Shown here: positions 1 to 64,000 of the stretch, in pieces
Numbering within the stretch: the stretch's first letter is position 1
Layout of the letters: the number at the start of each line of letters is the position of its first letter
From: a virus
Virus record (IMG/VR): IMGVR_UViG_3300013233_000246
Coordinates: 1-64,000 of that record
Direction: 5' to 3' (one strand)
Length of the DNA: 64,000 nucleotides
Notes under the pieces: generated by a model
What the model saw: the letters and a program-made list of their open reading frames with translations, nothing else
What the model was told of the DNA's origin: nothing
Databases searched by the model: none
Translations under genes and position numbers: made by a program

Positions 1-1
1 A

Positions 2-1510
2 ATATATTGTTTGTTGAATAATATAACACAACTTCCTAAATGTGAGGTTTGTGACAATCATGTAAAATTTAGAAATGATGGTAAGTATGCTGGCTCATAT
101 GCGAATTTTTGTTCTAGAGGATGTATATCCAAAGGCAGTACGACCAAAGCAAAAAAGAGAAGCACCACATTAAAGAATCACGGTGTTGAAAATCCATTTC
201 AATCGGAAGAAATAAAAAAAATAATAAGAAAGACCATGTTAGATACCCATGGCGTTAAGTATCCACTTCAGAATCCTCAAATTTTAGAAAAGATGGAAAC
301 CACCATGTTGGATTTATATGGTGTTAAGAATGCTAGATCCAGTATCGAATTTAATACCAAAATCAAAAAAACAAACATGGCACGTTATGGTTCTGAAAAT
401 CCATTTAGTGCCGAATTGATAAAAAATAAAATCAAACAGTCGATTAAATTGGAACACGGTGTCGAACATATATCACAGAAACATATTTCCGAATTGTCGA
501 TGAACCTATTAAACAATAAAGAATGGCTACGCGAACAACACCATGCAAATAGTAGGTTATTGATTGATATTGCGGATGAGCTTGGTGTTACTTATACAAC
601 AGTTGGGAGATATTTAAAAAAATTTGATATAGATATTAAACATTATGGTACGTCTATAGCAGAAACAGAAATATTGCGATTTTTACAAGAAACCATACCT
701 GATGTTGAAATTAAAACTAACATTACATCTATAATAAAACCATATGAGCTTGACATTTATATACCAAAATATAAGTTAGCTATTGAATATAATGGATTAT
801 ATTGGCATTCTGAAGCAGCCGGTAAAGATGCCAAGTACCATTTAATGAAAACTCAAAAGTGCGAAGAACGTGACATTCGTCTTATTCATATTTTTGAAGA
901 TGAATGGAGAGATCAGCAACAAAAATGTAAGGATTCACTTAGGCACTTTATAGGGAAATCTGATAAAGGGATATATGCAAGAAAGACAACAATTTCCGAA
1001 ATAACATGGAAACAAGCTAAAGAATTTTTGAATGAATATCATTTATTGAATGAGGGCAAACCGGGTAATTATAGAATTGGCGCTTTTGATGAGAATAATA
1101 ATTTGATTGGTGTTATGGTTTTTGGACAATCAAACAATGAAGGTGGTGATTGTGCAACAGAACTTAAGCGATTTGTTACAAATAAGAAAAATAATCCAGG
1201 TTTAGGTTCAAAAATGTTCAAGTACGCAATAAAAGAAAAGGGGTATGATGAAATCATTGCATTTGTTGATCGTAGATGGTTTACTGGAAATGTAAAAGAT
1301 CACATAGGATTTAAAAAAATATCAGAAGTTGCTCCTTCTGTATGGTGGACAGATGGTAAAACCCGTTATCATAGAAGATTTGTTACAAGAAAAAAATTAA
1401 TTGTAGAAGGATATGATGATAATATGAGCAAACGTGAAATATTGGAATCTATTGGATATAGTAGAATATGGGATGCAGGAAAACTTAAACTTGGATGGTA
1501 TAGTACATAA
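2..1510 (+). CDS. Homing endonuclease, Vsr/EDxHD-like, 5' end cut by window
   Basis: The reading frame is open to the left edge and the first candidate codon (TTG at 11) has no ribosome site, so the true start probably lies outside. A Cys cluster (CEVC ... FCSRGC) is followed by about four repeats of roughly 32 residues built on YGVxNPF, a modular DNA-binding arrangement seen in phage endonucleases. The nuclease core is near bases 745-800 (YELDIYIP ... AIEYNG) with a later IFEDEW, typical of the Vsr-like EDxHD homing enzymes. The last ~170 residues (RIGAFDENNNLIG ... FVDRRWFTGN ... YHRRF) recur in the endonuclease at 5847. It sits just before the prohead genes, where T4 has the portal gene upstream. 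The endonuclease class is clear; its target is inferred to be a neighbouring core gene. Confidence 0.8.
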   Translation: MYCLLNNITQLPKCEVCDNHVKFRNDGKYAGSYANFCSRGCISKGSTTKAKKRSTTLKNHGVENPFQSEEIKKIIRKTMLDTHGVKYPLQNPQILEKMETTMLDLYGVKNARSSIEFNTKIKKTNMARYGSENPFSAELIKNKIKQSIKLEHGVEHISQKHISELSMNLLNNKEWLREQHHANSRLLIDIADELGVTYTTVGRYLKKFDIDIKHYGTSIAETEILRFLQETIPDVEIKTNITSIIKPYELDIYIPKYKLAIEYNGLYWHSEAAGKDAKYHLMKTQKCEERDIRLIHIFEDEWRDQQQKCKDSLRHFIGKSDKGIYARKTTISEITWKQAKEFLNEYHLLNEGKPGNYRIGAFDENNNLIGVMVFGQSNNEGGDCATELKRFVTNKKNNPGLGSKMFKYAIKEKGYDEIIAFVDRRWFTGNVKDHIGFKKISEVAPSVWWTDGKTRYHRRFVTRKKLIVEGYDDNMSKREILESIGYSRIWDAGKLKLGWYST

Positions 1511-1535
1511 TATACGACAACATTCCAAAAAAGTT

Positions 1536-1561
1536 GATAAATACATTGAAACTCATAAATA
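1536..1561 (+). promoter_or_regulatory. Two tandem T4-like late promoters
   Basis: GATAAATA at 1536-1543 and CATAAATA at 1554-1561 each differ from the T4 late element TATAAATA by one base. They lie just upstream of the prohead gene cluster, followed by AAGGAG and the ATG at 1575. Confidence 0.6.
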
Positions 1562-1574
1562 AAAGGAGAAGATT

Positions 1575-1736
1575 ATGTCTGACAAAGTACAATTAGATAA
1601 AATGCTTGACAACATAATAAAAGATAAAGGTGAACAAGCAGAAGTTCATTTCCATGATTATCTACAAGGCAAAATGCAAGATACATTATATGGAACTGCT
1701 GATGAAGCTGATGAAGCCGAAACTGAAAACGATTAA
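1575..1736 (+). CDS. Small prohead-core-type protein (53 aa)
   Basis: ATG at 1575 with AAAAGGAG seven bases upstream. The 53-residue protein (MSDKVQLDKMLDNIIKDKGE...) contains a QAEVHFHDYLQGKMQDTL helix that matches the start of the next gene (TANSHFSEYVTAKTRSLI). Small acidic helical proteins in this place, before the prohead protease, correspond by position to T4 prohead core proteins 67/68. The role as a scaffold component is inferred from position and the paralogy; sequence identity to T4 gp67 is not evident by eye. Confidence 0.55.
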   Translation: MSDKVQLDKMLDNIIKDKGEQAEVHFHDYLQGKMQDTLYGTADEADEAETEND

Positions 1737-1756
1737 AAATTTAAAGAGGATTAAAA

Positions 1757-2167
1757 ATGGACAAAGCAAAACGACTTGAAGCAATTCAAAAAATGCTTGA
1801 ATCACTAATCAAGGAAGATACTGAAACGGCCAATAGTCATTTTAGTGAATATGTAACAGCAAAAACTCGCTCATTAATTCTTGGTGATGTTGAAGACGAG
1901 GCTGTTGTAGAACAATCTAAAGAATCAGCATTCAGTAACTCTGGAACTGTCATGGATGACGACGTTAAAGGTGACGTTAAGTTTAAGAATGGTGGTAAGA
2001 AAACACTTAAGAAGCATGGCAATTCTTCTAAAGAACTTGAAGATGAAGTTAAAGGAAACATAAAGTTTAAGAACGGTGGCAAGCAACCAGCTAAAGTTTT
2101 AGAACCAACTCCTAAGCCAGATAGTTTTGATGATGGACGTAGATATTCAAACGGAACTTGTGATTAA
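1757..2167 (+). CDS. Prohead-core-type protein with internal repeat
   Basis: Residues 5-40 repeat the module of the preceding 53-aa protein. The C-terminal half holds two copies of a ~14-residue charged motif: DVKGDVKFKNGGKK and EVKGNIKFKNGGKQ. The protein is highly charged and without Cys, as expected for a prohead core component that is cleaved or expelled. The start has GAGG nine bases upstream. It lies directly before the small gene at 2169 and the prohead protease gene, the place of T4 genes 67/68. Function is inferred from context. Confidence 0.6.
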   Translation: MDKAKRLEAIQKMLESLIKEDTETANSHFSEYVTAKTRSLILGDVEDEAVVEQSKESAFSNSGTVMDDDVKGDVKFKNGGKKTLKKHGNSSKELEDEVKGNIKFKNGGKQPAKVLEPTPKPDSFDDGRRYSNGTCD

Positions 2168-2168
2168 T

Positions 2169-2405
2169 ATGGAACTTGTTGATATTATTAACCTGAGCGA
2201 ACCATTGGAAGAAAAATCTAAACCTTCTTCTGGTCTTTCAAAAGGTGAAAAATCGAGTATCGTTAAAAAAGCCAAGAAAGGCGAAGACGTTGGAAAAAAG
2301 GGTAAAAACTTTGACAACGTAGCAGCTAAAGCAGCTAAAGAATATGGTTCTAAGGAAGTAGCTGAACGTGTTGCTGCCGCAGCAATGTGGAAAAATGCAA
2401 AATAA
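2169..2405 (+). CDS. Small basic protein of the prohead cluster (78 aa)
   Basis: The ATG at 2169 begins one base after the preceding stop. An in-frame ATG at 2127 would overlap the upstream gene by 41 bases, so 2169 is preferred. The protein has a Lys-rich centre (KGEDVGKKGKNFD) and an Ala-rich helical tail (AAKAAKEYGSKEVAERVAAAAMW). I recognise this tail only as a type common in phage hypothetical proteins near capsid genes. The position between the core-type proteins and the protease suggests a head role; function is unknown. Confidence 0.55.
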   Translation: MELVDIINLSEPLEEKSKPSSGLSKGEKSSIVKKAKKGEDVGKKGKNFDNVAAKAAKEYGSKEVAERVAAAAMWKNAK

Positions 2406-2426
2406 GAAACATTAAGGAAAAGGATT

Positions 2427-3062
2427 ATGTCATCACAATTATTATTTGAAGAACTATCACCATCACAAGCAGGATTGATAACAGAATCCAGCTCAGATGG
2501 TGCCAATACATGGCTTAATGGTATTTTTATGCAAGGTGGTATTAAAAACCGTAATGGTCGTTTATACCCTATCAATGAAATTGCAGCTGCTGTTACTTCA
2601 GCTCAACAAAAGATTAATGAATCTAATGGAATATTTGGAGAACTTGATCATCCACAAACACTATCAATCAATCTTGATCGTATTTCACATGTTATAACTG
2701 AAATTCGTATTGAAGGTCAAAATGCAATCGGTAAAGCAAAATTACTTAGTACTCCAATGGGTAACATTGCACGTGAACTTGCAAATTCTGGTGTAGCACT
2801 TGGTGTATCCTCGCGTGGTGCTGGACAAGTAAATGAAGATGGTGGTGTAACTGGATTTAATTTTGTAACTGTAGATATCGTTGCACAACCATCCGCACCG
2901 CAGGCATATCCATCAACAGTAGTGGAATCACTTGATATGGCAAAGAATGGACATAACATTATAAGCCTTGCAGAAGACATGAAACGCGATGAAGCAGCAC
3001 AAAAATATTTCAAAAAAGAAATAGAAAAATGGATAAACACTGGACTTTTTGCAAAAAAGTAA
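2427..3062 (+). CDS. 21: Prohead core protease (T4 gp21 family)
   Basis: The 211-residue protein matches the T4 gp21 family (peptidase S77) in length and layout: NGIFMQGGIKNRNGRLYP near residues 31-48, the catalytic-type His in GELDHP (His75), and the Ser motif VSSRG (Ser128/129), followed by FVTVDIVAQPSAP. This Ser/His protease assembles in the prohead core and cuts scaffold, capsid and internal proteins after (I/L)-x-Glu before DNA packaging. It precedes scaffold gene 22 and is closed by a strong terminator. The start has AAGGA upstream. Confidence 0.92.
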   Translation: MSSQLLFEELSPSQAGLITESSSDGANTWLNGIFMQGGIKNRNGRLYPINEIAAAVTSAQQKINESNGIFGELDHPQTLSINLDRISHVITEIRIEGQNAIGKAKLLSTPMGNIARELANSGVALGVSSRGAGQVNEDGGVTGFNFVTVDIVAQPSAPQAYPSTVVESLDMAKNGHNIISLAEDMKRDEAAQKYFKKEIEKWINTGLFAKK

Positions 3063-3104
3063 AATTTTAATACAGGTTTAGTGTGGCGGAAACCCGCATT
3101 CTAC

Positions 3105-3144
3105 AAGGGTTTTAGAATATCTATATATTCTAAAACCCTTTTTT
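3105..3144 (+). terminator. Rho-independent terminator after gene 21
   Basis: A perfect 16-bp stem (3105-3120 with 3125-3140), loop CTAT, ending in six T. It separates the prohead-core/protease unit from gene 22. Confidence 0.9.
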
Positions 3145-3154
3145 ATGCGTATTT

Positions 3155-3162
3155 CATAAATA
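3155..3162 (+). promoter_or_regulatory. T4-like late promoter before gene 22
   Basis: CATAAATA, one mismatch to TATAAATA, just after the terminator and 64 bases before the gene 22 start. Confidence 0.55.
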
Positions 3163-3225
3163 TTTATTAGCAAAAAACATTTTAACTGTTTGAAAATATA
3201 AACATTTATACATTAGGAGAAGATA

Positions 3226-4224
3226 ATGGAAGAATTGCTGCAAAAATTATTGGAAGCTGACATCCTTTCTGAAGATACAAAGAAAGATCTTGAAACCGCA
3301 TTCCAGACTAAATTAGATGAAGCCATCACTGCCGCAAAAGAAACCGCTGCTGATGATGTCCGTGCAGAACTAACAGAACAGTGGGTTGAACAACGTGATC
3401 AACTTGTTGAAGCTGTGGATGCAAAAGTGGACGATTTTCTTGGACGTGAAGTCGAAGAACTAAAAGAAGACATTGAACGTTTCCGTGATTTGGAAGCTGA
3501 ATATGCAGAAAAGCTTGTTGAAGCTAAAGCTGCTATGTCTGACGAACTTAAAGATGACTTGTTGGAACTTGTTGAGAAAGTAGATTCATTCCTTGAAATG
3601 CGTCTTGCTTCTGAACTTGATGAATTACACGAAGATCTTGAAGCACAACGTAAGAACGATTTCGGTCGTCGTGTGTTTGAAGCATTCTCTGAAGAATTCA
3701 TGGTTAACTATTCTGATGAAGAATCTGCTGAAATCAGCCTACGTGAAACACAAGAACGTTTACATGACGCTGAAGAAGCTTTACAAGAATCCGAAAAAGC
3801 ACGTGCGGAAGTAGATCGCCTTGTGGAAATGGAAAGAATTTTAGCACCTCTTACTGGACGCCAGAAAGAAGTGATGGAAGCAATCCTTAAAACTGTTGCT
3901 ACGGAGCAGTTGGAAGAAGGATATAAGACCTTTATTGGTCGCGTAATCCGTGAAAACGACTCAGAGAAGGAAGGTTCAGTACTAGCTGAGAAAGAAGATT
4001 GTGATGATGACGATGACGACGATGACGACAAGTCCGATAACTTCAAGAAGAAGTCTAAGAAGAAGTCTGATAAAGATGACGACAAGAAGAAAAAAGATGA
4101 CGACGAAGAAATGGAAGAAGGCGTACTAATCACAGGCGACAAACAGGAAATTATGGTAGAAGGTGTTTCTGTTGAAATGTCTGAAACTACTAAGAAACTG
4201 CGTATACTCGCCGGTATTGAATAA
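3226..4224 (+). CDS. 22: Prohead scaffold protein (T4 gp22-like)
   Basis: The 332-residue, almost wholly alpha-helical acidic protein has long Glu/Lys heptad-like stretches (residues ~15-215) and a low-complexity Asp/Lys tract at bases ~4002-4120, ending in LRILAGIE. T4 gp22 (about 270 residues) is the main scaffold around which the capsid protein assembles; it is then destroyed by gp21. Position between 21 and 23, composition and the Glu-terminated tail support the call. The Asp/Lys insertion makes it longer than T4 gp22. AGGAG lies seven bases before the ATG. Confidence 0.85.
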   Translation: MEELLQKLLEADILSEDTKKDLETAFQTKLDEAITAAKETAADDVRAELTEQWVEQRDQLVEAVDAKVDDFLGREVEELKEDIERFRDLEAEYAEKLVEAKAAMSDELKDDLLELVEKVDSFLEMRLASELDELHEDLEAQRKNDFGRRVFEAFSEEFMVNYSDEESAEISLRETQERLHDAEEALQESEKARAEVDRLVEMERILAPLTGRQKEVMEAILKTVATEQLEEGYKTFIGRVIRENDSEKEGSVLAEKEDCDDDDDDDDDKSDNFKKKSKKKSDKDDDKKKKDDDEEMEEGVLITGDKQEIMVEGVSVEMSETTKKLRILAGIE

Positions 4225-4259
4225 GAATAATAACTTAAACCCCTAAAGGAGAAATTAAC

Positions 4260-5723
4260 ATGGAATCATTATTCGAAAACTGGAATGAAACCAAAGCAGC
4301 AATGCTTGAAGGTTTAGATTCTGGAAAACAAAAAATCGTTGGTCAGCTTTTGGAAAACCAAAAGTCTTCAATGATTACAGAAGAAGCTGCGGCTGGTGCA
4401 ACAAGTGCACATGACATCTCAGGCTTCCGTAAAATTTTAATCCCAATGATACGTCGTATTATTCCTGGCACTATTGCTACTGAGTTAGTTGGTGTCCAGC
4501 CTATGACTGGTCCTGTTGGATTAGTATACACGCTACGTTACCGTTATGCGGAAGCAGTAGCAAGTACATCACACTCTAACCCATTTGGTCTTCCAGGTGC
4601 TATTGGAGTTGGTGACGAAGTATTTGGTAATAGTTCACCTATCCGCCAATGGTATTCATCTGGTGCTGGTGATGGTGCTCCTGCTGGTGTAGCAGACGCA
4701 CAAGTTGCTGGTGCATCTGGTATTAATAGTGCCCCTAACGCAGAAACACCAATTTCTACAGCAGAAGGTACTGGTAATGCTTGGCCTTCAAGTCTTGGTG
4801 CTGCTGATACTTCACAGTTTGGTCCATTTGCTGAAAACGTTGCGGACTTAGGTCGAGGCGGCGTAGCTGGTTCACTACACGGTGGTTCTGGTAGCTTCTT
4901 GGAAGGTTCTGGTGGTCGTAAGATGACTATGGACGTTGTAAACCAAGCAGTTGAAGCTGGCTCGCGTAAATTACAAGCTGGTTGGACTATTGAAGCTATG
5001 CAAGATCTTAACGCACAGCATGGTCTTGACCTTGAATCAGAAATGACTCAAGCACTATCTGCTGAAATCGTTCAAGAAATTGACCAAGAAATCATCACTG
5101 ACTTACTTGCACTTGCTGGTACAGTTGATTCATTTGATGGTGCTGGTACAGGTTCTTACGGTACTGCTGGTAACTACACACCTGCTTATGTTGGTGACCG
5201 TCTTGCTAACCTTGGTGTTATTATCAACCGTGTAGCAAACGAAATCGCACGTAAAACACGTCGCGGTGCTGGTAACTACATCGTAGTTTCACCATTAATC
5301 GTTTCTATTCTTCAGTCTGCAAGCAAGTCTGTATTTGCGCCTGCTATTGAAGGTTCATTTAAAGGTCCAAACAACACTATGTTAGTTGGTACTTTGAACG
5401 GTTCAATCAAAGTGTATTCTTATCTTTGGAATCAAGTTGGTGCTGGCGTAGACTTAGGTCCAGCTTCTCCACAAGGAAATGCACAAGATACTATCCTTGT
5501 TGGTTATAAAGGTGGTAACGGTGAAACGGACACAGGTTATTTCTACTGTCCTTATATTCCACTAATGTCTTCTGGCGTTGTGGTTCACCCAACTACGTTC
5601 CAACCTGTAGTTAGTTTGATGACTCGTTATGGTAAAGCAGTATTCACCCATACACAAACATCCCTCGGTAATTCCGCAGATTATTACGGAAAAATCAATG
5701 TGGTAAACCTAGACTTAGCATAA
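4260..5723 (+). CDS. 23: Major capsid protein (T4 gp23 family)
   Basis: The 487-residue protein fits the gp23 family (T4 521) with the conserved block SGFRKILIPMIRRIIPGTIATELVGVQPM and a C-terminal IPLMSSGVVVHPTTFQP ... RYGKAVF region. An N-terminal peptide is probably removed by gp21; MITE|E at Glu41 fits the (I/L)-x-Glu rule. A Gly/Ser/Ala-rich insertion covers residues ~105-225. Strong AAAGGAG ribosome site, late position after the scaffold and a terminator immediately behind fit very high expression. Confidence 0.95.
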   Translation: MESLFENWNETKAAMLEGLDSGKQKIVGQLLENQKSSMITEEAAAGATSAHDISGFRKILIPMIRRIIPGTIATELVGVQPMTGPVGLVYTLRYRYAEAVASTSHSNPFGLPGAIGVGDEVFGNSSPIRQWYSSGAGDGAPAGVADAQVAGASGINSAPNAETPISTAEGTGNAWPSSLGAADTSQFGPFAENVADLGRGGVAGSLHGGSGSFLEGSGGRKMTMDVVNQAVEAGSRKLQAGWTIEAMQDLNAQHGLDLESEMTQALSAEIVQEIDQEIITDLLALAGTVDSFDGAGTGSYGTAGNYTPAYVGDRLANLGVIINRVANEIARKTRRGAGNYIVVSPLIVSILQSASKSVFAPAIEGSFKGPNNTMLVGTLNGSIKVYSYLWNQVGAGVDLGPASPQGNAQDTILVGYKGGNGETDTGYFYCPYIPLMSSGVVVHPTTFQPVVSLMTRYGKAVFTHTQTSLGNSADYYGKINVVNLDLA

Positions 5724-5735
5724 GCTAAACTCACT

Positions 5736-5762
5736 AAAGCCCTGTTTTTACAGGGCTTTTTT
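5736..5762 (+). terminator. Rho-independent terminator after gene 23
   Basis: 10-bp stem AAAGCCCTGT/ACAGGGCTTT, loop TTTT, followed by a T run. Confidence 0.92.
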
Positions 5763-5800
5763 GTTGTCTATTGGGAAATAGTCCCGCCTAATACCATGTT

Positions 5801-5808
5801 GATAAATA
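5801..5808 (+). promoter_or_regulatory. T4-like late promoter before HNH endonuclease
   Basis: GATAAATA, one mismatch to the late element. It runs directly into the hairpin at 5805-5833 and lies 38 bases before the ATG at 5847. Confidence 0.5.
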
Positions 5809-5833
5809 GTATTATATATGATATAATACTATT
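5805..5833 (+). promoter_or_regulatory. Inverted repeat in endonuclease leader
   Basis: Perfect 13-bp arms AATAGTATTATAT and ATATAATACTATT separated by ATG. The right arm ends one base before the GTGGAG ribosome site of the endonuclease gene. A transcript starting upstream would fold this up, while one starting at the late promoter (about 5814) would lack most of the left arm. T4 endonuclease genes are known to use such hairpins to block early translation; here that is inference. Confidence 0.55.
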
Positions 5834-5846
5834 AGTGGAGAATATA

Positions 5847-7520
5847 ATGCCAATAGCAAAAAATAAACAAGAAGAATTTAATAAACAATACATAAATGGT
5901 TTATTGAATGAAAATAGAATAAAATTATTAGAACCATTTACAGGCGCAAAAAAACACCATACTATGGAATGTTTGGTATGTGGTCATATATGGAGAGCTA
6001 CACCTATATCCAAACGAAGAAATTATAAAATTTATGGTAAAGGTGGTTGCCCACAATGCAATACGACCACTCGCGATACTGGATATAAAAAAATAAGAGA
6101 ACAAAATCTCAAAAAATTAAAAGATAGGGGAATTGTAGTTTTAACAAAAGATTATGATGGTAGGACATATCTTGATTATGATAACAACCCACATAAAAAA
6201 ATAAAAGTAAAAAATCTTAATTGTGGGCATATATTTGAATGTTCACCAAGTAATCTATTAAACGCAAAAACAGAGTGTGCAATATGTGGGCCACAAAACA
6301 GGGCGAAGCCATTAATACAGTGGTCTAAAAACAATTCCAAAGAATGGAAAAAAACAGCAGGTGAATGGGAAATATATAGGAATTCCGCCCATGAATTAAC
6401 ACGACTAGAATACAATAAAAATAAACATATTATAAATCCAAAGAATCTGCCACGTGGTAAAGCTGGTGTTGTAGGAGCTTATCATCTTGATCACATAGTT
6501 CCAGTGAGATTTTGTTTTGATAACAATATACCACTTGAAGTTTGTGCACATATATCCAATTTACAAATGTGTCCATGGAGAGATAATATATCTTCACGAA
6601 ATCACATAAAAGGATCGCTACCGCCAATGTTCTTACAGTATGTTGAAAGTGGAAAGCGTATCAAAAAACTGGCGAATAGTCTAAAAGTACAAATTTTACC
6701 CAATGCCAAGTTATTTTATCAATTGGATGATATCAACATTACACTTTATGATAAAAAATCTAAAGTGGGGATTGTTATAATACCGTTGGATAAATCATTT
6801 GCTAATATGAAAACTGCACATCTTTCTATGAAAACTATGCAAAAAAATAACATCAAACCATTTATAATTTTTGAAGATGAACTCAATAAAGATTTTATTG
6901 TTAATAAAATAGAACATTATTTAGGTAAATCCAATAAGAACATACATAGGATTCATGGCAGAAAATGCATTATTAAACAAATAGAATCTAAAGAAAAATC
7001 AAAATTTTTGAATACTTACCACATTCAAGGAAATGATAAATCCCAAATATCTTATGCCGCCTATCACGAAGACGAATTGGTCGCAGTAATGACATTCACC
7101 AAACCTCGTCCACTATTGGGATATAAAGATCCAGATAGAAGTGTGTATGCTGACATGTGGGAATTATCACGATTTGCAACTAATACAAATTATAGAATTC
7201 CTGGGATAGCAAGTAAGCTATTATCTACTTTTAAAAATGAAAATGTATGGGAAAAAATAATAAGTTATGCAGATAAGCGATGGAGTGTCGGGAATCTTTA
7301 CGATGTTCTTGGATTTACTATGGAAAAATCTAATCCCCCTGATTATTTTTATATTGTTGATGGTATACGAAAACACAGATGGAATTATAGAAAAGATAAA
7401 TTAAAAGAAATATTGTCAAATTATGACCCAAATATTACAGAATATGAAAACATGGAGAATGCTGGATATTATAGGCTGTGGGGATGTGGCACCTTGCGGT
7501 ACGTTCTTATAAATACTTAA
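5847..7520 (+). CDS. HNH homing endonuclease with decayed Vsr-like core
   Basis: ATG at 5847 is chosen because GTGGAG lies six bases upstream; an earlier in-frame ATG at 5796 precedes the promoter. Residues 42-71 and 126-147 carry two Cys-pair zinc-ribbon-like units (CLVCG...CPQC; CGH...CAIC). An HNH site follows at ~213-253 (HLDHIVP, Asn238, Asn247/252, His253). Residues ~285-380 align with the nuclease region of the endonuclease at the window's left end (IFEDE, YLGKSNK) but lack its acidic catalytic strand. The last ~170 residues are the same C-terminal module (YADKRWSVGN ... KHRWNYRKDKL). Inserted between gene 23 and the following late genes. Confidence 0.85.
   Translation: MPIAKNKQEEFNKQYINGLLNENRIKLLEPFTGAKKHHTMECLVCGHIWRATPISKRRNYKIYGKGGCPQCNTTTRDTGYKKIREQNLKKLKDRGIVVLTKDYDGRTYLDYDNNPHKKIKVKNLNCGHIFECSPSNLLNAKTECAICGPQNRAKPLIQWSKNNSKEWKKTAGEWEIYRNSAHELTRLEYNKNKHIINPKNLPRGKAGVVGAYHLDHIVPVRFCFDNNIPLEVCAHISNLQMCPWRDNISSRNHIKGSLPPMFLQYVESGKRIKKLANSLKVQILPNAKLFYQLDDINITLYDKKSKVGIVIIPLDKSFANMKTAHLSMKTMQKNNIKPFIIFEDELNKDFIVNKIEHYLGKSNKNIHRIHGRKCIIKQIESKEKSKFLNTYHIQGNDKSQISYAAYHEDELVAVMTFTKPRPLLGYKDPDRSVYADMWELSRFATNTNYRIPGIASKLLSTFKNENVWEKIISYADKRWSVGNLYDVLGFTMEKSNPPDYFYIVDGIRKHRWNYRKDKLKEILSNYDPNITEYENMENAGYYRLWGCGTLRYVLINT
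7508..7515 (+). promoter_or_regulatory. Consensus T4 late promoter inside endonuclease end
   Basis: Exact TATAAATA, followed by C as in the extended T4 late consensus. The expected transcription start, six bases after the element, coincides with the ATG at 7521. Confidence 0.6.
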
Positions 7521-7880
7521 ATGAAACTATATCAACTATTTGAAAATCCCACAGATTTTTCTAACCTCATAAAAGATAAGTATAACCTTACTACATTCTT
7601 TGTATATGAACGTCCTGACACAATAGCCCTAGATATGATAGAAGTGCCAAAGGCTGATCGCAAACAGGGTATTGGAACAGCAGTAATGAACGAACTTATA
7701 CAATACGCAGATGAACAAGGCAAAAGAATAGTATTGACCCCAGGACTTAAAGATGATAGGCATGGCACCACATCACGTGCACGCTTAGTAAAATTCTACA
7801 AACGCTTTGGTTTTGTTGAAAATAAAGGTAGAAATAAAGACTTCGCAATATCAGATGGTATGTTCCGAAATCCCCAATAG
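7521..7880 (+). CDS. GNAT acetyltransferase with capsid-targeting-like leader
   Basis: A 119-residue GNAT-fold N-acetyltransferase. The acetyl-CoA pyrophosphate loop is VPKADRKQGIGTAVMNEL (residues ~39-56, R-x-x-G-I-G), then a beta strand (RIVLTPGL) and RLVKFYKRFGFV near 95-106. It begins MKLYQLFE|N, strikingly like the T4 internal-protein leader MKTYQEFIAE, with an (L/I)-x-Glu site for gp21. The ATG follows the endonuclease stop directly and has no ribosome site. Substrate unknown. If packaged, it could modify host proteins after injection, as T4 Alt does with ADP-ribose; this is inference. Confidence 0.75.
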   Translation: MKLYQLFENPTDFSNLIKDKYNLTTFFVYERPDTIALDMIEVPKADRKQGIGTAVMNELIQYADEQGKRIVLTPGLKDDRHGTTSRARLVKFYKRFGFVENKGRNKDFAISDGMFRNPQ

Positions 7881-7912
7881 GTTACATTTTTGTAAAGCCA
7901 AATAACCACAAT

Positions 7913-7920
7913 CATAAATA
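7913..7920 (+). promoter_or_regulatory. T4-like late promoter
   Basis: CATAAATA, 31 bases before the ATG at 7952. Confidence 0.5.
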
Positions 7921-7951
7921 ATTATATCTATAAAATTAACTGGGATTTATC

Positions 7952-8284
7952 ATGAGTTTTGAATTAACCTTCAGACAATATCTTCAATCTAAAGACGCTC
8001 TTCGTGAAGCTGTTAATGAGACACCACAACAGACTAAAGAATATCTTGTAACCAAATATTGTAAGTTAGTAGTTGGTGAAAGTAAAGATAACAAAGAACA
8101 AATAAATCTAAAACCCAATAACAAGGTAATAGTTGAATGGTTATATGATGATATTGATAATCCATCAATAACCAATATAACTTTCGAGGGTGTGTGTGAT
8201 TCTATAGATAGTGAAGATCATACAACCTATTGGCAAACCTACAAATTACAACGTTGGTTGCTAAGAAATACAAATCAACAATAA
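7952..8284 (+). CDS. Unknown small late protein (110 aa)
   Basis: Not recognised. The 110-residue protein starts MSFELTFRQYLQSKDALREAV; the LRE|A at residues 17-20 would fit gp21 processing of an N-terminal leader. The remainder (KVIVEWLYDD ... ITFEGVCDSIDSEDHTTYWQTY) looks like a small beta-rich domain. It has its own late promoter and a GGGA ribosome site, and lies between the acetyltransferase and the neck fusion gene, so a late or virion role is likely. Confidence 0.6.
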   Translation: MSFELTFRQYLQSKDALREAVNETPQQTKEYLVTKYCKLVVGESKDNKEQINLKPNNKVIVEWLYDDIDNPSITNITFEGVCDSIDSEDHTTYWQTYKLQRWLLRNTNQQ

Positions 8285-8306
8285 TTACTATCCCACCGCT
8301 ACAAAT

Positions 8307-8314
8307 CATAAATA
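8307..8314 (+). promoter_or_regulatory. T4-like late promoter
   Basis: CATAAATA followed by C, 26 bases before the ATG at 8341; GGAG ribosome site at 8328-8331. Confidence 0.55.
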
Positions 8315-8340
8315 CATCAATATAATCGGAGTGTTTATTG

Positions 8341-11300
8341 ATGTCATCCTTTGAAAGCATCCAAGATGCCGCTTTTGCGCTAAAGGCAGAAGGGCAAGAA
8401 ATAAAAATTAAGCTAAAAAAAGGCGTTCCTGCCACCGGGCAAGCGACTGTAGAATGGACTATCCCTAAGCCAGCTCAGGGATGTGAATCATCTGATACGG
8501 GCGCGTATGCTGGTATTTTAATACTAATTTCACCAGAACCAATGACAGGTGCTAATGTACCACAAGACGGAACAGTATATGTCGCCGACCCTACTGCTGA
8601 TTACGATTTATCAACTGCTGATAAAATAGGTAACGCTTATGTTGTTGGTGCTTTTTATGAATGTGAAGAAAAAGCACGCGGTGAATCCTTAACAACATCA
8701 TTAGTTATAAGTGATATGAATGCAGGTGAAGTTTATTATGTTGCTGGTTATGCTTTGGATTGTCAGAATAGATATCATTCTGATGGTATACGTGCATATT
8801 CAGATAGATTTGGTTCTAAGACAGGGAGCGACCTTGCCGCAAAACAAATTATTGATCTCGGTGAAGCTGGCGCGGGCGTATTACCGACAGATGGCACGGG
8901 ACTTATCCCTGGTGTGAATTATGAATTTGATGTCATCTACGACAATACTTTCCCTGATGGTACGGACTTTAAAACAATACCAGTTAACATTGATGGTATT
9001 AATGGTGGCACATATGAAAATCTTTTAATTGAGATTCGCGATGCAATAGCCCTTGCAAATAATCCAACACAATCACCAATCGCCCCTGGTTCTGGTAGTT
9101 TTTATTGGAACGCAGTAGAAGAACAACTTTATCAATTTGATGGACAATCGTACACTGCAATAGATTCAATAAATGAACCTATCGACCCATCTGTAATCAC
9201 GCCAGGTACGTATTGGTATGAAACAACTACTGGTATTTTATATCGTTTTAATATACCAAGCCCCACAGGATGGAATGTTATACCATTAACCACTAGCGAA
9301 TCAGATCCAACAAATCCTGATTGTGAATCCTATTGGTTTGATGGTGTTATTGGTAGGCAGTGGAACGGATCAACGTGGTGTGAAACACCTACAACAATTT
9401 CTATTACAGATCCGAGTGATTGTCCAATATTAGCATGTGGTACTTATTGGTTTGATGAAATCAATAGTATATTAAAGGTATGGAATGAAGTTGGCACAAC
9501 ATGGGATGTAACTACTGCTATTTTTTGGGATGAAGCGCCCAACAATATTTCAAATGGTACTTATTGGTTTGATGATGTTGTTGGAAAGTTATTCATCCGA
9601 AATGCTGGAATGTGGGTAGATATAACAATCACCACAAAAATTCAAACAATTGAACCATCGCCAAAAGTAGATGGTATGTTGTGGTATAATCCAGAAACGG
9701 AAGAACTTAAACGATACGTTTTGGCAATATCAGATTGGGTAGATGAGAAAGTTTTGGTTTGGTCTGAAGATCCAACCAATATTGAATCTTGTGATTTGTG
9801 GTGGAACTCTGTAAATGATAAGCTTTATACATGGGATTCAGCAAACAATGAATGGGATGAAGTAGCTGTCTTTATACAAAGTGCAATTGACCCATCAAAC
9901 GCAGCTATTATTGGTATTGGTGATTTGTGGTATAATCCAACAATATCTAAACTATTTAAATGGGATGGTAGTATTTGGGTTGAAGTTAATCATATTTCAA
10001 AAGCTACTGACCCTCGTGTAATAGCTTTGGGTGATTCTTGGTATATGCCATCAACAAATAAATGGTTTGTTTGGGACACACCAAATGCTGGCTGGAATGA
10101 AATAAATCCAATTGATTCTGAGTTTGATCCTACAAGTATTCCAAGCGGAACTTATTGGTATGATACATTAAATAATGCATTGTTTGTTCGTAATGGTGTT
10201 GTGTGGGAAACTGTTTTATTTTCAACACAACCATTTGTCCCAATGCGTGGAGAACAATGGTATGATTCTTTAAATAGAATTTTATATGAATGGACTGGAA
10301 CAATGTGGGAAGAAGCAATCCCTGTTGCAATGGTCAATTTTAATTCAAAAGGTGGTATAACTTTCACATCTTCTGAAGCAGGCAGTCACGCAGTAGTTAT
10401 TATTCCAGCTCCAGAAGGAAATGTTTCTAACTTTACACCATGTTCTATAGGAACTGGTTTTGCATTTCAAGGAGTGGATGATATAGGTGCTGCACAATGT
10501 CAGTTCAATAACAAATCAAATATTGGTAGGATATACACAGCACGTGATATTCCAAATAATTCATATTTGTGGAGTAATTTATCATTTCCAGGTGGTGTAT
10601 TATTACCAGAAGGAGGGAACGATGGTCAATCAGGTGTACCTTCTTATCTTGAAGTTGGGGTTGGTACGGATGGTTCACCCGATGAACGCCGTGAACTTAT
10701 GGATAGTATTCGTAGGCAATTAGGACATCCAACAGTAACAGTAGAATTAGATAATGTACAATTGGATACTTGTGTCAACATCGCATTGGAAACATTTAGA
10801 CAACGTGCAGCCGCTGCCACAAGACGTGGATTCTTTTTTATGGATATTGAACCAGGAAAACAACAATATCTTATGACAAATAAAGTAATCGGTTATAATA
10901 GAATCGTAACTGTAATGTCTGCATATAGATTTACGTCTGCGTTTTTATCATCTGCACACGGTGCTGGCGCATACGGTCAGATTGTATTACAACATTTATA
11001 TAATATGGGAACGTATGATTTAACGTCTTTCCATTTGGTTAGTCAATATGTTGAGCAATTGGAAATGTTATTTGCTACACGATTAACATACGGTTTTCAT
11101 GAACACAACAGAATATTATCTTTTTATCATGCGTTTACAAGAACAGAGAAAGTTCTTTTGGATTGTATGGTGGAAAGAACAGAACAAGATTTACTCAAAG
11201 ATAGATATAGTAAAATGTGGATAGAACGGTATGCATTGTCGGAGGCTATGATGATGTTATCACATATTCGTGGTAAGTTTGCCTCATTGCCGGGAGCAGG

Positions 11301-11439
11301 CGGTGGTGTTTCTTTGAATGCCGCAGAATTAGTAACATTGGGTCAATCTTATCGTGAGGATTGCTTATTACAATTAGATGAATTTGTAGCTGATACACCA
11401 GAAGATGTAGGCCTACATAGTACATTCATATTAGGATAA
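8341..11439 (+). CDS. Giant virion protein: W/Y-repeat region fused to neck-like domain
   Basis: ATG at 8341 (1032 residues). Residues 1-~230 look like an immunoglobulin/fibronectin-type beta region. Residues ~240-660 hold about eleven imperfect ~40-residue repeats of the form DPxxIxxGTYWYDxxxxxLYxW...W, rich in Trp and Tyr. Another beta domain fills ~661-764. Residues ~765-1032 (ERRELMDSIRRQLGHPTVTV ... DNVQLDTCVNIALETFRQ) have the helical layout of T4-type neck/connector proteins (gp13-like), and the gene stands before 15, 18 and 19. The neck assignment rests on that domain and gene order. The repeats may decorate the neck or bind surfaces, as whisker-like appendages; inferred. Confidence 0.6.
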   Translation: MSSFESIQDAAFALKAEGQEIKIKLKKGVPATGQATVEWTIPKPAQGCESSDTGAYAGILILISPEPMTGANVPQDGTVYVADPTADYDLSTADKIGNAYVVGAFYECEEKARGESLTTSLVISDMNAGEVYYVAGYALDCQNRYHSDGIRAYSDRFGSKTGSDLAAKQIIDLGEAGAGVLPTDGTGLIPGVNYEFDVIYDNTFPDGTDFKTIPVNIDGINGGTYENLLIEIRDAIALANNPTQSPIAPGSGSFYWNAVEEQLYQFDGQSYTAIDSINEPIDPSVITPGTYWYETTTGILYRFNIPSPTGWNVIPLTTSESDPTNPDCESYWFDGVIGRQWNGSTWCETPTTISITDPSDCPILACGTYWFDEINSILKVWNEVGTTWDVTTAIFWDEAPNNISNGTYWFDDVVGKLFIRNAGMWVDITITTKIQTIEPSPKVDGMLWYNPETEELKRYVLAISDWVDEKVLVWSEDPTNIESCDLWWNSVNDKLYTWDSANNEWDEVAVFIQSAIDPSNAAIIGIGDLWYNPTISKLFKWDGSIWVEVNHISKATDPRVIALGDSWYMPSTNKWFVWDTPNAGWNEINPIDSEFDPTSIPSGTYWYDTLNNALFVRNGVVWETVLFSTQPFVPMRGEQWYDSLNRILYEWTGTMWEEAIPVAMVNFNSKGGITFTSSEAGSHAVVIIPAPEGNVSNFTPCSIGTGFAFQGVDDIGAAQCQFNNKSNIGRIYTARDIPNNSYLWSNLSFPGGVLLPEGGNDGQSGVPSYLEVGVGTDGSPDERRELMDSIRRQLGHPTVTVELDNVQLDTCVNIALETFRQRAAAATRRGFFFMDIEPGKQQYLMTNKVIGYNRIVTVMSAYRFTSAFLSSAHGAGAYGQIVLQHLYNMGTYDLTSFHLVSQYVEQLEMLFATRLTYGFHEHNRILSFYHAFTRTEKVLLDCMVERTEQDLLKDRYSKMWIERYALSEAMMMLSHIRGKFASLPGAGGGVSLNAAELVTLGQSYREDCLLQLDEFVADTPEDVGLHSTFILG

Positions 11440-11455
11440 ATTAAAGGAGAAAAAA

Positions 11456-12172
11456 ATGTCCATATTAAAAAAAGTATTAAATGAACTGAGTCCTTATGGT
11501 GAAATGGGTTTGCCCACAGGTCAGGGTTCGCAAGGAATTGGAAATGAAGATTCACAACAAAAAAACACCAAACTTACTGCGGCGTATAAGCTACAGAAAT
11601 TGGCACAAAATCATCAGACTGATATGCAGGGAAATGCACCACAAAGTTTAAATGATAGACTTCGGCACCATACCCGTGCGGAAGAAGAAGAAAATGATAT
11701 GAATTATGATATGGGTGGTGGCGAAGATTATCCATCTGATGAAGAAATGGGCGGCATGGAAGATGAAATAAACCAAACATCAATGAATGATATGAGTATG
11801 GACGACATGGGCATGGATGTTGGTGAGGATGGTGTAGATATAGAAGAAGTTAAAAACTTTTTTACTGACAATCCATCACCAACAGATGAAGAAATTGCAC
11901 AATATGCAGGTGAGCGGGGAATTGAAATGGATCAATTGCGCCAAGAAGTCTATGCACTAATTCAATCACTACTGGATGCTGCTAAAGGTGATGAAGAAAT
12001 GGGCATGGATGATACCCAAGGCATGGATGACATGGACGGTATGAGTAGTGATGATGACATGTCAGCTGACGAAGAAGATATGGGTGATGAACAGAGTGGT
12101 CTTAATACTAAGTTTGATTTTTCCTCTGGCATTGACGACGATGAATTTGAAATTAGATCTAAACTGAGATAA
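11456..12172 (+). CDS. Acidic Met-rich virion-associated protein
   Basis: A 238-residue, very acidic protein with Met/Asp/Gly low-complexity blocks on both sides of one folded segment, NPSPTDEEIAQYAGERGIEM...LRQEVYALIQSLL (residues ~138-171). That segment resembles a small helical domain I associate with DUF5661-type proteins of T4-like marine phages. The N-terminus MSILKKVLNE|LS fits a gp21-type (L/I)-x-Glu site. Strong AAAGGAG ribosome site; follows the neck fusion gene by 16 bases. Function unknown; packaging as an internal or core protein is possible. Confidence 0.6.
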   Translation: MSILKKVLNELSPYGEMGLPTGQGSQGIGNEDSQQKNTKLTAAYKLQKLAQNHQTDMQGNAPQSLNDRLRHHTRAEEEENDMNYDMGGGEDYPSDEEMGGMEDEINQTSMNDMSMDDMGMDVGEDGVDIEEVKNFFTDNPSPTDEEIAQYAGERGIEMDQLRQEVYALIQSLLDAAKGDEEMGMDDTQGMDDMDGMSSDDDMSADEEDMGDEQSGLNTKFDFSSGIDDDEFEIRSKLR

Positions 12173-12174
12173 AA

Positions 12175-12738
12175 ATGCTTTTACGTGAAATACATGTTGA
12201 TAATTTTAAGATGGCGATGGGAACATTGTATGAAGAATGGCAACAACATGTAGACCATACACGATCATCTCGGTTTGTTCCGAAGGAGTATGATGATATG
12301 GAAGGCGGTGCGTTTTGGATAAACGCATATACTAATGACATTCTACAAGGACAGTTGTCGCATGTGGAAATGATCCGACAAAACCCAAAAGTTTTTGGGT
12401 TAACGGATGACGGTATGCCTGTTGGAGATTTAGAAGACTTTGGAATAGATGACCCTGAGTATGAAGCATGGTTGAATAAAAACGACCCCAACACTAGCAA
12501 GATGAAGTATGGTGTTTTTATGGATGGGTGGATTCGTGGTTCTTATGAACAAGATGATTACTTTGAAGTAACAGGAATAAGTCCTGTTATAAAAAAGGCA
12601 TCTGATAAATTAATGGAAATTATAAATTCTGTTAATCCAAAAAAAGTAGTTATTGAAATAATGGATGAAGGAACATATAAAAATACGTTCACATTGCCGG
12701 AAGATAAAGATAAATTAAAAGGATTTATAAGTAAATGA
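12175..12738 (+). CDS. Unknown late protein (187 aa)
   Basis: Not recognised. Begins MLLREIHVDNFKMAM two bases after the preceding stop. Residues ~30-110 are acidic and aromatic (FVPKEYDDMEGGAFW ... GIDDPEYEAWLNK). The C-terminal part (SPVIKKASDKLMEIINSV ... KKVVIEIMDEGTYKNTFTLP) looks alpha/beta. It is translationally coupled to the next virion gene (ATGA overlap), so it probably belongs to head or neck assembly. Confidence 0.6.
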   Translation: MLLREIHVDNFKMAMGTLYEEWQQHVDHTRSSRFVPKEYDDMEGGAFWINAYTNDILQGQLSHVEMIRQNPKVFGLTDDGMPVGDLEDFGIDDPEYEAWLNKNDPNTSKMKYGVFMDGWIRGSYEQDDYFEVTGISPVIKKASDKLMEIINSVNPKKVVIEIMDEGTYKNTFTLPEDKDKLKGFISK

Positions 12739-14429
12739 AAGAATGCAACGGCTTCGCTGATTCGTGTACGGGAACAGTAGGACCCAAATTTGACAACCCT
12801 ACAGATGCCCCGAACGGTGGTGCACCTTGTGGCACAAGTCTTGTGTCCGACAGAGATATCTCTGCTGGTTCAATAAAGTGTAGTGGGTTTAGTTTACAAA
12901 ATAATAATGCTAATGATTTCATAGAAGATGTCGTTGAAGAAGCTTTAAATATAGGCGGCGCTGATTTAAATATCTATAAGCTTTTGGGTGTACACGAACA
13001 AGGAAAATTAGTTGATTGTACAGGTAGAGGAAACCCTATTTCAAATGGTGATGCCGCCAATTTTCCAGCTTCAAATGCATTTGATAAATTTATAACGGAA
13101 TGGCGTTCAGTGCAAAAGGGAGCAGGTGTAATTCCATCTGCGTATATTGGTTATGACTTTGGTAATATAAAAACAAACGATGATTCCAGACCTTCATATG
13201 GTGTAGAAACCAGCATATTTAAACACATTGCTACTATAGCTATCAAACAAAGCACAAATTCTAATAGTAGAGTAACCCGTGCCCGCATAGAACGTTCTGA
13301 TGATGGTAAAAAATGGTATGGTGTATCTGTAGTAAATTTTCCAGATGATGATTGTCTTAATACTATACAATTTAAACACTCTGTGCCATCGAGATATTGG
13401 CGAATACGACCAATAGACTTCGCAGGTACAACAACTAACGACTCGTGGTCTGTTGTAGCTATACAAATGTTTCACAATTATATTGCTACAGAAATTAACA
13501 ATATTCAAGATAAGGTATTATTGGAAAATCGTGATAGGGACTATGCTGACGAAAATATAACAATAAAAGGTTATTATGATTTAACGGATGTACCAACAGA
13601 ATTGTCTGCATTTGGTATAGAATTACCATCACTAACAATGTATATGACTGTAAGTTTTTCTGCGTGTGTTAAGTTGTTAGGTCGCCCCTTGGTAATTGGT
13701 GATATAATGGAGATACCAAGTGAAGCTCAATATTCCGCCGAGTTGAAAAAAATACTTAAATGGATGGAAGTAACTGATGTGTCATGGTCACCAGAAGGAT
13801 ATACCCCAGGTTGGCGACCAACATTGCTTCGTATAGTAGCACAACCGGCATATGCAACTCAAGAAACCCAAGACATATTTGGTGATTTAGATGAAGCATT
13901 GCCAGATGAATTAGGTACTGTTAAAGGTGGTGATGGTAATAGCCCAATATATCAGGATTATTTTGCTGTTAGTCAAACATTGGAAGCTGAAGCAAAAGAT
14001 GCCGTACCTGAACGTGGTGCAGAGGCATCCAGTCATGTTCGCCAATTTGAACAAGATGAAATTGATACAGCGGCTGAACAAGGTGTTGATATAACTAAAA
14101 TAGGTTTAAACCCTCGCGGATTATATGTGGAAGATGCTATGCCACCAAACAATGCACCGTTTACAGAAGATACTGATTTTCCTAATAGTCCAAAGCATGG
14201 TGATTATCATAGGATGACATATGCGGGACTTTCAAAGGATATACCAGCACGGCTTTATCGTTACTCTGAATCTAAAGGAAGATGGATATATTTGGAAACA
14301 GACTTACGTGCACAATATAATCCAGCCAAACCAATTTTAAAAGAATTTATAACATCACCAAATGCAGTTGATGAAGACTCTATAACACAAACCCGCGAAA
14401 GAATCAGCGATAATTGTGAGGAAAATTGA
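12735..14429 (+). CDS. Neck/virion protein with discoidin-like domain (possibly gp14-like)
   Basis: A 564-residue protein with many Cys near the start. Residues ~85-255 read like an F5/8 type C (discoidin) domain: ASNAFD ... SAYIGYDFG ... RARIERSDDGKKWYGV ... RYWRIRPIDFAG ... VVAIQMFHN. Residues ~300-375 (LPSLTMYMTVSFSACVKLLGRPLVIGD..EIP ... EVTDVSWSPEGYTPGWRPTLLRI) resemble the conserved part of neck proteins in T4-like marine phages. ATGA overlap with genes on both sides; next is gene 15. The discoidin fold suggests surface or glycan contact. The gp14 equivalence is a guess from position. Confidence 0.55.
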   Translation: MKECNGFADSCTGTVGPKFDNPTDAPNGGAPCGTSLVSDRDISAGSIKCSGFSLQNNNANDFIEDVVEEALNIGGADLNIYKLLGVHEQGKLVDCTGRGNPISNGDAANFPASNAFDKFITEWRSVQKGAGVIPSAYIGYDFGNIKTNDDSRPSYGVETSIFKHIATIAIKQSTNSNSRVTRARIERSDDGKKWYGVSVVNFPDDDCLNTIQFKHSVPSRYWRIRPIDFAGTTTNDSWSVVAIQMFHNYIATEINNIQDKVLLENRDRDYADENITIKGYYDLTDVPTELSAFGIELPSLTMYMTVSFSACVKLLGRPLVIGDIMEIPSEAQYSAELKKILKWMEVTDVSWSPEGYTPGWRPTLLRIVAQPAYATQETQDIFGDLDEALPDELGTVKGGDGNSPIYQDYFAVSQTLEAEAKDAVPERGAEASSHVRQFEQDEIDTAAEQGVDITKIGLNPRGLYVEDAMPPNNAPFTEDTDFPNSPKHGDYHRMTYAGLSKDIPARLYRYSESKGRWIYLETDLRAQYNPAKPILKEFITSPNAVDEDSITQTRERISDNCEEN

Positions 14430-15199
14430 TGGCTACTACAATTCTAAATGACTATTATTATGATGAACAGTTTCGCTCATATATAGTGCAATTTGCCGCA
14501 GTTTTTGCTGGCATTAAAGTAATGATTGGTCAAAATGAAGATACAAAACCAAAACTTATAACAGTGCCAATTAAAAATGCAAGCTCTGATAGGGTAGTTG
14601 GTTCTATTATAGGTGAGCAATCACAAAACAAACCACTACGTATACCTATAATGTCATTTCAGCTTGTTGGGATAGATCAAGCCCCAGAGCGAAGAAAGGG
14701 TATTGGATTTGTTAAACGAAATACTTATATGCCAACAGGTGGAAGCTTTCCTGATGATATGACAGTTGTAGAACAGCGTCAACCAGTGCCATATAAAATG
14801 CAGTTTGAATTAGCTATATGGACAAGTAATCAAGATCAACATTATCAAATAGTAGAACAGATATTGACATTGTTTAATCCAATATTGCAGTTACAGACAT
14901 CAGATGAATTGTTTGATACTACGAGAATAACATCCATGGAATTAATTGATGTTAGGCTTGAAGAGAATGTACCACAAGGTACAGATAGAAGATTGATACA
15001 AACAAGGATGGGATTTGTAGTGGATTTATATTTATCTACTGCTGCTATCACTCACAATAACTATGTTAAGGATATATATGTACGAATTGGTGCAATCGGA
15101 ACAAATAGTACAAATTCTTATAATATTATATCGGATCTGGATGCACAGGGAGAAGAATACGAGAAAGTATTCACAACTGATGATATAGATGTAACCTAA
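14429..15199 (+). CDS. 15: Tail sheath stabiliser and completion protein (gp15)
   Basis: ATG at 14429 overlaps the preceding TGA. The 256-residue protein (T4 gp15: 272) carries the family pattern LNDYYYDEQFRSYIVQFAAVFAGIKV, VPIKNASSDRVV, PIMSFQLVGID, KRNTYMPTGG and PYKMQFELAIWTSNQDQHYQIVEQIL. gp15 caps the finished tail tube and sheath and forms the docking face for the head. Followed by a consensus late promoter and the sheath gene. Confidence 0.9.
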   Translation: MATTILNDYYYDEQFRSYIVQFAAVFAGIKVMIGQNEDTKPKLITVPIKNASSDRVVGSIIGEQSQNKPLRIPIMSFQLVGIDQAPERRKGIGFVKRNTYMPTGGSFPDDMTVVEQRQPVPYKMQFELAIWTSNQDQHYQIVEQILTLFNPILQLQTSDELFDTTRITSMELIDVRLEENVPQGTDRRLIQTRMGFVVDLYLSTAAITHNNYVKDIYVRIGAIGTNSTNSYNIISDLDAQGEEYEKVFTTDDIDVT

Positions 15200-15230
15200 T
15201 AGCTTAAATTTGTTTGTTTTTGGGATATGT

Positions 15231-15238
15231 TATAAATA
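15231..15238 (+). promoter_or_regulatory. Consensus T4 late promoter before gene 18
   Basis: Exact TATAAATA followed by CT, 51 bases before the sheath gene ATG. Confidence 0.75.
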
Positions 15239-15288
15239 CTAATAACCACATACGTGGAAGGATTTTAAATGGTTAAGGAGAACTAACT

Positions 15289-17064
15289 ATGGCAACTTTG
15301 GTAAGCGCAGGTGTAAGTGTAACGGTAACAGATGAAAGTTTCTTCATCCCTGTATCTGCACCCACCGTACCTTTATTTTTTATTGCTACACAAGACGAAA
15401 AATTACAATCTGATGGCTTGACGCCAGCATCTGGCACATTTGAACATGGTGTTATACGAACAGTAACAAGTCTTCAGCAAAGTACAGAACTTTATGGTAT
15501 TCCAAGCTTCTTAGAAGATGCTGGAAGCGGTGCTCCTCACCATGGTGATGCACGAAATGAATATGGTGTATTTGCATTAAATCAATATTTGGGTCTTGGA
15601 AACAAGGCATATGTTATTCGTGCAAATGTAAATCTTAATGATAATTTGACAGATCTTCGTACTTTATGGGATACAAAATTTGCAGAAGCAAAAATTGTCC
15701 TTGAAAATCTTATTCAAAATTTTATCAATGAAAAAGATGCAATTGGTACTGGTTCACCAGCAGTTCCAAATCCACCAGGTACTACAACAACAGTAACAGC
15801 AGCAGAATTGCAATCATTGGCAAACACTGCAACGCAAGATTTATTTAATTCGTCTTCTTTTACTAATATTGAAACCGACTTTTTTGGTTCTATAATAATT
15901 GCTTCAGCATTGAACGTTTATGGTTCTGGTTATAACTTACCACCAACAGGTGTTTATGATAGTTTTAATTTTATTTCTGCTAACATTGCATTACCAGCAT
16001 ACGCTTCATATCCAGGTGGTGGTACAGTAGCGGGTGAATTTACACCACAAGAAGGCGGAGATTTCTTAGTTGCGACTGGCGATGATATGAAATTTACACT
16101 AGAATTCTTGAATGGTACCAGTCTCGGAGCAAATGATGCGGCTCGTCGTAATTCAATCGTTACTGCATTACAAGCGGCAGTTAACAGCAATACTGGTATT
16201 CGCGCCGAATCTTTTGATTACAACCTAATTACATGTCCTGGTTATCCAGAAGTGGCAGATGAACTTCTAACACTTGTTGCTGATATGCAGGATGAAGCTA
16301 TGGTAATATCAGACACACCGATGAACTTGGATGTTGATGGTATTACAAACCCATCTACTGGTTGGGCAGCAAGTACTGCTCGTCAACGCAGTAACCATAT
16401 AGCATACTATTATCCATCAGCTCAAGCATCCAATTTGGATGGTAAGAATGTGGTTTGTGCAGCATCGGGTGTAGCACTTAGAACTTATACATTCAGTGAT
16501 AACGTTTCATTCTTGTGGTTCGCACCAGCAGGAATACGTCGTGGACTGATTTCGGGCGTTTCAGATCTTGGTTACGTTACGGGGGCACTTGGTACACCAA
16601 CAACATTTGAGCCATTGGCACTTAATCCCGGTGAACGCGATGCGCTGTATCAATATGCAGCTGGTAGTGATATAAATCCATTAGTATTTTTCCCAGGTCA
16701 GGGTTTTGTTGTTTGGGGGCAGAAGATGTCTACGCCAGCAGCATCAGCACTTGATAGGGTAAACGTTTCTCGATTGGTTAAATATATTAAACGCCAATTA
16801 AGAAAGAATACATTAGCATTCGTTTTTGAACCCAATGACGCATTGACCCGTGATAATCTTAAAGCGGTTGTTGATAATTTCTTGGGTGATTTAATTGTTA
16901 AGCGCGGTTTATATGATTTTGTTACTGTTTGTGATGAAAGCAATAATACACCAGATCGGATTGATAGAAATGAAATGTATATAGATGTTGCAATAAAACC
17001 AGTTAAAGCAGCTGAATTTTTATACATACCAATTCGTGTAGTAGCAACTGGTGCATCAATTTAA
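15289..17064 (+). CDS. 18: Tail sheath protein (gp18)
   Basis: 591 residues (T4 gp18: 659). The N-terminus (LVSAGVSVTVTDESFF) and the C-terminal core (VSRLVKYIKRQL ... LAFVFEPNDALTRDNLKAVVDNFLGDLIVKRGL, then DVAIKPVKAAEFLYIPIRV) are typical of contractile-sheath subunits. The protruding middle domains differ from T4. Contraction of the sheath drives the tube through the host envelope. Strong AAGGAG site; gene 19 follows 23 bases later and is probably cotranscribed. Confidence 0.93.
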   Translation: MATLVSAGVSVTVTDESFFIPVSAPTVPLFFIATQDEKLQSDGLTPASGTFEHGVIRTVTSLQQSTELYGIPSFLEDAGSGAPHHGDARNEYGVFALNQYLGLGNKAYVIRANVNLNDNLTDLRTLWDTKFAEAKIVLENLIQNFINEKDAIGTGSPAVPNPPGTTTTVTAAELQSLANTATQDLFNSSSFTNIETDFFGSIIIASALNVYGSGYNLPPTGVYDSFNFISANIALPAYASYPGGGTVAGEFTPQEGGDFLVATGDDMKFTLEFLNGTSLGANDAARRNSIVTALQAAVNSNTGIRAESFDYNLITCPGYPEVADELLTLVADMQDEAMVISDTPMNLDVDGITNPSTGWAASTARQRSNHIAYYYPSAQASNLDGKNVVCAASGVALRTYTFSDNVSFLWFAPAGIRRGLISGVSDLGYVTGALGTPTTFEPLALNPGERDALYQYAAGSDINPLVFFPGQGFVVWGQKMSTPAASALDRVNVSRLVKYIKRQLRKNTLAFVFEPNDALTRDNLKAVVDNFLGDLIVKRGLYDFVTVCDESNNTPDRIDRNEMYIDVAIKPVKAAEFLYIPIRVVATGASI

Positions 17065-17087
17065 TAATACAAGGAAGGAAATAAAAA

Positions 17088-17678
17088 ATGTCTACAATTA
17101 ATGATATGGGAATCCCAGGCGTTGGAAATGGAATTTTACATCCAAAGCAGAAGAACCGTTGGAGAATAACATTTGCTAACCTCGGTGGCGGTGCAGATTC
17201 ACAACCATTAAGTATGCAAGCCATAACTGTTACTCGTCCAATTTTACAGTTTGATGAAATTCAATTAGACCGTTATAATTCGCGTGCATGGATAGCAGGC
17301 AAATATACTTTTGAACCAATCACACTTTCGTTTGAAGATGATGTTAGTGGTACTGCTTCAAGAGTTATTCAGGCACAGTTGCAGAAGCAACAATGGTTAA
17401 TTGGTGCTGAAGGTCAGTGGATGGCAGCAACAGGAGAGGGTTCGCTGTACAAGTTTGTAACATATCTTGATATGTTAGATGGTAACGACCAAGTCACTGA
17501 AAAGTGGACTATTGAAGGTTGTTGGCTACAACAAGTGGATTATACTGATTTGGACGTAGCTTCTGGTGAAGTTGTTCTTATTACAGTTAACTTGCGTTAT
17601 GACCATGCACGACAAGACCTTGAAGGATTTAAATATTCACAAGGTGAAGGTGTCGCTACAGGTGGTTCTGGCGTATAA
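17088..17678 (+). CDS. 19: Tail tube protein (gp19)
   Basis: 196 residues (T4 gp19: 163). Pattern KNRWRITFANL near the start, then TVTRPILQFDEIQLDRYNSRAWIAGKYTFEPITLSFEDD and KFVTYLDMLDG...EKWTIEGCWLQQVDY, as in myoviral tube subunits stacked in hexameric rings. Directly follows the sheath gene and is closed by a terminator. Confidence 0.92.
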   Translation: MSTINDMGIPGVGNGILHPKQKNRWRITFANLGGGADSQPLSMQAITVTRPILQFDEIQLDRYNSRAWIAGKYTFEPITLSFEDDVSGTASRVIQAQLQKQQWLIGAEGQWMAATGEGSLYKFVTYLDMLDGNDQVTEKWTIEGCWLQQVDYTDLDVASGEVVLITVNLRYDHARQDLEGFKYSQGEGVATGGSGV

Positions 17679-17703
17679 CCTTCTATACAGAAGTAAGGTA
17701 CAC

Positions 17704-17730
17704 AAACGGGGACAAAAGTCCCCGTTTTTT
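17704..17730 (+). terminator. Rho-independent terminator after gene 19
   Basis: 10-bp stem AAACGGGGAC/GTCCCCGTTT, loop AAAA, six T. Confidence 0.93.
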
Positions 17731-17746
17731 CTCATTGATAATAATA

Positions 17747-17754
17747 CATAAATA
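17747..17754 (+). promoter_or_regulatory. T4-like late promoter
   Basis: CATAAATA followed by C, right after the gene 19 terminator and 23 bases before the ATG at 17778. Confidence 0.55.
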
Positions 17755-17777
17755 CAACCATAACAGAGGAAGTTAAT

Positions 17778-19280
17778 ATGGCAGCAGATCCACGATTTAA
17801 TTTTATTATTAGTTGTCCTAATGCGGGTAAAAAATCACAAGAAGACGGCTTTAATAGGAAGGAGTTTTTCGGCACTTTGGGAAAAATTGGTGATATTGAA
17901 GCACTTAATCGTATAGGTGGTGGTAAAGTATCACAAGGATTGCGCAGCCTAGCGTCCGCATCAGATGCCATACGTAGTGGTGATACGTCGTCTGCAATAA
18001 TAACAAATGGTGTTTCTGGTGATCAATCGGGTGCTAATGTGGTGCTTGCTGAAGTAGGTATTAACCCACAACAAGCACAGAAAGCAGGTCAATTTAATCC
18101 AGGTGTATTAAACCGTGGTATCGCAGAAGCCGAAAACGTTTTCGAGCAAGTTAAGCAGGGTGATTTCACATTAGAAAAAATACCTGGTTCTTTTCAGAAC
18201 TTACAAAATTTATCAGATTTGGCTGGTGGTGTTTTTACTGAAGAAGCAACAGCCACCCCAATAGAATTGTGTGGTGCTAAACCATATGCTAGAGCCTTGA
18301 TCAACTTCGCACCAAAACACAAATTTATGTTTGTTGTGCAGTTTACATTCAAAGAAGAATATGCAAGGTTTGATGATTCTGGAAGATATATGGCATTTGT
18401 AGTAAAGACATCTTCAAGACCAAATATCAATATAGAACACGAAGATGTTAATATGTATAACTTCTGGTCTAAGGTGGCAAGAAAAACTACATACGAACCA
18501 ATAACTATGCGTTTTCATGATGACCAAGCCAGCAAGACGCAATATTTTATCAATAACTATATACGCGCAATAAGTCCTATTGCAAAAACAAGAACTAAGT
18601 TTGATAACCAAGGCGGAAATTCTAATCATGCGTGGTTAGAAGATCGTGGTATGATAAATGGTACTGATAAAACGGCTTCATTGACAAAACTTAAAGGTGA
18701 CAATACATCAATATTTGATGAAATAAGAGTATTTCACATTTACAATTATGGACAATTGATGTCTGTCAATACATATATAAATCCAAAAATAACATCTATA
18801 AATTTTGATGATTTGGACATGTCAGAGGGTTCTACCGCAAATGAGATAGAAATTCAATTTGCTTATGACGCGTTAAATATAATAGATCTATTTCCTATTA
18901 GGGGAAGCGAGAAGAAAGTTGAAGAGTTGTCTGGTGGTGCCATCGGTCAAGACCTTCATAGTATTGTTCCAGTATTTGAAGTTGGTCCATCAGCAGGCGA
19001 ATCGGCGGGTGGTAATTTTGGTATAGAAGATTCTATCACACCAGCATCCGACACCGACATTGAAGATCCATCTGGTTTAATAGCTGCCGGCTCGGATTTA
19101 ATTGATGGGGCAATTTCAACCGCACAGGATGCAGTTGCTTCAGTACAAGGTGTTGTGAGTGGTGTAGTTTCGACGGCAAATTCTAAGATTGATGCATTGC
19201 AAGCAGAACTTGCAGCGGGCGGCCCCGATAGTGGTAAGACACCTAATGGCTTTGGTAAAATACCCAATGGGTTTGGATAA
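17778..19280 (+). CDS. Second tail-tube-fold protein (baseplate/tube junction, gp48/gp54-like)
   Basis: A 500-residue protein. The centre (residues ~175-385) repeats the tube-subunit plan of gp19: KHKFMFVVQFTF, FVVKTSSRPNINIEHEDVNMYNFWSKVARKTTYEPITMRFHDD, VFHIYNYGQLMSVNTYINPKIT and EIEIQFAYDAL. The ~170-residue N-terminal extension and the Ala/Ser-rich C-terminus, ending in a repeated NGFGK(I)PNGFG, are extra. T4 gp48 and gp54 are known tube-fold proteins linking baseplate and tube; this is the likeliest role. Ends with a TAATG overlap into gene 4. Confidence 0.65.
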   Translation: MAADPRFNFIISCPNAGKKSQEDGFNRKEFFGTLGKIGDIEALNRIGGGKVSQGLRSLASASDAIRSGDTSSAIITNGVSGDQSGANVVLAEVGINPQQAQKAGQFNPGVLNRGIAEAENVFEQVKQGDFTLEKIPGSFQNLQNLSDLAGGVFTEEATATPIELCGAKPYARALINFAPKHKFMFVVQFTFKEEYARFDDSGRYMAFVVKTSSRPNINIEHEDVNMYNFWSKVARKTTYEPITMRFHDDQASKTQYFINNYIRAISPIAKTRTKFDNQGGNSNHAWLEDRGMINGTDKTASLTKLKGDNTSIFDEIRVFHIYNYGQLMSVNTYINPKITSINFDDLDMSEGSTANEIEIQFAYDALNIIDLFPIRGSEKKVEELSGGAIGQDLHSIVPVFEVGPSAGESAGGNFGIEDSITPASDTDIEDPSGLIAAGSDLIDGAISTAQDAVASVQGVVSGVVSTANSKIDALQAELAAGGPDSGKTPNGFGKIPNGFG

Positions 19281-19726
19281 TGAAAACTAAACAACATAAA
19301 AAGGGATTTTTTGTTCCTAGAAATCCACACAAATACATTGGTGATCTCAACAATATAGTCTTCCGCTCATCTTGGGAAGAAACTTATATGCAATTCCTAG
19401 ATAATAATATGCAGGTTAAGCGTTGGGGTTCGGAAATAATATCCATCCCATACATAAAACCCACTACGGGTAGAGTCCATAAGTATTTCCCAGATTTTTA
19501 TGTAGAATATGAAAACCGCAATGGTGAATTGCTTAAAGAAGTCATTGAAGTAAAGCCATTAAAACAAATCAAGAAGCCTACTGTCCGTGGAAAAAGTAAG
19601 AAAACACAACTTTATGAAAGCTTGACGTGGGCAATTAATATGTCTAAATGGAAGTCAGCCCAACTTTTCTGTGATAAATACGGGTTCAAGTTTAAAATAA
19701 TGTCTGAACGGGATATATATAAATGA
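19280..19726 (+). CDS. 4: Head completion protein (gp4)
   Basis: 148 residues, close to T4 gp4 in length and order: VPRNPHKYIGDLNNIVFRSSWE, then VKRWGSEIISIPYIKP, RVHKYFPDFYVEY, EVIEVKPLKQ and TWAINMSKWKSAQLFCDKYGFKFKI. The RSSWE...PDF...EVK set is a PD-(D/E)XK nuclease signature. In T4 this protein is needed to finish DNA-filled heads before tail joining. Its ATG overlaps the previous TAA and its TGA overlaps the gene 16 start. Confidence 0.92.
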   Translation: MKTKQHKKGFFVPRNPHKYIGDLNNIVFRSSWEETYMQFLDNNMQVKRWGSEIISIPYIKPTTGRVHKYFPDFYVEYENRNGELLKEVIEVKPLKQIKKPTVRGKSKKTQLYESLTWAINMSKWKSAQLFCDKYGFKFKIMSERDIYK

Positions 19727-20181
19727 GCACAGAAATTAAAACAATTGAAGAGTTGGTGGAACATCCATTGGAAGAAGCCTTCGACATCGAACCTGGTACC
19801 ACAGTATCAGTGCATACTGAACGTTCATCTGAGATGGTTGAAACTGAACAGTATGATAATAAAGATGATGAAATTGATGAGCAGTTTCAAGAGATATATG
19901 ACCGTGCAATGGCAGCATTTGAAGATCAGGTCGCAGAAGCTGAAGTAGTAGAAGGCAAATATAAAGCACGTAATATGGAAGTTGGTGTTCAATTACTAAC
20001 AGCAGCTCTTCACGCAGCGAAAGAAAAATCTAACCAAAAACAACACAAAGATAAATTAGATGTTGCGAAGAAAAAGGCAACCGGACAAACAAATACACAG
20101 AACAACGTTTTTGTTGGAAGCCACAAAGATATCATAGATAGATTACTCCAAAAAGGAAATACGTACGATCAGGAAGAATGA
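19723..20181 (+). CDS. 16: Small terminase subunit (gp16)
   Basis: 152 residues (T4 gp16: 164). An acidic N-terminus is followed by a long helical segment DEQFQEIYDRAMAAFEDQVAEAEVVEGKYKARNMEVGVQLLTAALHAAKEK, the oligomerising coiled region of gp16, and a C-terminal NNVFVGSHKDIIDRLLQ tail. It recognises DNA ends and regulates gp17. ATGA overlap with gene 4; the 17-paralogue and gene 17 follow. Confidence 0.88.
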   Translation: MSTEIKTIEELVEHPLEEAFDIEPGTTVSVHTERSSEMVETEQYDNKDDEIDEQFQEIYDRAMAAFEDQVAEAEVVEGKYKARNMEVGVQLLTAALHAAKEKSNQKQHKDKLDVAKKKATGQTNTQNNVFVGSHKDIIDRLLQKGNTYDQEE

Positions 20182-20204
20182 TTGGTAACCTACTTAATTT
20201 AAGG

Positions 20205-20212
20205 GCTAAATA
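20205..20212 (+). promoter_or_regulatory. Weak late promoter with extended CTATT match
   Basis: GCTAAATA followed by CTATT. The core has two mismatches to TATAAATA but the downstream bases match the extended T4 late consensus. The expected start six bases on is exactly the ATG at 20218. Confidence 0.35.
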
Positions 20213-20217
20213 CTATT

Positions 20218-20955
20218 ATGAAAGAACATCTACTGGAAAAGTTAACTACATATAAAGAATTAGCACTTTGCGCAAAAGACCCTGTTTACTTTATTGATAA
20301 TTATGCTACTTGTATAAATCCAACACATGGCAATTTTCCCATGGTGCTTCAGGAATATCAAGAAGATTTATTAAAGACATATGTTAATAGTAATACAATA
20401 GTTAATGCACCCAGACAATCTGGTATAACATTAACAACAAGCATGTATATTTTGTGGTATGCGATGTTTAATCCATTTAAAACTATAGGGATAATATCTG
20501 ATAAAAGACAAAGTACCTTTTATAATTTAGTGATGGTACGCCACGCATACAACAATCTTCCCGATTTTCTTAAAGAGATTGTTGGTATTAAAGTCAACAA
20601 TAAGGGATCTATGCAATTTTCAAACGATTCGTTGATTTTAGCACTTTCCACTGAACCTTGTTCTATGCGTGGAATATCTTTTGATATGATACATTTGGAT
20701 AATTTTTCTTATGTTAAAGAAAGTAAACAGGAAGATATATATGACTACGTTCAAATATCTACATATGCCAACAAATCAAAGATAATAATAACCTCAACGG
20801 GAGCTAATGCTGTAGGAAAGTTCCATGAACTATTTCAAGATGCTTTAGTAGGTATGAATTCCTTTAAGTCTGTGCACATAAAAATAGATAGTCTTTCTCC
20901 ACAATATAAAAGATTAATCGTTAAGGAGGATGATTATGGCACGCAAATTAAATAA
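20218..20955 (+). CDS. Catalytically dead, truncated paralogue of large terminase ATPase
   Basis: 245 residues that align along their whole length with residues ~20-250 of the downstream gp17: CAKDPVYFIDNYA against CATDPVYFISSYV, YILWYAMFNPFKTIGIISDK against YLLWFAMFNRDKTILIAANK, RGISFDMIHLDNF against RGMAISLLFLDEF. The catalytic residues are replaced: Walker A is APRQSGIT (Lys to Ile70) and Walker B is HLDNF (catalytic Glu to Asn162). The TST coupling motif remains (192-194). The nuclease domain is absent. The frame is intact and overlaps gp17 by 20 bases, so it looks retained rather than decaying. A regulatory or structural partner of the motor is inferred. Confidence 0.8.
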   Translation: MKEHLLEKLTTYKELALCAKDPVYFIDNYATCINPTHGNFPMVLQEYQEDLLKTYVNSNTIVNAPRQSGITLTTSMYILWYAMFNPFKTIGIISDKRQSTFYNLVMVRHAYNNLPDFLKEIVGIKVNNKGSMQFSNDSLILALSTEPCSMRGISFDMIHLDNFSYVKESKQEDIYDYVQISTYANKSKIIITSTGANAVGKFHELFQDALVGMNSFKSVHIKIDSLSPQYKRLIVKEDDYGTQIK

Positions 20956-22492
20956 TAGATTAAGAACAGAAAATCAAGAAATAGAATATACCGAAGAACA
21001 CGTAGCAGAACTTTTAACGTGTGCCACAGATCCTGTTTATTTTATTAGTAGTTATGTCAAAGTACAACATCCAACCAAAGGTGCTATGCCATTTAAACTA
21101 TATGACTATCAGAAAAAGATGGTTAATATTTTTCATACAGAAAGATATAGTATAACGCTTTCTGCAAGACAAACAGGAAAATCTGTAACATCCGCCGCAT
21201 ATCTATTATGGTTTGCGATGTTTAATCGTGATAAAACTATTCTTATTGCCGCAAATAAAAATGCCAATGCCATGGAAATGATATTGCGTATACGTTACGC
21301 ATATGAAGAATTGCCATTTTGGCTTAAGCCTGGTGTTAAAGATGATGGTTGGAATAAACATGAAATTGGTTTTGATAATGGTTCGCGTATAGTATCAACA
21401 GCCACCTCGGCTGATTCTGGTCGTGGTATGGCTATTTCGTTATTGTTCCTCGATGAATTTGCATTTGTTAAACCAACAATTCAAGATGAATTTTGGACAT
21501 CAATATCACCAACACTATCAACTGGTGGTGCTTGTATAATGACATCAACCCCCAATGGTGATATGAACATTTATGCCCAGGTGTGGCGTGCAGCATTGGC
21601 TGGCACGAATGGTTATAAGCCAATCCATGTTAAGTGGAATGAACCGCCTGGTCGCGATGAAAGATTCAAGGAAGAGGAAATTGGTCGCATTGGTACAAGA
21701 CGTTGGTCGCAAGAATATGAATGTGAATTTTTGTCATCTGATGCACAATTGATCGATTCTTTGTTTTTGGCAAACCTTACAAAAGAACTGGATGGAATTT
21801 TACCATTAACAAATATCCGTGGTGTTACGTTTTTCGAGAAGATTAACCCAGCGTCAACATACTTGGTTGGCGTAGATCCATCGTCGGGTAACGGCGAAGA
21901 CTTTAGTGTAATTGAAGTATTTGAATTTCCTTCATTAAAACAGGTTGCAGAATATCGTTCCAATACAATGTCAATGAAAGATTTATATGACGTTTTGAAG
22001 AATGTTTTATTATATCTTGAAGATAGGGCAGAAACTGTGTTCTTTTCAATAGAAAATAATGGCGTTGGTAATGGTCTTATTACATTACACGAAGCCGATG
22101 AAGATCCAGTAACATTAGCAGAATTTATTTCAGAACCTGGTAAGGAAAAAATGGGGTTTACAACAACCGCCAAAAGTAAGATGAAGAACTGTGTTACTTT
22201 TAAAGAAATAATTGAACGTGGACAGATGAAAGTTAAGTCGCATACCCTATTGAGTGAAATGAAATCGTACGTAAGATATAAGGGTGCCTATGCAGCGCAG
22301 GCTGGTGCATCTGATGACTGCATATCTGCATGTCTTATAGTTATACGTATATTGGAAGAAATATCACAATATGAAACTGCCGCATACGAAACCTTGTATT
22401 CCGCAGAAGTGCAAGAATGGGATTCAGAAACATGGGATGGATATGATGGTGGTTACGACGAATCGGAAGAAGGTTTGCCTATTTTATTATAA
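20936..22492 (+). CDS. 17: Large terminase subunit (gp17), ATPase-nuclease
   Basis: ATG at 20936 is chosen because AAGGAGGA ends five bases before it; an ATG at 20930 overlaps that site. 518 residues. ATPase: Walker A SARQTGKS (76-83, Lys82), Walker B LLFLDE (Asp173, Glu174), coupling motif TSTPNG (203-208). RNase H-type nuclease: Asp314 in GVDPSSGNGEDFSVIEV, Glu373 in SIENNGVG, Asp460/461 in SDDCISACL. It powers DNA translocation into the prohead and cuts headful ends. The gene is shorter than T4 gp17 (610). Confidence 0.95.
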   Translation: MARKLNNRLRTENQEIEYTEEHVAELLTCATDPVYFISSYVKVQHPTKGAMPFKLYDYQKKMVNIFHTERYSITLSARQTGKSVTSAAYLLWFAMFNRDKTILIAANKNANAMEMILRIRYAYEELPFWLKPGVKDDGWNKHEIGFDNGSRIVSTATSADSGRGMAISLLFLDEFAFVKPTIQDEFWTSISPTLSTGGACIMTSTPNGDMNIYAQVWRAALAGTNGYKPIHVKWNEPPGRDERFKEEEIGRIGTRRWSQEYECEFLSSDAQLIDSLFLANLTKELDGILPLTNIRGVTFFEKINPASTYLVGVDPSSGNGEDFSVIEVFEFPSLKQVAEYRSNTMSMKDLYDVLKNVLLYLEDRAETVFFSIENNGVGNGLITLHEADEDPVTLAEFISEPGKEKMGFTTTAKSKMKNCVTFKEIIERGQMKVKSHTLLSEMKSYVRYKGAYAAQAGASDDCISACLIVIRILEEISQYETAAYETLYSAEVQEWDSETWDGYDGGYDESEEGLPILL

Positions 22493-22496
22493 ATGC

Positions 22497-22525
22497 TTGA
22501 CATCTGTAACCCATTATGATAAACT
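22497..22525 (+). promoter_or_regulatory. Sigma70-type promoter before HD-Pnk
   Basis: TTGACA (22497-22502), 17-bp spacer containing TGTAACC, then TAAACT (22520-22525). Same spacing and TTGAC...TGTAACC start as the promoter at 50041. The predicted start, about 22531-22532, falls on the ATG at 22532. Confidence 0.65.
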
Positions 22526-22531
22526 TACCCG

Positions 22532-23641
22532 ATGAATGATTTAAGAACAGAATTTATTACATGGTATTTCAACGAATTCACGCACACGGACTTATTCCGC
22601 AAGATGTTGGAGACTGTTGAAGGTTCACCGCACCACCGTGAAACCAATGTAGGTGTACATACCAATATGGTAGTGGGTCAATACATATCCACAAGCAATG
22701 AACATTGGACGCTTGAAGTTCTAATTGGGGCATTTGTGTGCGCCTTTCATGATACTGGTAAGCCATATTCACGTCAAGAGGCATTTAGTGAAGAACGTGG
22801 TAAGTACTACCGATTTGGTGGGCATGAACTATCGTCTGCGCGTTTTTGGGAAACTTGGGCAGTGGATAATTACGAAACCCTTACTGATCTGTTTGATTTA
22901 ACGGCTTTGGATATATATGCCATTGGGATTCTCATAGAAAATCATCTTCCTTGGTCAATCAAAAAGCCCGCAAAACGCATTGCTTTGGCACAAAGCATTA
23001 AGGGTGTAGCAGATTTTGACACCTTCCGTGATATATTATTTGCGGATACTTGGGGTCGTATATCAGATGACGGGATAGAAAAACGTGCCACTGTCACCAA
23101 ATGGTGTGAAGATTTTGAAGTATTATATAACGATGTTGAAAATTTTAACGCAAATATTGGCAAATCAGACGCACCAGTAGCCTATGTGCTTATTGGCGCT
23201 TCTGGGTCTGGCAAATCTACATTTTTTGCTAATCTGAAGGATGATTTTGAGCATTTCTCTTTAGATTGTTATCGTCACGAATGGTATGACATGGAAGATT
23301 ATCGAAACGCGTTTAAACTGGCGTGTGAAGATAAGAAGTTTATTGATAAGGCAAATTTTGAATATGCTACTATGACCCGTTCTGGAAAGAGTATAGCATT
23401 AGATAATACTAATACTTCCAAGAAACGTCGTGCGAATTATATTCGCCAAGCCAGAGCCAAAGGATATAAGGTAGTTGCTGTAATATTCCCAATAGGGTTA
23501 CAAACCTTATTGGATCGTCAACATACTCGTGGTGAGAAGACGGTTCCAGAAGATGTTGTTCGCAGACAATATATGACATTGAGTTTACCAGCATATGGCG
23601 AGTTTGATGAAATAATAGTATCAGATGGTAACCTTAAATAA
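22532..23641 (+). CDS. HD-Pnk: HD phosphoesterase fused to 5'-OH polynucleotide kinase
   Basis: 369 residues. The N-terminal HD-superfamily phosphohydrolase has His43, His73-Asp74 (FHDTGKP), His98 and His138. The C-terminal kinase has P-loop GASGSGKST (222-230), DNTNTSKKRR (291-300, compare T4 Pnk DTNLNPERR) and a lid DRQHTRGEKTVPEDVVRRQY. This order matches the bacterial HD-Pnk end-healing enzymes (Runella type), where HD removes 2',3'-phosphates and the kinase phosphorylates 5'-OH ends, preparing broken RNA for ligation. T4 uses a kinase-HAD enzyme (PseT) instead. No ribosome site precedes the ATG. Followed by a terminator. It likely works with the Rnl1 gene at 56664. Confidence 0.88.
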   Translation: MNDLRTEFITWYFNEFTHTDLFRKMLETVEGSPHHRETNVGVHTNMVVGQYISTSNEHWTLEVLIGAFVCAFHDTGKPYSRQEAFSEERGKYYRFGGHELSSARFWETWAVDNYETLTDLFDLTALDIYAIGILIENHLPWSIKKPAKRIALAQSIKGVADFDTFRDILFADTWGRISDDGIEKRATVTKWCEDFEVLYNDVENFNANIGKSDAPVAYVLIGASGSGKSTFFANLKDDFEHFSLDCYRHEWYDMEDYRNAFKLACEDKKFIDKANFEYATMTRSGKSIALDNTNTSKKRRANYIRQARAKGYKVVAVIFPIGLQTLLDRQHTRGEKTVPEDVVRRQYMTLSLPAYGEFDEIIVSDGNLK

Positions 23642-23669
23642 AAGCCCCCAACGGGGGCTTTTATTTTTT
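23639..23669 (+). terminator. Rho-independent terminator after HD-Pnk
   Basis: 11-bp stem TAAAAGCCCCC/GGGGGCTTTTA, loop AAC, then six T. The stem includes the HD-Pnk stop codon. Confidence 0.92.
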
Positions 23670-23671
23670 GT

Positions 23672-23679
23672 GATAAATA
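23672..23679 (+). promoter_or_regulatory. T4-like late promoter
   Basis: GATAAATA immediately behind the terminator; expected start at the ATG 23685. Confidence 0.5.
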
Positions 23680-23684
23680 TATTC

Positions 23685-24281
23685 ATGAAAGAAAAATATA
23701 TGTTTATTCGTGGTAAACGAGTGTTAGACCAAATGGCAGCCTTAGAAATTATCGCGGAACAATCTACTTATAATCAATTAAAGACCAACGTTGACAATTT
23801 TGTGCCACAAGGTTCTGGCCGTGGCGATGGTACAAAGCGATATAAAAGGCAATATGCGACAGGTGAAGTTAATTTGAAAAATGTTGTATGGCGGGCAGCG
23901 TATGGTGTTAAGGCTCTGGAAGTTACGGCAAATGCACTCGGTGGTGAAAAGCCCTATCAACCAAAAATAATTTTTAATGGTGTAGATTTTGATGATGAAG
24001 ACACTGAAGATAATATAACCGTTCCAGCTGAGGCGGGGGATATACATTTTCAGAAAATAAATTTATCAGAAAAGACTATGCGTGTAAGATGTGACTGTCC
24101 AGATTTCTATTGGAGATTTGCATCATTTAATGCTAAAGATAAAAGTCTTAATGGACGAGCGCCAAAGCCATATCAATCAAAAACAAACAGAGGTCCTGTC
24201 AACCCACAACAAGTCCCTGGTATGTGTAAGCATCTTTTAAAAATAATTGAAGTTTTAAAACAGAATGGTGCTGTTAATTAA
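23685..24281 (+). CDS. SWIM-like zinc-finger protein
   Basis: The start is taken at 23685 (MKEKYMFIRG); 23700 is an alternative. Residues ~145-190 hold RVRCDCPDFYWRFASF ... VPGMCKHLLKI, a CxC...CxH SWIM-type zinc-binding arrangement with the aromatic insert I know from structural-region proteins of T4-like marine phages. The N-terminal half includes ATGEVNLKNVVWRAAYGVKALEV. DNA or protein binding is expected from the finger; the exact role is unknown. It converges with the minus-strand cassette, the two stops overlapping. Confidence 0.65.
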   Translation: MKEKYMFIRGKRVLDQMAALEIIAEQSTYNQLKTNVDNFVPQGSGRGDGTKRYKRQYATGEVNLKNVVWRAAYGVKALEVTANALGGEKPYQPKIIFNGVDFDDEDTEDNITVPAEAGDIHFQKINLSEKTMRVRCDCPDFYWRFASFNAKDKSLNGRAPKPYQSKTNRGPVNPQQVPGMCKHLLKIIEVLKQNGAVN

Positions 24282-25357
24282 TGAACTGTTTTATCTGGTT
24301 TAGTTGTTACTGACCGGGTTTCGTCTTCTTTTAGAATATCCTTAATGCGATCTTCTTTTTTGGAATCAACCTCGACAATATCTTTACCACGAATAACTTT
24401 CTTTCCACTCGATACTTGTTTCTTTGTATTGGAAACTTTCTTAGTAGGTTCAATAGTTTCTTCTTTTAATATATTTTTAATAGCTTTGTCGTGTTGTTCT
24501 GTGGTAGTATCTTCGTGTTTTTCACCAATACCAGTAACGGCTTTGATTAAACTATTCGCAATTTTCTTCGCCGAAAATCCATCATCTGATTTTTCTTCTG
24601 TAGGTTTTGTTGTAGGTTCTTCCAATACAACATCTTCCTTCTTTGGAATTGTGTATATTTGTCCACCAGTATTAGCTTTTGGTGACTGTTGAAAAATATC
24701 TTCTTTGACCTTTTTAGATTCATCTTTCTTAACAATTTTCTTTTTGGCGCCGGCTTTTTTAGAAACTACTTTCTTTTCTACCTTCTTCGCTTCACTGGAT
24801 TTCTTTTCAGCACCAGCCTTGCTAATTAGTTCAACAACATTGTTATCGAGTTTATCTTTTTTAATATCAGATGAAACTGGTTTTTTCTTTGCAAGATCTT
24901 TCTTTAATGTTTCACTATCTATCATTTTTAGAGGTGCTGGCTTAATTAAAGCTTTATGTTTTGGTTTTACAATAGTAGCTTTTTCTTTAGTTTCCTTCTT
25001 AACAGATTTTTTGACAGTCTTAGGTTTGGCAGGAGAAAGAATAATATTTTCTGGATCGCTGATAGTTATACCCCTTTCTCCAATGACGTTAACTTCACCT
25101 TTAAGACCTTCAAAAGCATACCCATCTACTATAACACTTATATGAAATGGATATTTAGAATTCTTCAATATCTTCATTGGTGGTATTTCTACTGACCAAG
25201 TAGCGCCCTTACCTTTCTTAGAATCAAAGCCGAGTTCCATCCCTTCACCTTCTATGATGAATCTTACTGACATATTATCATCATCTGCACCACTTACTTC
25301 AATGTCAAATTCTAATATATTTTTTTTGTCATTTGAGATGTTAACTACTTTTTGCAT
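24278..25357 (-). CDS. Lys-rich unknown virion-type protein
   Basis: 359 residues. Residues 1-~105 look like a beta-sandwich (NILEFDIEVSGADDDNMSVRFIIEG ... TWSVEIPP ... YPFHISVIVDGYAFEGLKGEV). The rest is a long, low-complexity Lys/Glu/Thr/Val tail with KKA/KKV runs and two related pieces near the C-terminus, IKNILKEE and IKDILKED. Such basic tails on phage structural proteins may contact DNA or other proteins. Not recognised as a family. Last gene of a three-gene minus-strand unit. Confidence 0.6.
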   Translation of the reverse strand: MQKVVNISNDKKNILEFDIEVSGADDDNMSVRFIIEGEGMELGFDSKKGKGATWSVEIPPMKILKNSKYPFHISVIVDGYAFEGLKGEVNVIGERGITISDPENIILSPAKPKTVKKSVKKETKEKATIVKPKHKALIKPAPLKMIDSETLKKDLAKKKPVSSDIKKDKLDNNVVELISKAGAEKKSSEAKKVEKKVVSKKAGAKKKIVKKDESKKVKEDIFQQSPKANTGGQIYTIPKKEDVVLEEPTTKPTEEKSDDGFSAKKIANSLIKAVTGIGEKHEDTTTEQHDKAIKNILKEETIEPTKKVSNTKKQVSSGKKVIRGKDIVEVDSKKEDRIKDILKEDETRSVTTKPDKTVH

Positions 25358-25369
25358 TTTATTGTTCCA

Positions 25370-25810
25370 TTATTTTTTCTTTTTAAAATTGGTTATACTT
25401 ACCCCAATTCTATGGTAAACTCTTTTTATTCCACCAAATGCTACTACAACTTTCTTATAACCACGTTCCGCTATACTTAATACTTTAACAACTATCTTAG
25501 TTCTGTTTATTGGTACAAGAAATATCTTTTCAATTTCTATATCACCCATTCTCATTTTAAGTATTACTTGTTTCTTAACCTTATATACTTTCTCAGGGTC
25601 ATAATGGTCTTTATCAACTGGTTTGAATATATCCCAAGCATTATCAAATTTATTCCATGCTCTACCATGATATGGACCACCGCCACTAGGAGGTACCTGC
25701 ACATTTTGACAATATAACGAAAAATGTGTAGTAATTATTCCGTCACATGCCTTATGATTTATACCCAAGCCATGCGTTATTATTTTCTGACCAGCTAATC
25801 CTATGGACAT
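25370..25810 (-). CDS. Unknown minus-strand protein (146 aa)
   Basis: The start overlaps the end of the upstream minus-strand gene. An N-terminal part with scattered His/Cys (GINHKACDGIITTHFSLYCQNV) is followed by a PSGGGPYHGRAWNK loop and a basic beta-rich C-terminus (VYKVKKQVILKMRMGD ... FGGIKRVYHRIG) ending KKKK. Not recognised. Probably structural, judging by its neighbours. Confidence 0.55.
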   Translation of the reverse strand: MSIGLAGQKIITHGLGINHKACDGIITTHFSLYCQNVQVPPSGGGPYHGRAWNKFDNAWDIFKPVDKDHYDPEKVYKVKKQVILKMRMGDIEIEKIFLVPINRTKIVVKVLSIAERGYKKVVVAFGGIKRVYHRIGVSITNFKKKK

Positions 25811-26463
25811 ACTGGCTTACCGTCACTAGAAGCAATTGGCTTTCTTTCACATACAGAATTTGTAGAAGGTGTACCATTTTGGTCAAGTAAACTAAATACG
25901 CGAAGTATAGTAGTACAATCATCATCGTAAACCGTAAGTGTTTTGGCGGCATCATCAATTTTTGTACGATTGGTATCATACTTAAGCAGCAGCGTTACTA
26001 AATCATTAACGGCAGCAATATCTAAAAATAAATTTGTCGTGTCTGCTTTAATTTGACTGACAATTAGCCCAGCACTTCCTGGGTTTAGGTGTGTTGGTGA
26101 TAATTCTTCATCCCAAACACCATTGATTATATTATTTTCAATAGGGTCAATTGAACCAGTCTGATATCTTTCTGTGGATGGTAATATGGCACCGCCATCT
26201 GTTCTTATTAGATATTTTTTGGTTGGGTCGTAACCTATTAAATCAGTAAACAAAAAGGTATAAAAACCATCACCAATTGCTGGTGAACCAGAATCAATGA
26301 TTTCTGACATAGCACCATCTACATTTTGCCCTGAACCAGATGGTGAGCCAACAATTAATGTCTGCACAGCTCCATTCACTTCCCAGATTCTAACTGTGGG
26401 TGTTAATCCTGTCTGTGGTACACCATTATTGGTGAATAAACTATTGACTTCAATCTGTGCCAT
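25801..26463 (-). CDS. Minus-strand phage structural protein (220 aa)
   Basis: Start at 26463 (MAQIEVNSLF), eight bases after GAGGA; the upstream TTG is less likely. The N-terminal half is beta-rich (TPTVRIWEVNG ... GDGFYTFLFTDLIGYDPTKKYLIRTDGG). The C-terminal half has the segment LLLKYDTNRTKIDDAAKTLTVYDDDCTTILRVFSLLDQNG, which I recognise from tail or baseplate-associated proteins of many phages. First gene of the minus-strand cassette, behind a late promoter. Confidence 0.65.
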   Translation of the reverse strand: MAQIEVNSLFTNNGVPQTGLTPTVRIWEVNGAVQTLIVGSPSGSGQNVDGAMSEIIDSGSPAIGDGFYTFLFTDLIGYDPTKKYLIRTDGGAILPSTERYQTGSIDPIENNIINGVWDEELSPTHLNPGSAGLIVSQIKADTTNLFLDIAAVNDLVTLLLKYDTNRTKIDDAAKTLTVYDDDCTTILRVFSLLDQNGTPSTNSVCERKPIASSDGKPVCP

Positions 26464-26497
26464 AGTAGGCAATCCTCGTTATTATACGCATATTATT

Positions 26498-26505
26498 TAT
26501 TTATC
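26498..26505 (-). promoter_or_regulatory. T4-like late promoter, minus strand
   Basis: TATTTATC on the plus strand, that is GATAAATA on the minus strand, 34 bases before the minus ATG. Confidence 0.5.
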
Positions 26506-26533
26506 ATTAAATATATCAAGGAAATAAAAAACA

Positions 26534-26541
26534 TATAAATA
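26534..26541 (+). promoter_or_regulatory. Consensus T4 late promoter of fibre array
   Basis: Exact TATAAATA. Together with the minus-strand element at 26498 it forms a divergent late promoter pair. Confidence 0.75.
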
Positions 26542-26567
26542 TAGTAAACACTTTTTGGGAAAGAAAT

Positions 26568-26807
26568 ATGAACAATTTTGCACTAATTGATGAGCTAAAT
26601 ACAAAAAAAGAAGAAAATACATCCCCCTTAGCAGAAGGGATTGAATATCAGGAGTATGAATTGACAGTAGATGGTAAACCCCAATCTGTAAGTATCCCTC
26701 TTAAGGAATCTGAAAATTTTGAAAAGTATCTCACCGAATCTAATATTATATTAACGCGTAAGACACTGAAAGTTATCCTAAGAGAATTTCGTGGTATACG
26801 AGCATAA
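26568..26807 (+). CDS. Unknown small late protein (79 aa)
   Basis: 79 residues with an acidic N-terminal half (LIDELNTKKEENTSPLAEGIEYQEYELTV) and a basic tail (LTRKTLKVILREFRGIRA). Not recognised. It leads the fibre gene array behind a consensus late promoter, but no ribosome site is clear apart from GGGAAAG. Confidence 0.5.
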   Translation: MNNFALIDELNTKKEENTSPLAEGIEYQEYELTVDGKPQSVSIPLKESENFEKYLTESNIILTRKTLKVILREFRGIRA

Positions 26808-26821
26808 TTAGGTTATAATAA

Positions 26822-27316
26822 ATGACTTTTGTTTTAACAAGACCTACTTCCGGTGGTGCAGGTGGTGGCACAGTACCAGGGATGACAATATCTACAATAA
26901 ATGGTCAGCCTGTCCTCACATTAGAAGATACTACCCGTGGTAATAAAATATTGTCTGTGGCAGAAATACCTATAGTATATGCAGAAAATAAACTAGGAAA
27001 TAATGATTGGGTAGAGATTGGTAATGCCAATAATGCTGATACCGCTTACATTGCCACCTTTGATGGAACTATTGTTTCAGCAACCGCACAGTGTGAAAAT
27101 GTAAGAAATAATGACAAAAATATACATCTTTATATTAATAATGTTGATCAAGGTCCAATAGGTTCACTAATAGGCCCAACTTTGGATACTTTTATAAATA
27201 CCACAATAGATATTAATTTTAATCAATCAGATTCAATTAGGCTTAGATCTAAAAATGGAATATCTGGAAGAATAGAAGATACAGTAATAAAACTAGTACT
27301 AAAATGGAGAGGATAA
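26822..27316 (+). CDS. Stand-alone fibre tip domain (164 aa)
   Basis: After a short Gly-rich start, residues ~25-164 are a paralogue of the C-terminal domain of the 952-aa fibre encoded next: LEDTTRGNKILSVAEIP / LVDTSRGNKILSIGDTS, AENKLGNNDWVEIGNA / AENRVGNNDWLQIGSA, SGRIEDTVIKLVLKWRG / GGRIEDTVITLWIKWRG. Such C-terminal domains are usually trimeric receptor-binding or folding knobs. Here it exists as its own protein; its TAA is directly followed by the fibre ATG. Confidence 0.7.
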   Translation: MTFVLTRPTSGGAGGGTVPGMTISTINGQPVLTLEDTTRGNKILSVAEIPIVYAENKLGNNDWVEIGNANNADTAYIATFDGTIVSATAQCENVRNNDKNIHLYINNVDQGPIGSLIGPTLDTFINTTIDINFNQSDSIRLRSKNGISGRIEDTVIKLVLKWRG

Positions 27317-30175
27317 ATGAGTTTTATAGTTAGAAATTTAACAGCGGGAGCAGTTCTACTTGATGATCTTGGTATAGAGATACCAGCCGCAACAGATTTT
27401 GATATGCTTGACGAATCTGCTAATGATGTACAAGCATCTGGTCAAACGGGTGGTGATTTAAATGTACAAGTAAATGCGGGCAGTCTGGTAGTTCTTGATC
27501 CAAGAGATGGATTGACACCATTATCACAAGCCGACAGTATTTTAGTAATACAATTGCATAATGATCCAAATTGGGGCATACATGGTGCTGTAATAAATGA
27601 TTTGGATGATGTTGATACTACTGGCGCAGTAACCGGCGATGTATTGCAAATTGGTGGAACAGGAAGTTTTACTGTTGTTACACCTTCCGTATTGGGTGGA
27701 AATATAGCACTGGGAGATTTAAGTGATGTTTCTGATTCTACTGGTCATACCCTTGGTGAATTCTATATTTTAGAAGGTAATGGTGCTGGTGGACATACCA
27801 TGGTTAATGGTGCAACAGACACCTCGCTTTTTGTTCCATTTTTAGAAGATACGACTGGTAATGTTGTTGGTGGTGGTACGCAAACAGATATAACACTTAC
27901 CTATAATGTTGCCACGAATAAGATGGATGTATCAATTGATGATAATTTTCTTAGGAATACAGGTGATACATTAGATTCTGGTACGTTGAATGTTGCATCC
28001 GGTGCATCATTAGTGGTAGCTGCTGGTGGAGATTTAATAATTACAGACCCTCCTGTTAATGGTACTGACGCCACAAATAAAGATTATGTAGATTCTGTTG
28101 CGCAGGGGGCTGACGTAAAAGATTCTGTTAGGGTTGCAACAACTCCGGCTGGTGGTGATTTGGGTGGAACTTATAATGCCACAGGTGGCACAGGTGGCAC
28201 AGGTAATATAACAGGAATCTCTGGAAATACCATAGATGGTGTCGTACTTGCCACAGGTGAGCGTATAATTGTAAAAGATCAAACAGATACTAGACAAAAC
28301 GGTATATATGTTGTAGCGTCAGTAGTAGCTTCACCTGCAACTTTAAATATTGAACGTGCAACAGACCATGATGGAACCCCTGCCAATGAAGTGTCTGCTG
28401 GTAATTTAGCTTTTGTTGAACAAGGAACATCCAACGCCAACACGAGCTGGATTGTAACAGGAACAGGAACATTAACATTAAACACAGATAACATTAACTG
28501 GACACAATTTTCTGGTTCCGGATCATTTACAGCAGGCGCTGGTTTGGGTTTATCTGGTACACAATTTTTCTTAGATGTTAATAACTTAACTGGCATTGCC
28601 GCAATAGGTACAGATGAAATCGCTTTTAATGATGTTACTGATAATACTACCAAGAAGCGGTCATTCAATAGTATAATTTCTGATCTTAATATTTTCACCA
28701 GTGGAAATCTGACTGCATCGGATGGTGTTTTAATAACTGCCGGCGGCGATATTCAATTGGATATTACTAACTTGCCCACAGCAGCAACACCTTCATTGTT
28801 GGCAGAAATGGTATTTGATGTTGGTGGCACAGGAACACACAATAAAGCAACCGTTGGTGATTTTTTCAATGGTTTGGATGTACCTTACAATATCACTACA
28901 AATGGCATATTGGCAAGAACTGCAAATGATACTTATGCGTCACGAACATTAACAGCATCTATTTCAGCTGGTGAACAAGGTACTACTATAACAAATGGTG
29001 ACGGTGTATTAGGAAACCCAATTATTGGTATTGATGTTACTGGTCTTAATCTTTCTAGTAATGTTATGGCATCTACAGATGAATTATTGATGTTTGATGG
29101 TACGAACAATGTTAAAGTTTCTGGTCAACAAGTAGCCGATGGCGTTTCTGCTATTCTTGGTGGTTTAGGTAATGCTTATACTACTATACAAGGTGACATT
29201 GGCACTGCTGTAGCAGGAAGTACAACAGATACATTAGCGTTTATTGGTGCTGTTAATGGTGGTATAGTAACGGTGGCAACGGATAGTGCGCCAGATACTG
29301 TTACTTTTGCATTTGATTTGCCAGATCTCGCTGGTGGTGTAGGAACAGTAGCATTGACCGATACGATTGCTGTTGGTGAAGGATTAAATACTGTAACTTA
29401 TACATTCCAGGATATGGTTACTGATTTGGGCATTCCTAGTGGTGTTGGATCATTAACTGGAATTATTGTTGGAGATGGAGCAGGTAATTACATTGTTCGT
29501 TCCATAGCGGTTGATGGAGCAGGTGCTTTGGATGGTATTGCTATCACCAATTCCACTGGTGTTGCTGCCAATCCAACGATAGGATTAGATATAAACGGTA
29601 ATGTTGCAGCAGCAGAAGATTTGGCGGCAACAGATAAAGTTATTGGATATAATACATCCGCAAATGCGAATCAGACATTTACTGGTCAAGAGGTTGCTAA
29701 TGGCGTTTCTACCATGTTAGGTCTTGGTGGATTGGCAGTTACTACAATAAATGCAAGTGTAGGTACACAGGATGTATTAACATTGGTTGATACATCAAGA
29801 GGTAATAAAATATTATCTATTGGTGATACTTCTGTCACATGGGCAGAAAACCGAGTTGGTAATAATGACTGGCTACAGATTGGATCTGCCGTAGATGCAA
29901 AATCAGGATATATAGTTCCACTCAATGCTACTATTGTAAAAGTAACAGCACACACTGAAAATAATAAAGGTCATACTAAACCTATATTATTGTATGTAAA
30001 TGGTGCACTTAACAGTACAATAGGTACATTTAACGGAGTCGCAGGTGAAGATACTTTTGAAGATGTAACGGTAGATATTAATGTTGCTGCTGGTGATAAA
30101 TTGCGTTTGCGTGGTGGAACAGGTGGGCGTATTGAAGATACTGTCATCACACTTTGGATCAAATGGCGAGGATAA
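27317..30175 (+). CDS. Tail fibre protein (952 aa)
   Basis: N-terminal module MSFIVRNLTAGAVLLDDLGIEI ... VLDPRDGLTPLSQADSI is shared with the gene at 30215 and is a likely attachment domain. Next comes a KDYVDSVAQG repeat typical of tail fibres, then a ~130-residue beta module (VRVATTPAGGDLGGTY ... RIIVKDQTDTRQNGIYVV ... LNTDNINWTQF) also found in the 41678 fibre. Repetitive Gly/Thr/Asp-rich shaft follows, then the tip domain shared with 26822. Binds host surface receptors by analogy. Confidence 0.82.
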   Translation: MSFIVRNLTAGAVLLDDLGIEIPAATDFDMLDESANDVQASGQTGGDLNVQVNAGSLVVLDPRDGLTPLSQADSILVIQLHNDPNWGIHGAVINDLDDVDTTGAVTGDVLQIGGTGSFTVVTPSVLGGNIALGDLSDVSDSTGHTLGEFYILEGNGAGGHTMVNGATDTSLFVPFLEDTTGNVVGGGTQTDITLTYNVATNKMDVSIDDNFLRNTGDTLDSGTLNVASGASLVVAAGGDLIITDPPVNGTDATNKDYVDSVAQGADVKDSVRVATTPAGGDLGGTYNATGGTGGTGNITGISGNTIDGVVLATGERIIVKDQTDTRQNGIYVVASVVASPATLNIERATDHDGTPANEVSAGNLAFVEQGTSNANTSWIVTGTGTLTLNTDNINWTQFSGSGSFTAGAGLGLSGTQFFLDVNNLTGIAAIGTDEIAFNDVTDNTTKKRSFNSIISDLNIFTSGNLTASDGVLITAGGDIQLDITNLPTAATPSLLAEMVFDVGGTGTHNKATVGDFFNGLDVPYNITTNGILARTANDTYASRTLTASISAGEQGTTITNGDGVLGNPIIGIDVTGLNLSSNVMASTDELLMFDGTNNVKVSGQQVADGVSAILGGLGNAYTTIQGDIGTAVAGSTTDTLAFIGAVNGGIVTVATDSAPDTVTFAFDLPDLAGGVGTVALTDTIAVGEGLNTVTYTFQDMVTDLGIPSGVGSLTGIIVGDGAGNYIVRSIAVDGAGALDGIAITNSTGVAANPTIGLDINGNVAAAEDLAATDKVIGYNTSANANQTFTGQEVANGVSTMLGLGGLAVTTINASVGTQDVLTLVDTSRGNKILSIGDTSVTWAENRVGNNDWLQIGSAVDAKSGYIVPLNATIVKVTAHTENNKGHTKPILLYVNGALNSTIGTFNGVAGEDTFEDVTVDINVAAGDKLRLRGGTGGRIEDTVITLWIKWRG

Positions 30176-30177
30176 AG

Positions 30178-30203
30178 TTTGTGGGGAATAATACCCCCAC
30201 AAA
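30178..30203 (+). other. Hairpin without T-tract between fibre genes
   Basis: Stem TTTGTGGGG/CCCCACAAA with an 8-base loop, between the stop at 30175 and the ATG at 30215. No T run follows on either strand, so it may stabilise or process RNA rather than terminate. Confidence 0.5.
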
Positions 30204-30214
30204 ATTAAATAATA

Positions 30215-30718
30215 ATGAGTTTTATAATACGCAATATTTCTGGTGCGCCAATAGAAGTTGATGATATTGGTATACGTTTAGAGATTGGAGAAGATGTAAG
30301 TCTTGTTGAGGAAGCATCCAAAGATATTGCGGTATCCGATGATTTAATATTAGCGATACAGAATTCTGAAATTATTGTTTTGGATCCTCTTGATGGATTG
30401 ACGCCATTAACACAAGCCCAAAGTATTGAAGCGATTCGGGTTGCAAATGATCCTCATTTTAGGATTCATGGTGGTGAATTATCACAATTAGATGATGTGT
30501 CTAACACAGTACCACCTGATGGTTATGTATTGACGTATAATCAAATATTACAATTGTGGGAACCACAGGCAGGAGGGGGAAGTGGTGGACCAGCTGCATC
30601 ATGTTTCCCATTTTTTAAATCTGATGGTACGGAAGATGATATTAAAGTAACAGGCGGCCAATTTCCATTTTTTAAATCTGATGGTACACAAGATAATATA
30701 ATAATACAAATTTGTTAA
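30215..30718 (+). CDS. Short fibre-module protein (167 aa)
   Basis: Residues 1-~95 are a second copy of the fibre attachment module (MSFIIRNISGAPIEVDDIGIRL ... IIVLDPLDGLTPLTQAQSI). It then has a YVLTYNQILQLWEPQ segment, a Gly-rich linker and two copies of FPFFKSDGTxD near the C-terminus. The repeats are encoded by a 23-bp direct repeat. It lacks shaft and tip, so it may be an adaptor or a recombination remnant of a larger fibre. Confidence 0.65.
   Translation: MSFIIRNISGAPIEVDDIGIRLEIGEDVSLVEEASKDIAVSDDLILAIQNSEIIVLDPLDGLTPLTQAQSIEAIRVANDPHFRIHGGELSQLDDVSNTVPPDGYVLTYNQILQLWEPQAGGGSGGPAASCFPFFKSDGTEDDIKVTGGQFPFFKSDGTQDNIIIQIC
30608..30687 (+). repeat. 23-bp perfect direct repeat
   Basis: The same 23 bases, starting CCATTTTTTAAATC, occur at 30608-30630 and 30665-30687, a 57-base (19-codon) period that encodes the FPFFKSDGT duplication. 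Confidence 0.85.
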
Positions 30719-30727
30719 GGAATAAGA

Positions 30728-31624
30728 ATGGCAGATAAAATACCAGTACGGGCAAGATTTATAGGTACAGATGTAACCGCCTTGCAAGAATTTGAACCTA
30801 CAGATACAATTGCACTGTCAATTATATCTGGTTTCGCAGCTGGTGTAACTATAGAACTTGGCAATAATAGCATTGCTGCTTTGGCGGATGTTAATACACC
30901 TACACCAGCAAATAACGAAGTGTTGACTTTTAATAGTGGTACTGGTAAATGGGAAGCACAAGTATCTCCAGGAAATAGTGCTGCTATTTGGGGAAATATC
31001 ACAGGCACGTTATCAAATCAATTAGATTTACAATCAGTATTGGATACAAAGATTGAAACAGCTTCTAATGTTGGAACTGGTGATGGTGTATTTGCACAAA
31101 AAGTAGCACAGGATTTAGAATTAAAAACATTGGTAGCAGGTGAGAGTATCCAGATAACACCATCTGCAACAGAATTGTTGATTGATAGTAGAAGGGATAA
31201 ATTTTTTGCACATAACGGAGGAATTACCCAAACCTTTGGGAGTGGTCGTATAACTGTTTTGTTTCCAACAGTAGCTAGGAGTGATGCTGCATATACATAT
31301 AATTCTGGTGAAGTTACAATCAACACCGCCGGGTGGTATTTTATAGAATATCAAGTATCTGCTGATAACACAGGAAATTCAAGATCGACATCGGAGATAG
31401 GTGTTACGATAAATTCACTAACAACTTTCCAACCAGGGTCATTTGGATACGGATATCATAGAAATTCATCTGATGGCAAAGGTTCATTTACTGGTAGAAT
31501 ATTAGTACAATTATCAGTCAATGATATAATTCGTATTAGAATTCGTAGAGATGGTAGTGGATCTACATTAGAAACATTACCAGATGCTTGTAGATTGACA
31601 ATAATTAGTACGGGAGCACCATAA
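30728..31624 (+). CDS. Fibre protein with C1q/TNF-like tip
   Basis: 298 residues. The N-terminal part has the fibre motif IAALADVNTPTPANNEVLTFNSGTGKWEAQ and a coiled SNQLDLQSVLDTKIET stretch. The C-terminal ~140 residues (FFAHNGGITQTF ... AYTYNSGEVTINTAGWYFIEYQVSA ... SVNDIIRIRIRRDGSG) read as a C1q/TNF-type trimeric jelly-roll, a common receptor-binding end. Belongs to the series of short fibre-like genes. Confidence 0.7.
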   Translation: MADKIPVRARFIGTDVTALQEFEPTDTIALSIISGFAAGVTIELGNNSIAALADVNTPTPANNEVLTFNSGTGKWEAQVSPGNSAAIWGNITGTLSNQLDLQSVLDTKIETASNVGTGDGVFAQKVAQDLELKTLVAGESIQITPSATELLIDSRRDKFFAHNGGITQTFGSGRITVLFPTVARSDAAYTYNSGEVTINTAGWYFIEYQVSADNTGNSRSTSEIGVTINSLTTFQPGSFGYGYHRNSSDGKGSFTGRILVQLSVNDIIRIRIRRDGSGSTLETLPDACRLTIISTGAP

Positions 31625-32439
31625 TGTCAGTAGAAGTAATTAAAACATTTACCACCACATGTTATGGAGCAGTGCACGATGCAATAAATAATGATGCAGC
31701 TTTTTCTGCTGTAACATTAGAACAAGTTGTAGCATCAGGTGGAACAACCACATCATTTTTCTTTAGCACTGTATTAACTGGACCGGAAGATATAGCGCTA
31801 GACAATTTATTGGCTGTGTGGGTATGCCCCCCTACTGTGTCACCGGACAGCCCTAATGGAACATTAGTATCCACAGAACTTGATACGGTAGATGTATCAG
31901 CAATAACAGAAGATTCATATATTATATATGATTTTTCCGCGAGTAAATGGGATATAATTCCAACTCCAACCAGTGGATCTTCTGGAAAACTATTACAGGT
32001 TAAAATGGGGGATATTCCTGCACAATCAGGCACCACCAAAATACCAAAAGATTCCTCAGTGCCATTAATAACAGAGGGGTCTGAAATATGGTCGCAAACT
32101 TTCACGCCAACAAATACCGCAAGCGTAATACGAATAAATACTAACGTGACTGCATCCTTCTCTGAAGATAAAAAGAATATAGTTTTTGCAGTTTTTCGGG
32201 ATAATGTGTGCATCGGAACAGCATTGCAAAATATAACTAAAAAGAAATCTGGATTTGTTGTATCATTATCTGTTACAGACTTACCTAATACTATAACTTC
32301 GGTTACGTATTCAGTAAGAGTGGGTAGAACTGGAAACAATGATGTGTGGTATATAAACGATATTCATAATACTCCAAATGCATTTGGTGGTACATTAATT
32401 AATAATGGATATTCTGTTGAAGAGTTGGAGATAATATAA
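31624..32439 (+). CDS. Fibre-associated beta protein (271 aa)
   Basis: The start overlaps the preceding stop (TAATG). The middle contains DTVDVSAITEDSYIIYDFSASKWDIIP, a variant of the fibre ALADV...L.Y....KW motif. The C-terminal ~130 residues (SEIWSQTFTPTNTASVIRINTNVTAS ... VFAVFRDNVCIGTAL ... TYSVRVGRTGN) form a beta-sandwich typical of fibre tips. No catalytic motif seen. A role in host contact is inferred from context. Confidence 0.6.
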   Translation: MSVEVIKTFTTTCYGAVHDAINNDAAFSAVTLEQVVASGGTTTSFFFSTVLTGPEDIALDNLLAVWVCPPTVSPDSPNGTLVSTELDTVDVSAITEDSYIIYDFSASKWDIIPTPTSGSSGKLLQVKMGDIPAQSGTTKIPKDSSVPLITEGSEIWSQTFTPTNTASVIRINTNVTASFSEDKKNIVFAVFRDNVCIGTALQNITKKKSGFVVSLSVTDLPNTITSVTYSVRVGRTGNNDVWYINDIHNTPNAFGGTLINNGYSVEELEII

Positions 32440-33050
32440 TGCCAAACTATATAGAAATCATAGGTAGATGTTTTGATAGCGTAGAAGCTTCAGTTGTTCA
32501 AGGTGGTGATCCAACAATATATACGGATATTGTTTGGTCAAGTACACCAATCCCCCAAGCAACATTAGATGCTGGGGATTGTACTGGTTCGTTGGTAACA
32601 ACATCTGTCAATTTGGAATCTGGTGAGGGAATTATATTACCACTAACCTTTAATCATGAATCTACTGCTAAAAATAAATGGCTCTCTCATGAGGGGGATA
32701 CAGGACTATCAAGTGATGAAACACCAGCAATAATACCTTTTTCGTGTAAACTTGTTGGTATGACATTTAGCAATTCTAAAAATAGTGTTGAAACAGACGT
32801 TGAGGTATATCAAACACCGAAGAATAGTAGTACACGAACACTGGATTCGACTTGGCAAATAAGAGCGTCCAGGTCGGGATACAAAACGAATGTCGTAGAA
32901 ACTATCTTCGAAGCTGGATCAAAAATAGGAATATATCTTAGGGATAAGGGAACGGATCCGAAGAGAGTAGTGGTAATTTTATATGTTCAAATATTACAAC
33001 TACTACCAGAAGAAAATACAGAAGATTATACAACTTCTGATGATGATTAA
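32439..33050 (+). CDS. Fibre-associated beta protein (203 aa)
   Basis: TAATG-coupled to the preceding gene. N-terminal MPNYIEIIGRCFDSVEAS, then a beta-rich region (IILPLTFNHESTAKNKWLSHEG ... FSCKLVGMTFSN ... DVEVYQTPKNSS ... AGSKIGIYLRDKG) with the outline of a jelly-roll tip domain. Acidic C-terminus. Family unknown; one of a row of small structural genes. Confidence 0.55.
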   Translation: MPNYIEIIGRCFDSVEASVVQGGDPTIYTDIVWSSTPIPQATLDAGDCTGSLVTTSVNLESGEGIILPLTFNHESTAKNKWLSHEGDTGLSSDETPAIIPFSCKLVGMTFSNSKNSVETDVEVYQTPKNSSTRTLDSTWQIRASRSGYKTNVVETIFEAGSKIGIYLRDKGTDPKRVVVILYVQILQLLPEENTEDYTTSDDD

Positions 33051-33061
33051 GAGGAAAAATA

Positions 33062-34015
33062 ATGTCACAAATAGTACGAATAAAGAACAACACTATCATT
33101 GATAAAAAATGGGCGGGTCAGTCGGTGTTAGCTGGTACATATTATGATATACCAGAATCGGAAATATCGGCTTGGAAAGATGATGATATGGTATTCACCG
33201 CTATAGCGAATGGAGACGTTATTGTTAACAAAGGCTCGGATATAACGGATGACATATTAGACATAACAGAAGCATGGAAATGGATGCTTGGCGATACATT
33301 ACCAATATCTTCACTTGGCAAACAACTATCAGTTCATTCTTCTACTAAACCGGAAGTTAACGGAAAAGAATTTTTCTTACAATGGACCGGAGCTGGTGAT
33401 GATGTAACTAATGGAATAATTGGGGAAGGAGAATTGCTTTCGTTTTCACTAACTCCCACCGATGCTTCAATAAGTAAAGAGATAAGATTTGATCCACAGT
33501 TTGGTGATACCTACATACATGAAGGATATGCAAAGTGGTATCATGATTTGAATGTATCTAATGGTGCAGGAGATTATATGTCAGCCATGATAGTTTCGGA
33601 TCCAACACAATTACAAACGGTTGCCAGTTTAGATTGTGTGATTGTAAATGATTGGGTTAAATATGCACCTGGTGGTGCGGGTACTGGTACACATGGTTTC
33701 GCCGCAACCCCCATATTAGTTCCTAGAGGATTTAGTAAAGATGGGGATTGGGATTATGATGGAACAAACCTCACACCAAATTTGTTAGGTACTGGTGGTT
33801 ATAATATATCTAGTGTTGAGAGAATTGTTCATAGATATATTAATAAAATACCTATGTGCTTTACTAGTAATTCATTCAACAGACTAACATCAGATGAAAC
33901 AGCATACTTACCACCAGGATATTTTATACGCGTAACAGCATTTAATGTATCTGCTTCCAATTGGAATTGTGCGTTTATGTTTGAAGTTTATAGGGAAAGA
34001 ACAGCAGTACCATAA
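33062..34015 (+). CDS. Fibre or virion beta protein (317 aa)
   Basis: The N-terminus MSQIVRIKNNTIIDKKWAGQSVLAGTYYDIPESE resembles a small attachment domain, functionally like the MSF(I)RN modules of the neighbouring fibres. The rest is beta-rich and aromatic (DTYIHEGYAKWYHDLNVSNGAGDYMSAMIVSDP ... PPGYFIRVTAFNVSASNWNCAFMFEVYRE). GAGG ribosome site. Specific function unknown. Confidence 0.55.
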   Translation: MSQIVRIKNNTIIDKKWAGQSVLAGTYYDIPESEISAWKDDDMVFTAIANGDVIVNKGSDITDDILDITEAWKWMLGDTLPISSLGKQLSVHSSTKPEVNGKEFFLQWTGAGDDVTNGIIGEGELLSFSLTPTDASISKEIRFDPQFGDTYIHEGYAKWYHDLNVSNGAGDYMSAMIVSDPTQLQTVASLDCVIVNDWVKYAPGGAGTGTHGFAATPILVPRGFSKDGDWDYDGTNLTPNLLGTGGYNISSVERIVHRYINKIPMCFTSNSFNRLTSDETAYLPPGYFIRVTAFNVSASNWNCAFMFEVYRERTAVP

Positions 34016-34025
34016 GGAGAAATAT

Positions 34026-34448
34026 ATGTATAAATGTAAACATTTTATAATACAAGAACTAGTATCACCAGGAACTTTTCAAAAGCGTGGTGAAAAAGCA
34101 TGGCAATTATTGGACGACGGGATGCTGATGACATTAGATCGTTTGCGCGACAAATATGGCAAAATGACCGTCAATAATTGGAAATGGGGTGGTGATCGTG
34201 AATGGTCGTGTCTACGAACAGCAGATAGTCCATGGTTTAGCACATACAGCCAGCATTCTTTTGGTAGGGCAGCTGATATAATATTTGCTGATGTAACAGC
34301 AGAATCCGTACGGCAGGATATATTGGCAAATCCAGACGAATTTGCCTTTGAATTTATCAACAGTTTTGAAGAAAATACATCTTGGTTGCATTTTGACGTT
34401 AGAAATTGTGATAGAGTTCTTACATATCCAATACCTATGAAAAAATAG
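34026..34448 (+). CDS. M15-family peptidase, cell-wall type
   Basis: ATG at 34026 with AAGGAG upstream; 140 residues. Zinc-site motif SQHSFGRAADI (His77, Asp84) and WLHFDVR (His122) match D-Ala-D-Ala carboxypeptidase/endolysin-type M15 enzymes, which hydrolyse peptidoglycan peptide bonds. No signal peptide or membrane segment. It lies inside the fibre gene series rather than beside a holin, so it could be the endolysin or a virion enzyme used during entry. Confidence 0.82.
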   Translation: MYKCKHFIIQELVSPGTFQKRGEKAWQLLDDGMLMTLDRLRDKYGKMTVNNWKWGGDREWSCLRTADSPWFSTYSQHSFGRAADIIFADVTAESVRQDILANPDEFAFEFINSFEENTSWLHFDVRNCDRVLTYPIPMKK

Positions 34449-34464
34449 TCTGTATACCACATGT

Positions 34465-34472
34465 GATAAATA
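34465..34472 (+). promoter_or_regulatory. T4-like late promoter
   Basis: GATAAATA followed by C, 30 bases before the fibre ATG at 34503. Confidence 0.5.
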
Positions 34473-34502
34473 CATGAAAGATATGTATTTAGGATAAATC
34501 GC

Positions 34503-37058
34503 ATGATAGTAAACTTTCAACAAGGTATTGTAAGCCACCAAGATGGTGGATTTTTGCAGGTTAATGGGGCTGTTGTTGGCATATTGGCCACCAACCGTCC
34601 TACCACCATTACAGTAGCGCACAGGCAGACAAATTATACACATTCAGAAGATTTGGCGCTGCCTGCTGCATGGATTGGACCATTCACGGAAATCAATTAT
34701 TGGCTGTACTGGGATTTTAACCCATTAGATTTCACTAGGACTTTTGGTAAAACAAGCCTAGAACCTGTAGCACAATCCATACCACCTGGTTCTGGAAATA
34801 CGGATATTTTTGATGTCGTTGATGGTGCCGCAGGTATTGGTAAATTTATTGTTGAAGGGAAATTCGTTCTACCCATCAATAAGCCATTTGCGGTTTTAAA
34901 CTCTACGGGCAATAATGGTTCATATACTGTTTTGGGAACCATTTATGATGCAAATACTGGACGAACCACAATAACAGTAAATGAAACAGTTCCTGATCCC
35001 GTGGCTGACGGTGAAGTAACCTTAGATATTGATTCTTCAGGCAATCCATTGTTTGTTGATGGACGCCATTGGTTTGATACGTCTACAAATAAGCATTATA
35101 TTCTCAATGGAACGCTGTGGCAGGAAGTAATACGTGTATTTGCTGCACAATTAATTAATGGTGTAACTTTAATAAGCTTTAGTCAGAATTCTGCCCTTGG
35201 TGATTTCACGGGAACGCAAATAGGTAGTAACGTACAAGTCCCTTCTGGAAGGATTTTGTTTGGCGAAGCAAGCAATCCAATACGTAGAGATAATGGAACA
35301 TTTTTCACAACAGAAGATCAGTTTTTCACAAATCAATCTCGCGTTGATGCGTTGCGTTTAGAATCTAATGTTACGCGGGCACAATCTATAGAAGGTACGA
35401 TACTTTCCCAATTTAGCATTGTGGCGTGGACAAATGATGGTCAAGTAACATCTGCGCAATATGATGATACGGGAAATACCGTTCTTGGTATTCTCACAGA
35501 AACAATACAAAATTTAGAAGTTGGAGCAATAATAACACAAGGATCTGTTACCAATCCTGATTGGAATTGGACTGGTGGAATAGATCCTATTCCTGTTGGT
35601 AGTCAATTGTGGGTACAGAATGGACAATTAGTAACATCAAATCCAAACTTGAGTGACCCAATAACATACCCTGTACCCCATGTGCCAGTAGCACGGGTGT
35701 TGGATAAAGATACTATTATTTTTGAACAAGGTCTTGGAGGAGTTGGTCCACGAGGTCCAATAGGTAGTATTAGTAATTTACCAATTGCAGATACTACGGA
35801 TGCGGGCGCTGTAACATTATTAACACCTTCATCCAATTCATTGCGTGGCATTGTAATTAGTGATACAGATTTTAGGTTGACCAATGCTCGACAACCATTG
35901 TCACATTCACATCAAGCATCCGATATAGGATTTATTCCTGGTAGTGGTATTATATCTTCCGATGTTCAGAATGGTATGTTGGAGTTGGGAGCTGGTAAAT
36001 TGGATTTGATTGGTGGTACTATGACAGGACCACTTACATTATTTGCTAATCCATCCAATCCATTAGAAGCTGCAAATAAACAATATGTAGATAATTTAGT
36101 ATCTGGTCTTATTTGGTTAGAACCTGTAGATTTAATTGACATGGTTTCGGATGCAGTAACTACACCGCCAACAAGTCCACAGCTGGGAGAAGCATATATA
36201 ATTCCGTCTGGTGCAACGGGTGCATGGTCAGCAATAGCACAAGGAAACGTAACATCGTGGGATGGCACGGCATGGCAGGATTTGGGTGCAGTTTCTACTT
36301 TTGACGCTTCGCCAAGATTTGGTATTGCATTTTTTGTTTCTGCGACTCCATCGGGTTCTTTTGCTGGTAGAAAAAATGATATAGTAACATATTCTGGTTC
36401 TACCTTAAGTGGGTTTGAAACCCCAATATCAAACAATGCCATATTTGTTCGTTCATCATTGTCTTCAAATGCGTTTAAACGATATGCGTTTAATGGAACT
36501 TCTTGGATATTGTTTAGTAGTGGTCAAAATTTAACAGCCGACGGAACTACAATAGAATTCAATACTAATGTGGTGAGTGTTAAGCCATTTGGCGCTGGCG
36601 GTACTGTTGATGCAGAATTGTGGCAAGGGTTACAACCAACGGATCTTGCTACAGTATATGCCCCTATTGTACATACACACACAATACCATATGATTTTGG
36701 TTTCTTTATAACAGGTCCCATACAACCGAGCGTTCTTGTCGGTTCATTTATGGTTACAAGACCAATATCGGTTAAGTCACCAGCCGCTGAAAGTATAGCA
36801 TATGCTAAAGTTGCTTCTACGGCTTCTTACACACTTGATATAGTACATGAAATACCAACTGTTAGTACAACAACCGTTGGTACAATTAATTTTCAAGCAG
36901 GTATTAATTATGGTATAATAACATGGGGATTTGATACTTCATTCTCCGCAGGTGATTTATTGCAAATAGCAACTCCATCGGGTACACCAGACAGTACTTT
37001 AGGAGAAATAACAATCACAATAGTTGGTTGTGCGTTGGCTTCAACCTGTACATTATAA
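34503..37058 (+). CDS. Tail fibre protein (851 aa)
   Basis: The N-terminal ~120 residues (VNFQQGIVSHQDGGFLQV ... YWLYWDFNPLDFTRTFGKTSLEPV) are paralogous to the 41678 fibre. Central segments RHWFDTSTNKHYILNGTLWQEV, a collagen-like GGVGPRGPIG, TMTGPLTLFANPSNPLEAANKQYVDNLVSG and an FAGRKNDIVTYSGSTL region follow. The C-terminus is a separate beta tip (FFITGPIQPSVLVGSFMV ... INFQAGINYGIITW). Layout is that of a long trimeric fibre. Confidence 0.82.
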   Translation: MIVNFQQGIVSHQDGGFLQVNGAVVGILATNRPTTITVAHRQTNYTHSEDLALPAAWIGPFTEINYWLYWDFNPLDFTRTFGKTSLEPVAQSIPPGSGNTDIFDVVDGAAGIGKFIVEGKFVLPINKPFAVLNSTGNNGSYTVLGTIYDANTGRTTITVNETVPDPVADGEVTLDIDSSGNPLFVDGRHWFDTSTNKHYILNGTLWQEVIRVFAAQLINGVTLISFSQNSALGDFTGTQIGSNVQVPSGRILFGEASNPIRRDNGTFFTTEDQFFTNQSRVDALRLESNVTRAQSIEGTILSQFSIVAWTNDGQVTSAQYDDTGNTVLGILTETIQNLEVGAIITQGSVTNPDWNWTGGIDPIPVGSQLWVQNGQLVTSNPNLSDPITYPVPHVPVARVLDKDTIIFEQGLGGVGPRGPIGSISNLPIADTTDAGAVTLLTPSSNSLRGIVISDTDFRLTNARQPLSHSHQASDIGFIPGSGIISSDVQNGMLELGAGKLDLIGGTMTGPLTLFANPSNPLEAANKQYVDNLVSGLIWLEPVDLIDMVSDAVTTPPTSPQLGEAYIIPSGATGAWSAIAQGNVTSWDGTAWQDLGAVSTFDASPRFGIAFFVSATPSGSFAGRKNDIVTYSGSTLSGFETPISNNAIFVRSSLSSNAFKRYAFNGTSWILFSSGQNLTADGTTIEFNTNVVSVKPFGAGGTVDAELWQGLQPTDLATVYAPIVHTHTIPYDFGFFITGPIQPSVLVGSFMVTRPISVKSPAAESIAYAKVASTASYTLDIVHEIPTVSTTTVGTINFQAGINYGIITWGFDTSFSAGDLLQIATPSGTPDSTLGEITITIVGCALASTCTL

Positions 37059-37068
37059 GGATATATAA

Positions 37069-38019
37069 ATGCCAATACAGGTAATTACAACATATAAGAG
37101 AATACCACCATCACCAGTCACATTAAAAAGTGCTGGTGATGATATATTCCCTATTTGTGATGTAACCATATTTCTTACTGCCATAGTGGATAATATACCT
37201 AATTTAAATCAAGGACATACTATATTGTGGGAGCAATTGAGTGGCACACCCGTAACCTTGATAAATCCAGATCAGCAAGTTGCATCATATTTACAAATAC
37301 CACTAGATGAGACAGATAAGGAATTTCGCGTAACAATAGATAAATTTTTTCCTGAAGAACAAAGTTCTACGGTTACTGTTTATGCAACGCCAACATCTAT
37401 AGCCACAACTAAATTTTGGGTAGATTCAAAAAATTTCACACCAGCAACGCCTGTGGATTTTAACACAATTAATGTGACTACATCTGCACAAATACCTGAA
37501 CCACTGGGGGTAAGAAATAATAACGTTACACCCATAGAAATATTTAAGATATTTTGGGATATTCCACCAGATATAATATTGCAACCATTTTTGACACAAA
37601 TGACATTGTTTGAGAATGATATTCCAGTGGCTACATATTTACCTACTGATTTATTGGAATATTTAGGTGGACCAAACGTATACAATGTTTCGTCTGACTA
37701 TATCGTTAATGGCCAACCATCTACGGCAAATAGTAGAAAGAAAGATTTTTTTGGAACAGTTGTTCCAAAAACTAAAGCAATAGATGACATATTTGATGGC
37801 ATTGCATTTACATCGGATACTATATTGACAATTTTTACAAATAATATACAATCCCAAGAATCCATTATGCCAACATCAAGTTTGCCACCAAATGATACAA
37901 ATGTAGTAAGATTCATAAATAATAGTAGACAACTTGACCAATCACCAGTATATTCTTCATTTACTACTGGATCGTCAACAATATTTCGTTCTGACCCTGG
38001 TGGTATAGGCGGAGGATAA
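37069..38019 (+). CDS. Virion protein with PKD/Ig-like domain (316 aa)
   Basis: Residues ~20-110 (SAGDDIFPICDVTIFLTAIVDN ... ILWEQLSGTPVTLINPDQQVASYL) resemble a PKD/Ig-like beta domain. A second region, ~115-210, reads as an interaction domain with an FWDIPPDIILQPFLTQMTLFEN strand set, and the C-terminus is Ser/Thr/Gly-rich, ending GGIGGG. Between two fibre genes and closely spaced with both. Structural role inferred. Confidence 0.55.
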   Translation: MPIQVITTYKRIPPSPVTLKSAGDDIFPICDVTIFLTAIVDNIPNLNQGHTILWEQLSGTPVTLINPDQQVASYLQIPLDETDKEFRVTIDKFFPEEQSSTVTVYATPTSIATTKFWVDSKNFTPATPVDFNTINVTTSAQIPEPLGVRNNNVTPIEIFKIFWDIPPDIILQPFLTQMTLFENDIPVATYLPTDLLEYLGGPNVYNVSSDYIVNGQPSTANSRKKDFFGTVVPKTKAIDDIFDGIAFTSDTILTIFTNNIQSQESIMPTSSLPPNDTNVVRFINNSRQLDQSPVYSSFTTGSSTIFRSDPGGIGGG

Positions 38020-38026
38020 AGGAAAA

Positions 38027-41000
38027 ATGAAAATTGAAGGAATTGTAACATTAGTATTTCGAGATATTGATACTGGTGAAATAACAAAAACTGTTAAACA
38101 AGACAATAATATAACTACCAATTGGATTGAAACTTCTATGGTTACTAATAGCACGAGTAGTTCTGTCAACCAAGGAAAATTTGGCTCAAAGATATTTATT
38201 AGTGGTTATCTTATTGCTTTTACCGATCCGGATGTATATAAAATTCCACTAGTGCATGGCATTGGATTCATAGAAACAGGAGTTACATCACCAACAATAG
38301 TAAATTCCACAAGCACAACCCATGGATATGGGCAACATCAACAAAGATTCGCTCCTCCTGCAAATACTATTAATATCAATATCATTGGATTGACTTATCA
38401 AACTTCTATAAGTGCTGATACCACCGTTATAGCACAAGCTTATGTTAAGCTCGCCAGCACATGTACACAAACCCCAACAGAAACATTGGATATTTTTTAT
38501 AGAGTTCAATTTCCATACGATTATTTTAAGTTACCAGCACCACCAGATAGGAATACATCAGGTATAAGTTCACTACAAGCGGATATTATGTTAGATCGTT
38601 TTTTTATAACACCAACCAATCAAGATTATTTTAATAATGTATCTTCTGATTGGAATGGTACAATGGATTACACTAGGCTCGCATATAAATCTACAAGAAA
38701 TACAGGTCATGATTTGGGAAATGTTTTTTCAGGAACTAAAACAATATCTGGTGATTCTACATTACACAAAATGAAAGTAGATACTTTAATAACCATTGAT
38801 AAGAGTGTGGGAAATGTTATTGGATTCTTATCATTTGGCCAAGGCTCAACCACTGGTATAAATCCATGGTCGCGGGGCGTTACGGATCTGGGTGTAGATG
38901 TTATTCAAAATATATTTGGTCATTCCTCAACCGCAACTAAACCATTTTTTGATTCAACACAACAAAATTCTGGTGATGGTACGATAGCTTTGAATGGTTC
39001 TTCGTGGACAAATCCAAATTTTCCAAAACAATATAGATTGAATATTACAGGTTCTGGAGCATTGGGTATCGGAACATATCAATTTCAGGTCCGCAATCAT
39101 TTTGGTTTTTTGAACAATTCATATGAAGATATGATTCGATCTATGTCTGGTATGATGGAACAAAATAAACATATGCATGATGGATTTTTGTTTACGATAG
39201 GAACAAATGTGGGAACAACTGCGGATGTTAGAGAAAGACCTAAAATAATAAGATATGATATAGATACAACAAATACTAATGTTTTGTGTATAAACAAAAC
39301 AGAAGTCTATGTATTTAATTTATTGACACAAACCGGCGTTCTTTATAATGTAACAAATAATCCTACATTTACGCCCACTAATATAACACAAGTAACGTAT
39401 GATTCCGCAGGCACTATATATGTTGCATGTAGGGACACAGGAATATATAAAATCTCTACACCATTAGGAATCCCAACAATAACACATATAGATAATACTA
39501 CTACAGGTCTGACTGGTTTATTGGTGAGTAAATGTTATGGTATTGCTATTGGTAGTGGTGGTTTTTTATGGGCTGCATTTGATGGTGGTTTATTTTCATC
39601 TATAGATGGTGGTGTAACATGGACACAGGCTACGTTCACAAATGCTACAATAATTAGTGATTGGAACAGGGTAAAATTTATACAAGTAGACCCATCACAT
39701 GCAGATCAGCGTATGGCATTAGTATATGAATCGAGCACACCAGCAACCGGAACTTATTTACAATTGAGCATCCTTTGGTGGAATAACAATACTTCTACTG
39801 ATGTTCAAGGTGTACAATTCAAATCATTCGATAGAAATATTCAAAGTTCTTATATTGCAAATACTAGATTTTTAGCAGAAGAGCCATGGACATACTTTGA
39901 TTCTTTGAAACCATCACCAACACAAAATAAATGGGGTGGTGCTATGGGTACTACTCCAACTACACAGGATTCTGATGCATATCCTACTTATTTTACATTT
40001 AATACTAATACGTTTATACAAGATATAAATTCTCAACTGCGAACATTTCAAGAACATATAGATTGGGAACTTCATTCTAGTGGAAGCCAAAGCATAATAT
40101 CAATTTCGTCTGTGTCTACTTCGGATGCTAGAATATCATTATATAAAGATGATAATACCTTTACATTTAACAAATATAAGAATGTAAATTCTACGAGCAT
40201 AGGGGATGTTGATTCTATTGAAAAGGGGCCGGTGTGTTATTTGGGAAATTTGGTAGTGTTGGGTTGGCAGCCTACTGCAACATTACAATACTATACGATT
40301 ATGACATGTGGTGATAAAACGGCATCAGGCGGTGCACTCAACTATCTATTATATGATAGTTATGGTTGGAATGGTTCAAATTGGGTATTAGACAACCCTG
40401 GTTCAAAAACCATACACGGCACCGCCGAAGTCTTGAGTGATGGTGTAACTATAGCATTTGATGATAATCTTGGAACACAAACGTTCGTAGCTAACGATTA
40501 TTATACTTTTGGTGTTTTACAAGGCATATGGTTGGATGGCTCTACACAAATAACACACAAAACAGGATTATATTTTAAAAATATTTTACAAAACCAAACA
40601 ACTTTAGAGGTAGGAACTTTATCTGCTATTCCAAGATCACCTGAAATATTTGAACGAAAACCAAATATTTCAGCAACACAAATGACATGGCAAGACCAAT
40701 TTGGTGTGACAACATCCACAATAGATACTGTTCGCACTAATCCCTCTACTGCACTTTATGACGCTGGTGCAAGATCCATAGAAAAAATAACAGGTTTGGG
40801 ATTAACAAATAAATCCCCCTCTGACACAATTTACGGAACTTTTACGTTTGGTTTGTATACTAATATGGGCGGCACCGCTGCATCTGAGGCTATAGCTTGT
40901 GGTTTATCACCAGCTTCAGTGTTAACAACACCAATAGATAGGGCATCTGTGCATTATGGTTTCGAACTTGTAAATGTTGGTACTGGTGTAGACAACGGAC

Positions 41001-41626
41001 TAATGGCAGATATTAGTATAATTGAGCAGGGTAGCATAGTAGCTTCTAATATTAGAAGAATTGACACCACTGCTTCCGCTTCTTTTGAGTTTGAAGTAGA
41101 AATATTAAATGATGGTACTGTAAATTATTACTTATTGAATTCAACATCCACGACACAATCAACAGCAAATTACGTTCCATTGACTAAAGATTTATTGTAT
41201 ACGTCTGCCGCTCCCGCACCCATAGTGGATTATTATGCTGATCTTGCAATGAATGGTGGAAGTGTAGGAATAAATACATCATTGACTTCAAGTCCTGGAA
41301 GTACTTTAAAACCACGCCCTGATAATTATCCAGTCGGCGGTCGTAGATTGGTTAATAGAGTACCAGATGGTCTATATTTGTCTATTGGTGACTTCACGAC
41401 TTCTAAAGGACGGTATGAACCACAATTTTTGGCTATTGATTATTCACAAAATGTAGATATTTTAATAGATGGTACATTAGTTATATTGATTTTAGAAAAC
41501 GATATAGATACATTATTGAACGCTGGCGAAATATCAATATTTGCAAGAGAAGGATTTATCCGCTACAGCGCGGCTGATATAGGCAAAACAATTACCGCCA
41601 CATACAATGTAATACTTAAACAATAG
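38027..41626 (+). CDS. Giant structural protein with Asp-box repeat (1199 aa)
   Basis: 1199 residues. N-terminal MKIEGIVTLVFRDIDTGEITKTVKQ is a domain type often found on phage fibre-associated proteins. Around residues 420-520 there are propeller-like strands (YVACRDTGIYKIS ... GGFLWAAFDGGLFSSIDGGVTWTQA), including the Asp-box SxDGGxTW typical of sialidase/BNR beta-propellers. Later parts are beta-rich with a YELVNVG-like lectin flavour (SFEFEVEILNDGTVNYYLL), and the C-terminus reads GYIRYS...ITATYNVILKQ-like. Host-surface binding or glycan cleavage is possible; no full active site was identified. Confidence 0.6.
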   Translation: MKIEGIVTLVFRDIDTGEITKTVKQDNNITTNWIETSMVTNSTSSSVNQGKFGSKIFISGYLIAFTDPDVYKIPLVHGIGFIETGVTSPTIVNSTSTTHGYGQHQQRFAPPANTININIIGLTYQTSISADTTVIAQAYVKLASTCTQTPTETLDIFYRVQFPYDYFKLPAPPDRNTSGISSLQADIMLDRFFITPTNQDYFNNVSSDWNGTMDYTRLAYKSTRNTGHDLGNVFSGTKTISGDSTLHKMKVDTLITIDKSVGNVIGFLSFGQGSTTGINPWSRGVTDLGVDVIQNIFGHSSTATKPFFDSTQQNSGDGTIALNGSSWTNPNFPKQYRLNITGSGALGIGTYQFQVRNHFGFLNNSYEDMIRSMSGMMEQNKHMHDGFLFTIGTNVGTTADVRERPKIIRYDIDTTNTNVLCINKTEVYVFNLLTQTGVLYNVTNNPTFTPTNITQVTYDSAGTIYVACRDTGIYKISTPLGIPTITHIDNTTTGLTGLLVSKCYGIAIGSGGFLWAAFDGGLFSSIDGGVTWTQATFTNATIISDWNRVKFIQVDPSHADQRMALVYESSTPATGTYLQLSILWWNNNTSTDVQGVQFKSFDRNIQSSYIANTRFLAEEPWTYFDSLKPSPTQNKWGGAMGTTPTTQDSDAYPTYFTFNTNTFIQDINSQLRTFQEHIDWELHSSGSQSIISISSVSTSDARISLYKDDNTFTFNKYKNVNSTSIGDVDSIEKGPVCYLGNLVVLGWQPTATLQYYTIMTCGDKTASGGALNYLLYDSYGWNGSNWVLDNPGSKTIHGTAEVLSDGVTIAFDDNLGTQTFVANDYYTFGVLQGIWLDGSTQITHKTGLYFKNILQNQTTLEVGTLSAIPRSPEIFERKPNISATQMTWQDQFGVTTSTIDTVRTNPSTALYDAGARSIEKITGLGLTNKSPSDTIYGTFTFGLYTNMGGTAASEAIACGLSPASVLTTPIDRASVHYGFELVNVGTGVDNGLMADISIIEQGSIVASNIRRIDTTASASFEFEVEILNDGTVNYYLLNSTSTTQSTANYVPLTKDLLYTSAAPAPIVDYYADLAMNGGSVGINTSLTSSPGSTLKPRPDNYPVGGRRLVNRVPDGLYLSIGDFTTSKGRYEPQFLAIDYSQNVDILIDGTLVILILENDIDTLLNAGEISIFAREGFIRYSAADIGKTITATYNVILKQ

Positions 41627-41635
41627 CCAATATAT

Positions 41636-41643
41636 CATAAATA
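41636..41643 (+). promoter_or_regulatory. T4-like late promoter
   Basis: CATAAATA, 35 bases before the GTG at 41678; overlaps the left arm of the hairpin at 41640. Confidence 0.5.
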
Positions 41644-41667
41644 AGAATAAGTAAAAAAATTCTTATT
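41640..41667 (+). promoter_or_regulatory. Hairpin touching the ribosome site of fibre gene
   Basis: Arms AATAAGAAT (41640-41648) and ATTCTTATT (41659-41667). The right arm runs into the TTGGAG ribosome site of the GTG start at 41678. Confidence 0.4.
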
Positions 41668-41677
41668 GGAGATAATA

Positions 41678-44600
41678 GTGGCTCGTATTAATTTTAGACA
41701 AGGCATAGTAAGACACGGAAAAACGCCCAATCAACCATTCTTTCTACAGCAAAATGGAAATGATGTTGATTTATTAATTTCGCCCGAATTAACCACCATC
41801 GCCTTTGAAGATGGCGATAAAGACTATTTATTCACCGAATCTACCTCAATTTCCAATGCATGGTTGAATTTATCAATTCCGTCGCAAGATTATTGGCTTT
41901 ATTGGGAACTTGATCGTATTACTGGTGTGCGCACTTTTGGCACTACAACTTTTGAACCTATTTATTCCCCAACAGCCCCAGTTACCCCAGCGGTTAATCA
42001 AATGTGGTTTGATACTAGTATTGGAAATATTAGTAGTTCCCGTATGCATTACTGGAATGGTAGTGTGTGGATTCACGTATTACGTGTTATAGCATCTAAA
42101 GTTAACAATTTTCAGTTCTTTTCCCCAATAGATGGTTTTTCAGTAGAAAGCAATTATATAGGCACGCAAATAGGTATTACTGGAAACGTCATTTCCAATG
42201 TTGGTTCACTTGCGTATGATAAAAACGGAAAGCCAATAGTAAATCAAGATGGAAGATTTTTTACAACAGAAGACGTATTCACTACTGGTGTACCGGATGG
42301 GGCATCCATAAAAGTAAATAATACCTTAACTCGCGCTAGAGCTACCGAACCTCTTGGCGCATATCAAGTTGTAGTTTTTGATGATTTTGAGAAAGTTTCC
42401 CTTGCGACCACGTTTTTTACTATTGATAAAATATATGGCTTGGTGGATGTTCCTGCAATAATAAATCAGACAGTAAATATTATTACAAAAGGTTCTATAT
42501 TTAACGAAGCGTGGGATTTTTCATCCACTGGTGCCACGCCACCAATGGAAGGTAGCATCAATTCACCAATATACATTACACCATTGGGTGAGCTTACAAC
42601 CGATACAGGTTTTGCTATGCCCGGACAAATCCCAGTGGGTGCTATTATTGGCAAACAGACAATCTTATTTAGTCCTGGAATTTATGGTACTATAAATGTA
42701 CCACCTACAACATCACATAGTGGCTTGGCAAATCTTAATGCTGATGACCATTTACAATATCATAATGATGCAAGGGGAGACATGCGATATTATGAACAGA
42801 CGGTAGCAGATAGTGTTTTTGCCCCAATTATACATACACACACAAAGACTGATATCACCGATTTTGCGCATACTCATCTTGAAGCAGACATCACAAATTT
42901 AGACAAATATACACAAGCTGAAGTTGATACATTTGTTAACAATCTCGATGCTATTAAGGTTAATATTTCTGGTTCTACTATGACAGGACCATTAATATTA
43001 CCTGCTGATCCAACTACATCATTACAAGCCGCAACAAAACAGTACGTTGATGCATTGGCTTCTGGTATAGACGCCAAAGAGTCAGTAGTTGTTAGTACAA
43101 CAGCAGATATTGGTGGAACATATACATCTATAGGTGGTACATCAGGCTCGGGAAGTTTTATTGGTGTAAACATAACTGCATTAGATGGCACTTATTTGAC
43201 TGATTATGATTTTACTACAAATAACAGGGTGTTGGTTAAAGATCAGACTGATCCAAAACAAAACGGCATATATATAGTTACAAACTTTACAACACCGATA
43301 TCGTCAGATTTAGAACGTGCTCCAGATCATGATGGTAGCCCCATTTTTGAAGTTTCTCCCGGCAATTTTGTTTTTGTAACTGATGGTATATCTCTAGCAG
43401 GTTCGGGATGGACAATTTTGGGTGGAACTGCCACAGGACCTAATGGTACAATAGTTTTAAACACAGATAATATTAATTGGGGTCAGGTAGCAGCATCAAC
43501 ACTGTATGAACCAGGGACAAATATATCTATAGATGCTAGTAATAATATAAGTGTTATAGATGCATTATCGGGTGGTACAGTAGATGCACTCAAATGGAAT
43601 AATAATACATTAACTTTGACATTACCAGCTACGGGTCAGCCTATAATTTATAATGCTACAACTCCTACATTTGAAAATGCTAGTTTTTCTTTACCATCAA
43701 ATGTTGGTTTGGGTGATCAAGTTTTAGTTACTGACGGATTGGGTTCTACTTCATGGACAAATCCGCAAGTTACAAATCCAATGACTTCTAGCTTGGATGT
43801 AGCTGGTTTTTCATTAAATAATTCTTTAGGAACGTTTGTATTACCTACTGATAACGGAACTAATGGATTTATATTATCAACTGATGGCGCAGGTCTAACC
43901 TCTTGGATTTCCCCACCAGCTGGTGGAAATCAAACGCCATGGACATCAAATATAGATGCCGCCGGTTTTAGCTTAATAACATTGGACACCGTAGAAGCTG
44001 ATGCAAATGCGATAACATTGAATCCTGGTGATAGCACTGGCGGTGGAATAAACACTGCCGGTGGTGGCGATATAAATTTGCTTGCAGGAAATAATACATA
44101 TAGTTCTGGATCTGGTGGTGCTATAAACATAACGGGCGGTAGTCAGCAATACGATTTAAGTGGTAATGGTGGCGATGTTAACATAACAGCTGGCAACACC
44201 TCACACACAGGATTTTCACAACCAGGATCTGTTTTAATTAAAGGTGGCGATACCGCAGCCGCACAAGGCGGTGCTGTATCCCTTTTTGGCGGTGATAGTA
44301 CAAGTGCATTTGGTCATACTGGACAAATATTCATATCAACATTAAATTCAACGGCTGGATATGCAGGAAATATATCCATACTTTCTGGAAATACTGGTTA
44401 TGATGATGGTACAGGCGGTTCTGTTAATATAGATAGTGGTAATGGATATTATGGTGGAAAAATAACTTTATCACATGGTGCAGGTTCGGGTGGTACTGGA
44501 AGTTATTATCAGGGTGCTGTTATAATATCATCAAAAAATTCAACATCTGGATTACTGCGAATAAGTTCTGGTGGTACGTATCATGCGGAAATAAATGTTC

Positions 44601-45478
44601 CTGTTACCTTGGGTTCATATACAAATTTCACATTACCACCAAATAATGGTACTGTTGGACAAGTATTAACTACAGATGGAACAGGAATAACAACTTGGAC
44701 ATCCTCTTCAGGTCTTCAAAATATAGTAGAGGATTTAACACCTCAATTGGGGGGTGATTTAGATGTTGGATTGTTTAGTATCAAGGGTCCTGATGGTAAC
44801 ACTGTTCCCGGTGGTATTTTAAATTTACATGGTGGTGATGGACTAATAGATCAACCCGGTGGAGCAGTAAATATAACAGGTGGAACTGGTCAAGGTATTG
44901 CATTTGCTGGTAGTGTTAATATAACTGGTGGTGCTTGTACTGGCTCTGCTTATGGTGGTGACGTATTATTGCGCCCAGGAGATTCGGCGACAGGAACCGA
45001 TGGAAGAATTAGAATAGAAGGTCCAACATTAACTTCAGAGGGTGAGATAAGATTGGTTCGCCGACAAAATAGTTTATTTGTTGGATTGTCCACACCACCC
45101 ACCTTATCGGCATCCGTAATTTATAAGCTTCCCACATCCGACGGTTCAAGTGGAGATGTTTTACAAACAGATGGCTCTGCAAATTTGAGTTTTGTAACAC
45201 CTTCTGCGCCAGCATCAAAACCATCATATGAAAAGATTGCTGTAACAGCTTCACCACCGAGTGACGTAGTAAATACCACAGTTTCTATCATAGCAACTAC
45301 AGGAAGTCCCCTACAAGCGAGCTTACAAGTATTTAGAAATGGTATGTTGCAAGAAGAAGATTTAGATGGAGCCATCCCAATAGTGGGAGACTTTATAGTT
45401 TCTGGAGCAAACCAATTGACTTTTGCACCAGGCACACTATTAAATGGTGACACAATAATAATTTATGTATTTAATTAA
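41678..45478 (+). CDS. Tail fibre/adhesin (1266 aa) with Gly-Gly repeat shaft
   Basis: GTG at 41678 with TTGGAG seven bases upstream is preferred to the TTG inside that site. The N-terminus (ARINFRQGIVRHGK ... YWLYWELDRITGVRTFGTTTFEPIY) pairs with the 34503 fibre. Then come SHSGLANLNADDHLQYHND, TMTGPLILPADPTTSLQAATKQYVDALASG, and the ~130-residue module shared with the 27317 fibre (VLVKDQTDPKQNGIYIV ... LNTDNINWGQV). The C-terminal ~450 residues contain Gly-Gly repeats (INLLAGN, INITGGSQ, VNITAGN, VLIKGGD, VSLFGGD) suggesting a beta-helical or glycine-rich lattice. Receptor-binding adhesin inferred. Confidence 0.8.
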   Translation: MARINFRQGIVRHGKTPNQPFFLQQNGNDVDLLISPELTTIAFEDGDKDYLFTESTSISNAWLNLSIPSQDYWLYWELDRITGVRTFGTTTFEPIYSPTAPVTPAVNQMWFDTSIGNISSSRMHYWNGSVWIHVLRVIASKVNNFQFFSPIDGFSVESNYIGTQIGITGNVISNVGSLAYDKNGKPIVNQDGRFFTTEDVFTTGVPDGASIKVNNTLTRARATEPLGAYQVVVFDDFEKVSLATTFFTIDKIYGLVDVPAIINQTVNIITKGSIFNEAWDFSSTGATPPMEGSINSPIYITPLGELTTDTGFAMPGQIPVGAIIGKQTILFSPGIYGTINVPPTTSHSGLANLNADDHLQYHNDARGDMRYYEQTVADSVFAPIIHTHTKTDITDFAHTHLEADITNLDKYTQAEVDTFVNNLDAIKVNISGSTMTGPLILPADPTTSLQAATKQYVDALASGIDAKESVVVSTTADIGGTYTSIGGTSGSGSFIGVNITALDGTYLTDYDFTTNNRVLVKDQTDPKQNGIYIVTNFTTPISSDLERAPDHDGSPIFEVSPGNFVFVTDGISLAGSGWTILGGTATGPNGTIVLNTDNINWGQVAASTLYEPGTNISIDASNNISVIDALSGGTVDALKWNNNTLTLTLPATGQPIIYNATTPTFENASFSLPSNVGLGDQVLVTDGLGSTSWTNPQVTNPMTSSLDVAGFSLNNSLGTFVLPTDNGTNGFILSTDGAGLTSWISPPAGGNQTPWTSNIDAAGFSLITLDTVEADANAITLNPGDSTGGGINTAGGGDINLLAGNNTYSSGSGGAINITGGSQQYDLSGNGGDVNITAGNTSHTGFSQPGSVLIKGGDTAAAQGGAVSLFGGDSTSAFGHTGQIFISTLNSTAGYAGNISILSGNTGYDDGTGGSVNIDSGNGYYGGKITLSHGAGSGGTGSYYQGAVIISSKNSTSGLLRISSGGTYHAEINVPVTLGSYTNFTLPPNNGTVGQVLTTDGTGITTWTSSSGLQNIVEDLTPQLGGDLDVGLFSIKGPDGNTVPGGILNLHGGDGLIDQPGGAVNITGGTGQGIAFAGSVNITGGACTGSAYGGDVLLRPGDSATGTDGRIRIEGPTLTSEGEIRLVRRQNSLFVGLSTPPTLSASVIYKLPTSDGSSGDVLQTDGSANLSFVTPSAPASKPSYEKIAVTASPPSDVVNTTVSIIATTGSPLQASLQVFRNGMLQEEDLDGAIPIVGDFIVSGANQLTFAPGTLLNGDTIIIYVFN

Positions 45479-45490
45479 GGATAATTAAGA

Positions 45491-47827
45491 ATGGCTAAAA
45501 TACGCGGCAATCAAACAGAAATAGAAGAAATCTTAAACGATCCATTAGCAGCGGCGTCAAATATAAAATCTGGTTCTCTTAGGATAGCAACACAAATAGA
45601 AGTAGATGCTGGCACCGATACTTTGACAGCAGTAACACCAAATACTTTGTCAAATTTTTCTGGGCTTGGATCAATAACACTTAGTGGTTTGACAGATGTT
45701 ACGATAACAACACCGGTATTGAATGAAGTATTGACGTATAATGGTTCTACATGGGTAAATCAGGCACCATCTGGCGCAGCCGCAAACAATTGGTTGATAG
45801 CTAATAATGGTGTAGATTTCACAACATCACCAACAGCAGCTGGTAGTAATTCTATTTCTATTGGTGATAATGCCCGGAATGTAAATGGTATAAATTCAAT
45901 AACGCTGGGTACTACCGCCTATGCATATAGAACGGGCTGTGTTGCTATTGGTAATGCATCACGAGCAAACCGCGACGGAGCTATTGCTATTGGTGACGGA
46001 GCAAATACGAATGGAACAACAAGTAATAATGCGGCAAACATTGCCATAGGAACTGGTGCACAAGCCACCGATGGTGGTCCTAATATAGCATTGGGTAAAA
46101 ATGCATATGCAGCATCAACAGGAACTATAGCTATTGGTAGTTCTGCCAACGTTTCTGCTGTTGCATCCTTCGCGACTGTAATTGGCAATCTTTCGTCGTC
46201 CTCTTTTGATAGTTGTACTATCATTGGCGCAGGCTGCGTGTCTTCAACATTCAATCAAACGATTATCGGCAAGGATATTACTTCTGCGGATGTGCCAGTA
46301 GATGTTTCATACAGTGTTAAAATTGGTACTGGTGTTGCTGGCCAACTTAATATGTTACACTTACATACAAAAGGATTATTAGAATTGGTTGGTGACAACG
46401 CACAATTTATATTTCCCAATTATATTACAGCTTCTATTCCGGCTACAACGACTGAAGGTGGTGCTATATGGGATGCAACAACCAAAGAACTTAAGATTTA
46501 TAATGGAACTGCATTTACTGCAATTGGTGGCGGGGGTGGACTCGCCAACATTGTTGAGGATACTACACCACAATTGGGTGGTAATTTAGATGTAAATGGT
46601 TTTGATATTATTACTCCATCGAGTTCAACCGCAACATCACCATCACATATACAAATACGTGGTGGTGACAAAACATATGTTGGTGGTGGATATGCTGCTG
46701 ATAGTGTACATTTGTATGGTGGATCTGCGACCAATAATAACCAGGCGGGTGCTGTTTTTTTGCAAGCTGGTAATGCTTCAGGAACAAGCGATGGTGGTGG
46801 TATAACAATAGAATCGGGTTCGGCAACAGGAACTGGTGCATGTGGTACAGTGAATATACGTGGGGTTGATACATCAGGTGCAACTGTTACTAGCGCAGGC
46901 TCTATGGTTTTGCGTGGTGGTAATGCTTTTGGTAGCGCTACTTCCACTGCTGGTGGTGATATATCTATGTATGGTGGTAGTGCAGTCGGCGGCACTGCTG
47001 GTGTAATTACTATAAGGGGTGGCCTGCCATCTGGTTCAGGAGTATCTTCTACGGTGCCTGGTGCAGTCAACATTACAGCTGGCGGGCATCTTACTACATA
47101 TGGTAGTGGTTCAGATTTAAACCTTAAAGCTGGTGCTGGTTTTTTCGGGGCGGGTTTTATTGGTGGTGATGTTAACATTGATGGTGGCCCCGGTAATTCT
47201 AATGCTGACGGTGGTCATGTAAATATAACAGGTGGCAATACCACATATTTTAGTACACAGAGAACCCCTGGTAATGTAGTAATCGCGGGTGGAACAGGCA
47301 CAACACTTGCAGATGGTGGTAATATATCTATTGTTGGTGGTGCTGCGACGGGAGCTGCCTATGGCGGCAATGTCACTATTAAAGGAGGTGCTGATGTAGC
47401 AGGTAATGGTATTGTTGCTATTGGTAATAGTACGGACGGTGCTAAATTAGTATTTAATAACGGAACTAAGATTACAATGTCTGGTACTTTGGATGCCACC
47501 AACAATGACATTGATAATATTAAGACTATTACATTTAACGGTGAAGTTGCTAATACTACAACAACACAGACAGTGGATTGGACTGTTGGTCAAAAACAAA
47601 AGACTACTATTACGGCAGCAACCACAATCACATTTACTGCTCCAATAGGTCTTGCTAATTTAACACTCAAGATTATTAATGGAGGACTTGGTATAATTAC
47701 TTGGCCTGTTAGCATTAAATGGCCTGGCGGTACGGAACCAACATGGACTAGTTCTGGTACTGATATAGTAACGTTCTATTATGATGGGACGGATTATTTT
47801 GGCAGCGCAAGTTTGGCATTTGCATAA
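45491..47827 (+). CDS. Adhesin with YadA-head-like and Gly-Gly repeats (778 aa)
   Basis: Residues ~120-255 hold repeats of the left-handed YadA head type: NSITLGTTAYA, GCVAIGNASRA, GAIAIGDGANT, ANIAIGTGAQA, PNIALGKNAYA, GTIAIGSSANV. A NIVEDTTPQLGGNLDVNGFDI linker, shared with the previous gene, leads to Gly-Gly repeats (VHLYGGSA, VNIRGVD, MVLRGGNA, ISMYGGSA, VNITGGN, VVIAGGT, VTIKGGA). The C-terminal domain is TVDWTVGQKQKTTITAATTITFTAP ... GIITWPVSIKWPGG, a common phage fibre end. Probably a trimeric receptor-binding fibre; last gene of the array. Confidence 0.78.
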   Translation: MAKIRGNQTEIEEILNDPLAAASNIKSGSLRIATQIEVDAGTDTLTAVTPNTLSNFSGLGSITLSGLTDVTITTPVLNEVLTYNGSTWVNQAPSGAAANNWLIANNGVDFTTSPTAAGSNSISIGDNARNVNGINSITLGTTAYAYRTGCVAIGNASRANRDGAIAIGDGANTNGTTSNNAANIAIGTGAQATDGGPNIALGKNAYAASTGTIAIGSSANVSAVASFATVIGNLSSSSFDSCTIIGAGCVSSTFNQTIIGKDITSADVPVDVSYSVKIGTGVAGQLNMLHLHTKGLLELVGDNAQFIFPNYITASIPATTTEGGAIWDATTKELKIYNGTAFTAIGGGGGLANIVEDTTPQLGGNLDVNGFDIITPSSSTATSPSHIQIRGGDKTYVGGGYAADSVHLYGGSATNNNQAGAVFLQAGNASGTSDGGGITIESGSATGTGACGTVNIRGVDTSGATVTSAGSMVLRGGNAFGSATSTAGGDISMYGGSAVGGTAGVITIRGGLPSGSGVSSTVPGAVNITAGGHLTTYGSGSDLNLKAGAGFFGAGFIGGDVNIDGGPGNSNADGGHVNITGGNTTYFSTQRTPGNVVIAGGTGTTLADGGNISIVGGAATGAAYGGNVTIKGGADVAGNGIVAIGNSTDGAKLVFNNGTKITMSGTLDATNNDIDNIKTITFNGEVANTTTTQTVDWTVGQKQKTTITAATTITFTAPIGLANLTLKIINGGLGIITWPVSIKWPGGTEPTWTSSGTDIVTFYYDGTDYFGSASLAFA

Positions 47828-47867
47828 TAAAATTGGGTTACTGAATATTCAGTAACCCAATTTTATT
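47826..47867 (+). terminator. 42-bp perfect palindrome terminator
   Basis: Bases 47826-47867 read identically on both strands, centred between 47846 and 47847 (arms include GGGTTACTGAAT/ATTCAGTAACCC), with TTTTATT after the stem. It closes the fibre array before gene 32 and could act in both directions. Confidence 0.88.
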
Positions 47868-47887
47868 GCAACTATTTTAAAATAAAT

Positions 47888-47895
47888 GATAAATA
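47888..47895 (+). promoter_or_regulatory. T4-like late promoter before gene 32
   Basis: GATAAATA, 12 bp upstream of start of the consensus sigma70 promoter; gives gene 32 a possible late input. Confidence 0.4.
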
Positions 47896-47899
47896 AGTA

Positions 47900-47927
47900 T
47901 TGACAAGTAATATTTATATGGTATAAT
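47900..47927 (+). promoter_or_regulatory. Consensus sigma70-type promoter before gene 32
   Basis: TTGACA (47900-47905), 16-bp spacer, TATAAT (47922-47927): a full match to both boxes. The leader to the ATG at 48010 is about 75 bases with GAAGGAG before the ATG. Confidence 0.85.
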
Positions 47928-48009
47928 TTGTCGCATTGATAGGCAATGCTTAAATAACCTATTGATAAGAAAAGCCAATTTAGATAATAAGAAATGAAGG
48001 AGAAATGAA

Positions 48010-48933
48010 ATGGCACTCACTATAGAACAGCTCCAAGCTGTATTCACCAAAAGCGATAACACCGAATCACGTCCAAGCAACTATTACAGGTTCTGGGATA
48101 TGAAATTTGGCGAAACCGCAACCGTACGTTTTTTACCAGACGCTAATGAAAATAACCCATTAGGATTCATGGTTGAAAAACTTATGCACAACCTTACAAT
48201 TAACGGCGAACGTCGTTCAGTACCTTGTCGCAAGATGGTCAATGAAGATTGCCCTATTTGTAGTGTATCAACTGCTTTCTATAAAGAAGAAGGTGATGGT
48301 TCGCAAAACGGAAAAAATTACTGGCGTAAAAAGCAACATCTTGTTCAAGCGTTAATCATCGAAGATCCACTGGCTCCAGATGCAACCACGGGCGAAAATT
48401 CTGAAGGAAAAGTTTGCTACCTTAATTTAGGTTACCAACTTTACAGTGTTATCAAAGAATCACTTACAAGTGGCGACCTTGATGCAATACCATTTGATTA
48501 TGAAAATGGTTATGATTTTATCATCAAGAAGACAGAAGGTCAAGGTGGTAATCCAAAATATGATGTTGGTTCAAAATTCTCGCGTCGTAGCACATCCTTA
48601 ACCGAAGATGAAATTGCGTTTGTAAAAGATGAAATGATTGACTTGTCAACATTAATTCCTAGTGCAATGGATCTTGATAAAATGGAAGCTATGTTAACAG
48701 CTTCACTTACAGGTGAACATTATGAAGATGGTAATTCATCTGGCGGTAATGCAACCACAGCATCAACAACTACAGAATCTACACCAGTAGTATCTGCCGT
48801 TGAATCTACACCAATTGTTGAAGTTGAATCTACACCAGTAGAAACTCAAACTGAAACATCGGCTGAATATTCTGAAAAGGGTGACGCTGTTTTGGAAATG
48901 ATTCGGAAACGTCAACAAAAATCCGCAGAATAA
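48010..48933 (+). CDS. 32: Single-stranded DNA-binding protein (gp32)
   Basis: 307 residues (T4 gp32: 301). The OB-type core has YYRFWDMKFGETATVRFLP and a zinc site His60, Cys73, Cys81, Cys84 (LMHN ... CRKMVNEDCPIC), as in T4 gp32. The C-terminus is a Ser/Thr/Glu-rich acidic tail with repeated ESTPxV units, replacing the T4 acidic domain that recruits other replication proteins. It is followed after 11 bases by uvsX, so the two are probably cotranscribed from the sigma70 promoter at 47900. Confidence 0.93.
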   Translation: MALTIEQLQAVFTKSDNTESRPSNYYRFWDMKFGETATVRFLPDANENNPLGFMVEKLMHNLTINGERRSVPCRKMVNEDCPICSVSTAFYKEEGDGSQNGKNYWRKKQHLVQALIIEDPLAPDATTGENSEGKVCYLNLGYQLYSVIKESLTSGDLDAIPFDYENGYDFIIKKTEGQGGNPKYDVGSKFSRRSTSLTEDEIAFVKDEMIDLSTLIPSAMDLDKMEAMLTASLTGEHYEDGNSSGGNATTASTTTESTPVVSAVESTPIVEVESTPVETQTETSAEYSEKGDAVLEMIRKRQQKSAE

Positions 48934-48944
48934 GGTAACTTGTT

Positions 48945-50027
48945 ATGGCTGATTTTCTCAAAGGTATAAACAAAAAACTTGAGAAATCTGGATTCGATGT
49001 GGGTGAAGCACTTCCCCCACGTTGGTGGATTTCAACTGGTAATTTTGTTTTAAATAAGATTACATCAAAACAATTTAAACGTGGTATTCCACAGGGACGT
49101 TTGACTGGGTTGACAGGGCCATCAGGAGCAGGTAAGTCATATGTACTTTGTAATATTATGCGTGAAGCACAAAAAGAAGGATGTGTTGTTGTGGCGATTG
49201 ATTCTGAAAATGCATTAGACGATGATTTTGTTAGTGCGATTGGAGTTGATATAAGTGACGATAAATATTCACATATTCACGTCGATACTATTGCTGATGT
49301 TATTAGTGTAACGTCTACTATCATACAAGGTTATAAAGCAGATTACGGTGAAGATGTAAATGCACCAAAAGTTTTTATTGGTTGTGACAGTCTTGATATG
49401 TTGATAACAGATACAGAAATGGATAATTATACCAAGAAGGGTATTGTTAAAGGCGACCAAGGACAAAAGAATAAGCAGTTGAAGGCTATGCTCCGTCCAT
49501 TAGTACATGCTATAAAAAAACTTAACGTGGCGATGGTTGTTACGGATCAAGTTTACAAAAATCAAGATACAATGAATGGTGAAGGTACTTGGATAATTAA
49601 AGATGCAGTTCAATATTCATTGTCCCAAATAATATTGATAACTAAACTTAAGCTAAAAAATGATAAAGCTGATAAACAACACATTACTGGTATTAAGATG
49701 AAGTGCTTGGCGTATAAGACACGCTTTGCACAACCATTTCAATCAGTTACTATCGAAGTCCCATATGAAACTGGAATGGACCCATATAATGGATTATTAG
49801 AAGTTGCTAAAGAACTTGGTGTTATCACACAGGCTGGATCTTGGTATGCATTTAATGGAAAAAAATTCCAATCCAAAAATTTTGATGAAATAGCTGAAGA
49901 AGTGTTGGGAGAATGCGACAAATTAAATGTTGATTTCCTTGAAGCTGCAATGGAAGATTTAGAAGAAGTTGGTGTTCCTAAGCCAATATCACGGGAAGAT
50001 AAAATCTCCAATAAGCTTGATAATTGA
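48945..50027 (+). CDS. uvsX: Recombinase UvsX (RecA-like)
   Basis: 360 residues (T4 UvsX 391). Walker A GPSGAGKS (~58-65), Walker B-type VFIGCDSLDML, catalytic Glu region VVAIDSENALDDDF, and loop sequence TKKGIVKGDQGQKNKQLKAMLR. UvsX forms filaments on single-stranded DNA and drives strand exchange in recombination-dependent replication. Adjacent to its partner gene 32. Confidence 0.93.
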   Translation: MADFLKGINKKLEKSGFDVGEALPPRWWISTGNFVLNKITSKQFKRGIPQGRLTGLTGPSGAGKSYVLCNIMREAQKEGCVVVAIDSENALDDDFVSAIGVDISDDKYSHIHVDTIADVISVTSTIIQGYKADYGEDVNAPKVFIGCDSLDMLITDTEMDNYTKKGIVKGDQGQKNKQLKAMLRPLVHAIKKLNVAMVVTDQVYKNQDTMNGEGTWIIKDAVQYSLSQIILITKLKLKNDKADKQHITGIKMKCLAYKTRFAQPFQSVTIEVPYETGMDPYNGLLEVAKELGVITQAGSWYAFNGKKFQSKNFDEIAEEVLGECDKLNVDFLEAAMEDLEEVGVPKPISREDKISNKLDN

Positions 50028-50040
50028 TACAAAATATCCC

Positions 50041-50069
50041 TTGACTTTTGTAACCATATAGTGTATACT
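50041..50069 (+). promoter_or_regulatory. Sigma70-type promoter before rlaP
   Basis: TTGACT, 17-bp spacer (with TGTAACC and ATATAGTG), TATACT. Leader of about 31 bases to the ATG at 50107 with AAGAG. It shares TGTAACC with the 22497 promoter and ATATAGTGTATA with the 56593 promoter. Confidence 0.85.
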
Positions 50070-50106
50070 GTGCGCTATATGGTTATTTTAGTTTTAAGAG
50101 AATATA

Positions 50107-50679
50107 ATGTTTACCCACCAAATTAAATCAGTTAGACGCCCAGCGGAACTAATGAAAGACAATATGATTGTTAAGCATTACGCCGGTTCTATTTCGTATG
50201 GCACAAATCTACCAACGTCCGACGTGGACTTTCGTGGTGTATTTTGTGCCGACCCAATTAATATCCTCGCACCTTTTCACGTTATTAAAGAATGTAAAGA
50301 TCAAGATGAAGAAGATACTAAGTTGTTTGAATTAAGACACTTCTTTAAACTGTGTGTGGATTGTAACCCAAATATTATTGAAACATTATGGGTTGATGAT
50401 TCAGATATCGTCTTTCACACTCAGGTATATGATTATATTCGTAGTTATCGAAATGATTTATTATCGCAAAAGATTGCCTATACAACTTCAGGGTATGCGA
50501 TAGCTCAATTAAAGCGGCTGAAAAGTGCTAAGAAACATGTTAATTATTTACCAGATTTAATACAGTTGTGTAAATTATTATCGAACGCTGTTATAGATGG
50601 CATTATAGATGAAGAGTTTATAGATATTAATTGTGGAAACAAAGTACTTACTTTTATGCGGGAAAATAAATACATATGA
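50107..50679 (+). CDS. RlaP-type nucleotidyltransferase, N-terminal half (split gene)
   Basis: 190 residues with the polymerase-beta nucleotidyltransferase signature AGSISYGTNLPTSDVDFRGV (Gly27-Ser28, Asp39, Asp41), matching the RlaP family (PF10127) linked to RNA repair pathways. The conserved C-terminal part is missing and appears in the gene at 51725, with a homing endonuclease in between. The half ends ...GNKVLTFMRENKYI at a TGA that overlaps the endonuclease's late promoter. The halves could associate, as in split ribonucleotide reductases of T4-like phages. Confidence 0.82.
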   Translation: MFTHQIKSVRRPAELMKDNMIVKHYAGSISYGTNLPTSDVDFRGVFCADPINILAPFHVIKECKDQDEEDTKLFELRHFFKLCVDCNPNIIETLWVDDSDIVFHTQVYDYIRSYRNDLLSQKIAYTTSGYAIAQLKRLKSAKKHVNYLPDLIQLCKLLSNAVIDGIIDEEFIDINCGNKVLTFMRENKYI

Positions 50680-50685
50680 TAAATA
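50678..50685 (+). promoter_or_regulatory. T4-like late promoter of inserted endonuclease
   Basis: GATAAATA overlapping the stop codon of the rlaP N-half; the endonuclease ATG at 50719 follows with AAGGAG. Confidence 0.55.
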
Positions 50686-50718
50686 CTTACACACAATTGG
50701 CGTGTATAAGGAGTCATA

Positions 50719-51753
50719 ATGTATACAGCAGAAAAATTAAAGAACAAAATAGAAAAAAAACTGATACGCAAAGATGGTAGACTCAATTCACCATTTTTAC
50801 AAAACGAAGAAGCCAAAAAATTAATAAAGGCAGCAAGGGAAATAACTAAAGATTTTTTAGATGATACTGCAACATTTTCACAAGTTTGGTGGCATATAAA
50901 AAACGATATTATGTATATACCATTATGTGTTGGATGTAATAAAACGGTACCATGGAATAGTAAATATTCAAGATTTTGCACTCAACATTGTGCGGTCACT
51001 TCGGAAGAAGCTTCACACAGGATGAGTAAACAATTTGGGGGAAAGAAACGATCCCAAAAGGATATTTTAGCCGCAGTTGAAGGAAGAAAAGCTTGGACAA
51101 AAAAACGTGGTTATTATCATAGTAAGGAAACAAGGAAAAAATTAAGTTTCGTTAAAATGGGAAAAGATAATCCTATGTTTGGAAAACCTGCGTGGAATCG
51201 TGGATTAATTGGAATAGATAACCCTACATTTGGTAAAACGAGACCATGTACAGGGATGAAAGGTAAAGACAATCCTCAATATGGTCGGTCCCCATCGCCG
51301 AGAGCTGGTAGAGGTATTAGTGGACACTTTAATGGAAATTATTTTAGAAGTAGTTTAGAATTATTGTACTTAATTTATTGGTATGTTAATAATATTGAGA
51401 TTATTAATGCAGAAACGAAAAGATTTAGGGTAGAATATATTGGTACGGATGATACTCATCATACTTATTCGCCGGATTTTTACCTATGCGAACAAAACAC
51501 ATTGGTAGAATTAAAACCAGAAAAGTTGCATACTAATACTGAAGTTATACTTAAATTTAATGCTTTAAAAAATCATCATTCAGATATCAATTGTGAACTA
51601 AGAGGATTTAAAGGGATTGCTGGTTTTATAAGAGATATCATAGAGATGAATAAAATTGAAGATTATAAACAAAATGGTTTATTAAAAATTACAGATAAAC
51701 AATATGAAAGGTTGAAACGAAATTATGGTGACATCATTAGAGCAACTCTTTGA
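50719..51753 (+). CDS. Homing endonuclease: NUMOD3 repeats plus PD-(D/E)XK core
   Basis: 344 residues. Residues ~85-95 hold a Cys cluster (LCVGCNKT ... RFCTQHC). Residues ~135-200 contain NUMOD3-type DNA-binding repeats (KDNPMFGKPAWNRGL, IDNPTFGKTR, KDNPQYGRS). The C-terminal region has FRSSLE ... YSPDFYLCEQNTLVELKPEK, a PD-(D/E)XK catalytic set laid out like the phage's own gp4. Inserted within rlaP and carrying its own late promoter. Its last 29 bases overlap the start of the rlaP C-half in another frame. Confidence 0.85.
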   Translation: MYTAEKLKNKIEKKLIRKDGRLNSPFLQNEEAKKLIKAAREITKDFLDDTATFSQVWWHIKNDIMYIPLCVGCNKTVPWNSKYSRFCTQHCAVTSEEASHRMSKQFGGKKRSQKDILAAVEGRKAWTKKRGYYHSKETRKKLSFVKMGKDNPMFGKPAWNRGLIGIDNPTFGKTRPCTGMKGKDNPQYGRSPSPRAGRGISGHFNGNYFRSSLELLYLIYWYVNNIEIINAETKRFRVEYIGTDDTHHTYSPDFYLCEQNTLVELKPEKLHTNTEVILKFNALKNHHSDINCELRGFKGIAGFIRDIIEMNKIEDYKQNGLLKITDKQYERLKRNYGDIIRATL

Positions 51754-52423
51754 ACATTATTCTATAAATGATGAAGATAAAAATCGCATGGCTCATGTAT
51801 ATATGCCAAAACAAAAGGATTTTGTTTCGTTGGTGCAATATTTTGGCAATGCGAAAATGTTGAAATTAAATTTAAATGAATGGAATAAAAATCATAGATT
51901 GATACCATATGGTAATAATATTTATGGAATATATGAACAAGCCGGATATGATTTATATGATTCTAGAGGAAACCTAAATAGTACGTTTGAAGGCAATCGC
52001 GAAGATTGTGGAAATCCTATCATGATTGTTAAATTTAATGTTGAAGTATACAAACAAACAAAGGAAGAGTATAATAGGTTTTGGGAATGGAGGAATAATA
52101 GAAATCCAATTAGAATGGCAATGGAAGAAGAATTTAATTTTGATGGTAAACATGCTATGCATTTAGTTCGGCTGTTAAGAATGGGTGAAGAAGTTCTAAC
52201 AACCGGTCAGATTATTGTTAAACGTCCAGATGCAGATGAACTACTTGGTATCCGCAATGGTTCTATGACGTATGAAGAAATTGTTGAATATGCCGAAGAC
52301 ATGGATAATAATATCAAGAAAAATTTATTGAAAAATACAGATCTTCCAAAAAATGTGAATTTGATTAAAGCATCCAACATTCTAATGAACGCACAAGAAA
52401 TGGTTTGGAGTAATGATGCCTAA
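51725..52423 (+). CDS. RlaP-type nucleotidyltransferase, C-terminal half (split gene)
   Basis: 232 residues with the family's C-terminal signature FDGKHAMHLVRLLRMGEEVLTTGQIIVKRPDADELLGIRNG (~139-178), preceded by an AHVYMPKQKDFVSLVQYFGNAKMLKL domain. It lacks the catalytic GS...D-x-D part, which is in the gene at 50107. The ATG at 51725 lies inside the endonuclease coding region with no obvious ribosome site, so translation probably depends on coupling. Frame intact, suggesting both halves are kept. Confidence 0.8.
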   Translation: MVTSLEQLFEHYSINDEDKNRMAHVYMPKQKDFVSLVQYFGNAKMLKLNLNEWNKNHRLIPYGNNIYGIYEQAGYDLYDSRGNLNSTFEGNREDCGNPIMIVKFNVEVYKQTKEEYNRFWEWRNNRNPIRMAMEEEFNFDGKHAMHLVRLLRMGEEVLTTGQIIVKRPDADELLGIRNGSMTYEEIVEYAEDMDNNIKKNLLKNTDLPKNVNLIKASNILMNAQEMVWSNDA

Positions 52424-52952
52424 AACAAACTCGGATGAGTCAGTACTGAATTTTGGAACTGACAGTCCGTTGTTTACCAAAAAGAAAACCATCAAAAAGA
52501 AGGCACCCAAGAAAAAGATCGCAGTACCAAAAAAGGCAAGGCGTAAAGTTGACCCATTGGAAAACAGCAGTCCATTGTTTGTGGAAAAGGAACCCCCAAA
52601 GAAGCGCGGTCCAAAATCACATGCGCAGATTGAAGAAGAAGCGATTATTACTGAAAATAAACGTGTTGCTAAAAAGGCAACTGCACGCGCAAAGAAATTA
52701 CCAAAAAAGAAAGCTAGGGTTTATCCTAAAGTTACTTCACCAAAAAATTGCAAACACATTCTTCCAGCTTTTAAAAAACAGTTATTGGCACAATGGAAAT
52801 TATTGGAAGATGGGACATTGGCAGAATCTTCTGCTGTTGCTAGTTACATTAATGGTGTAATGGTTGTATGTAAAGAAAAACATCCAAAAGAATATGAAGA
52901 ATTATATATATTAAAAGCAATAGCAAAGAAGGTTTATATTGAACGAAGCTGA
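52416..52952 (+). CDS. Lys-rich basic protein (178 aa)
   Basis: The ATG at 52416 is preferred to 52413 for spacing to TTTGGAG. The first ~110 residues are dominated by Lys/Pro/Arg with a duplicated SPLF motif (DSPLFTKKKTIKKK and SSPLFVEKEPPKKR). The C-terminal ~60 residues (HILPAFKKQLLAQWKLLEDGTLAESSAVASYINGVM) form a helical domain. Probably nucleic-acid binding by charge; family unknown. Overlaps the next start. Confidence 0.6.
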   Translation: MPKTNSDESVLNFGTDSPLFTKKKTIKKKAPKKKIAVPKKARRKVDPLENSSPLFVEKEPPKKRGPKSHAQIEEEAIITENKRVAKKATARAKKLPKKKARVYPKVTSPKNCKHILPAFKKQLLAQWKLLEDGTLAESSAVASYINGVMVVCKEKHPKEYEELYILKAIAKKVYIERS

Positions 52953-53625
52953 AATCAATAATTTAAGAGAATTATATATTCAAGATTTGAGTAAGATAGT
53001 CAATTGCGGTGGCAATGATAGACCACGAGTACGACATCCTGGAAAATGGGCAAAGTTGGATTCTGTTGTTAATTTGAAAGAAAGTGCAATAACATTGGAT
53101 GGAAGAAAAGTTTGGTGTTGGTCGGATTTGCATTTCTGGCATTGGAACATTCTTGAATTTAGTGAACGTCCATATCCTGATATGTATACAATGCATGAAC
53201 ACTTACTCGCAAATCACAATGAACTTGTGGGTAAAGATGATATTGTTATTTGGGGTGGTGATATTGGCTTTAAAGGTACAACTATTCTCAATGAAATGTT
53301 GTCCGAATATAATGGTTACAAAATCCTTATTGTTGGTAACCATGATTTTAATGGTAAGAAACTTCGCAAATTGGATTTTGATGAAACACATTTAATTTAT
53401 ACAATTGAAACGCCAGAAATTGGGATGGTATTTACACATTATCCGATGTATAATGTACCAGAGGATTGGGTTAACGTACATGGACATTTACATGTGTTCC
53501 CCAACCCATTTTCTGATCATCCACGACACATCAACATTAATTGTGAAGTGCAAGGATATAAACCAAGACCTTTGGATGAAATAAAAGAACAGGCAAGAAT
53601 TAAACTTATAGCAGATAATATATAG
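52939..53625 (+). CDS. Calcineurin-like metallophosphoesterase
   Basis: TTG start at 52939 with AAGAAGG upstream. 228 residues with all metal-binding motifs: SDLHFWH (Asp63, His65), GGDIG (Asp108), GNHDF (Asn134, His135), HYP (His167) and HGHLH (His181, His183). It cleaves phosphate esters; nucleic-acid or nucleotide substrates are usual. Sits in the RNA-repair-rich region, so an RNA end or nucleotide-signal substrate is plausible, but the sequence does not tell. Confidence 0.85.
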   Translation: MNEAEINNLRELYIQDLSKIVNCGGNDRPRVRHPGKWAKLDSVVNLKESAITLDGRKVWCWSDLHFWHWNILEFSERPYPDMYTMHEHLLANHNELVGKDDIVIWGGDIGFKGTTILNEMLSEYNGYKILIVGNHDFNGKKLRKLDFDETHLIYTIETPEIGMVFTHYPMYNVPEDWVNVHGHLHVFPNPFSDHPRHININCEVQGYKPRPLDEIKEQARIKLIADNI

Positions 53626-53637
53626 GAATGAATAGAC

Positions 53638-53964
53638 ATGGGTAGAAATAATAATATTACCGAATGTGTAGAACAACCGAGTTGTCAATCAGATCGCGAA
53701 GAATTTGATGAAGATAAACATACGATGTGGATGGCAGCAGACGGCGGACAAAGATTTTATTCTTGTGAGGTATCAATACCACAGATACCAGCTGGTCAAT
53801 ATGATATGGAATATGATCATAGTCGTGGCGAACCGTATTTTGAAATTAAAGAACCACTCACAGACGACCTTATCATATTACCAGATTCTGCATCAGAAGA
53901 AGTCATTGCAGCAGTTGAAGATTTTTGGACAAAGAAAGATTTGTTCCACAAGTATGGATTTTAA
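53638..53964 (+). CDS. AAA ATPase, N-terminal part, ended by in-frame TAA
   Basis: 108 residues ending ...DLFHKYGF then TAA at 53962-53964. The same frame continues beyond the stop as HKRGVLLWGPPGSGKT, the usual junction (YGF-x-HKRGVLL-GPPG) of AAA proteins, so this is the first part of one gene. The N-terminal domain (FYSCEVSIPQIPAGQYDMEYD ... DLIILPDSASEEVIAAVEDFWTKKDLF) is the substrate or adaptor part. Confidence 0.75.
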   Translation: MGRNNNITECVEQPSCQSDREEFDEDKHTMWMAADGGQRFYSCEVSIPQIPAGQYDMEYDHSRGEPYFEIKEPLTDDLIILPDSASEEVIAAVEDFWTKKDLFHKYGF

Positions 53965-54585
53965 CACAAACGCGGCGTTTTGTTATGGGGACCACCAGGT
54001 TCAGGCAAAACTTGTACAGTGGAAATCATTGCACAGAATATTGTAAATGATGGTGGGGTTGCCATGTATATGAAAGAACCAAGCTTCGCATCTTTTGCAC
54101 TTGACTCTTTTCGTGAAGTAGAACCAGAACGACCAATGGTTGTGATGATGGAAGATGTTGATTCTATTATTCATAACTTCGGTGACGCTGCAATATTGAA
54201 TCTTTTGGATGGTGCCGATCAGATAGAAAACGTCCTTTTTATTGCTACTACAAACTATCCAGAGAAGTTGGATAAGCGGATTCGTAATAGGCCAAGCAGG
54301 TTTGATATTGTAAAGCTTATAGATATGCCTTCGGCAGCTGCACGCGAAGAATTCTTGTTGGTTAAAGACTACCATAGATTTGGTGACGGAAATAATTCGC
54401 TGGAATTAAAGAAGTGGGTAAAAGAGACAGAAGGTTTTTCTGTTGCACATCTGAAAGAAGTCATCATTTCTGTTGAAGTGTTCGGCGTATCGTTTGATGC
54501 TACGTTAAGACGCTTGAGATTGATGATGGATAACACTCCATCTTCAGAAGAGATTTCTAAAGAATTGGGAATGGTAGATAGATAA
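53965..54585 (+). pseudogene. AAA ATPase core, separated from its N-terminus by TAA
   Basis: The frame continues directly after the TAA. Walker A WGPPGSGKT, Walker B VVMMEDVDS, sensor 1 ATTN and the arginine-finger region RPSRFD are intact. The first possible start is a TTG at 53980, immediately before the P-loop, with no ribosome site. All catalytic motifs are conserved, so either the stop is recent, a sequence error, or it is read through. Without the N-terminus a hexameric remodelling function is doubtful. Confidence 0.7.
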
Positions 54586-54588
54586 ATA
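54581..54588 (+). promoter_or_regulatory. Possible late promoter
   Basis: GATAAATA overlapping the stop codon of the AAA gene, 18 bases before the ATG at 54607. Confidence 0.35.
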
Positions 54589-54606
54589 ATATTATGGTAA
54601 CAAAAA

Positions 54607-54852
54607 ATGAGTAAGCACGATCGTGGCGCGGTTGCACAAGATGTAGCATATACAGTACATCAAGTGAACACTTTGCCAGAAGATGAAGTAAAGTCCTTGT
54701 ATGGTATTGAAATTCTTAAAGATGGTAAAGTGTTTGACCCAACATATAATCAGGAATTTGGTTCAGTTGGTGAATGGGCAGAATTTTGTGCAAACGAAGA
54801 TATGACGGAATATGATGAACATTTTTCGTATGATGATGCAGGATATGACTAA
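54607..54852 (+). CDS. Unknown acidic protein (81 aa)
   Basis: 81 residues, acidic C-terminus (ANEDMTEYDEHFSYDDAGYD). Contains VNTLPEDEVKSLYGIEILKDGKVFDPTYNQEFGSVGEWAEF, a compact alpha/beta segment. Not recognised. TAATG overlap with the HAD gene suggests coupled expression. Confidence 0.55.
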   Translation: MSKHDRGAVAQDVAYTVHQVNTLPEDEVKSLYGIEILKDGKVFDPTYNQEFGSVGEWAEFCANEDMTEYDEHFSYDDAGYD

Positions 54853-55382
54853 TGTTAATGGAAGAACTACAACCAGAAGAAAAGAAGCAATATAAAATTT
54901 ACGTCGATATGGATGGGGTTTTGGCTGATTTTGAAGCTGGTGTGGACAAAATTTTGGATGGCGGGTATAATGATGATAAGTATCATTCAGATCCTGATTT
55001 CAGAAGTAAGATGTGGCGTGCGGTTGCTAAATATTCTAAAGAAGGTGGTCAACTTTGGTCAGAATTGCCAGCAATGAAAGACGCTAAAGAACTTTGGAGT
55101 TATGTCGAAAAATATAATCCGCAGATTCTAACAGCAACTGGTGACCCTTTATATGGTGCCGAAGAACAAAAGCGAGTATGGGTTCCATGGATGGTGGGTT
55201 CTGACATTGTTGTAAATGTTGTCCGCCGTTCTGCTGAAAAAGCACAATATGCAACACCAGAAAGTATATTAATAGATGACCAACCAAAATCTATTGAACC
55301 TTGGAAAGCCGCTGGTGGTATAGGAATACTACACACATCCGCCGCCGATACAATTAATAAATTAAAAGAATTAGGATTATAA
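54852..55382 (+). CDS. HAD-family phosphatase (5'-nucleotidase C-like)
   Basis: 176 residues (start at 54852; an ATG at 54858 is also possible). The HAD nucleophile motif is VDMDGVLADF (Asp19, Asp21), with the Thr motif LTATGDP and the C-terminal acidic motif ILIDDQPKSIEPWKAAGGIGI. This layout matches 5'(3')-deoxyribonucleotidases (NT5C type) that remove phosphate from nucleotides. It could serve nucleotide recycling or trim 3'-phosphates; the former is the family's known role. Confidence 0.82.
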   Translation: MLMEELQPEEKKQYKIYVDMDGVLADFEAGVDKILDGGYNDDKYHSDPDFRSKMWRAVAKYSKEGGQLWSELPAMKDAKELWSYVEKYNPQILTATGDPLYGAEEQKRVWVPWMVGSDIVVNVVRRSAEKAQYATPESILIDDQPKSIEPWKAAGGIGILHTSAADTINKLKELGL

Positions 55383-55383
55383 A

Positions 55384-55755
55384 ATGTATATAGCATATGT
55401 TCTTACAGAAGCATCAAAAAATGAACTTTTAGAACGTTTTCCACCAAAATATAGTAAAGTAGTAGCACATCATGTGACTATTCAGTTTGGTGTTCCAGAG
55501 GGTACAGAACCACCAGAAATGGCTGATTTGCGTGTGATTGGTGAAGCGGATAGTGGCGATGGATTACAAGCCCTTGTTGTGTCGGTTAATGGTAGCTATC
55601 GTCGTGAAGACGGTAGTACATATCACATCACATGGTCTTTGGAACCAGACAAATACAAGCCAGTAGATTCTAATAAATTAGTTAATAATTACGAAAAGCG
55701 ATGGAAAGTAGTATTGCCCGTGGATATAGAAACTGTCCCAGAGGTTTTAAGTTAA
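55384..55755 (+). CDS. 2H phosphoesterase-like protein
   Basis: 123 residues with two H-x-T motifs: AHHVTIQFG (His30, Thr32) and TYHITWSLE (His81, Thr83), the paired signature of 2H phosphoesterases, which act on 2',5' bonds or 2',3'-cyclic phosphates in RNA and cyclic oligonucleotides. T4 Acb1 (gene 57B) is a 2H enzyme that destroys CBASS signals, but its motifs and length differ. Here the neighbourhood (HAD, Rnl1, RlaP) favours RNA end processing or signal degradation. The stop overlaps the convergent GIY-YIG gene. Confidence 0.65.
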   Translation: MYIAYVLTEASKNELLERFPPKYSKVVAHHVTIQFGVPEGTEPPEMADLRVIGEADSGDGLQALVVSVNGSYRREDGSTYHITWSLEPDKYKPVDSNKLVNNYEKRWKVVLPVDIETVPEVLS

Positions 55756-56624
55756 GATTTGTTGTGTTGGGTTTTTATAATTTGCCAACCTTTCCATTTC
55801 CCCCGCTGAAGTTTTTTACCATGTCTTTGTGCCCTTAGAAATGTATCAAATGGTGCTTTTAACTCAGCACAGACATCTCTCAGATATCCATTACCAACAA
55901 GTTCATTTTCAGGATTAAATACTTTACAAAATACTGCTAATGGATTTTTTGCACCAACATTTCTGCTCATTTCCTGCCATGTCTTTTTTCTTTTTTTCAT
56001 TAATGTGGGGTCTTGAAATGGATGCTTTCTTTGTTTAAATAAATCTCGTAAATTTTGTTTATGTGCTTCGGTATGAATATGTCCACCAGTTCTAGTTATC
56101 CCAGACCTCTTCATTGCTTCTTTGGATGGTCTTGGTGGTCTGGTATTGTTTTTAATTGCCAGTTGTCTAAAATATTCGCGTAATTCTGGATGATTTTTAT
56201 ATCTTAGATTCATCCCATCACTTATTTTCTTTTTGTGTTCTTCAGATAATGTTTTCCCTGTTCTTTGTGCAGACCACATCAATCTAGTTTTTTCGCAAGG
56301 AATCCATCCATAATTACCTTCACCACCTTTTGTTAGATTGTATCCACTTTCAGTGATATGCGTGTTGTATTCTTCGATAAAATAATTCTCCATAATATTT
56401 AAAGTATGTGCTGCATCCATTGAACAATAAATTACTTCAAAACTAAAATTTTCAATACCATATTTTCGTAAAGCTCTGTATATAGGTCTATGTTTTGTTT
56501 CTGTAGAATGGATATCTACTATATGTTTCTCCCAGCGTTTTTCTGGAGGGTTTTGGGATGTATATCCCACATATTGTTTGTTGTTAACCCTATTGACAAT
56601 TCGGTAAATATAGTGTATAATCAT
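55752..56624 (-). CDS. GIY-YIG homing endonuclease, antisense to neighbours
   Basis: 290 residues. GIY-YIG domain at the N-terminus (HYIYRIVNRVNNKQYVGYTS, then RPIYRALRKYGIENFSFEVI and the Glu in IMENYFIEEYNT). NUMOD3-like repeats (GKTLSEEHKKKISDGM and HTEAHKQNLRDL) and a C-terminal DNA-binding segment (NPLAVFCKVFNPENELVGNGYLRDVCAEL) follow. It lies on the minus strand between two plus-strand genes, and its first codons occupy the rnl1 promoter. GAAAGTACC precedes the ATG with no good ribosome site. Confidence 0.88.
   Translation of the reverse strand: MIIHYIYRIVNRVNNKQYVGYTSQNPPEKRWEKHIVDIHSTETKHRPIYRALRKYGIENFSFEVIYCSMDAAHTLNIMENYFIEEYNTHITESGYNLTKGGEGNYGWIPCEKTRLMWSAQRTGKTLSEEHKKKISDGMNLRYKNHPELREYFRQLAIKNNTRPPRPSKEAMKRSGITRTGGHIHTEAHKQNLRDLFKQRKHPFQDPTLMKKRKKTWQEMSRNVGAKNPLAVFCKVFNPENELVGNGYLRDVCAELKAPFDTFLRAQRHGKKLQRGKWKGWQIIKTQHNKS
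56593..56621 (+). promoter_or_regulatory. Consensus sigma70-type promoter before rnl1
   Basis: TTGACA (56593-56598), 17-bp spacer ending ATATAGTG, TATAAT (56616-56621): a full match. It lies wholly within codons 2-11 of the antisense GIY-YIG gene. Leader of about 36 bases to the ATG at 56664. Confidence 0.85.
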
Positions 56625-56663
56625 GGTACTTTCACTATTAATCGTATCGTTATTACTTTATTT

Positions 56664-57818
56664 ATGAATATTACAACAAACGACTACCAAAAAACCTTAT
56701 ATAGCAATTTGATGAATCTTGTTGAAGGAAATGAAGCGTTCTTCTTTAATGATTGGGAATTGGGTGGTAATTGGTACAGAAACTTCAATTATTGCTTGGC
56801 TTCATATACAGATTTCTGCGCTACGGACGCGCTAGAATGTCGTGGTATTATGTTTGAAATATCCGAAGGGGGGGGAAATGCTACAATGGTTCGTTTGGCA
56901 TCTATTGGATTTCCGAAGTTTTTCAATGCAGGCGAGAACCCATTTACCATGGATATAGATTTGTCCACTGTAGTTGAACTCGCAGATAAAGCAGATGGAA
57001 GTCTCATAACCACTTATATGGACGATGGTGTTCTACGAGTTAAGACAAAAGGTTCATTGACTTCCGACCAAGCAATAAATGCTAACGCATTTCTTCGTCT
57101 TGATGAAAACGCACAGTTCCGTGCCGAATTAATTAAAGGCGAACAATTGGGATTTACTATTATTTGTGAATGGGTATCGAGCGCTCATCGCATAGTACTC
57201 CCATATTTTAAGCCAGAACTGCGGGTTCTTGGTGTGCGTTCTCGAGAAGATGGGTCGTTTATTCATTTTGATGATATAGATTGCGAACATTTCCCTGAAA
57301 CGTTGGATCGTTGGACTAAGATAATTGAAACTGATGATACGGAAGCATATATTAAATCTGTTTCTGATATGCAACACATAGAAGGTGTGGTAGCTCGCTT
57401 ACCATCAGGTCAATATTTCAAAGTTAAAAGTTTGTGGTATCTCGCTCTCCATCGTACCAAAGATTCTATCACCATCCCACGTCGTTTATTTGAATGTGTG
57501 CTGGAAGAAGCATCCGACGACTTACGTACATTGTTCCATGATGATGAACTTGCTATCAAGATGATCGAAGACATGGAAGCATTTGTTGAACAGAAGTACA
57601 ATCACATGGTTGATTCTGTTGAACGTTTCTATGAACGCAACAAGCATATGGAACGCAAAGAATTTGCTATCCTTGGTCAAGAAGAACTGAACCGTATGTA
57701 CTTCGGGTTGGCTATGCAACGTTATGTAGGTAAGGACGTTGACTATAAAACTTTCTTGAAAGGTAAATGGAAACAACTTGGACTCACGGATGAGAAAACT
57801 GATTTTGAAAACGAGTAA
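56664..57818 (+). CDS. rnlA: RNA ligase 1 (T4 Rnl1 family)
   Basis: ATG at 56664 is chosen because it follows the promoter and gives 384 residues, near T4 Rnl1 (374). The nucleotidyl-lysine motif is KADGSL (Lys109), then CEW (Glu169), EGVV (240-243) and KVKSLWY (Lys253, Lys255). Rnl1 adenylates 5'-phosphate RNA ends and joins them to 3'-OH ends; in T4 it repairs tRNA cut by the PrrC anticodon nuclease after Pnk heals the ends. The healing partner here is probably the HD-Pnk at 22532. No clear ribosome site. Confidence 0.92.
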   Translation: MNITTNDYQKTLYSNLMNLVEGNEAFFFNDWELGGNWYRNFNYCLASYTDFCATDALECRGIMFEISEGGGNATMVRLASIGFPKFFNAGENPFTMDIDLSTVVELADKADGSLITTYMDDGVLRVKTKGSLTSDQAINANAFLRLDENAQFRAELIKGEQLGFTIICEWVSSAHRIVLPYFKPELRVLGVRSREDGSFIHFDDIDCEHFPETLDRWTKIIETDDTEAYIKSVSDMQHIEGVVARLPSGQYFKVKSLWYLALHRTKDSITIPRRLFECVLEEASDDLRTLFHDDELAIKMIEDMEAFVEQKYNHMVDSVERFYERNKHMERKEFAILGQEELNRMYFGLAMQRYVGKDVDYKTFLKGKWKQLGLTDEKTDFENE

Positions 57819-57824
57819 TAAATT

Positions 57825-58115
57825 ATGAGTATGTCAACATATGTTTACGGGATTGTTCCCGCCGATGAACACTTTAAGAAAATGAAAGACCTCTATGATA
57901 AGTGCAAAGAAATGGGTGTTAGTCAACCAAAAGAAGTCATGGACTTTTTTGGTGATGACGAGCCGCCCGATGATAGTGGACTTCTTGTTTGGATGGAAGA
58001 AGGACAAGACCTTGCGGTAGTTGAATATTTTAGTGATGGTCAATCTGGTTTTGAAATTGACATTGCAAAGCTTGATCCAAAGATTAAGAGGCTTCGCTTT
58101 GTAAATAGTTGGTGA
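57825..58115 (+). CDS. Unknown small protein (96 aa)
   Basis: 96 residues: STYVYGIVPADEHFKKMKDLYDKCKEMGVSQPKEVMDFF, then GLLVWMEEGQDLAVVEYFSDGQSGFEIDIAKLDPKIKRLRFV. The pattern resembles small proteins found in many phages and bacteria with no known function. Six bases after rnl1 and presumably cotranscribed. Confidence 0.6.
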   Translation: MSMSTYVYGIVPADEHFKKMKDLYDKCKEMGVSQPKEVMDFFGDDEPPDDSGLLVWMEEGQDLAVVEYFSDGQSGFEIDIAKLDPKIKRLRFVNSW

Positions 58116-58121
58116 TTTAAT

Positions 58122-58268
58122 ATGAATATGAAAGTAAAACTGCGTGCAGCAGATGAAACAATAATCGAATTGAAGCGTTCAAGACTAATGTGGAAAAACC
58201 TTGCAATTATTTTTGGTTGTGGTATAATCGCATTATCAGTAGTATTTTTTGGTAGGTATACATCATGA
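58122..58268 (+). CDS. Single-pass membrane protein (48 aa)
   Basis: 48 residues: a charged amphipathic N-terminus (MKVKLRAADETIIELKRSRLMWK) and one hydrophobic span (LAIIFGCGIIALSVVFFG) followed by RYTS. Start six bases after the preceding stop; its stop overlaps the next start. A small inner-membrane protein by prediction; role unknown. Confidence 0.6.
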   Translation: MNMKVKLRAADETIIELKRSRLMWKNLAIIFGCGIIALSVVFFGRYTS

Positions 58269-58507
58269 GTAGAATAGTAGTGACAGTCAGTGGTTTTGCA
58301 AATACAGGTAAATCTACAATAGCATCTATAATTGTGGATGCACTGGCGAAACATGATATACGTTCATTGTATATCAATCCAGAAGGTGAACCCAAATTAC
58401 CAAATGAAGTATTGACCGCAGTTCGATTAGAAGCTCTTAAGGATAAAGGGTTACAAGTTATTGTTGATGAAAAACAAACACATAGAATGAGTATTAAAGA
58501 TGAATAA
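58265..58507 (+). CDS. Small P-loop NTP-binding protein (80 aa)
   Basis: 80 residues beginning RIVVTVSGFANTGKSTIASIIVDAL, a Walker A motif (GFANTGKS) as in adenylylsulfate kinase or GTPase-type proteins. No Walker B or lid region fits in the remaining ~55 residues, so it is a minimal or truncated P-loop protein. ATGA-type overlaps on both sides keep it in an operon, suggesting it is expressed. Function unknown. Confidence 0.6.
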   Translation: MSRIVVTVSGFANTGKSTIASIIVDALAKHDIRSLYINPEGEPKLPNEVLTAVRLEALKDKGLQVIVDEKQTHRMSIKDE

Positions 58508-58868
58508 ATTAATAGATGATTACTTTGCATTACAAAAGAAAGTACACGAAGCATTTGGTTATGTTGAAGATTGGGTTAAGATTCCAATGGAAGATTCCCG
58601 TGAATATTTTTGGTTTATAGAGGGTGATGACGATAACGGTGATGACGATAACGGTGAAGTTTTATTTGCTGAAACTAAGGAAGCCCTTGATGATATTGAT
58701 TCTGATGATATTGATTCTGGTGACTATTATTTAAATGAAATATACACACAGCGATTCCTTTCAAAATGGGTTTATCGTACTGAAGATTTTACTATGATAT
58801 GCGTTGACACGCATTGTGACGGAAACAAATATTTACAAATATTTGACAATGAAAAAGAAATAAAATAA
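58500..58868 (+). CDS. Acidic protein with two 15-bp tandem repeats (122 aa)
   Basis: 122 residues: helical N-terminus, aromatic segment (DSREYFWFIEG), an acidic insert GDDDNGDDDNG and later DDIDSDDIDSG, then FLSKWVYRTEDFTMICVDTH. The two inserts are encoded by separate in-frame 15-bp tandem duplications at 58623 and 58689. Not recognised. Confidence 0.6.
   Translation: MNKLIDDYFALQKKVHEAFGYVEDWVKIPMEDSREYFWFIEGDDDNGDDDNGEVLFAETKEALDDIDSDDIDSGDYYLNEIYTQRFLSKWVYRTEDFTMICVDTHCDGNKYLQIFDNEKEIK
58623..58657 (+). repeat. 15-bp tandem repeat, 2.3 copies
   Basis: Unit GGTGATGACGATAAC at 58623-58637 and 58638-58652, with a partial third copy; encodes GDDDN repeats. Confidence 0.9.
58689..58718 (+). 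repeat. 15-bp tandem repeat, 2 copies
   Basis: Unit GATGATATTGATTCT twice in tandem, encoding DDIDS repeats. Confidence 0.9.
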
Positions 58869-58877
58869 ATAAAATAA

Positions 58878-59876
58878 ATGAACAGAATAATCACACGTGC
58901 ACTAATGCGTCACCACAATGATTTCTTTAAGATGTCAGAAGATGAACAGGACGCATTCAAATTGCAAGATCATGACGAGCTTGATGAAAAAATTTCTGAG
59001 TTTGTGAACGAAGAAATTGGTTTTGATGAAAAGAAGGATGAATATAATCATAAGAAACTTCTTGAGCGCAATAAAATTATGTTGCATTATCTGGGTATAG
59101 GGTCAAATTATTTCATGCTCAATGAATTTGGTTGGCGTGAAGAAGTCCTCAAATATAAAAACTTCTACGAATATAATGAAGCTAATCACATCTTCCAAGA
59201 AACTTCTTGGGCTGAAGAGTCTTCAGACTATAAACAAAAAGAATTATTTAATAGACTTTCTGAATGGGCACGCGTAGAAATCGACGGAAAGTTTAATTAT
59301 CTTAACATCAACAGTTATCAAATTTGGATTTACTATGCCATAGAAGAATTTGAGATGGATTGGATTGATGATCATATCCCCAATGAATATGTACCTGGGC
59401 CAAATAATGGTAAGAAAGCAAAAGGTGGAACTATTTGGGATATGCGTCCTGATGCCCAAGGCAAAGAAGGTTGGCTTGAACAGATGAGAGACTTTTCACG
59501 TAAATGGATTAGTGCATGGTATGATAAAGCCATCTATGAACATAAATGGAATGTAGTATTCATCAACGATACATCTGGTAAAGATTTTGATGGCGACCCA
59601 AACAAAGAATACATTTTTGGTTCCTTGGATATTCTAAAGAACGTTGGGTTTAAGACTTTCGTGGATGATTGTGAAAAATTGAAAGGTGATTCTGAGTTGG
59701 CATATCAATATAGAGATGGAATCATAAAAGAATTGCGAATCGCTCTCGAAGAAAAGTTCATTGAAGTGCAGAAGACTCCACCCAATGTAGTTAAGCTGCG
59801 TAAAAAAATGAAAGTATCTGTGGCTGATGGTGCATTTGATAGTTTAATAGACACTGGTGATGAAGATGGGGATTAG
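58878..59876 (+). CDS. Unknown charged protein (332 aa)
   Basis: 332 residues, largely helical with many Glu/Lys/Trp/Tyr. The segment YAIEEFEMDWIDDHIPNEYVPGPNNGKKAKGGTIWDMRPDAQGKEGW (residues ~154-200) stands out as a possible conserved core, and the C-terminus is basic then acidic. No family recognised. Its end overlaps the start of the frameshifted gene that follows. Confidence 0.6.
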   Translation: MNRIITRALMRHHNDFFKMSEDEQDAFKLQDHDELDEKISEFVNEEIGFDEKKDEYNHKKLLERNKIMLHYLGIGSNYFMLNEFGWREEVLKYKNFYEYNEANHIFQETSWAEESSDYKQKELFNRLSEWARVEIDGKFNYLNINSYQIWIYYAIEEFEMDWIDDHIPNEYVPGPNNGKKAKGGTIWDMRPDAQGKEGWLEQMRDFSRKWISAWYDKAIYEHKWNVVFINDTSGKDFDGDPNKEYIFGSLDILKNVGFKTFVDDCEKLKGDSELAYQYRDGIIKELRIALEEKFIEVQKTPPNVVKLRKKMKVSVADGAFDSLIDTGDEDGD

Positions 59877-60584
59877 GATTAATCGTGTATTGGATTATGG
59901 TTTAACCAATGTTGTGGCAAATAAGGAACGCTGGATTACGGCGATGATCCGCGTTTCAATAAAAATAGTTATCTATTCAATGAATTTGATGAAAAGTATT
60001 CTATTGGGGGCTTCATTGAATATTTGCAGGCACAATTGGAGAAACTCGATGAAGGTGACACGCCTCGTTTTGATTTGCGACTTCTTATACGTGAATTAGA
60101 AGACGAGGAAACAAAATACGACTTCTATAATTCGCTTGTATATGATATGGAAATGGGACTCGACAATGTTATGTGTTTTGTCCCACCGTCACAGGTTCGT
60201 GTATGGCACCGATATGACGATACTATTGATTATTATGATCCTACAAATCGTTCAGAAGATGGTGGCATGCGGACTTTCATCATGGTAGATAGCGCTTTAT
60301 ATCCATATGACTCATATACAAATATTAAAAAAATACCACCTACTACTTTGACTGGTGTTCAACTTTCACATTATTATTCGTTAAAAAATCATGGATTTGA
60401 TAGGCTGGTTGATCCAGAATCGGCATTTAAACACCTTGGGGTTGATAATCTTAATGAATTGAAAAATATGATAATCCCAACAATACCATTAGAACTTGTT
60501 GAATTGTTAAAATATCTTGAGATTTTTGTTGATGAAAGTTGGATTTATCAACTAAGACCCATGATTTACGGTTATTGGGCATAG
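59866..60584 (+). pseudogene. Unknown gene with an apparent 1-base frameshift
   Basis: From ATG 59866 the frame reads MGIRINRVLDYGLTNVVANKERWIT, then turns unlike its neighbours. In the frame one base back, the sequence GDDPRFNKNSYLFNEFDEKYS...EYLQAQLEKLDEGD runs on to the stop at 60584 but has no start codon after its TAA near 59919. Joining the two at about 59940 gives a natural ~239-residue protein, so one base has been lost there or misread. Residues further on (VRVWHRYDDTIDYYDPTNRSEDGGMRTFIMVDSALYPY) look well preserved. Function unknown. Confidence 0.55.
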
Positions 60585-60614
60585 ATTCTTTTTGCTTAGT
60601 TCATTGCAAACTCT

Positions 60615-60622
60615 TATAAATA
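60615..60622 (+). promoter_or_regulatory. Consensus T4 late promoter
   Basis: Exact TATAAATA followed by C, 32 bases before the ATG at 60654; GGAG before the start. Confidence 0.75.
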
Positions 60623-60653
60623 CAAGGAAATATGTATAATACGGAGTTCATAG

Positions 60654-61847
60654 ATGAAACCTTTAAATAAATTACGTATAAACGCTGGTCTTCCAATGGA
60701 TCTTACCATTGAAACTGCACCAGATGTTGAAGGTAAGCAAATCACAGAAGCACGCGAAGCCCCAAGAATGTCCCGTGACTTAGCCACAACGGATAAGCGC
60801 AGTCTTGGTTCAAAAGTACGTGGTGTTGAACGTGCGATGGATCACATCAGACAGGCAATTGGTGTTTTAGAAAAAATCCCCGCAACTGATTATAGTGGTG
60901 AAATCCCTCACTTTATAAGCGAGCTTGAAGATTTGTTGGATGGTGATACCCGTAGTGGTATGACTGGTTATCTTGATACTATATCTGGCGAGCGCGATAA
61001 TTTTGGCAAAGAACCAGAACTAGAAGCAGATCCTGAAGAAATGGATGCGGACATGGAAATGTCGGATGATCCAGAGATGGCTGTTGATGATGAAATGGGT
61101 GCAATGGATGATATGCCACCAGAAGAAGATGAAGTTATGCCCGAAGCTGATGATTTCATGAAAAATCTTACACCAAAGCAACAAGAACAACTAGCAGCTG
61201 CTATTGCCACGCTTAGTATTCTTACCAATGGAAGCATGATTAAAGAAACTATGATGCGCGTTGCTAAGATAACAGGCAAAACTCTTGAAGAAGCGGCTGG
61301 TTATTATAATGTGAATTATGATAGTTGGGAAGATTCTTCGCGACCTGTTAATGTTTCCAATGGTTCTGCAAATGATGAACAAGTAATGGATACTATGTCT
61401 GATCCTAAGAAAGAAGGTCCAGAACAAACAAAAACAATGGATCAGCAAGATAATTCACCTGTTGATAAATCTGGAGATGACTTATCTAACACAATCAAAA
61501 TTCCTAAATATGTAACAAAGGGTTTGAAAGATGCTATTGCAGACTTTCGTAAATCTGAAAAGGATGAACAAAAACGAAACAAAGGATTTGCAAAAGACGC
61601 AGAATACCTTTATAGGGATTCTGCCCGTGCGTTTGAAGAATTATTGGAATTGCTCAATGGTAGTGTTTACGATTTTAAGCTTGCTCAAGTTAAAATGTCA
61701 TCTTTGATGGGACCTATGCTTCATAAGATTCCACCCAAAATAGTTAAATTTATTGCATCCGGCGGTGAACCACAATCATTGAAAAGTTATATGACTGAGG
61801 TACCTAAGAAGTACCCAATCACTGGACCACGGAATACAATGAAATGA
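60654..61847 (+). CDS. Acidic late protein (397 aa), possible internal head protein
   Basis: 397 residues. The N-terminal ~40 residues contain QITE|A, a fit to gp21 cleavage. Helical region to ~115, a Met/Asp/Glu low-complexity block (residues ~120-165), then LTPKQQEQLAAAIATLSILTNGS and a C-terminal helical region KGLKDAIADFRKSEKDEQ ... YRDSARAFEELLELLNGS. Composition resembles the Met/Asp-rich protein at 11456. Consensus late promoter. ATGA overlap with the next gene. Function unknown. Confidence 0.6.
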   Translation: MKPLNKLRINAGLPMDLTIETAPDVEGKQITEAREAPRMSRDLATTDKRSLGSKVRGVERAMDHIRQAIGVLEKIPATDYSGEIPHFISELEDLLDGDTRSGMTGYLDTISGERDNFGKEPELEADPEEMDADMEMSDDPEMAVDDEMGAMDDMPPEEDEVMPEADDFMKNLTPKQQEQLAAAIATLSILTNGSMIKETMMRVAKITGKTLEEAAGYYNVNYDSWEDSSRPVNVSNGSANDEQVMDTMSDPKKEGPEQTKTMDQQDNSPVDKSGDDLSNTIKIPKYVTKGLKDAIADFRKSEKDEQKRNKGFAKDAEYLYRDSARAFEELLELLNGSVYDFKLAQVKMSSLMGPMLHKIPPKIVKFIASGGEPQSLKSYMTEVPKKYPITGPRNTMK

Positions 61848-62314
61848 AAGTAAAAGATATTATAAGTGAAACATTCGGACAAGGATTCTCCAGTGGCGAA
61901 GACAATGGGTATGGTGAAAACTATGCTTCCGAAATGGAACAGGAAACTATTAATTCAGAAATGGCTGCCGATTATAAAAAGGATAGGACGCCTGTAAGTG
62001 AATTTGATATTGAAGAAATAAAACGTTTGGTCAGCCCTGCTGCTAGAAACAGCCGGGATGTTAAAAAGCAAGTTGATGGTGTTATTGCCGACTGGCAAGA
62101 AATGATGGATGAAGATTCATATATAGAAGATGATCTTTTCAATAAAACATATGCACAGTATAAAGCATTAAAAGATTCCAAAGATGAACCACTTATTAAA
62201 TTTAATAAAATGCACGCAATAACAAAGGAAGTTAAGGATGCCGCAGATAAATTTGAAGAATATTCAAATAGTGATAAAGCGGATCAGTGGAAAGACGAAA
62301 AAGGTTATTTCTAA
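61844..62314 (+). CDS. Small late protein with MKVKDI leader (156 aa)
   Basis: 156 residues. Begins MKVKDIISE|TFGQ, similar to the starts of the proteins at 62505 and 63560 and to T4 capsid-targeting leaders. The remainder is acidic and helical (EMEQETINSEMAADYKKD ... IEEIKRLVSPAARNSRDVKKQVDGVIADWQEMMDED). Not recognised. The leader suggests packaging into the head; inferred. Confidence 0.6.
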   Translation: MKVKDIISETFGQGFSSGEDNGYGENYASEMEQETINSEMAADYKKDRTPVSEFDIEEIKRLVSPAARNSRDVKKQVDGVIADWQEMMDEDSYIEDDLFNKTYAQYKALKDSKDEPLIKFNKMHAITKEVKDAADKFEEYSNSDKADQWKDEKGYF

Positions 62315-62319
62315 AAATA

Positions 62320-62508
62320 ATGAAACTTAAAGAAGTGGCAAATAAGCCACTACAATATGGTGACCGAGTGGTACATGTGGACGAAGATTCAAAGTACGCA
62401 GGTCTTATTGGAAAGATAGTGGAAATGAACCCTTCTATGGCGATGGTAAAATGGGAATTTCAAAATAAGCCAATAGCAATGACATTAAATGGATTGAAAC
62501 GAGCATGA
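62320..62508 (+). CDS. Small beta-barrel-like protein (62 aa)
   Basis: ATG at 62320, five bases after the preceding stop. Residues ~13-60 (YGDRVVHVDEDSKYAGLIGKIVEMNPSMAMVKWEFQNKP) resemble a KOW/SH3-like small barrel. The ATGA overlap with the next gene indicates coupled translation. Function unknown; such domains often bind RNA or protein. Confidence 0.55.
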   Translation: MKLKEVANKPLQYGDRVVHVDEDSKYAGLIGKIVEMNPSMAMVKWEFQNKPIAMTLNGLKRA

Positions 62509-63125
62509 AAGTAAAGGACATAGTAGAAGGTAGGCATCCGCACGATCAATATTATCGTCCAAAGCCAAAAAGCCAATTTAAAACTAAGCCCCGCCCAAAG
62601 AAAACCCTCCATTATACGAAGGATATGTTTGATAATTGGGCAACTGACATTCGTACGCGATTTTCTGATGCTACTGCGTATTACGACGAAGAAAATGAAG
62701 AGGTTATAGCAACTTCACCCGATAAGAAACACACATATGGTAAATGGTCTAAGAATCGTAAAGGGGATTACAAAGGCGTATCCTTTTACAATAAAAGACC
62801 ATTAAACACTGTTACGCGTTCAAAGCGGTTGACACCAACAGCAGAAGGATTGGATGTGAAAATATTAAAAGATTTGTTATTTGAAAATGAAACGGTAGAA
62901 GATCTTCCTGATGATTTAGTTAATCAACTAGAACAGCGGGCACAGGATGAAAGGTCGGCAGGCGGATCTGTTGAAATTAATTATGGTTTGCCTTATGTTG
63001 CCGTAACCATGTCAGATGGCGCAGAATATTTTTTCCAGGGTGAAGAAGCTGATGATTTGTTGTCGGAAGTACCAGACAACATACACCCAGAAGATTTTAT
63101 ATTGATGATAGCACAGAATTGGTAA
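62505..63125 (+). CDS. Late protein with MKVKDI leader (206 aa)
   Basis: 206 residues. MKVKDIVE|GRHP leader, then a basic segment (YYRPKPKSQFKTKPRPKKTLHY), a central alpha/beta part (ATDIRTRFSDATAYYDEENEEVIATSP...YGKWSKNRKGDYKGVSFY) and a C-terminal acidic beta domain (VEINYGLPYVAVTMSDGAEYFFQGEEADDLL). Not recognised. Candidate internal head protein by its leader. Confidence 0.6.
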   Translation: MKVKDIVEGRHPHDQYYRPKPKSQFKTKPRPKKTLHYTKDMFDNWATDIRTRFSDATAYYDEENEEVIATSPDKKHTYGKWSKNRKGDYKGVSFYNKRPLNTVTRSKRLTPTAEGLDVKILKDLLFENETVEDLPDDLVNQLEQRAQDERSAGGSVEINYGLPYVAVTMSDGAEYFFQGEEADDLLSEVPDNIHPEDFILMIAQNW

Positions 63126-63131
63126 TATGAT

Positions 63132-63557
63132 ATGAAAATGATACAAGCTTTATTAGAAATGTCACAACAAAATATAGTTCTTAGAACTAATGATATTGAT
63201 GAATATAATGCCTTTATTGATAAGGCATCAAGACCAGACAACGATTACCATTATGAAGAAGTCCCAGACAAAAATGGTACTGGTCTTTATGATATTATCG
63301 TAGAAGTATTTGATTATGCGAGATCACCTCAAACTAGACACGATCCAGAAAGTGTTGATATAGATTGGGATGTAGTATATTATGGTTCTGGGGATTTTGA
63401 TAATGAACGCGATTTTTATATTGTCAAAGGGAGTATAGAATTGCCAGATAACGTAGAACAAGATATTGAACAACGTCTTATGGAAGATCAGGATGATCAA
63501 AAAGCTAACGAATATGATGATCGTGGTGATTACGAATACGATAGGAATATGAATTAA
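63132..63557 (+). CDS. Acidic late protein (141 aa)
   Basis: 141 residues. Begins MKMIQALLE|MSQQ, another (L/I)-x-Glu leader candidate. Central part YEEVPDKNGTGLYDIIVEVFDYARSPQTRHDPESVDIDWDVVYYGSGDFDNERDFYIVKG with an acidic tail. Not recognised. Six bases after the preceding stop. Confidence 0.6.
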   Translation: MKMIQALLEMSQQNIVLRTNDIDEYNAFIDKASRPDNDYHYEEVPDKNGTGLYDIIVEVFDYARSPQTRHDPESVDIDWDVVYYGSGDFDNERDFYIVKGSIELPDNVEQDIEQRLMEDQDDQKANEYDDRGDYEYDRNMN

Positions 63558-63559
63558 TT

Positions 63560-64000
63560 GTGAAAGTTAATGATATTCTTTGCGAAGCCAATCGTAACAA
63601 AATAATTTTAGTAGACTTTCAACCAGTATATCTAAATGGTGGTTATGGTCACGACGAAGCCCTAGAAAATGTAATAGAATCCCTCAATAAAATGAACCCT
63701 ACGGATATTTTAGTATTTTATAATGGCGAAGAAGTTAGTATTGAAGATACATCTGATGAAGTTTTACAAATGTACATTGAACGTGGTTTAGATGAAAACA
63801 TCGCAAGTAATATGAAATTTCGTGAAAAGTCTTATGCATGGCTTCGTAATTTTATGGACGCTGGTATGGACGCTTCGTTGATAATTGCTATAATAAGATA
63901 CATGGCAATGAACAGAATAAATGATTCGCGAGATATAGATCCAGAAACGATGTCTAGTATAATAGGTAAAGAAAACTACGAAGAATGGGAAGATCTTATT
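63560..64000 (+). CDS. Late protein with leader, 3' end outside window
   Basis: GTG start at 63560, two bases after the preceding stop; the frame is open to the window end (147 codons). It begins (M)KVNDILCE|ANRN, like the MKVKDI leaders, then KIILVDFQPVYLNGGYGHDEALENVIESLNKM and DILVFYNGEEVSIED, an alternating strand-helix pattern suggesting a Rossmann-like domain. Not recognised. Confidence 0.6.
   Translation, partial: MKVNDILCEANRNKIILVDFQPVYLNGGYGHDEALENVIESLNKMNPTDILVFYNGEEVSIEDTSDEVLQMYIERGLDENIASNMKFREKSYAWLRNFMDAGMDASLIIAIIRYMAMNRINDSRDIDPETMSSIIGKENYEEWEDLI

What the first reader, a model, noticed from the sequence alone, without database searches (positions are those of the whole stretch)
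20218..22492. Dead ATPase paralogue of the terminase encoded just before gene 17
The 245-residue protein aligns with the gp17 ATPase domain along its length, but Walker A Lys is Ile70 and the Walker B Glu is Asn162, and it has no nuclease domain. The frame is intact and carries the strong ribosome site of gene 17 within its end. Loss of only catalytic residues while the fold-defining positions remain suggests selection for a non-catalytic role, such as a motor subunit poisoning or tuning gp17, an adaptor for gp16, or an immunity factor against rival phage packaging.
Basis: partly seen in the sequence, partly recalled or inferred. Interest (0 to 1): 0.82.

Follow-up and report, generated by a model that had tools for sequence, protein, structure and literature searches.

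The report
Dead copy of phage packaging motor
Just before the gene for its DNA-packaging motor, this T4-like phage keeps a conserved copy of the motor's ATPase domain that has lost the residues needed to split ATP; the same arrangement recurs in other, mostly giant, T4-like phages, which points to an uncharacterised non-catalytic packaging part or a decoy rather than debris.

Summary
Window 20218-20955 encodes a 245-aa paralogue of the ATPase domain of the adjacent T4-type large terminase (TerL, 20936-22492), lacking the Walker A Lys (Ile70), the catalytic Glu (Asn162), the lid and the nuclease. It is not debris. Nine distinct relatives, each directly before terL, all lack both residues and also the alternative 'deviant' P-loop Lys. 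They form one clade, and dN/dS is 0.13-0.20. They keep the Q-motif Gln, P-loop Arg, Walker B Asp and, in 8 of 9, an Arg at the place of the P74-26 trans-acting finger. Three close relatives have lost the gene but keep its promoter-like element, so it is accessory.

Cultured Rak2-like jumbo phages (CBB, GAP32, XbC2, Kaldavass, BF, SNUABM_12) carry an equally dead paralogue at the same place. Sinorhizobium phages phiM12 and phiN3 carry a catalytically intact-looking one between gp16 and gp17. A 2017 paper noted 'truncated large terminases' in these phages as unusual; I found no report of catalytic death, conservation or function. The most likely reading is a selected pseudo-ATPase partner or regulator of the packaging motor. 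A gp16 adaptor or a decoy for TerL-sensing immunity (Avs) remain open. No functional test exists.

The parts
19280..19726 (+). gp4-like head-closure gene (context)
   Evidence: phrog_218 head closure E 1e-49
19723..20181 (+). gp16-like small terminase (context)
   Evidence: phrog_445 terminase small subunit E 4e-11
20183..20212 (+). promoter-like element (T)GGTAAC-N16-CTAAATA immediately before the start codon
   Evidence: Conserved in position and sequence in all 9 paralogue loci and kept upstream of terL in L012, L013, L014, which lack the gene; 0.15 expected per shuffled window. Promoter function inferred.
20218..20955 (+). catalytically dead TerL ATPase-domain paralogue, 245 aa
20407..20430 (+). 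P-loop residues 64-71 (APRQSGIT): Arg66, Gln67, Gly69 kept; Lys -> Ile70; no deviant Lys at 64
   Evidence: deviant-Lys TerLs
20668..20670 (+). Arg151 of the 'RG' motif, 11 residues before the Walker B Glu position; candidate trans-acting Arg finger
   Evidence: kept 8/9 in this family and 5/5 in Rak2-like paralogues; matched to P74-26 R139 by offset and by published topology, not by a structural superposition
20698..20703 (+). Walker B Asp161 kept, catalytic Glu -> Asn162
20791..20805 (+). motif III (TSTGA; TerL TSTPN): Ser193 kept, Pro and Asn lost in 9/9
20923..20929 (+). ribosome-binding site AAGGAGG of terL
   Evidence: sequence
20936..22492 (+). active-type T4 large terminase gp17 (SARQTGKS, FLDEFA, TSTPNG, RNaseH-like nuclease)

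Best explanation
A duplicated TerL ATPase domain has become a pseudo-ATPase that selection retains as a non-hydrolysing partner of the packaging terminase. It is transcribed with gp17 from a promoter-like element at its start, folds like the gp17 ATPase core, and most likely binds TerL (or TerL on the portal, or with gp16) through the conserved ATPase-domain faces. The most specific version is that it sits beside an active TerL subunit and offers Arg151 to that neighbour's ATP site without hydrolysing ATP itself, so it tunes motor start, speed, pausing or assembly. SHOWN: homology, predicted fold, uniform loss of catalytic residues, purifying selection, position, accessory distribution. INFERRED: promoter function, failure to hydrolyse ATP, binding to TerL/portal/gp16, action of Arg151 in trans, and the direction of its effect.
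For: Lys and Glu are lost in 9/9 relatives, while Q48, R66, Q67, G69, D161 and S193 are kept 9/9 and R151 8/9. In a second, very divergent group, Rak2-like paralogues lose Lys and Glu 5/5 yet keep Q48, R66, G69, R151, G152 and D161 5/5, although on average only 1.9 of 5 keep a TerL-invariant residue. dN/dS is 0.13-0.20 here and 0.15-0.29 in Rak2-like phages. The window family is one clade (100/98). It always sits beside terL in this group. Published work shows that T4 pentamers tolerate inactive subunits but then pause and slow (PMC8589836), so such doping is mechanically possible, and that terminase sites are completed in trans by a neighbour's Arg (PMC5727402).
Against: Physical association with TerL is untested. 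The window's copy lacks the lid, which in models of other motors makes inter-subunit contacts, so it may not enter a ring. The gene is lost in close relatives and not found in XacN1, CM1, PA5oct and T4. Its dN/dS is about five times that of TerL, unlike a tightly fitted motor part. Phosso's copy lies 52 kb from terL and lacks the RG Arg. phiM12/phiN3 copies keep Lys and Glu. Arg151-Gly152 could be kept for fold reasons alone.
Confidence: 0.5

Rival explanations
1. gp16 (small terminase) adaptor or sink: the dead domain mimics the TerL surface that gp16 stimulates, and so controls how gp16 loads on or leaves TerL.
For: The gene sits exactly between gp16 and gp17 in the window clade and in phiM12/phiN3. 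gp16 acts on the gp17 ATPase and has both stimulating and inhibiting effects (PMC9958956).
Against: In Rak2-like phages the preceding gene is phrog_15898 of unknown function, not a recognised gp16. No interface evidence.
Confidence: 0.17
2. Decoy for host immunity that senses terminase: Avs1-Avs3-type STAND NTPases recognise TerL, and a dead TerL look-alike could occupy them without triggering, or be made first to blunt sensing.
For: The model matches Avs3-bound terminase (8dgc) among its PDB hits. Avs systems are reported to recognise TerL (PMC12931631). Fast evolution, accessory distribution and loss of exactly the nucleotide-binding residues would fit.
Against: 8dgc is matched only because it contains a terminase. 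No Avs link was found in these phages. A decoy need not sit beside gp16/gp17 nor keep the RG Arg. No report found.
Confidence: 0.12
3. Exclusion of rival or superinfecting phages by poisoning their terminase.
For: Dominant-negative ATPase domains are a simple way to do this; accessory, fast-evolving gene.
Against: Equal danger to the phage's own TerL; late-type promoter motif and location suit the phage's own packaging better.
Confidence: 0.06
4. Non-functional relic of a terL duplication, or only a translational leader for terL.
For: Lost cleanly in L012, L013 and L014; terL ribosome site overlaps the 3' end in some members; C-terminus truncated in several.
Against: dN/dS 0.13-0.20 with upper bounds 0.21-0.32, no stops or frameshifts in any member, conserved structural and binding residues, parallel case in Rak2-like phages.
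Confidence: 0.05
5. Role outside packaging (DNA binding, regulation, another complex) gained after duplication.
For: Phosso's and Atu_ph07's copies lie away from terL.
Against: Strong linkage to terL in the other groups; retention of ATPase-site and RG residues.
Confidence: 0.1

Closest known systems
'Truncated large terminase' CBB_274 / GAP32_268 of Rak2-like jumbo phages (Mimasvirus, Eneladusvirus; PMC5259590)
   Same: ATPase-domain-only paralogue, 229-236 aa, directly before or overlapping terL; Walker A Lys and catalytic Glu lost; P-loop Arg, Walker B Asp and RG Arg kept; purifying selection.
   Different: Only ~25% identical to TerL and to the window family; common ancestry with the window family not resolved; lid end kept; preceding gene not recognised as gp16. 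The paper calls it truncated and unusual, with no remark on catalytic residues or function in the passages read.
Second gp17-like gene of Sinorhizobium phages phiM12 and phiN3
   Same: ATPase-only paralogue sits exactly between gp16 and gp17.
   Different: Keeps the P-loop Lys (RATGKTT) and Walker B Glu (YIDEIEY); ends at motif III.
T4 gp17 / TerL ATPase domain (PDB 2O0J, 3CPE; PF03237)
   Same: Fold and most structural positions.
   Different: Catalytic Lys and Glu, motif III Pro-Asn, lid and nuclease missing.
T4 gp17'A, gp17'B, gp17'' (internal-start products annotated in T4 gene 17)
   Same: A phage makes more than one TerL-derived polypeptide.
   Different: Those are N-terminally shortened forms of the active protein; here a separate gene encodes an inactive N-terminal domain.
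Regulatory dead paralogues in general, e.g. trypanosome AdoMetDC prozyme (PMC5201418)
   Same: Catalytically dead copy that acts on its active partner.
   Different: Unrelated proteins; only an analogy of how it might work.

Membership tests
T4-type large terminase (gp17) | T4-type terminase ATPase fold | tested here: met
   Pfam Terminase_6N, Foldseek T4 gp17
T4-type large terminase (gp17) | P-loop Lys, classical or deviant position | tested here: not met
   0/9 at position 70; Ala/Gly at position 64
T4-type large terminase (gp17) | Catalytic Glu after Walker B Asp | tested here: not met
   N/N/N/N/D/N/C/N/N
T4-type large terminase (gp17) | C-terminal RNaseH-like nuclease | tested here: not met
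   ORF ends in or before the lid; Terminase_6C found only in the downstream gene
Truncated TerL paralogue upstream of terL (Rak2-like, phiM12-like) | ATPase-only paralogue immediately upstream of terL in a T4-superfamily phage | tested here: met
Truncated TerL paralogue upstream of terL (Rak2-like, phiM12-like) | Common ancestry of the paralogues (one duplication) | tested here: inconclusive
   Window family is one clade (100/98); Phosso joins at 82/82 only; Rak2-like profile does not separate dead from active sequences
Pseudoenzyme under selection | Uniform loss of catalytic residues with purifying selection on the rest | tested here: met
Pseudoenzyme under selection | No ATP hydrolysis | not testable with these tools
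   needs purified protein
Hetero-oligomeric ring with catalytic and non-catalytic subunits | Co-assembly with the active subunit | not testable with these tools
Split or intein-/intron-interrupted TerL | Upstream piece and downstream gene are complementary parts of one TerL | tested here: not met
   Downstream TerL is complete and the upstream ORF aligns over the same ATPase region; contrast L019, L068, RaK2, Atu_ph07

The most novel reading that the evidence does not exclude
Some T4-superfamily phages run a hetero-oligomeric packaging motor with a dedicated, gene-encoded non-hydrolysing subunit that completes a neighbour's active site through its RG Arg, unlike the homomeric TerL pentamer taken as the rule for tailed phages.
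Probability: 0.22. Interest if true: 0.85.

Novelty: new variant of a known kind. Interest (0 to 1): 0.62.

Why it matters
Phage packaging motors are modelled as homomeric ATPase rings, and how subunits coordinate, or tolerate dead neighbours, is debated with artificially doped motors. A natural, conserved, encoded dead paralogue, available in cultured phages (BF, GAP32, CBB, XbC2) with an active-looking counterpart in phiM12, would turn that question into a genetic experiment. If it is instead a decoy for terminase-sensing immunity, it would be a new kind of anti-defence protein.

Tried and rejected
Deviant P-loop Lys: considered because L159, L167, L245 and L249 TerLs carry KxRQxG[IF]; rejected because position 64 is Ala/Gly in all nine and the Glu is also lost. 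Interrupted TerL: rejected because the downstream TerL is complete. Assembly error: rejected because independent contigs carry orthologues in frame (72-89% identical).

Pattern search for distant relatives with the family alignment found no usable stretch; TerL search of GTDB genomes found none. Scanning viral contigs with the promoter-like element returned mostly unrelated DNA, so it is not a specific tag; in larger relatives it is rare and often no more frequent than the reversed control. Clade membership of Phosso's and Rak2-like paralogues: unresolved. 121Q gene 3 and RaK2 ORF110 sit at the same place but are too divergent to read motifs. A basic residue in the loop before motif III of the paralogues, absent in TerLs of the same clade, was seen but not used because the loop alignment is uncertain and the comparison was made after the fact.

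Literature: no report found of a catalytically dead TerL paralogue. Only open-access papers are held, so the GAP32, RaK2 and phiM12 genome papers were not read.

Full report
What is there. The window lies in a 93,125-bp IMG/VR virus record. Gene order is sheath (15289), tube-like proteins, gp4-like head closure (19280-19726), gp16-like small terminase (19723-20181), the paralogue (20218-20955), and TerL/gp17 (20936-22492). The paralogue is 245 aa, 32% identical to TerL, a Terminase_6N domain, and is predicted with good confidence as the gp17 ATPase core (pLDDT 87; best PDB matches 2O0J and 3CPE).

It is a family. Relatives of the paralogue were found directly upstream of terL in L003 (85%), L004/L006 (73%), L005 (partial, 89%), L007, L010, L011, L015 (a 363-kb contig), L016 and L055. 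With the window's own copy that makes nine full members. All nine lack the Lys (I,I,M,V,L,S,I,I,S) and the Glu (N,N,N,N,D,N,C,N,N). All 31 TerLs compared keep both. Of 48 columns nearly invariant in TerL, twelve are kept in all nine (among them Q48, R66, Q67, G69, W80, D161, S193) and R151-G152 in eight. Among those lost in all nine are K70, E162 and the motif III Pro. Some other terminase families place a Lys two residues before the P-loop Arg and have a hydrophobic residue at position 70; the family here has Ala or Gly there, so neither Lys is present.

It is selected. dN/dS (Nei-Gojobori) is 0.136 (bootstrap 0.08-0.21) for window/L003, 0.150 and 0.131 for the other close pairs and 0.198 for L011/L055; TerL gives 0.02-0.07. 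The paralogue is therefore constrained, but changes about five times more readily than TerL. In the ATPase-domain tree, with the two catalytic columns left out, the nine form one clade (100/98) whose branching resembles that of their TerLs. Long-branch attraction is a caveat.

It can be lost. A promoter-like element, ATTGGTAAC-N15/16-GTAAATA, ends 5-6 bases before the paralogue's ATG in the nine loci (with one or two substitutions in some). The same element stands upstream of terL in L012, L013 and L014, which lack the gene; L012 even keeps ATGGAAATAGGATAA and the derived TTAAGGAAGAT ribosome site. In the full TerL tree L010 pairs with L014 (100/100) and L015 with L013 (100/99), and the bearers as one clade are rejected (p-AU 2e-6). 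Repeated clean loss is the simplest reading. L017, L020 and L057 have a similar GTAAC...TAAATA...ATG directly on terL, which suggests that the paralogue arose by duplication between this promoter and terL (inference).

It recurs in cultured phages. A profile of the family found a second ATPase-only frame directly upstream of terL in jumbo phage CBB, annotated as a terminase large subunit, with homologues in GAP32, Kaldavass, XbC2, six pEa_SNUABM phages and BF. The five distinct proteins compared lack the Lys (L,L,L,L,I) and the Glu (S,D,S,S,D) and keep Q48, R66, G69, R151, G152 and D161 in all five, against a mean of 1.9 of 5 over TerL-invariant columns. dN/dS is 0.15 for Kaldavass/XbC2 at unsaturated dS, against 0.045 for TerL. 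Sinorhizobium phage Phosso has a standalone dead copy (GRSMGIT, FADNA) 52 kb from terL, annotated as small terminase. Atu_ph07 has a weak, similar one. In phiM12 and phiN3 the paralogue lies between gp16 and gp17 with Lys and Glu intact and ends at motif III. XacN1, CM1, PA5oct, phage G, Munch and T4 show no such second frame at the sensitivity used. Whether all these derive from one duplication is not resolved.

What was known. Buttimer et al. [quoted passage not shown] I found no statement on catalytic residues, selection or function. The new points here are the window's own family, the uniform catalytic death with retained binding and finger residues in two groups, the measured selection, the recurrent loss with its scar, and the contrast with phiM12/phiN3.

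How it may work. The pattern (hydrolysis residues gone; P-loop Arg, adenine Gln, Walker B Asp and the RG Arg kept) is what a non-hydrolysing partner of an active TerL would need. In P74-26 the trans finger is R139, placed between alpha2 and beta3, where T4 also has an Arg (PMC5727402). Arg151 sits 11 residues before the Glu position, as R139 does before E150 (that spacing is from my own knowledge; no superposition was made). D6E and phi29 use another position, so the finger assignment is tentative. T4 motors doped with inactive subunits still package but pause more (PMC8589836). Against a simple ring subunit, the window's copy lacks the lid and the gene is dispensable over evolution. A gp16 adaptor and a decoy for TerL-sensing Avs immunity remain possible. 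No experiment bears on any of these.

Noticed in passing
L265 2309-3154 (PV764938.1 249808-250653): Sinorhizobium jumbo phage Phosso gene annotated 'terminase small subunit' is really a standalone dead TerL ATPase domain (K->I, E->N).
   Followed up: partly
L266 1918-2652 (MF403008.1 439917-440651): Atu_ph07 hypothetical protein AUZ95386 is a weak match to the same ATPase domain with GRQVGSS instead of a P-loop Lys, and is 24% identical to Phosso's copy.
   Followed up: partly
L019 4956-7151; L068 2462-4266: TerL interrupted exactly at the Walker A motif: an intein-like insert after RQTGK in L019, and a split at RQTGKS in L068.
   Followed up: no
window 20184-20212 and 7508-7523; L014 9621: Late-promoter-like TAAATACT motifs ending a few bases before an ATG, suggesting leaderless or near-leaderless late mRNAs in this phage group.
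   Followed up: partly
L020, L017, L057 upstream of terL: GTAAC-(N)-TAAATA element directly on the terL start codon, apparently the state before the paralogue was inserted.
   Followed up: partly
L290 2001-2711 (Serratia phage BF): BF's dead paralogue differs from pEa_SNUABM_12's in a residue next to the P-loop Arg (HRECGIT versus HRGCGIT), a further drift of the dead P-loop.
   Followed up: no
window 22532-23641: Gene after terL with a C-terminal AAA_33 kinase-like P-loop domain (Pfam E 1e-15) and an N-terminal part that looks like an HD-type phosphohydrolase by eye.
   Followed up: no
L291 1570-2253; L292 2038-2718: 121Q gene 3 and RaK2 ORF110 (phrog_27915, unknown function) occupy the paralogue's place before terL but are too divergent to recognise as terminase.
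   Followed up: partly
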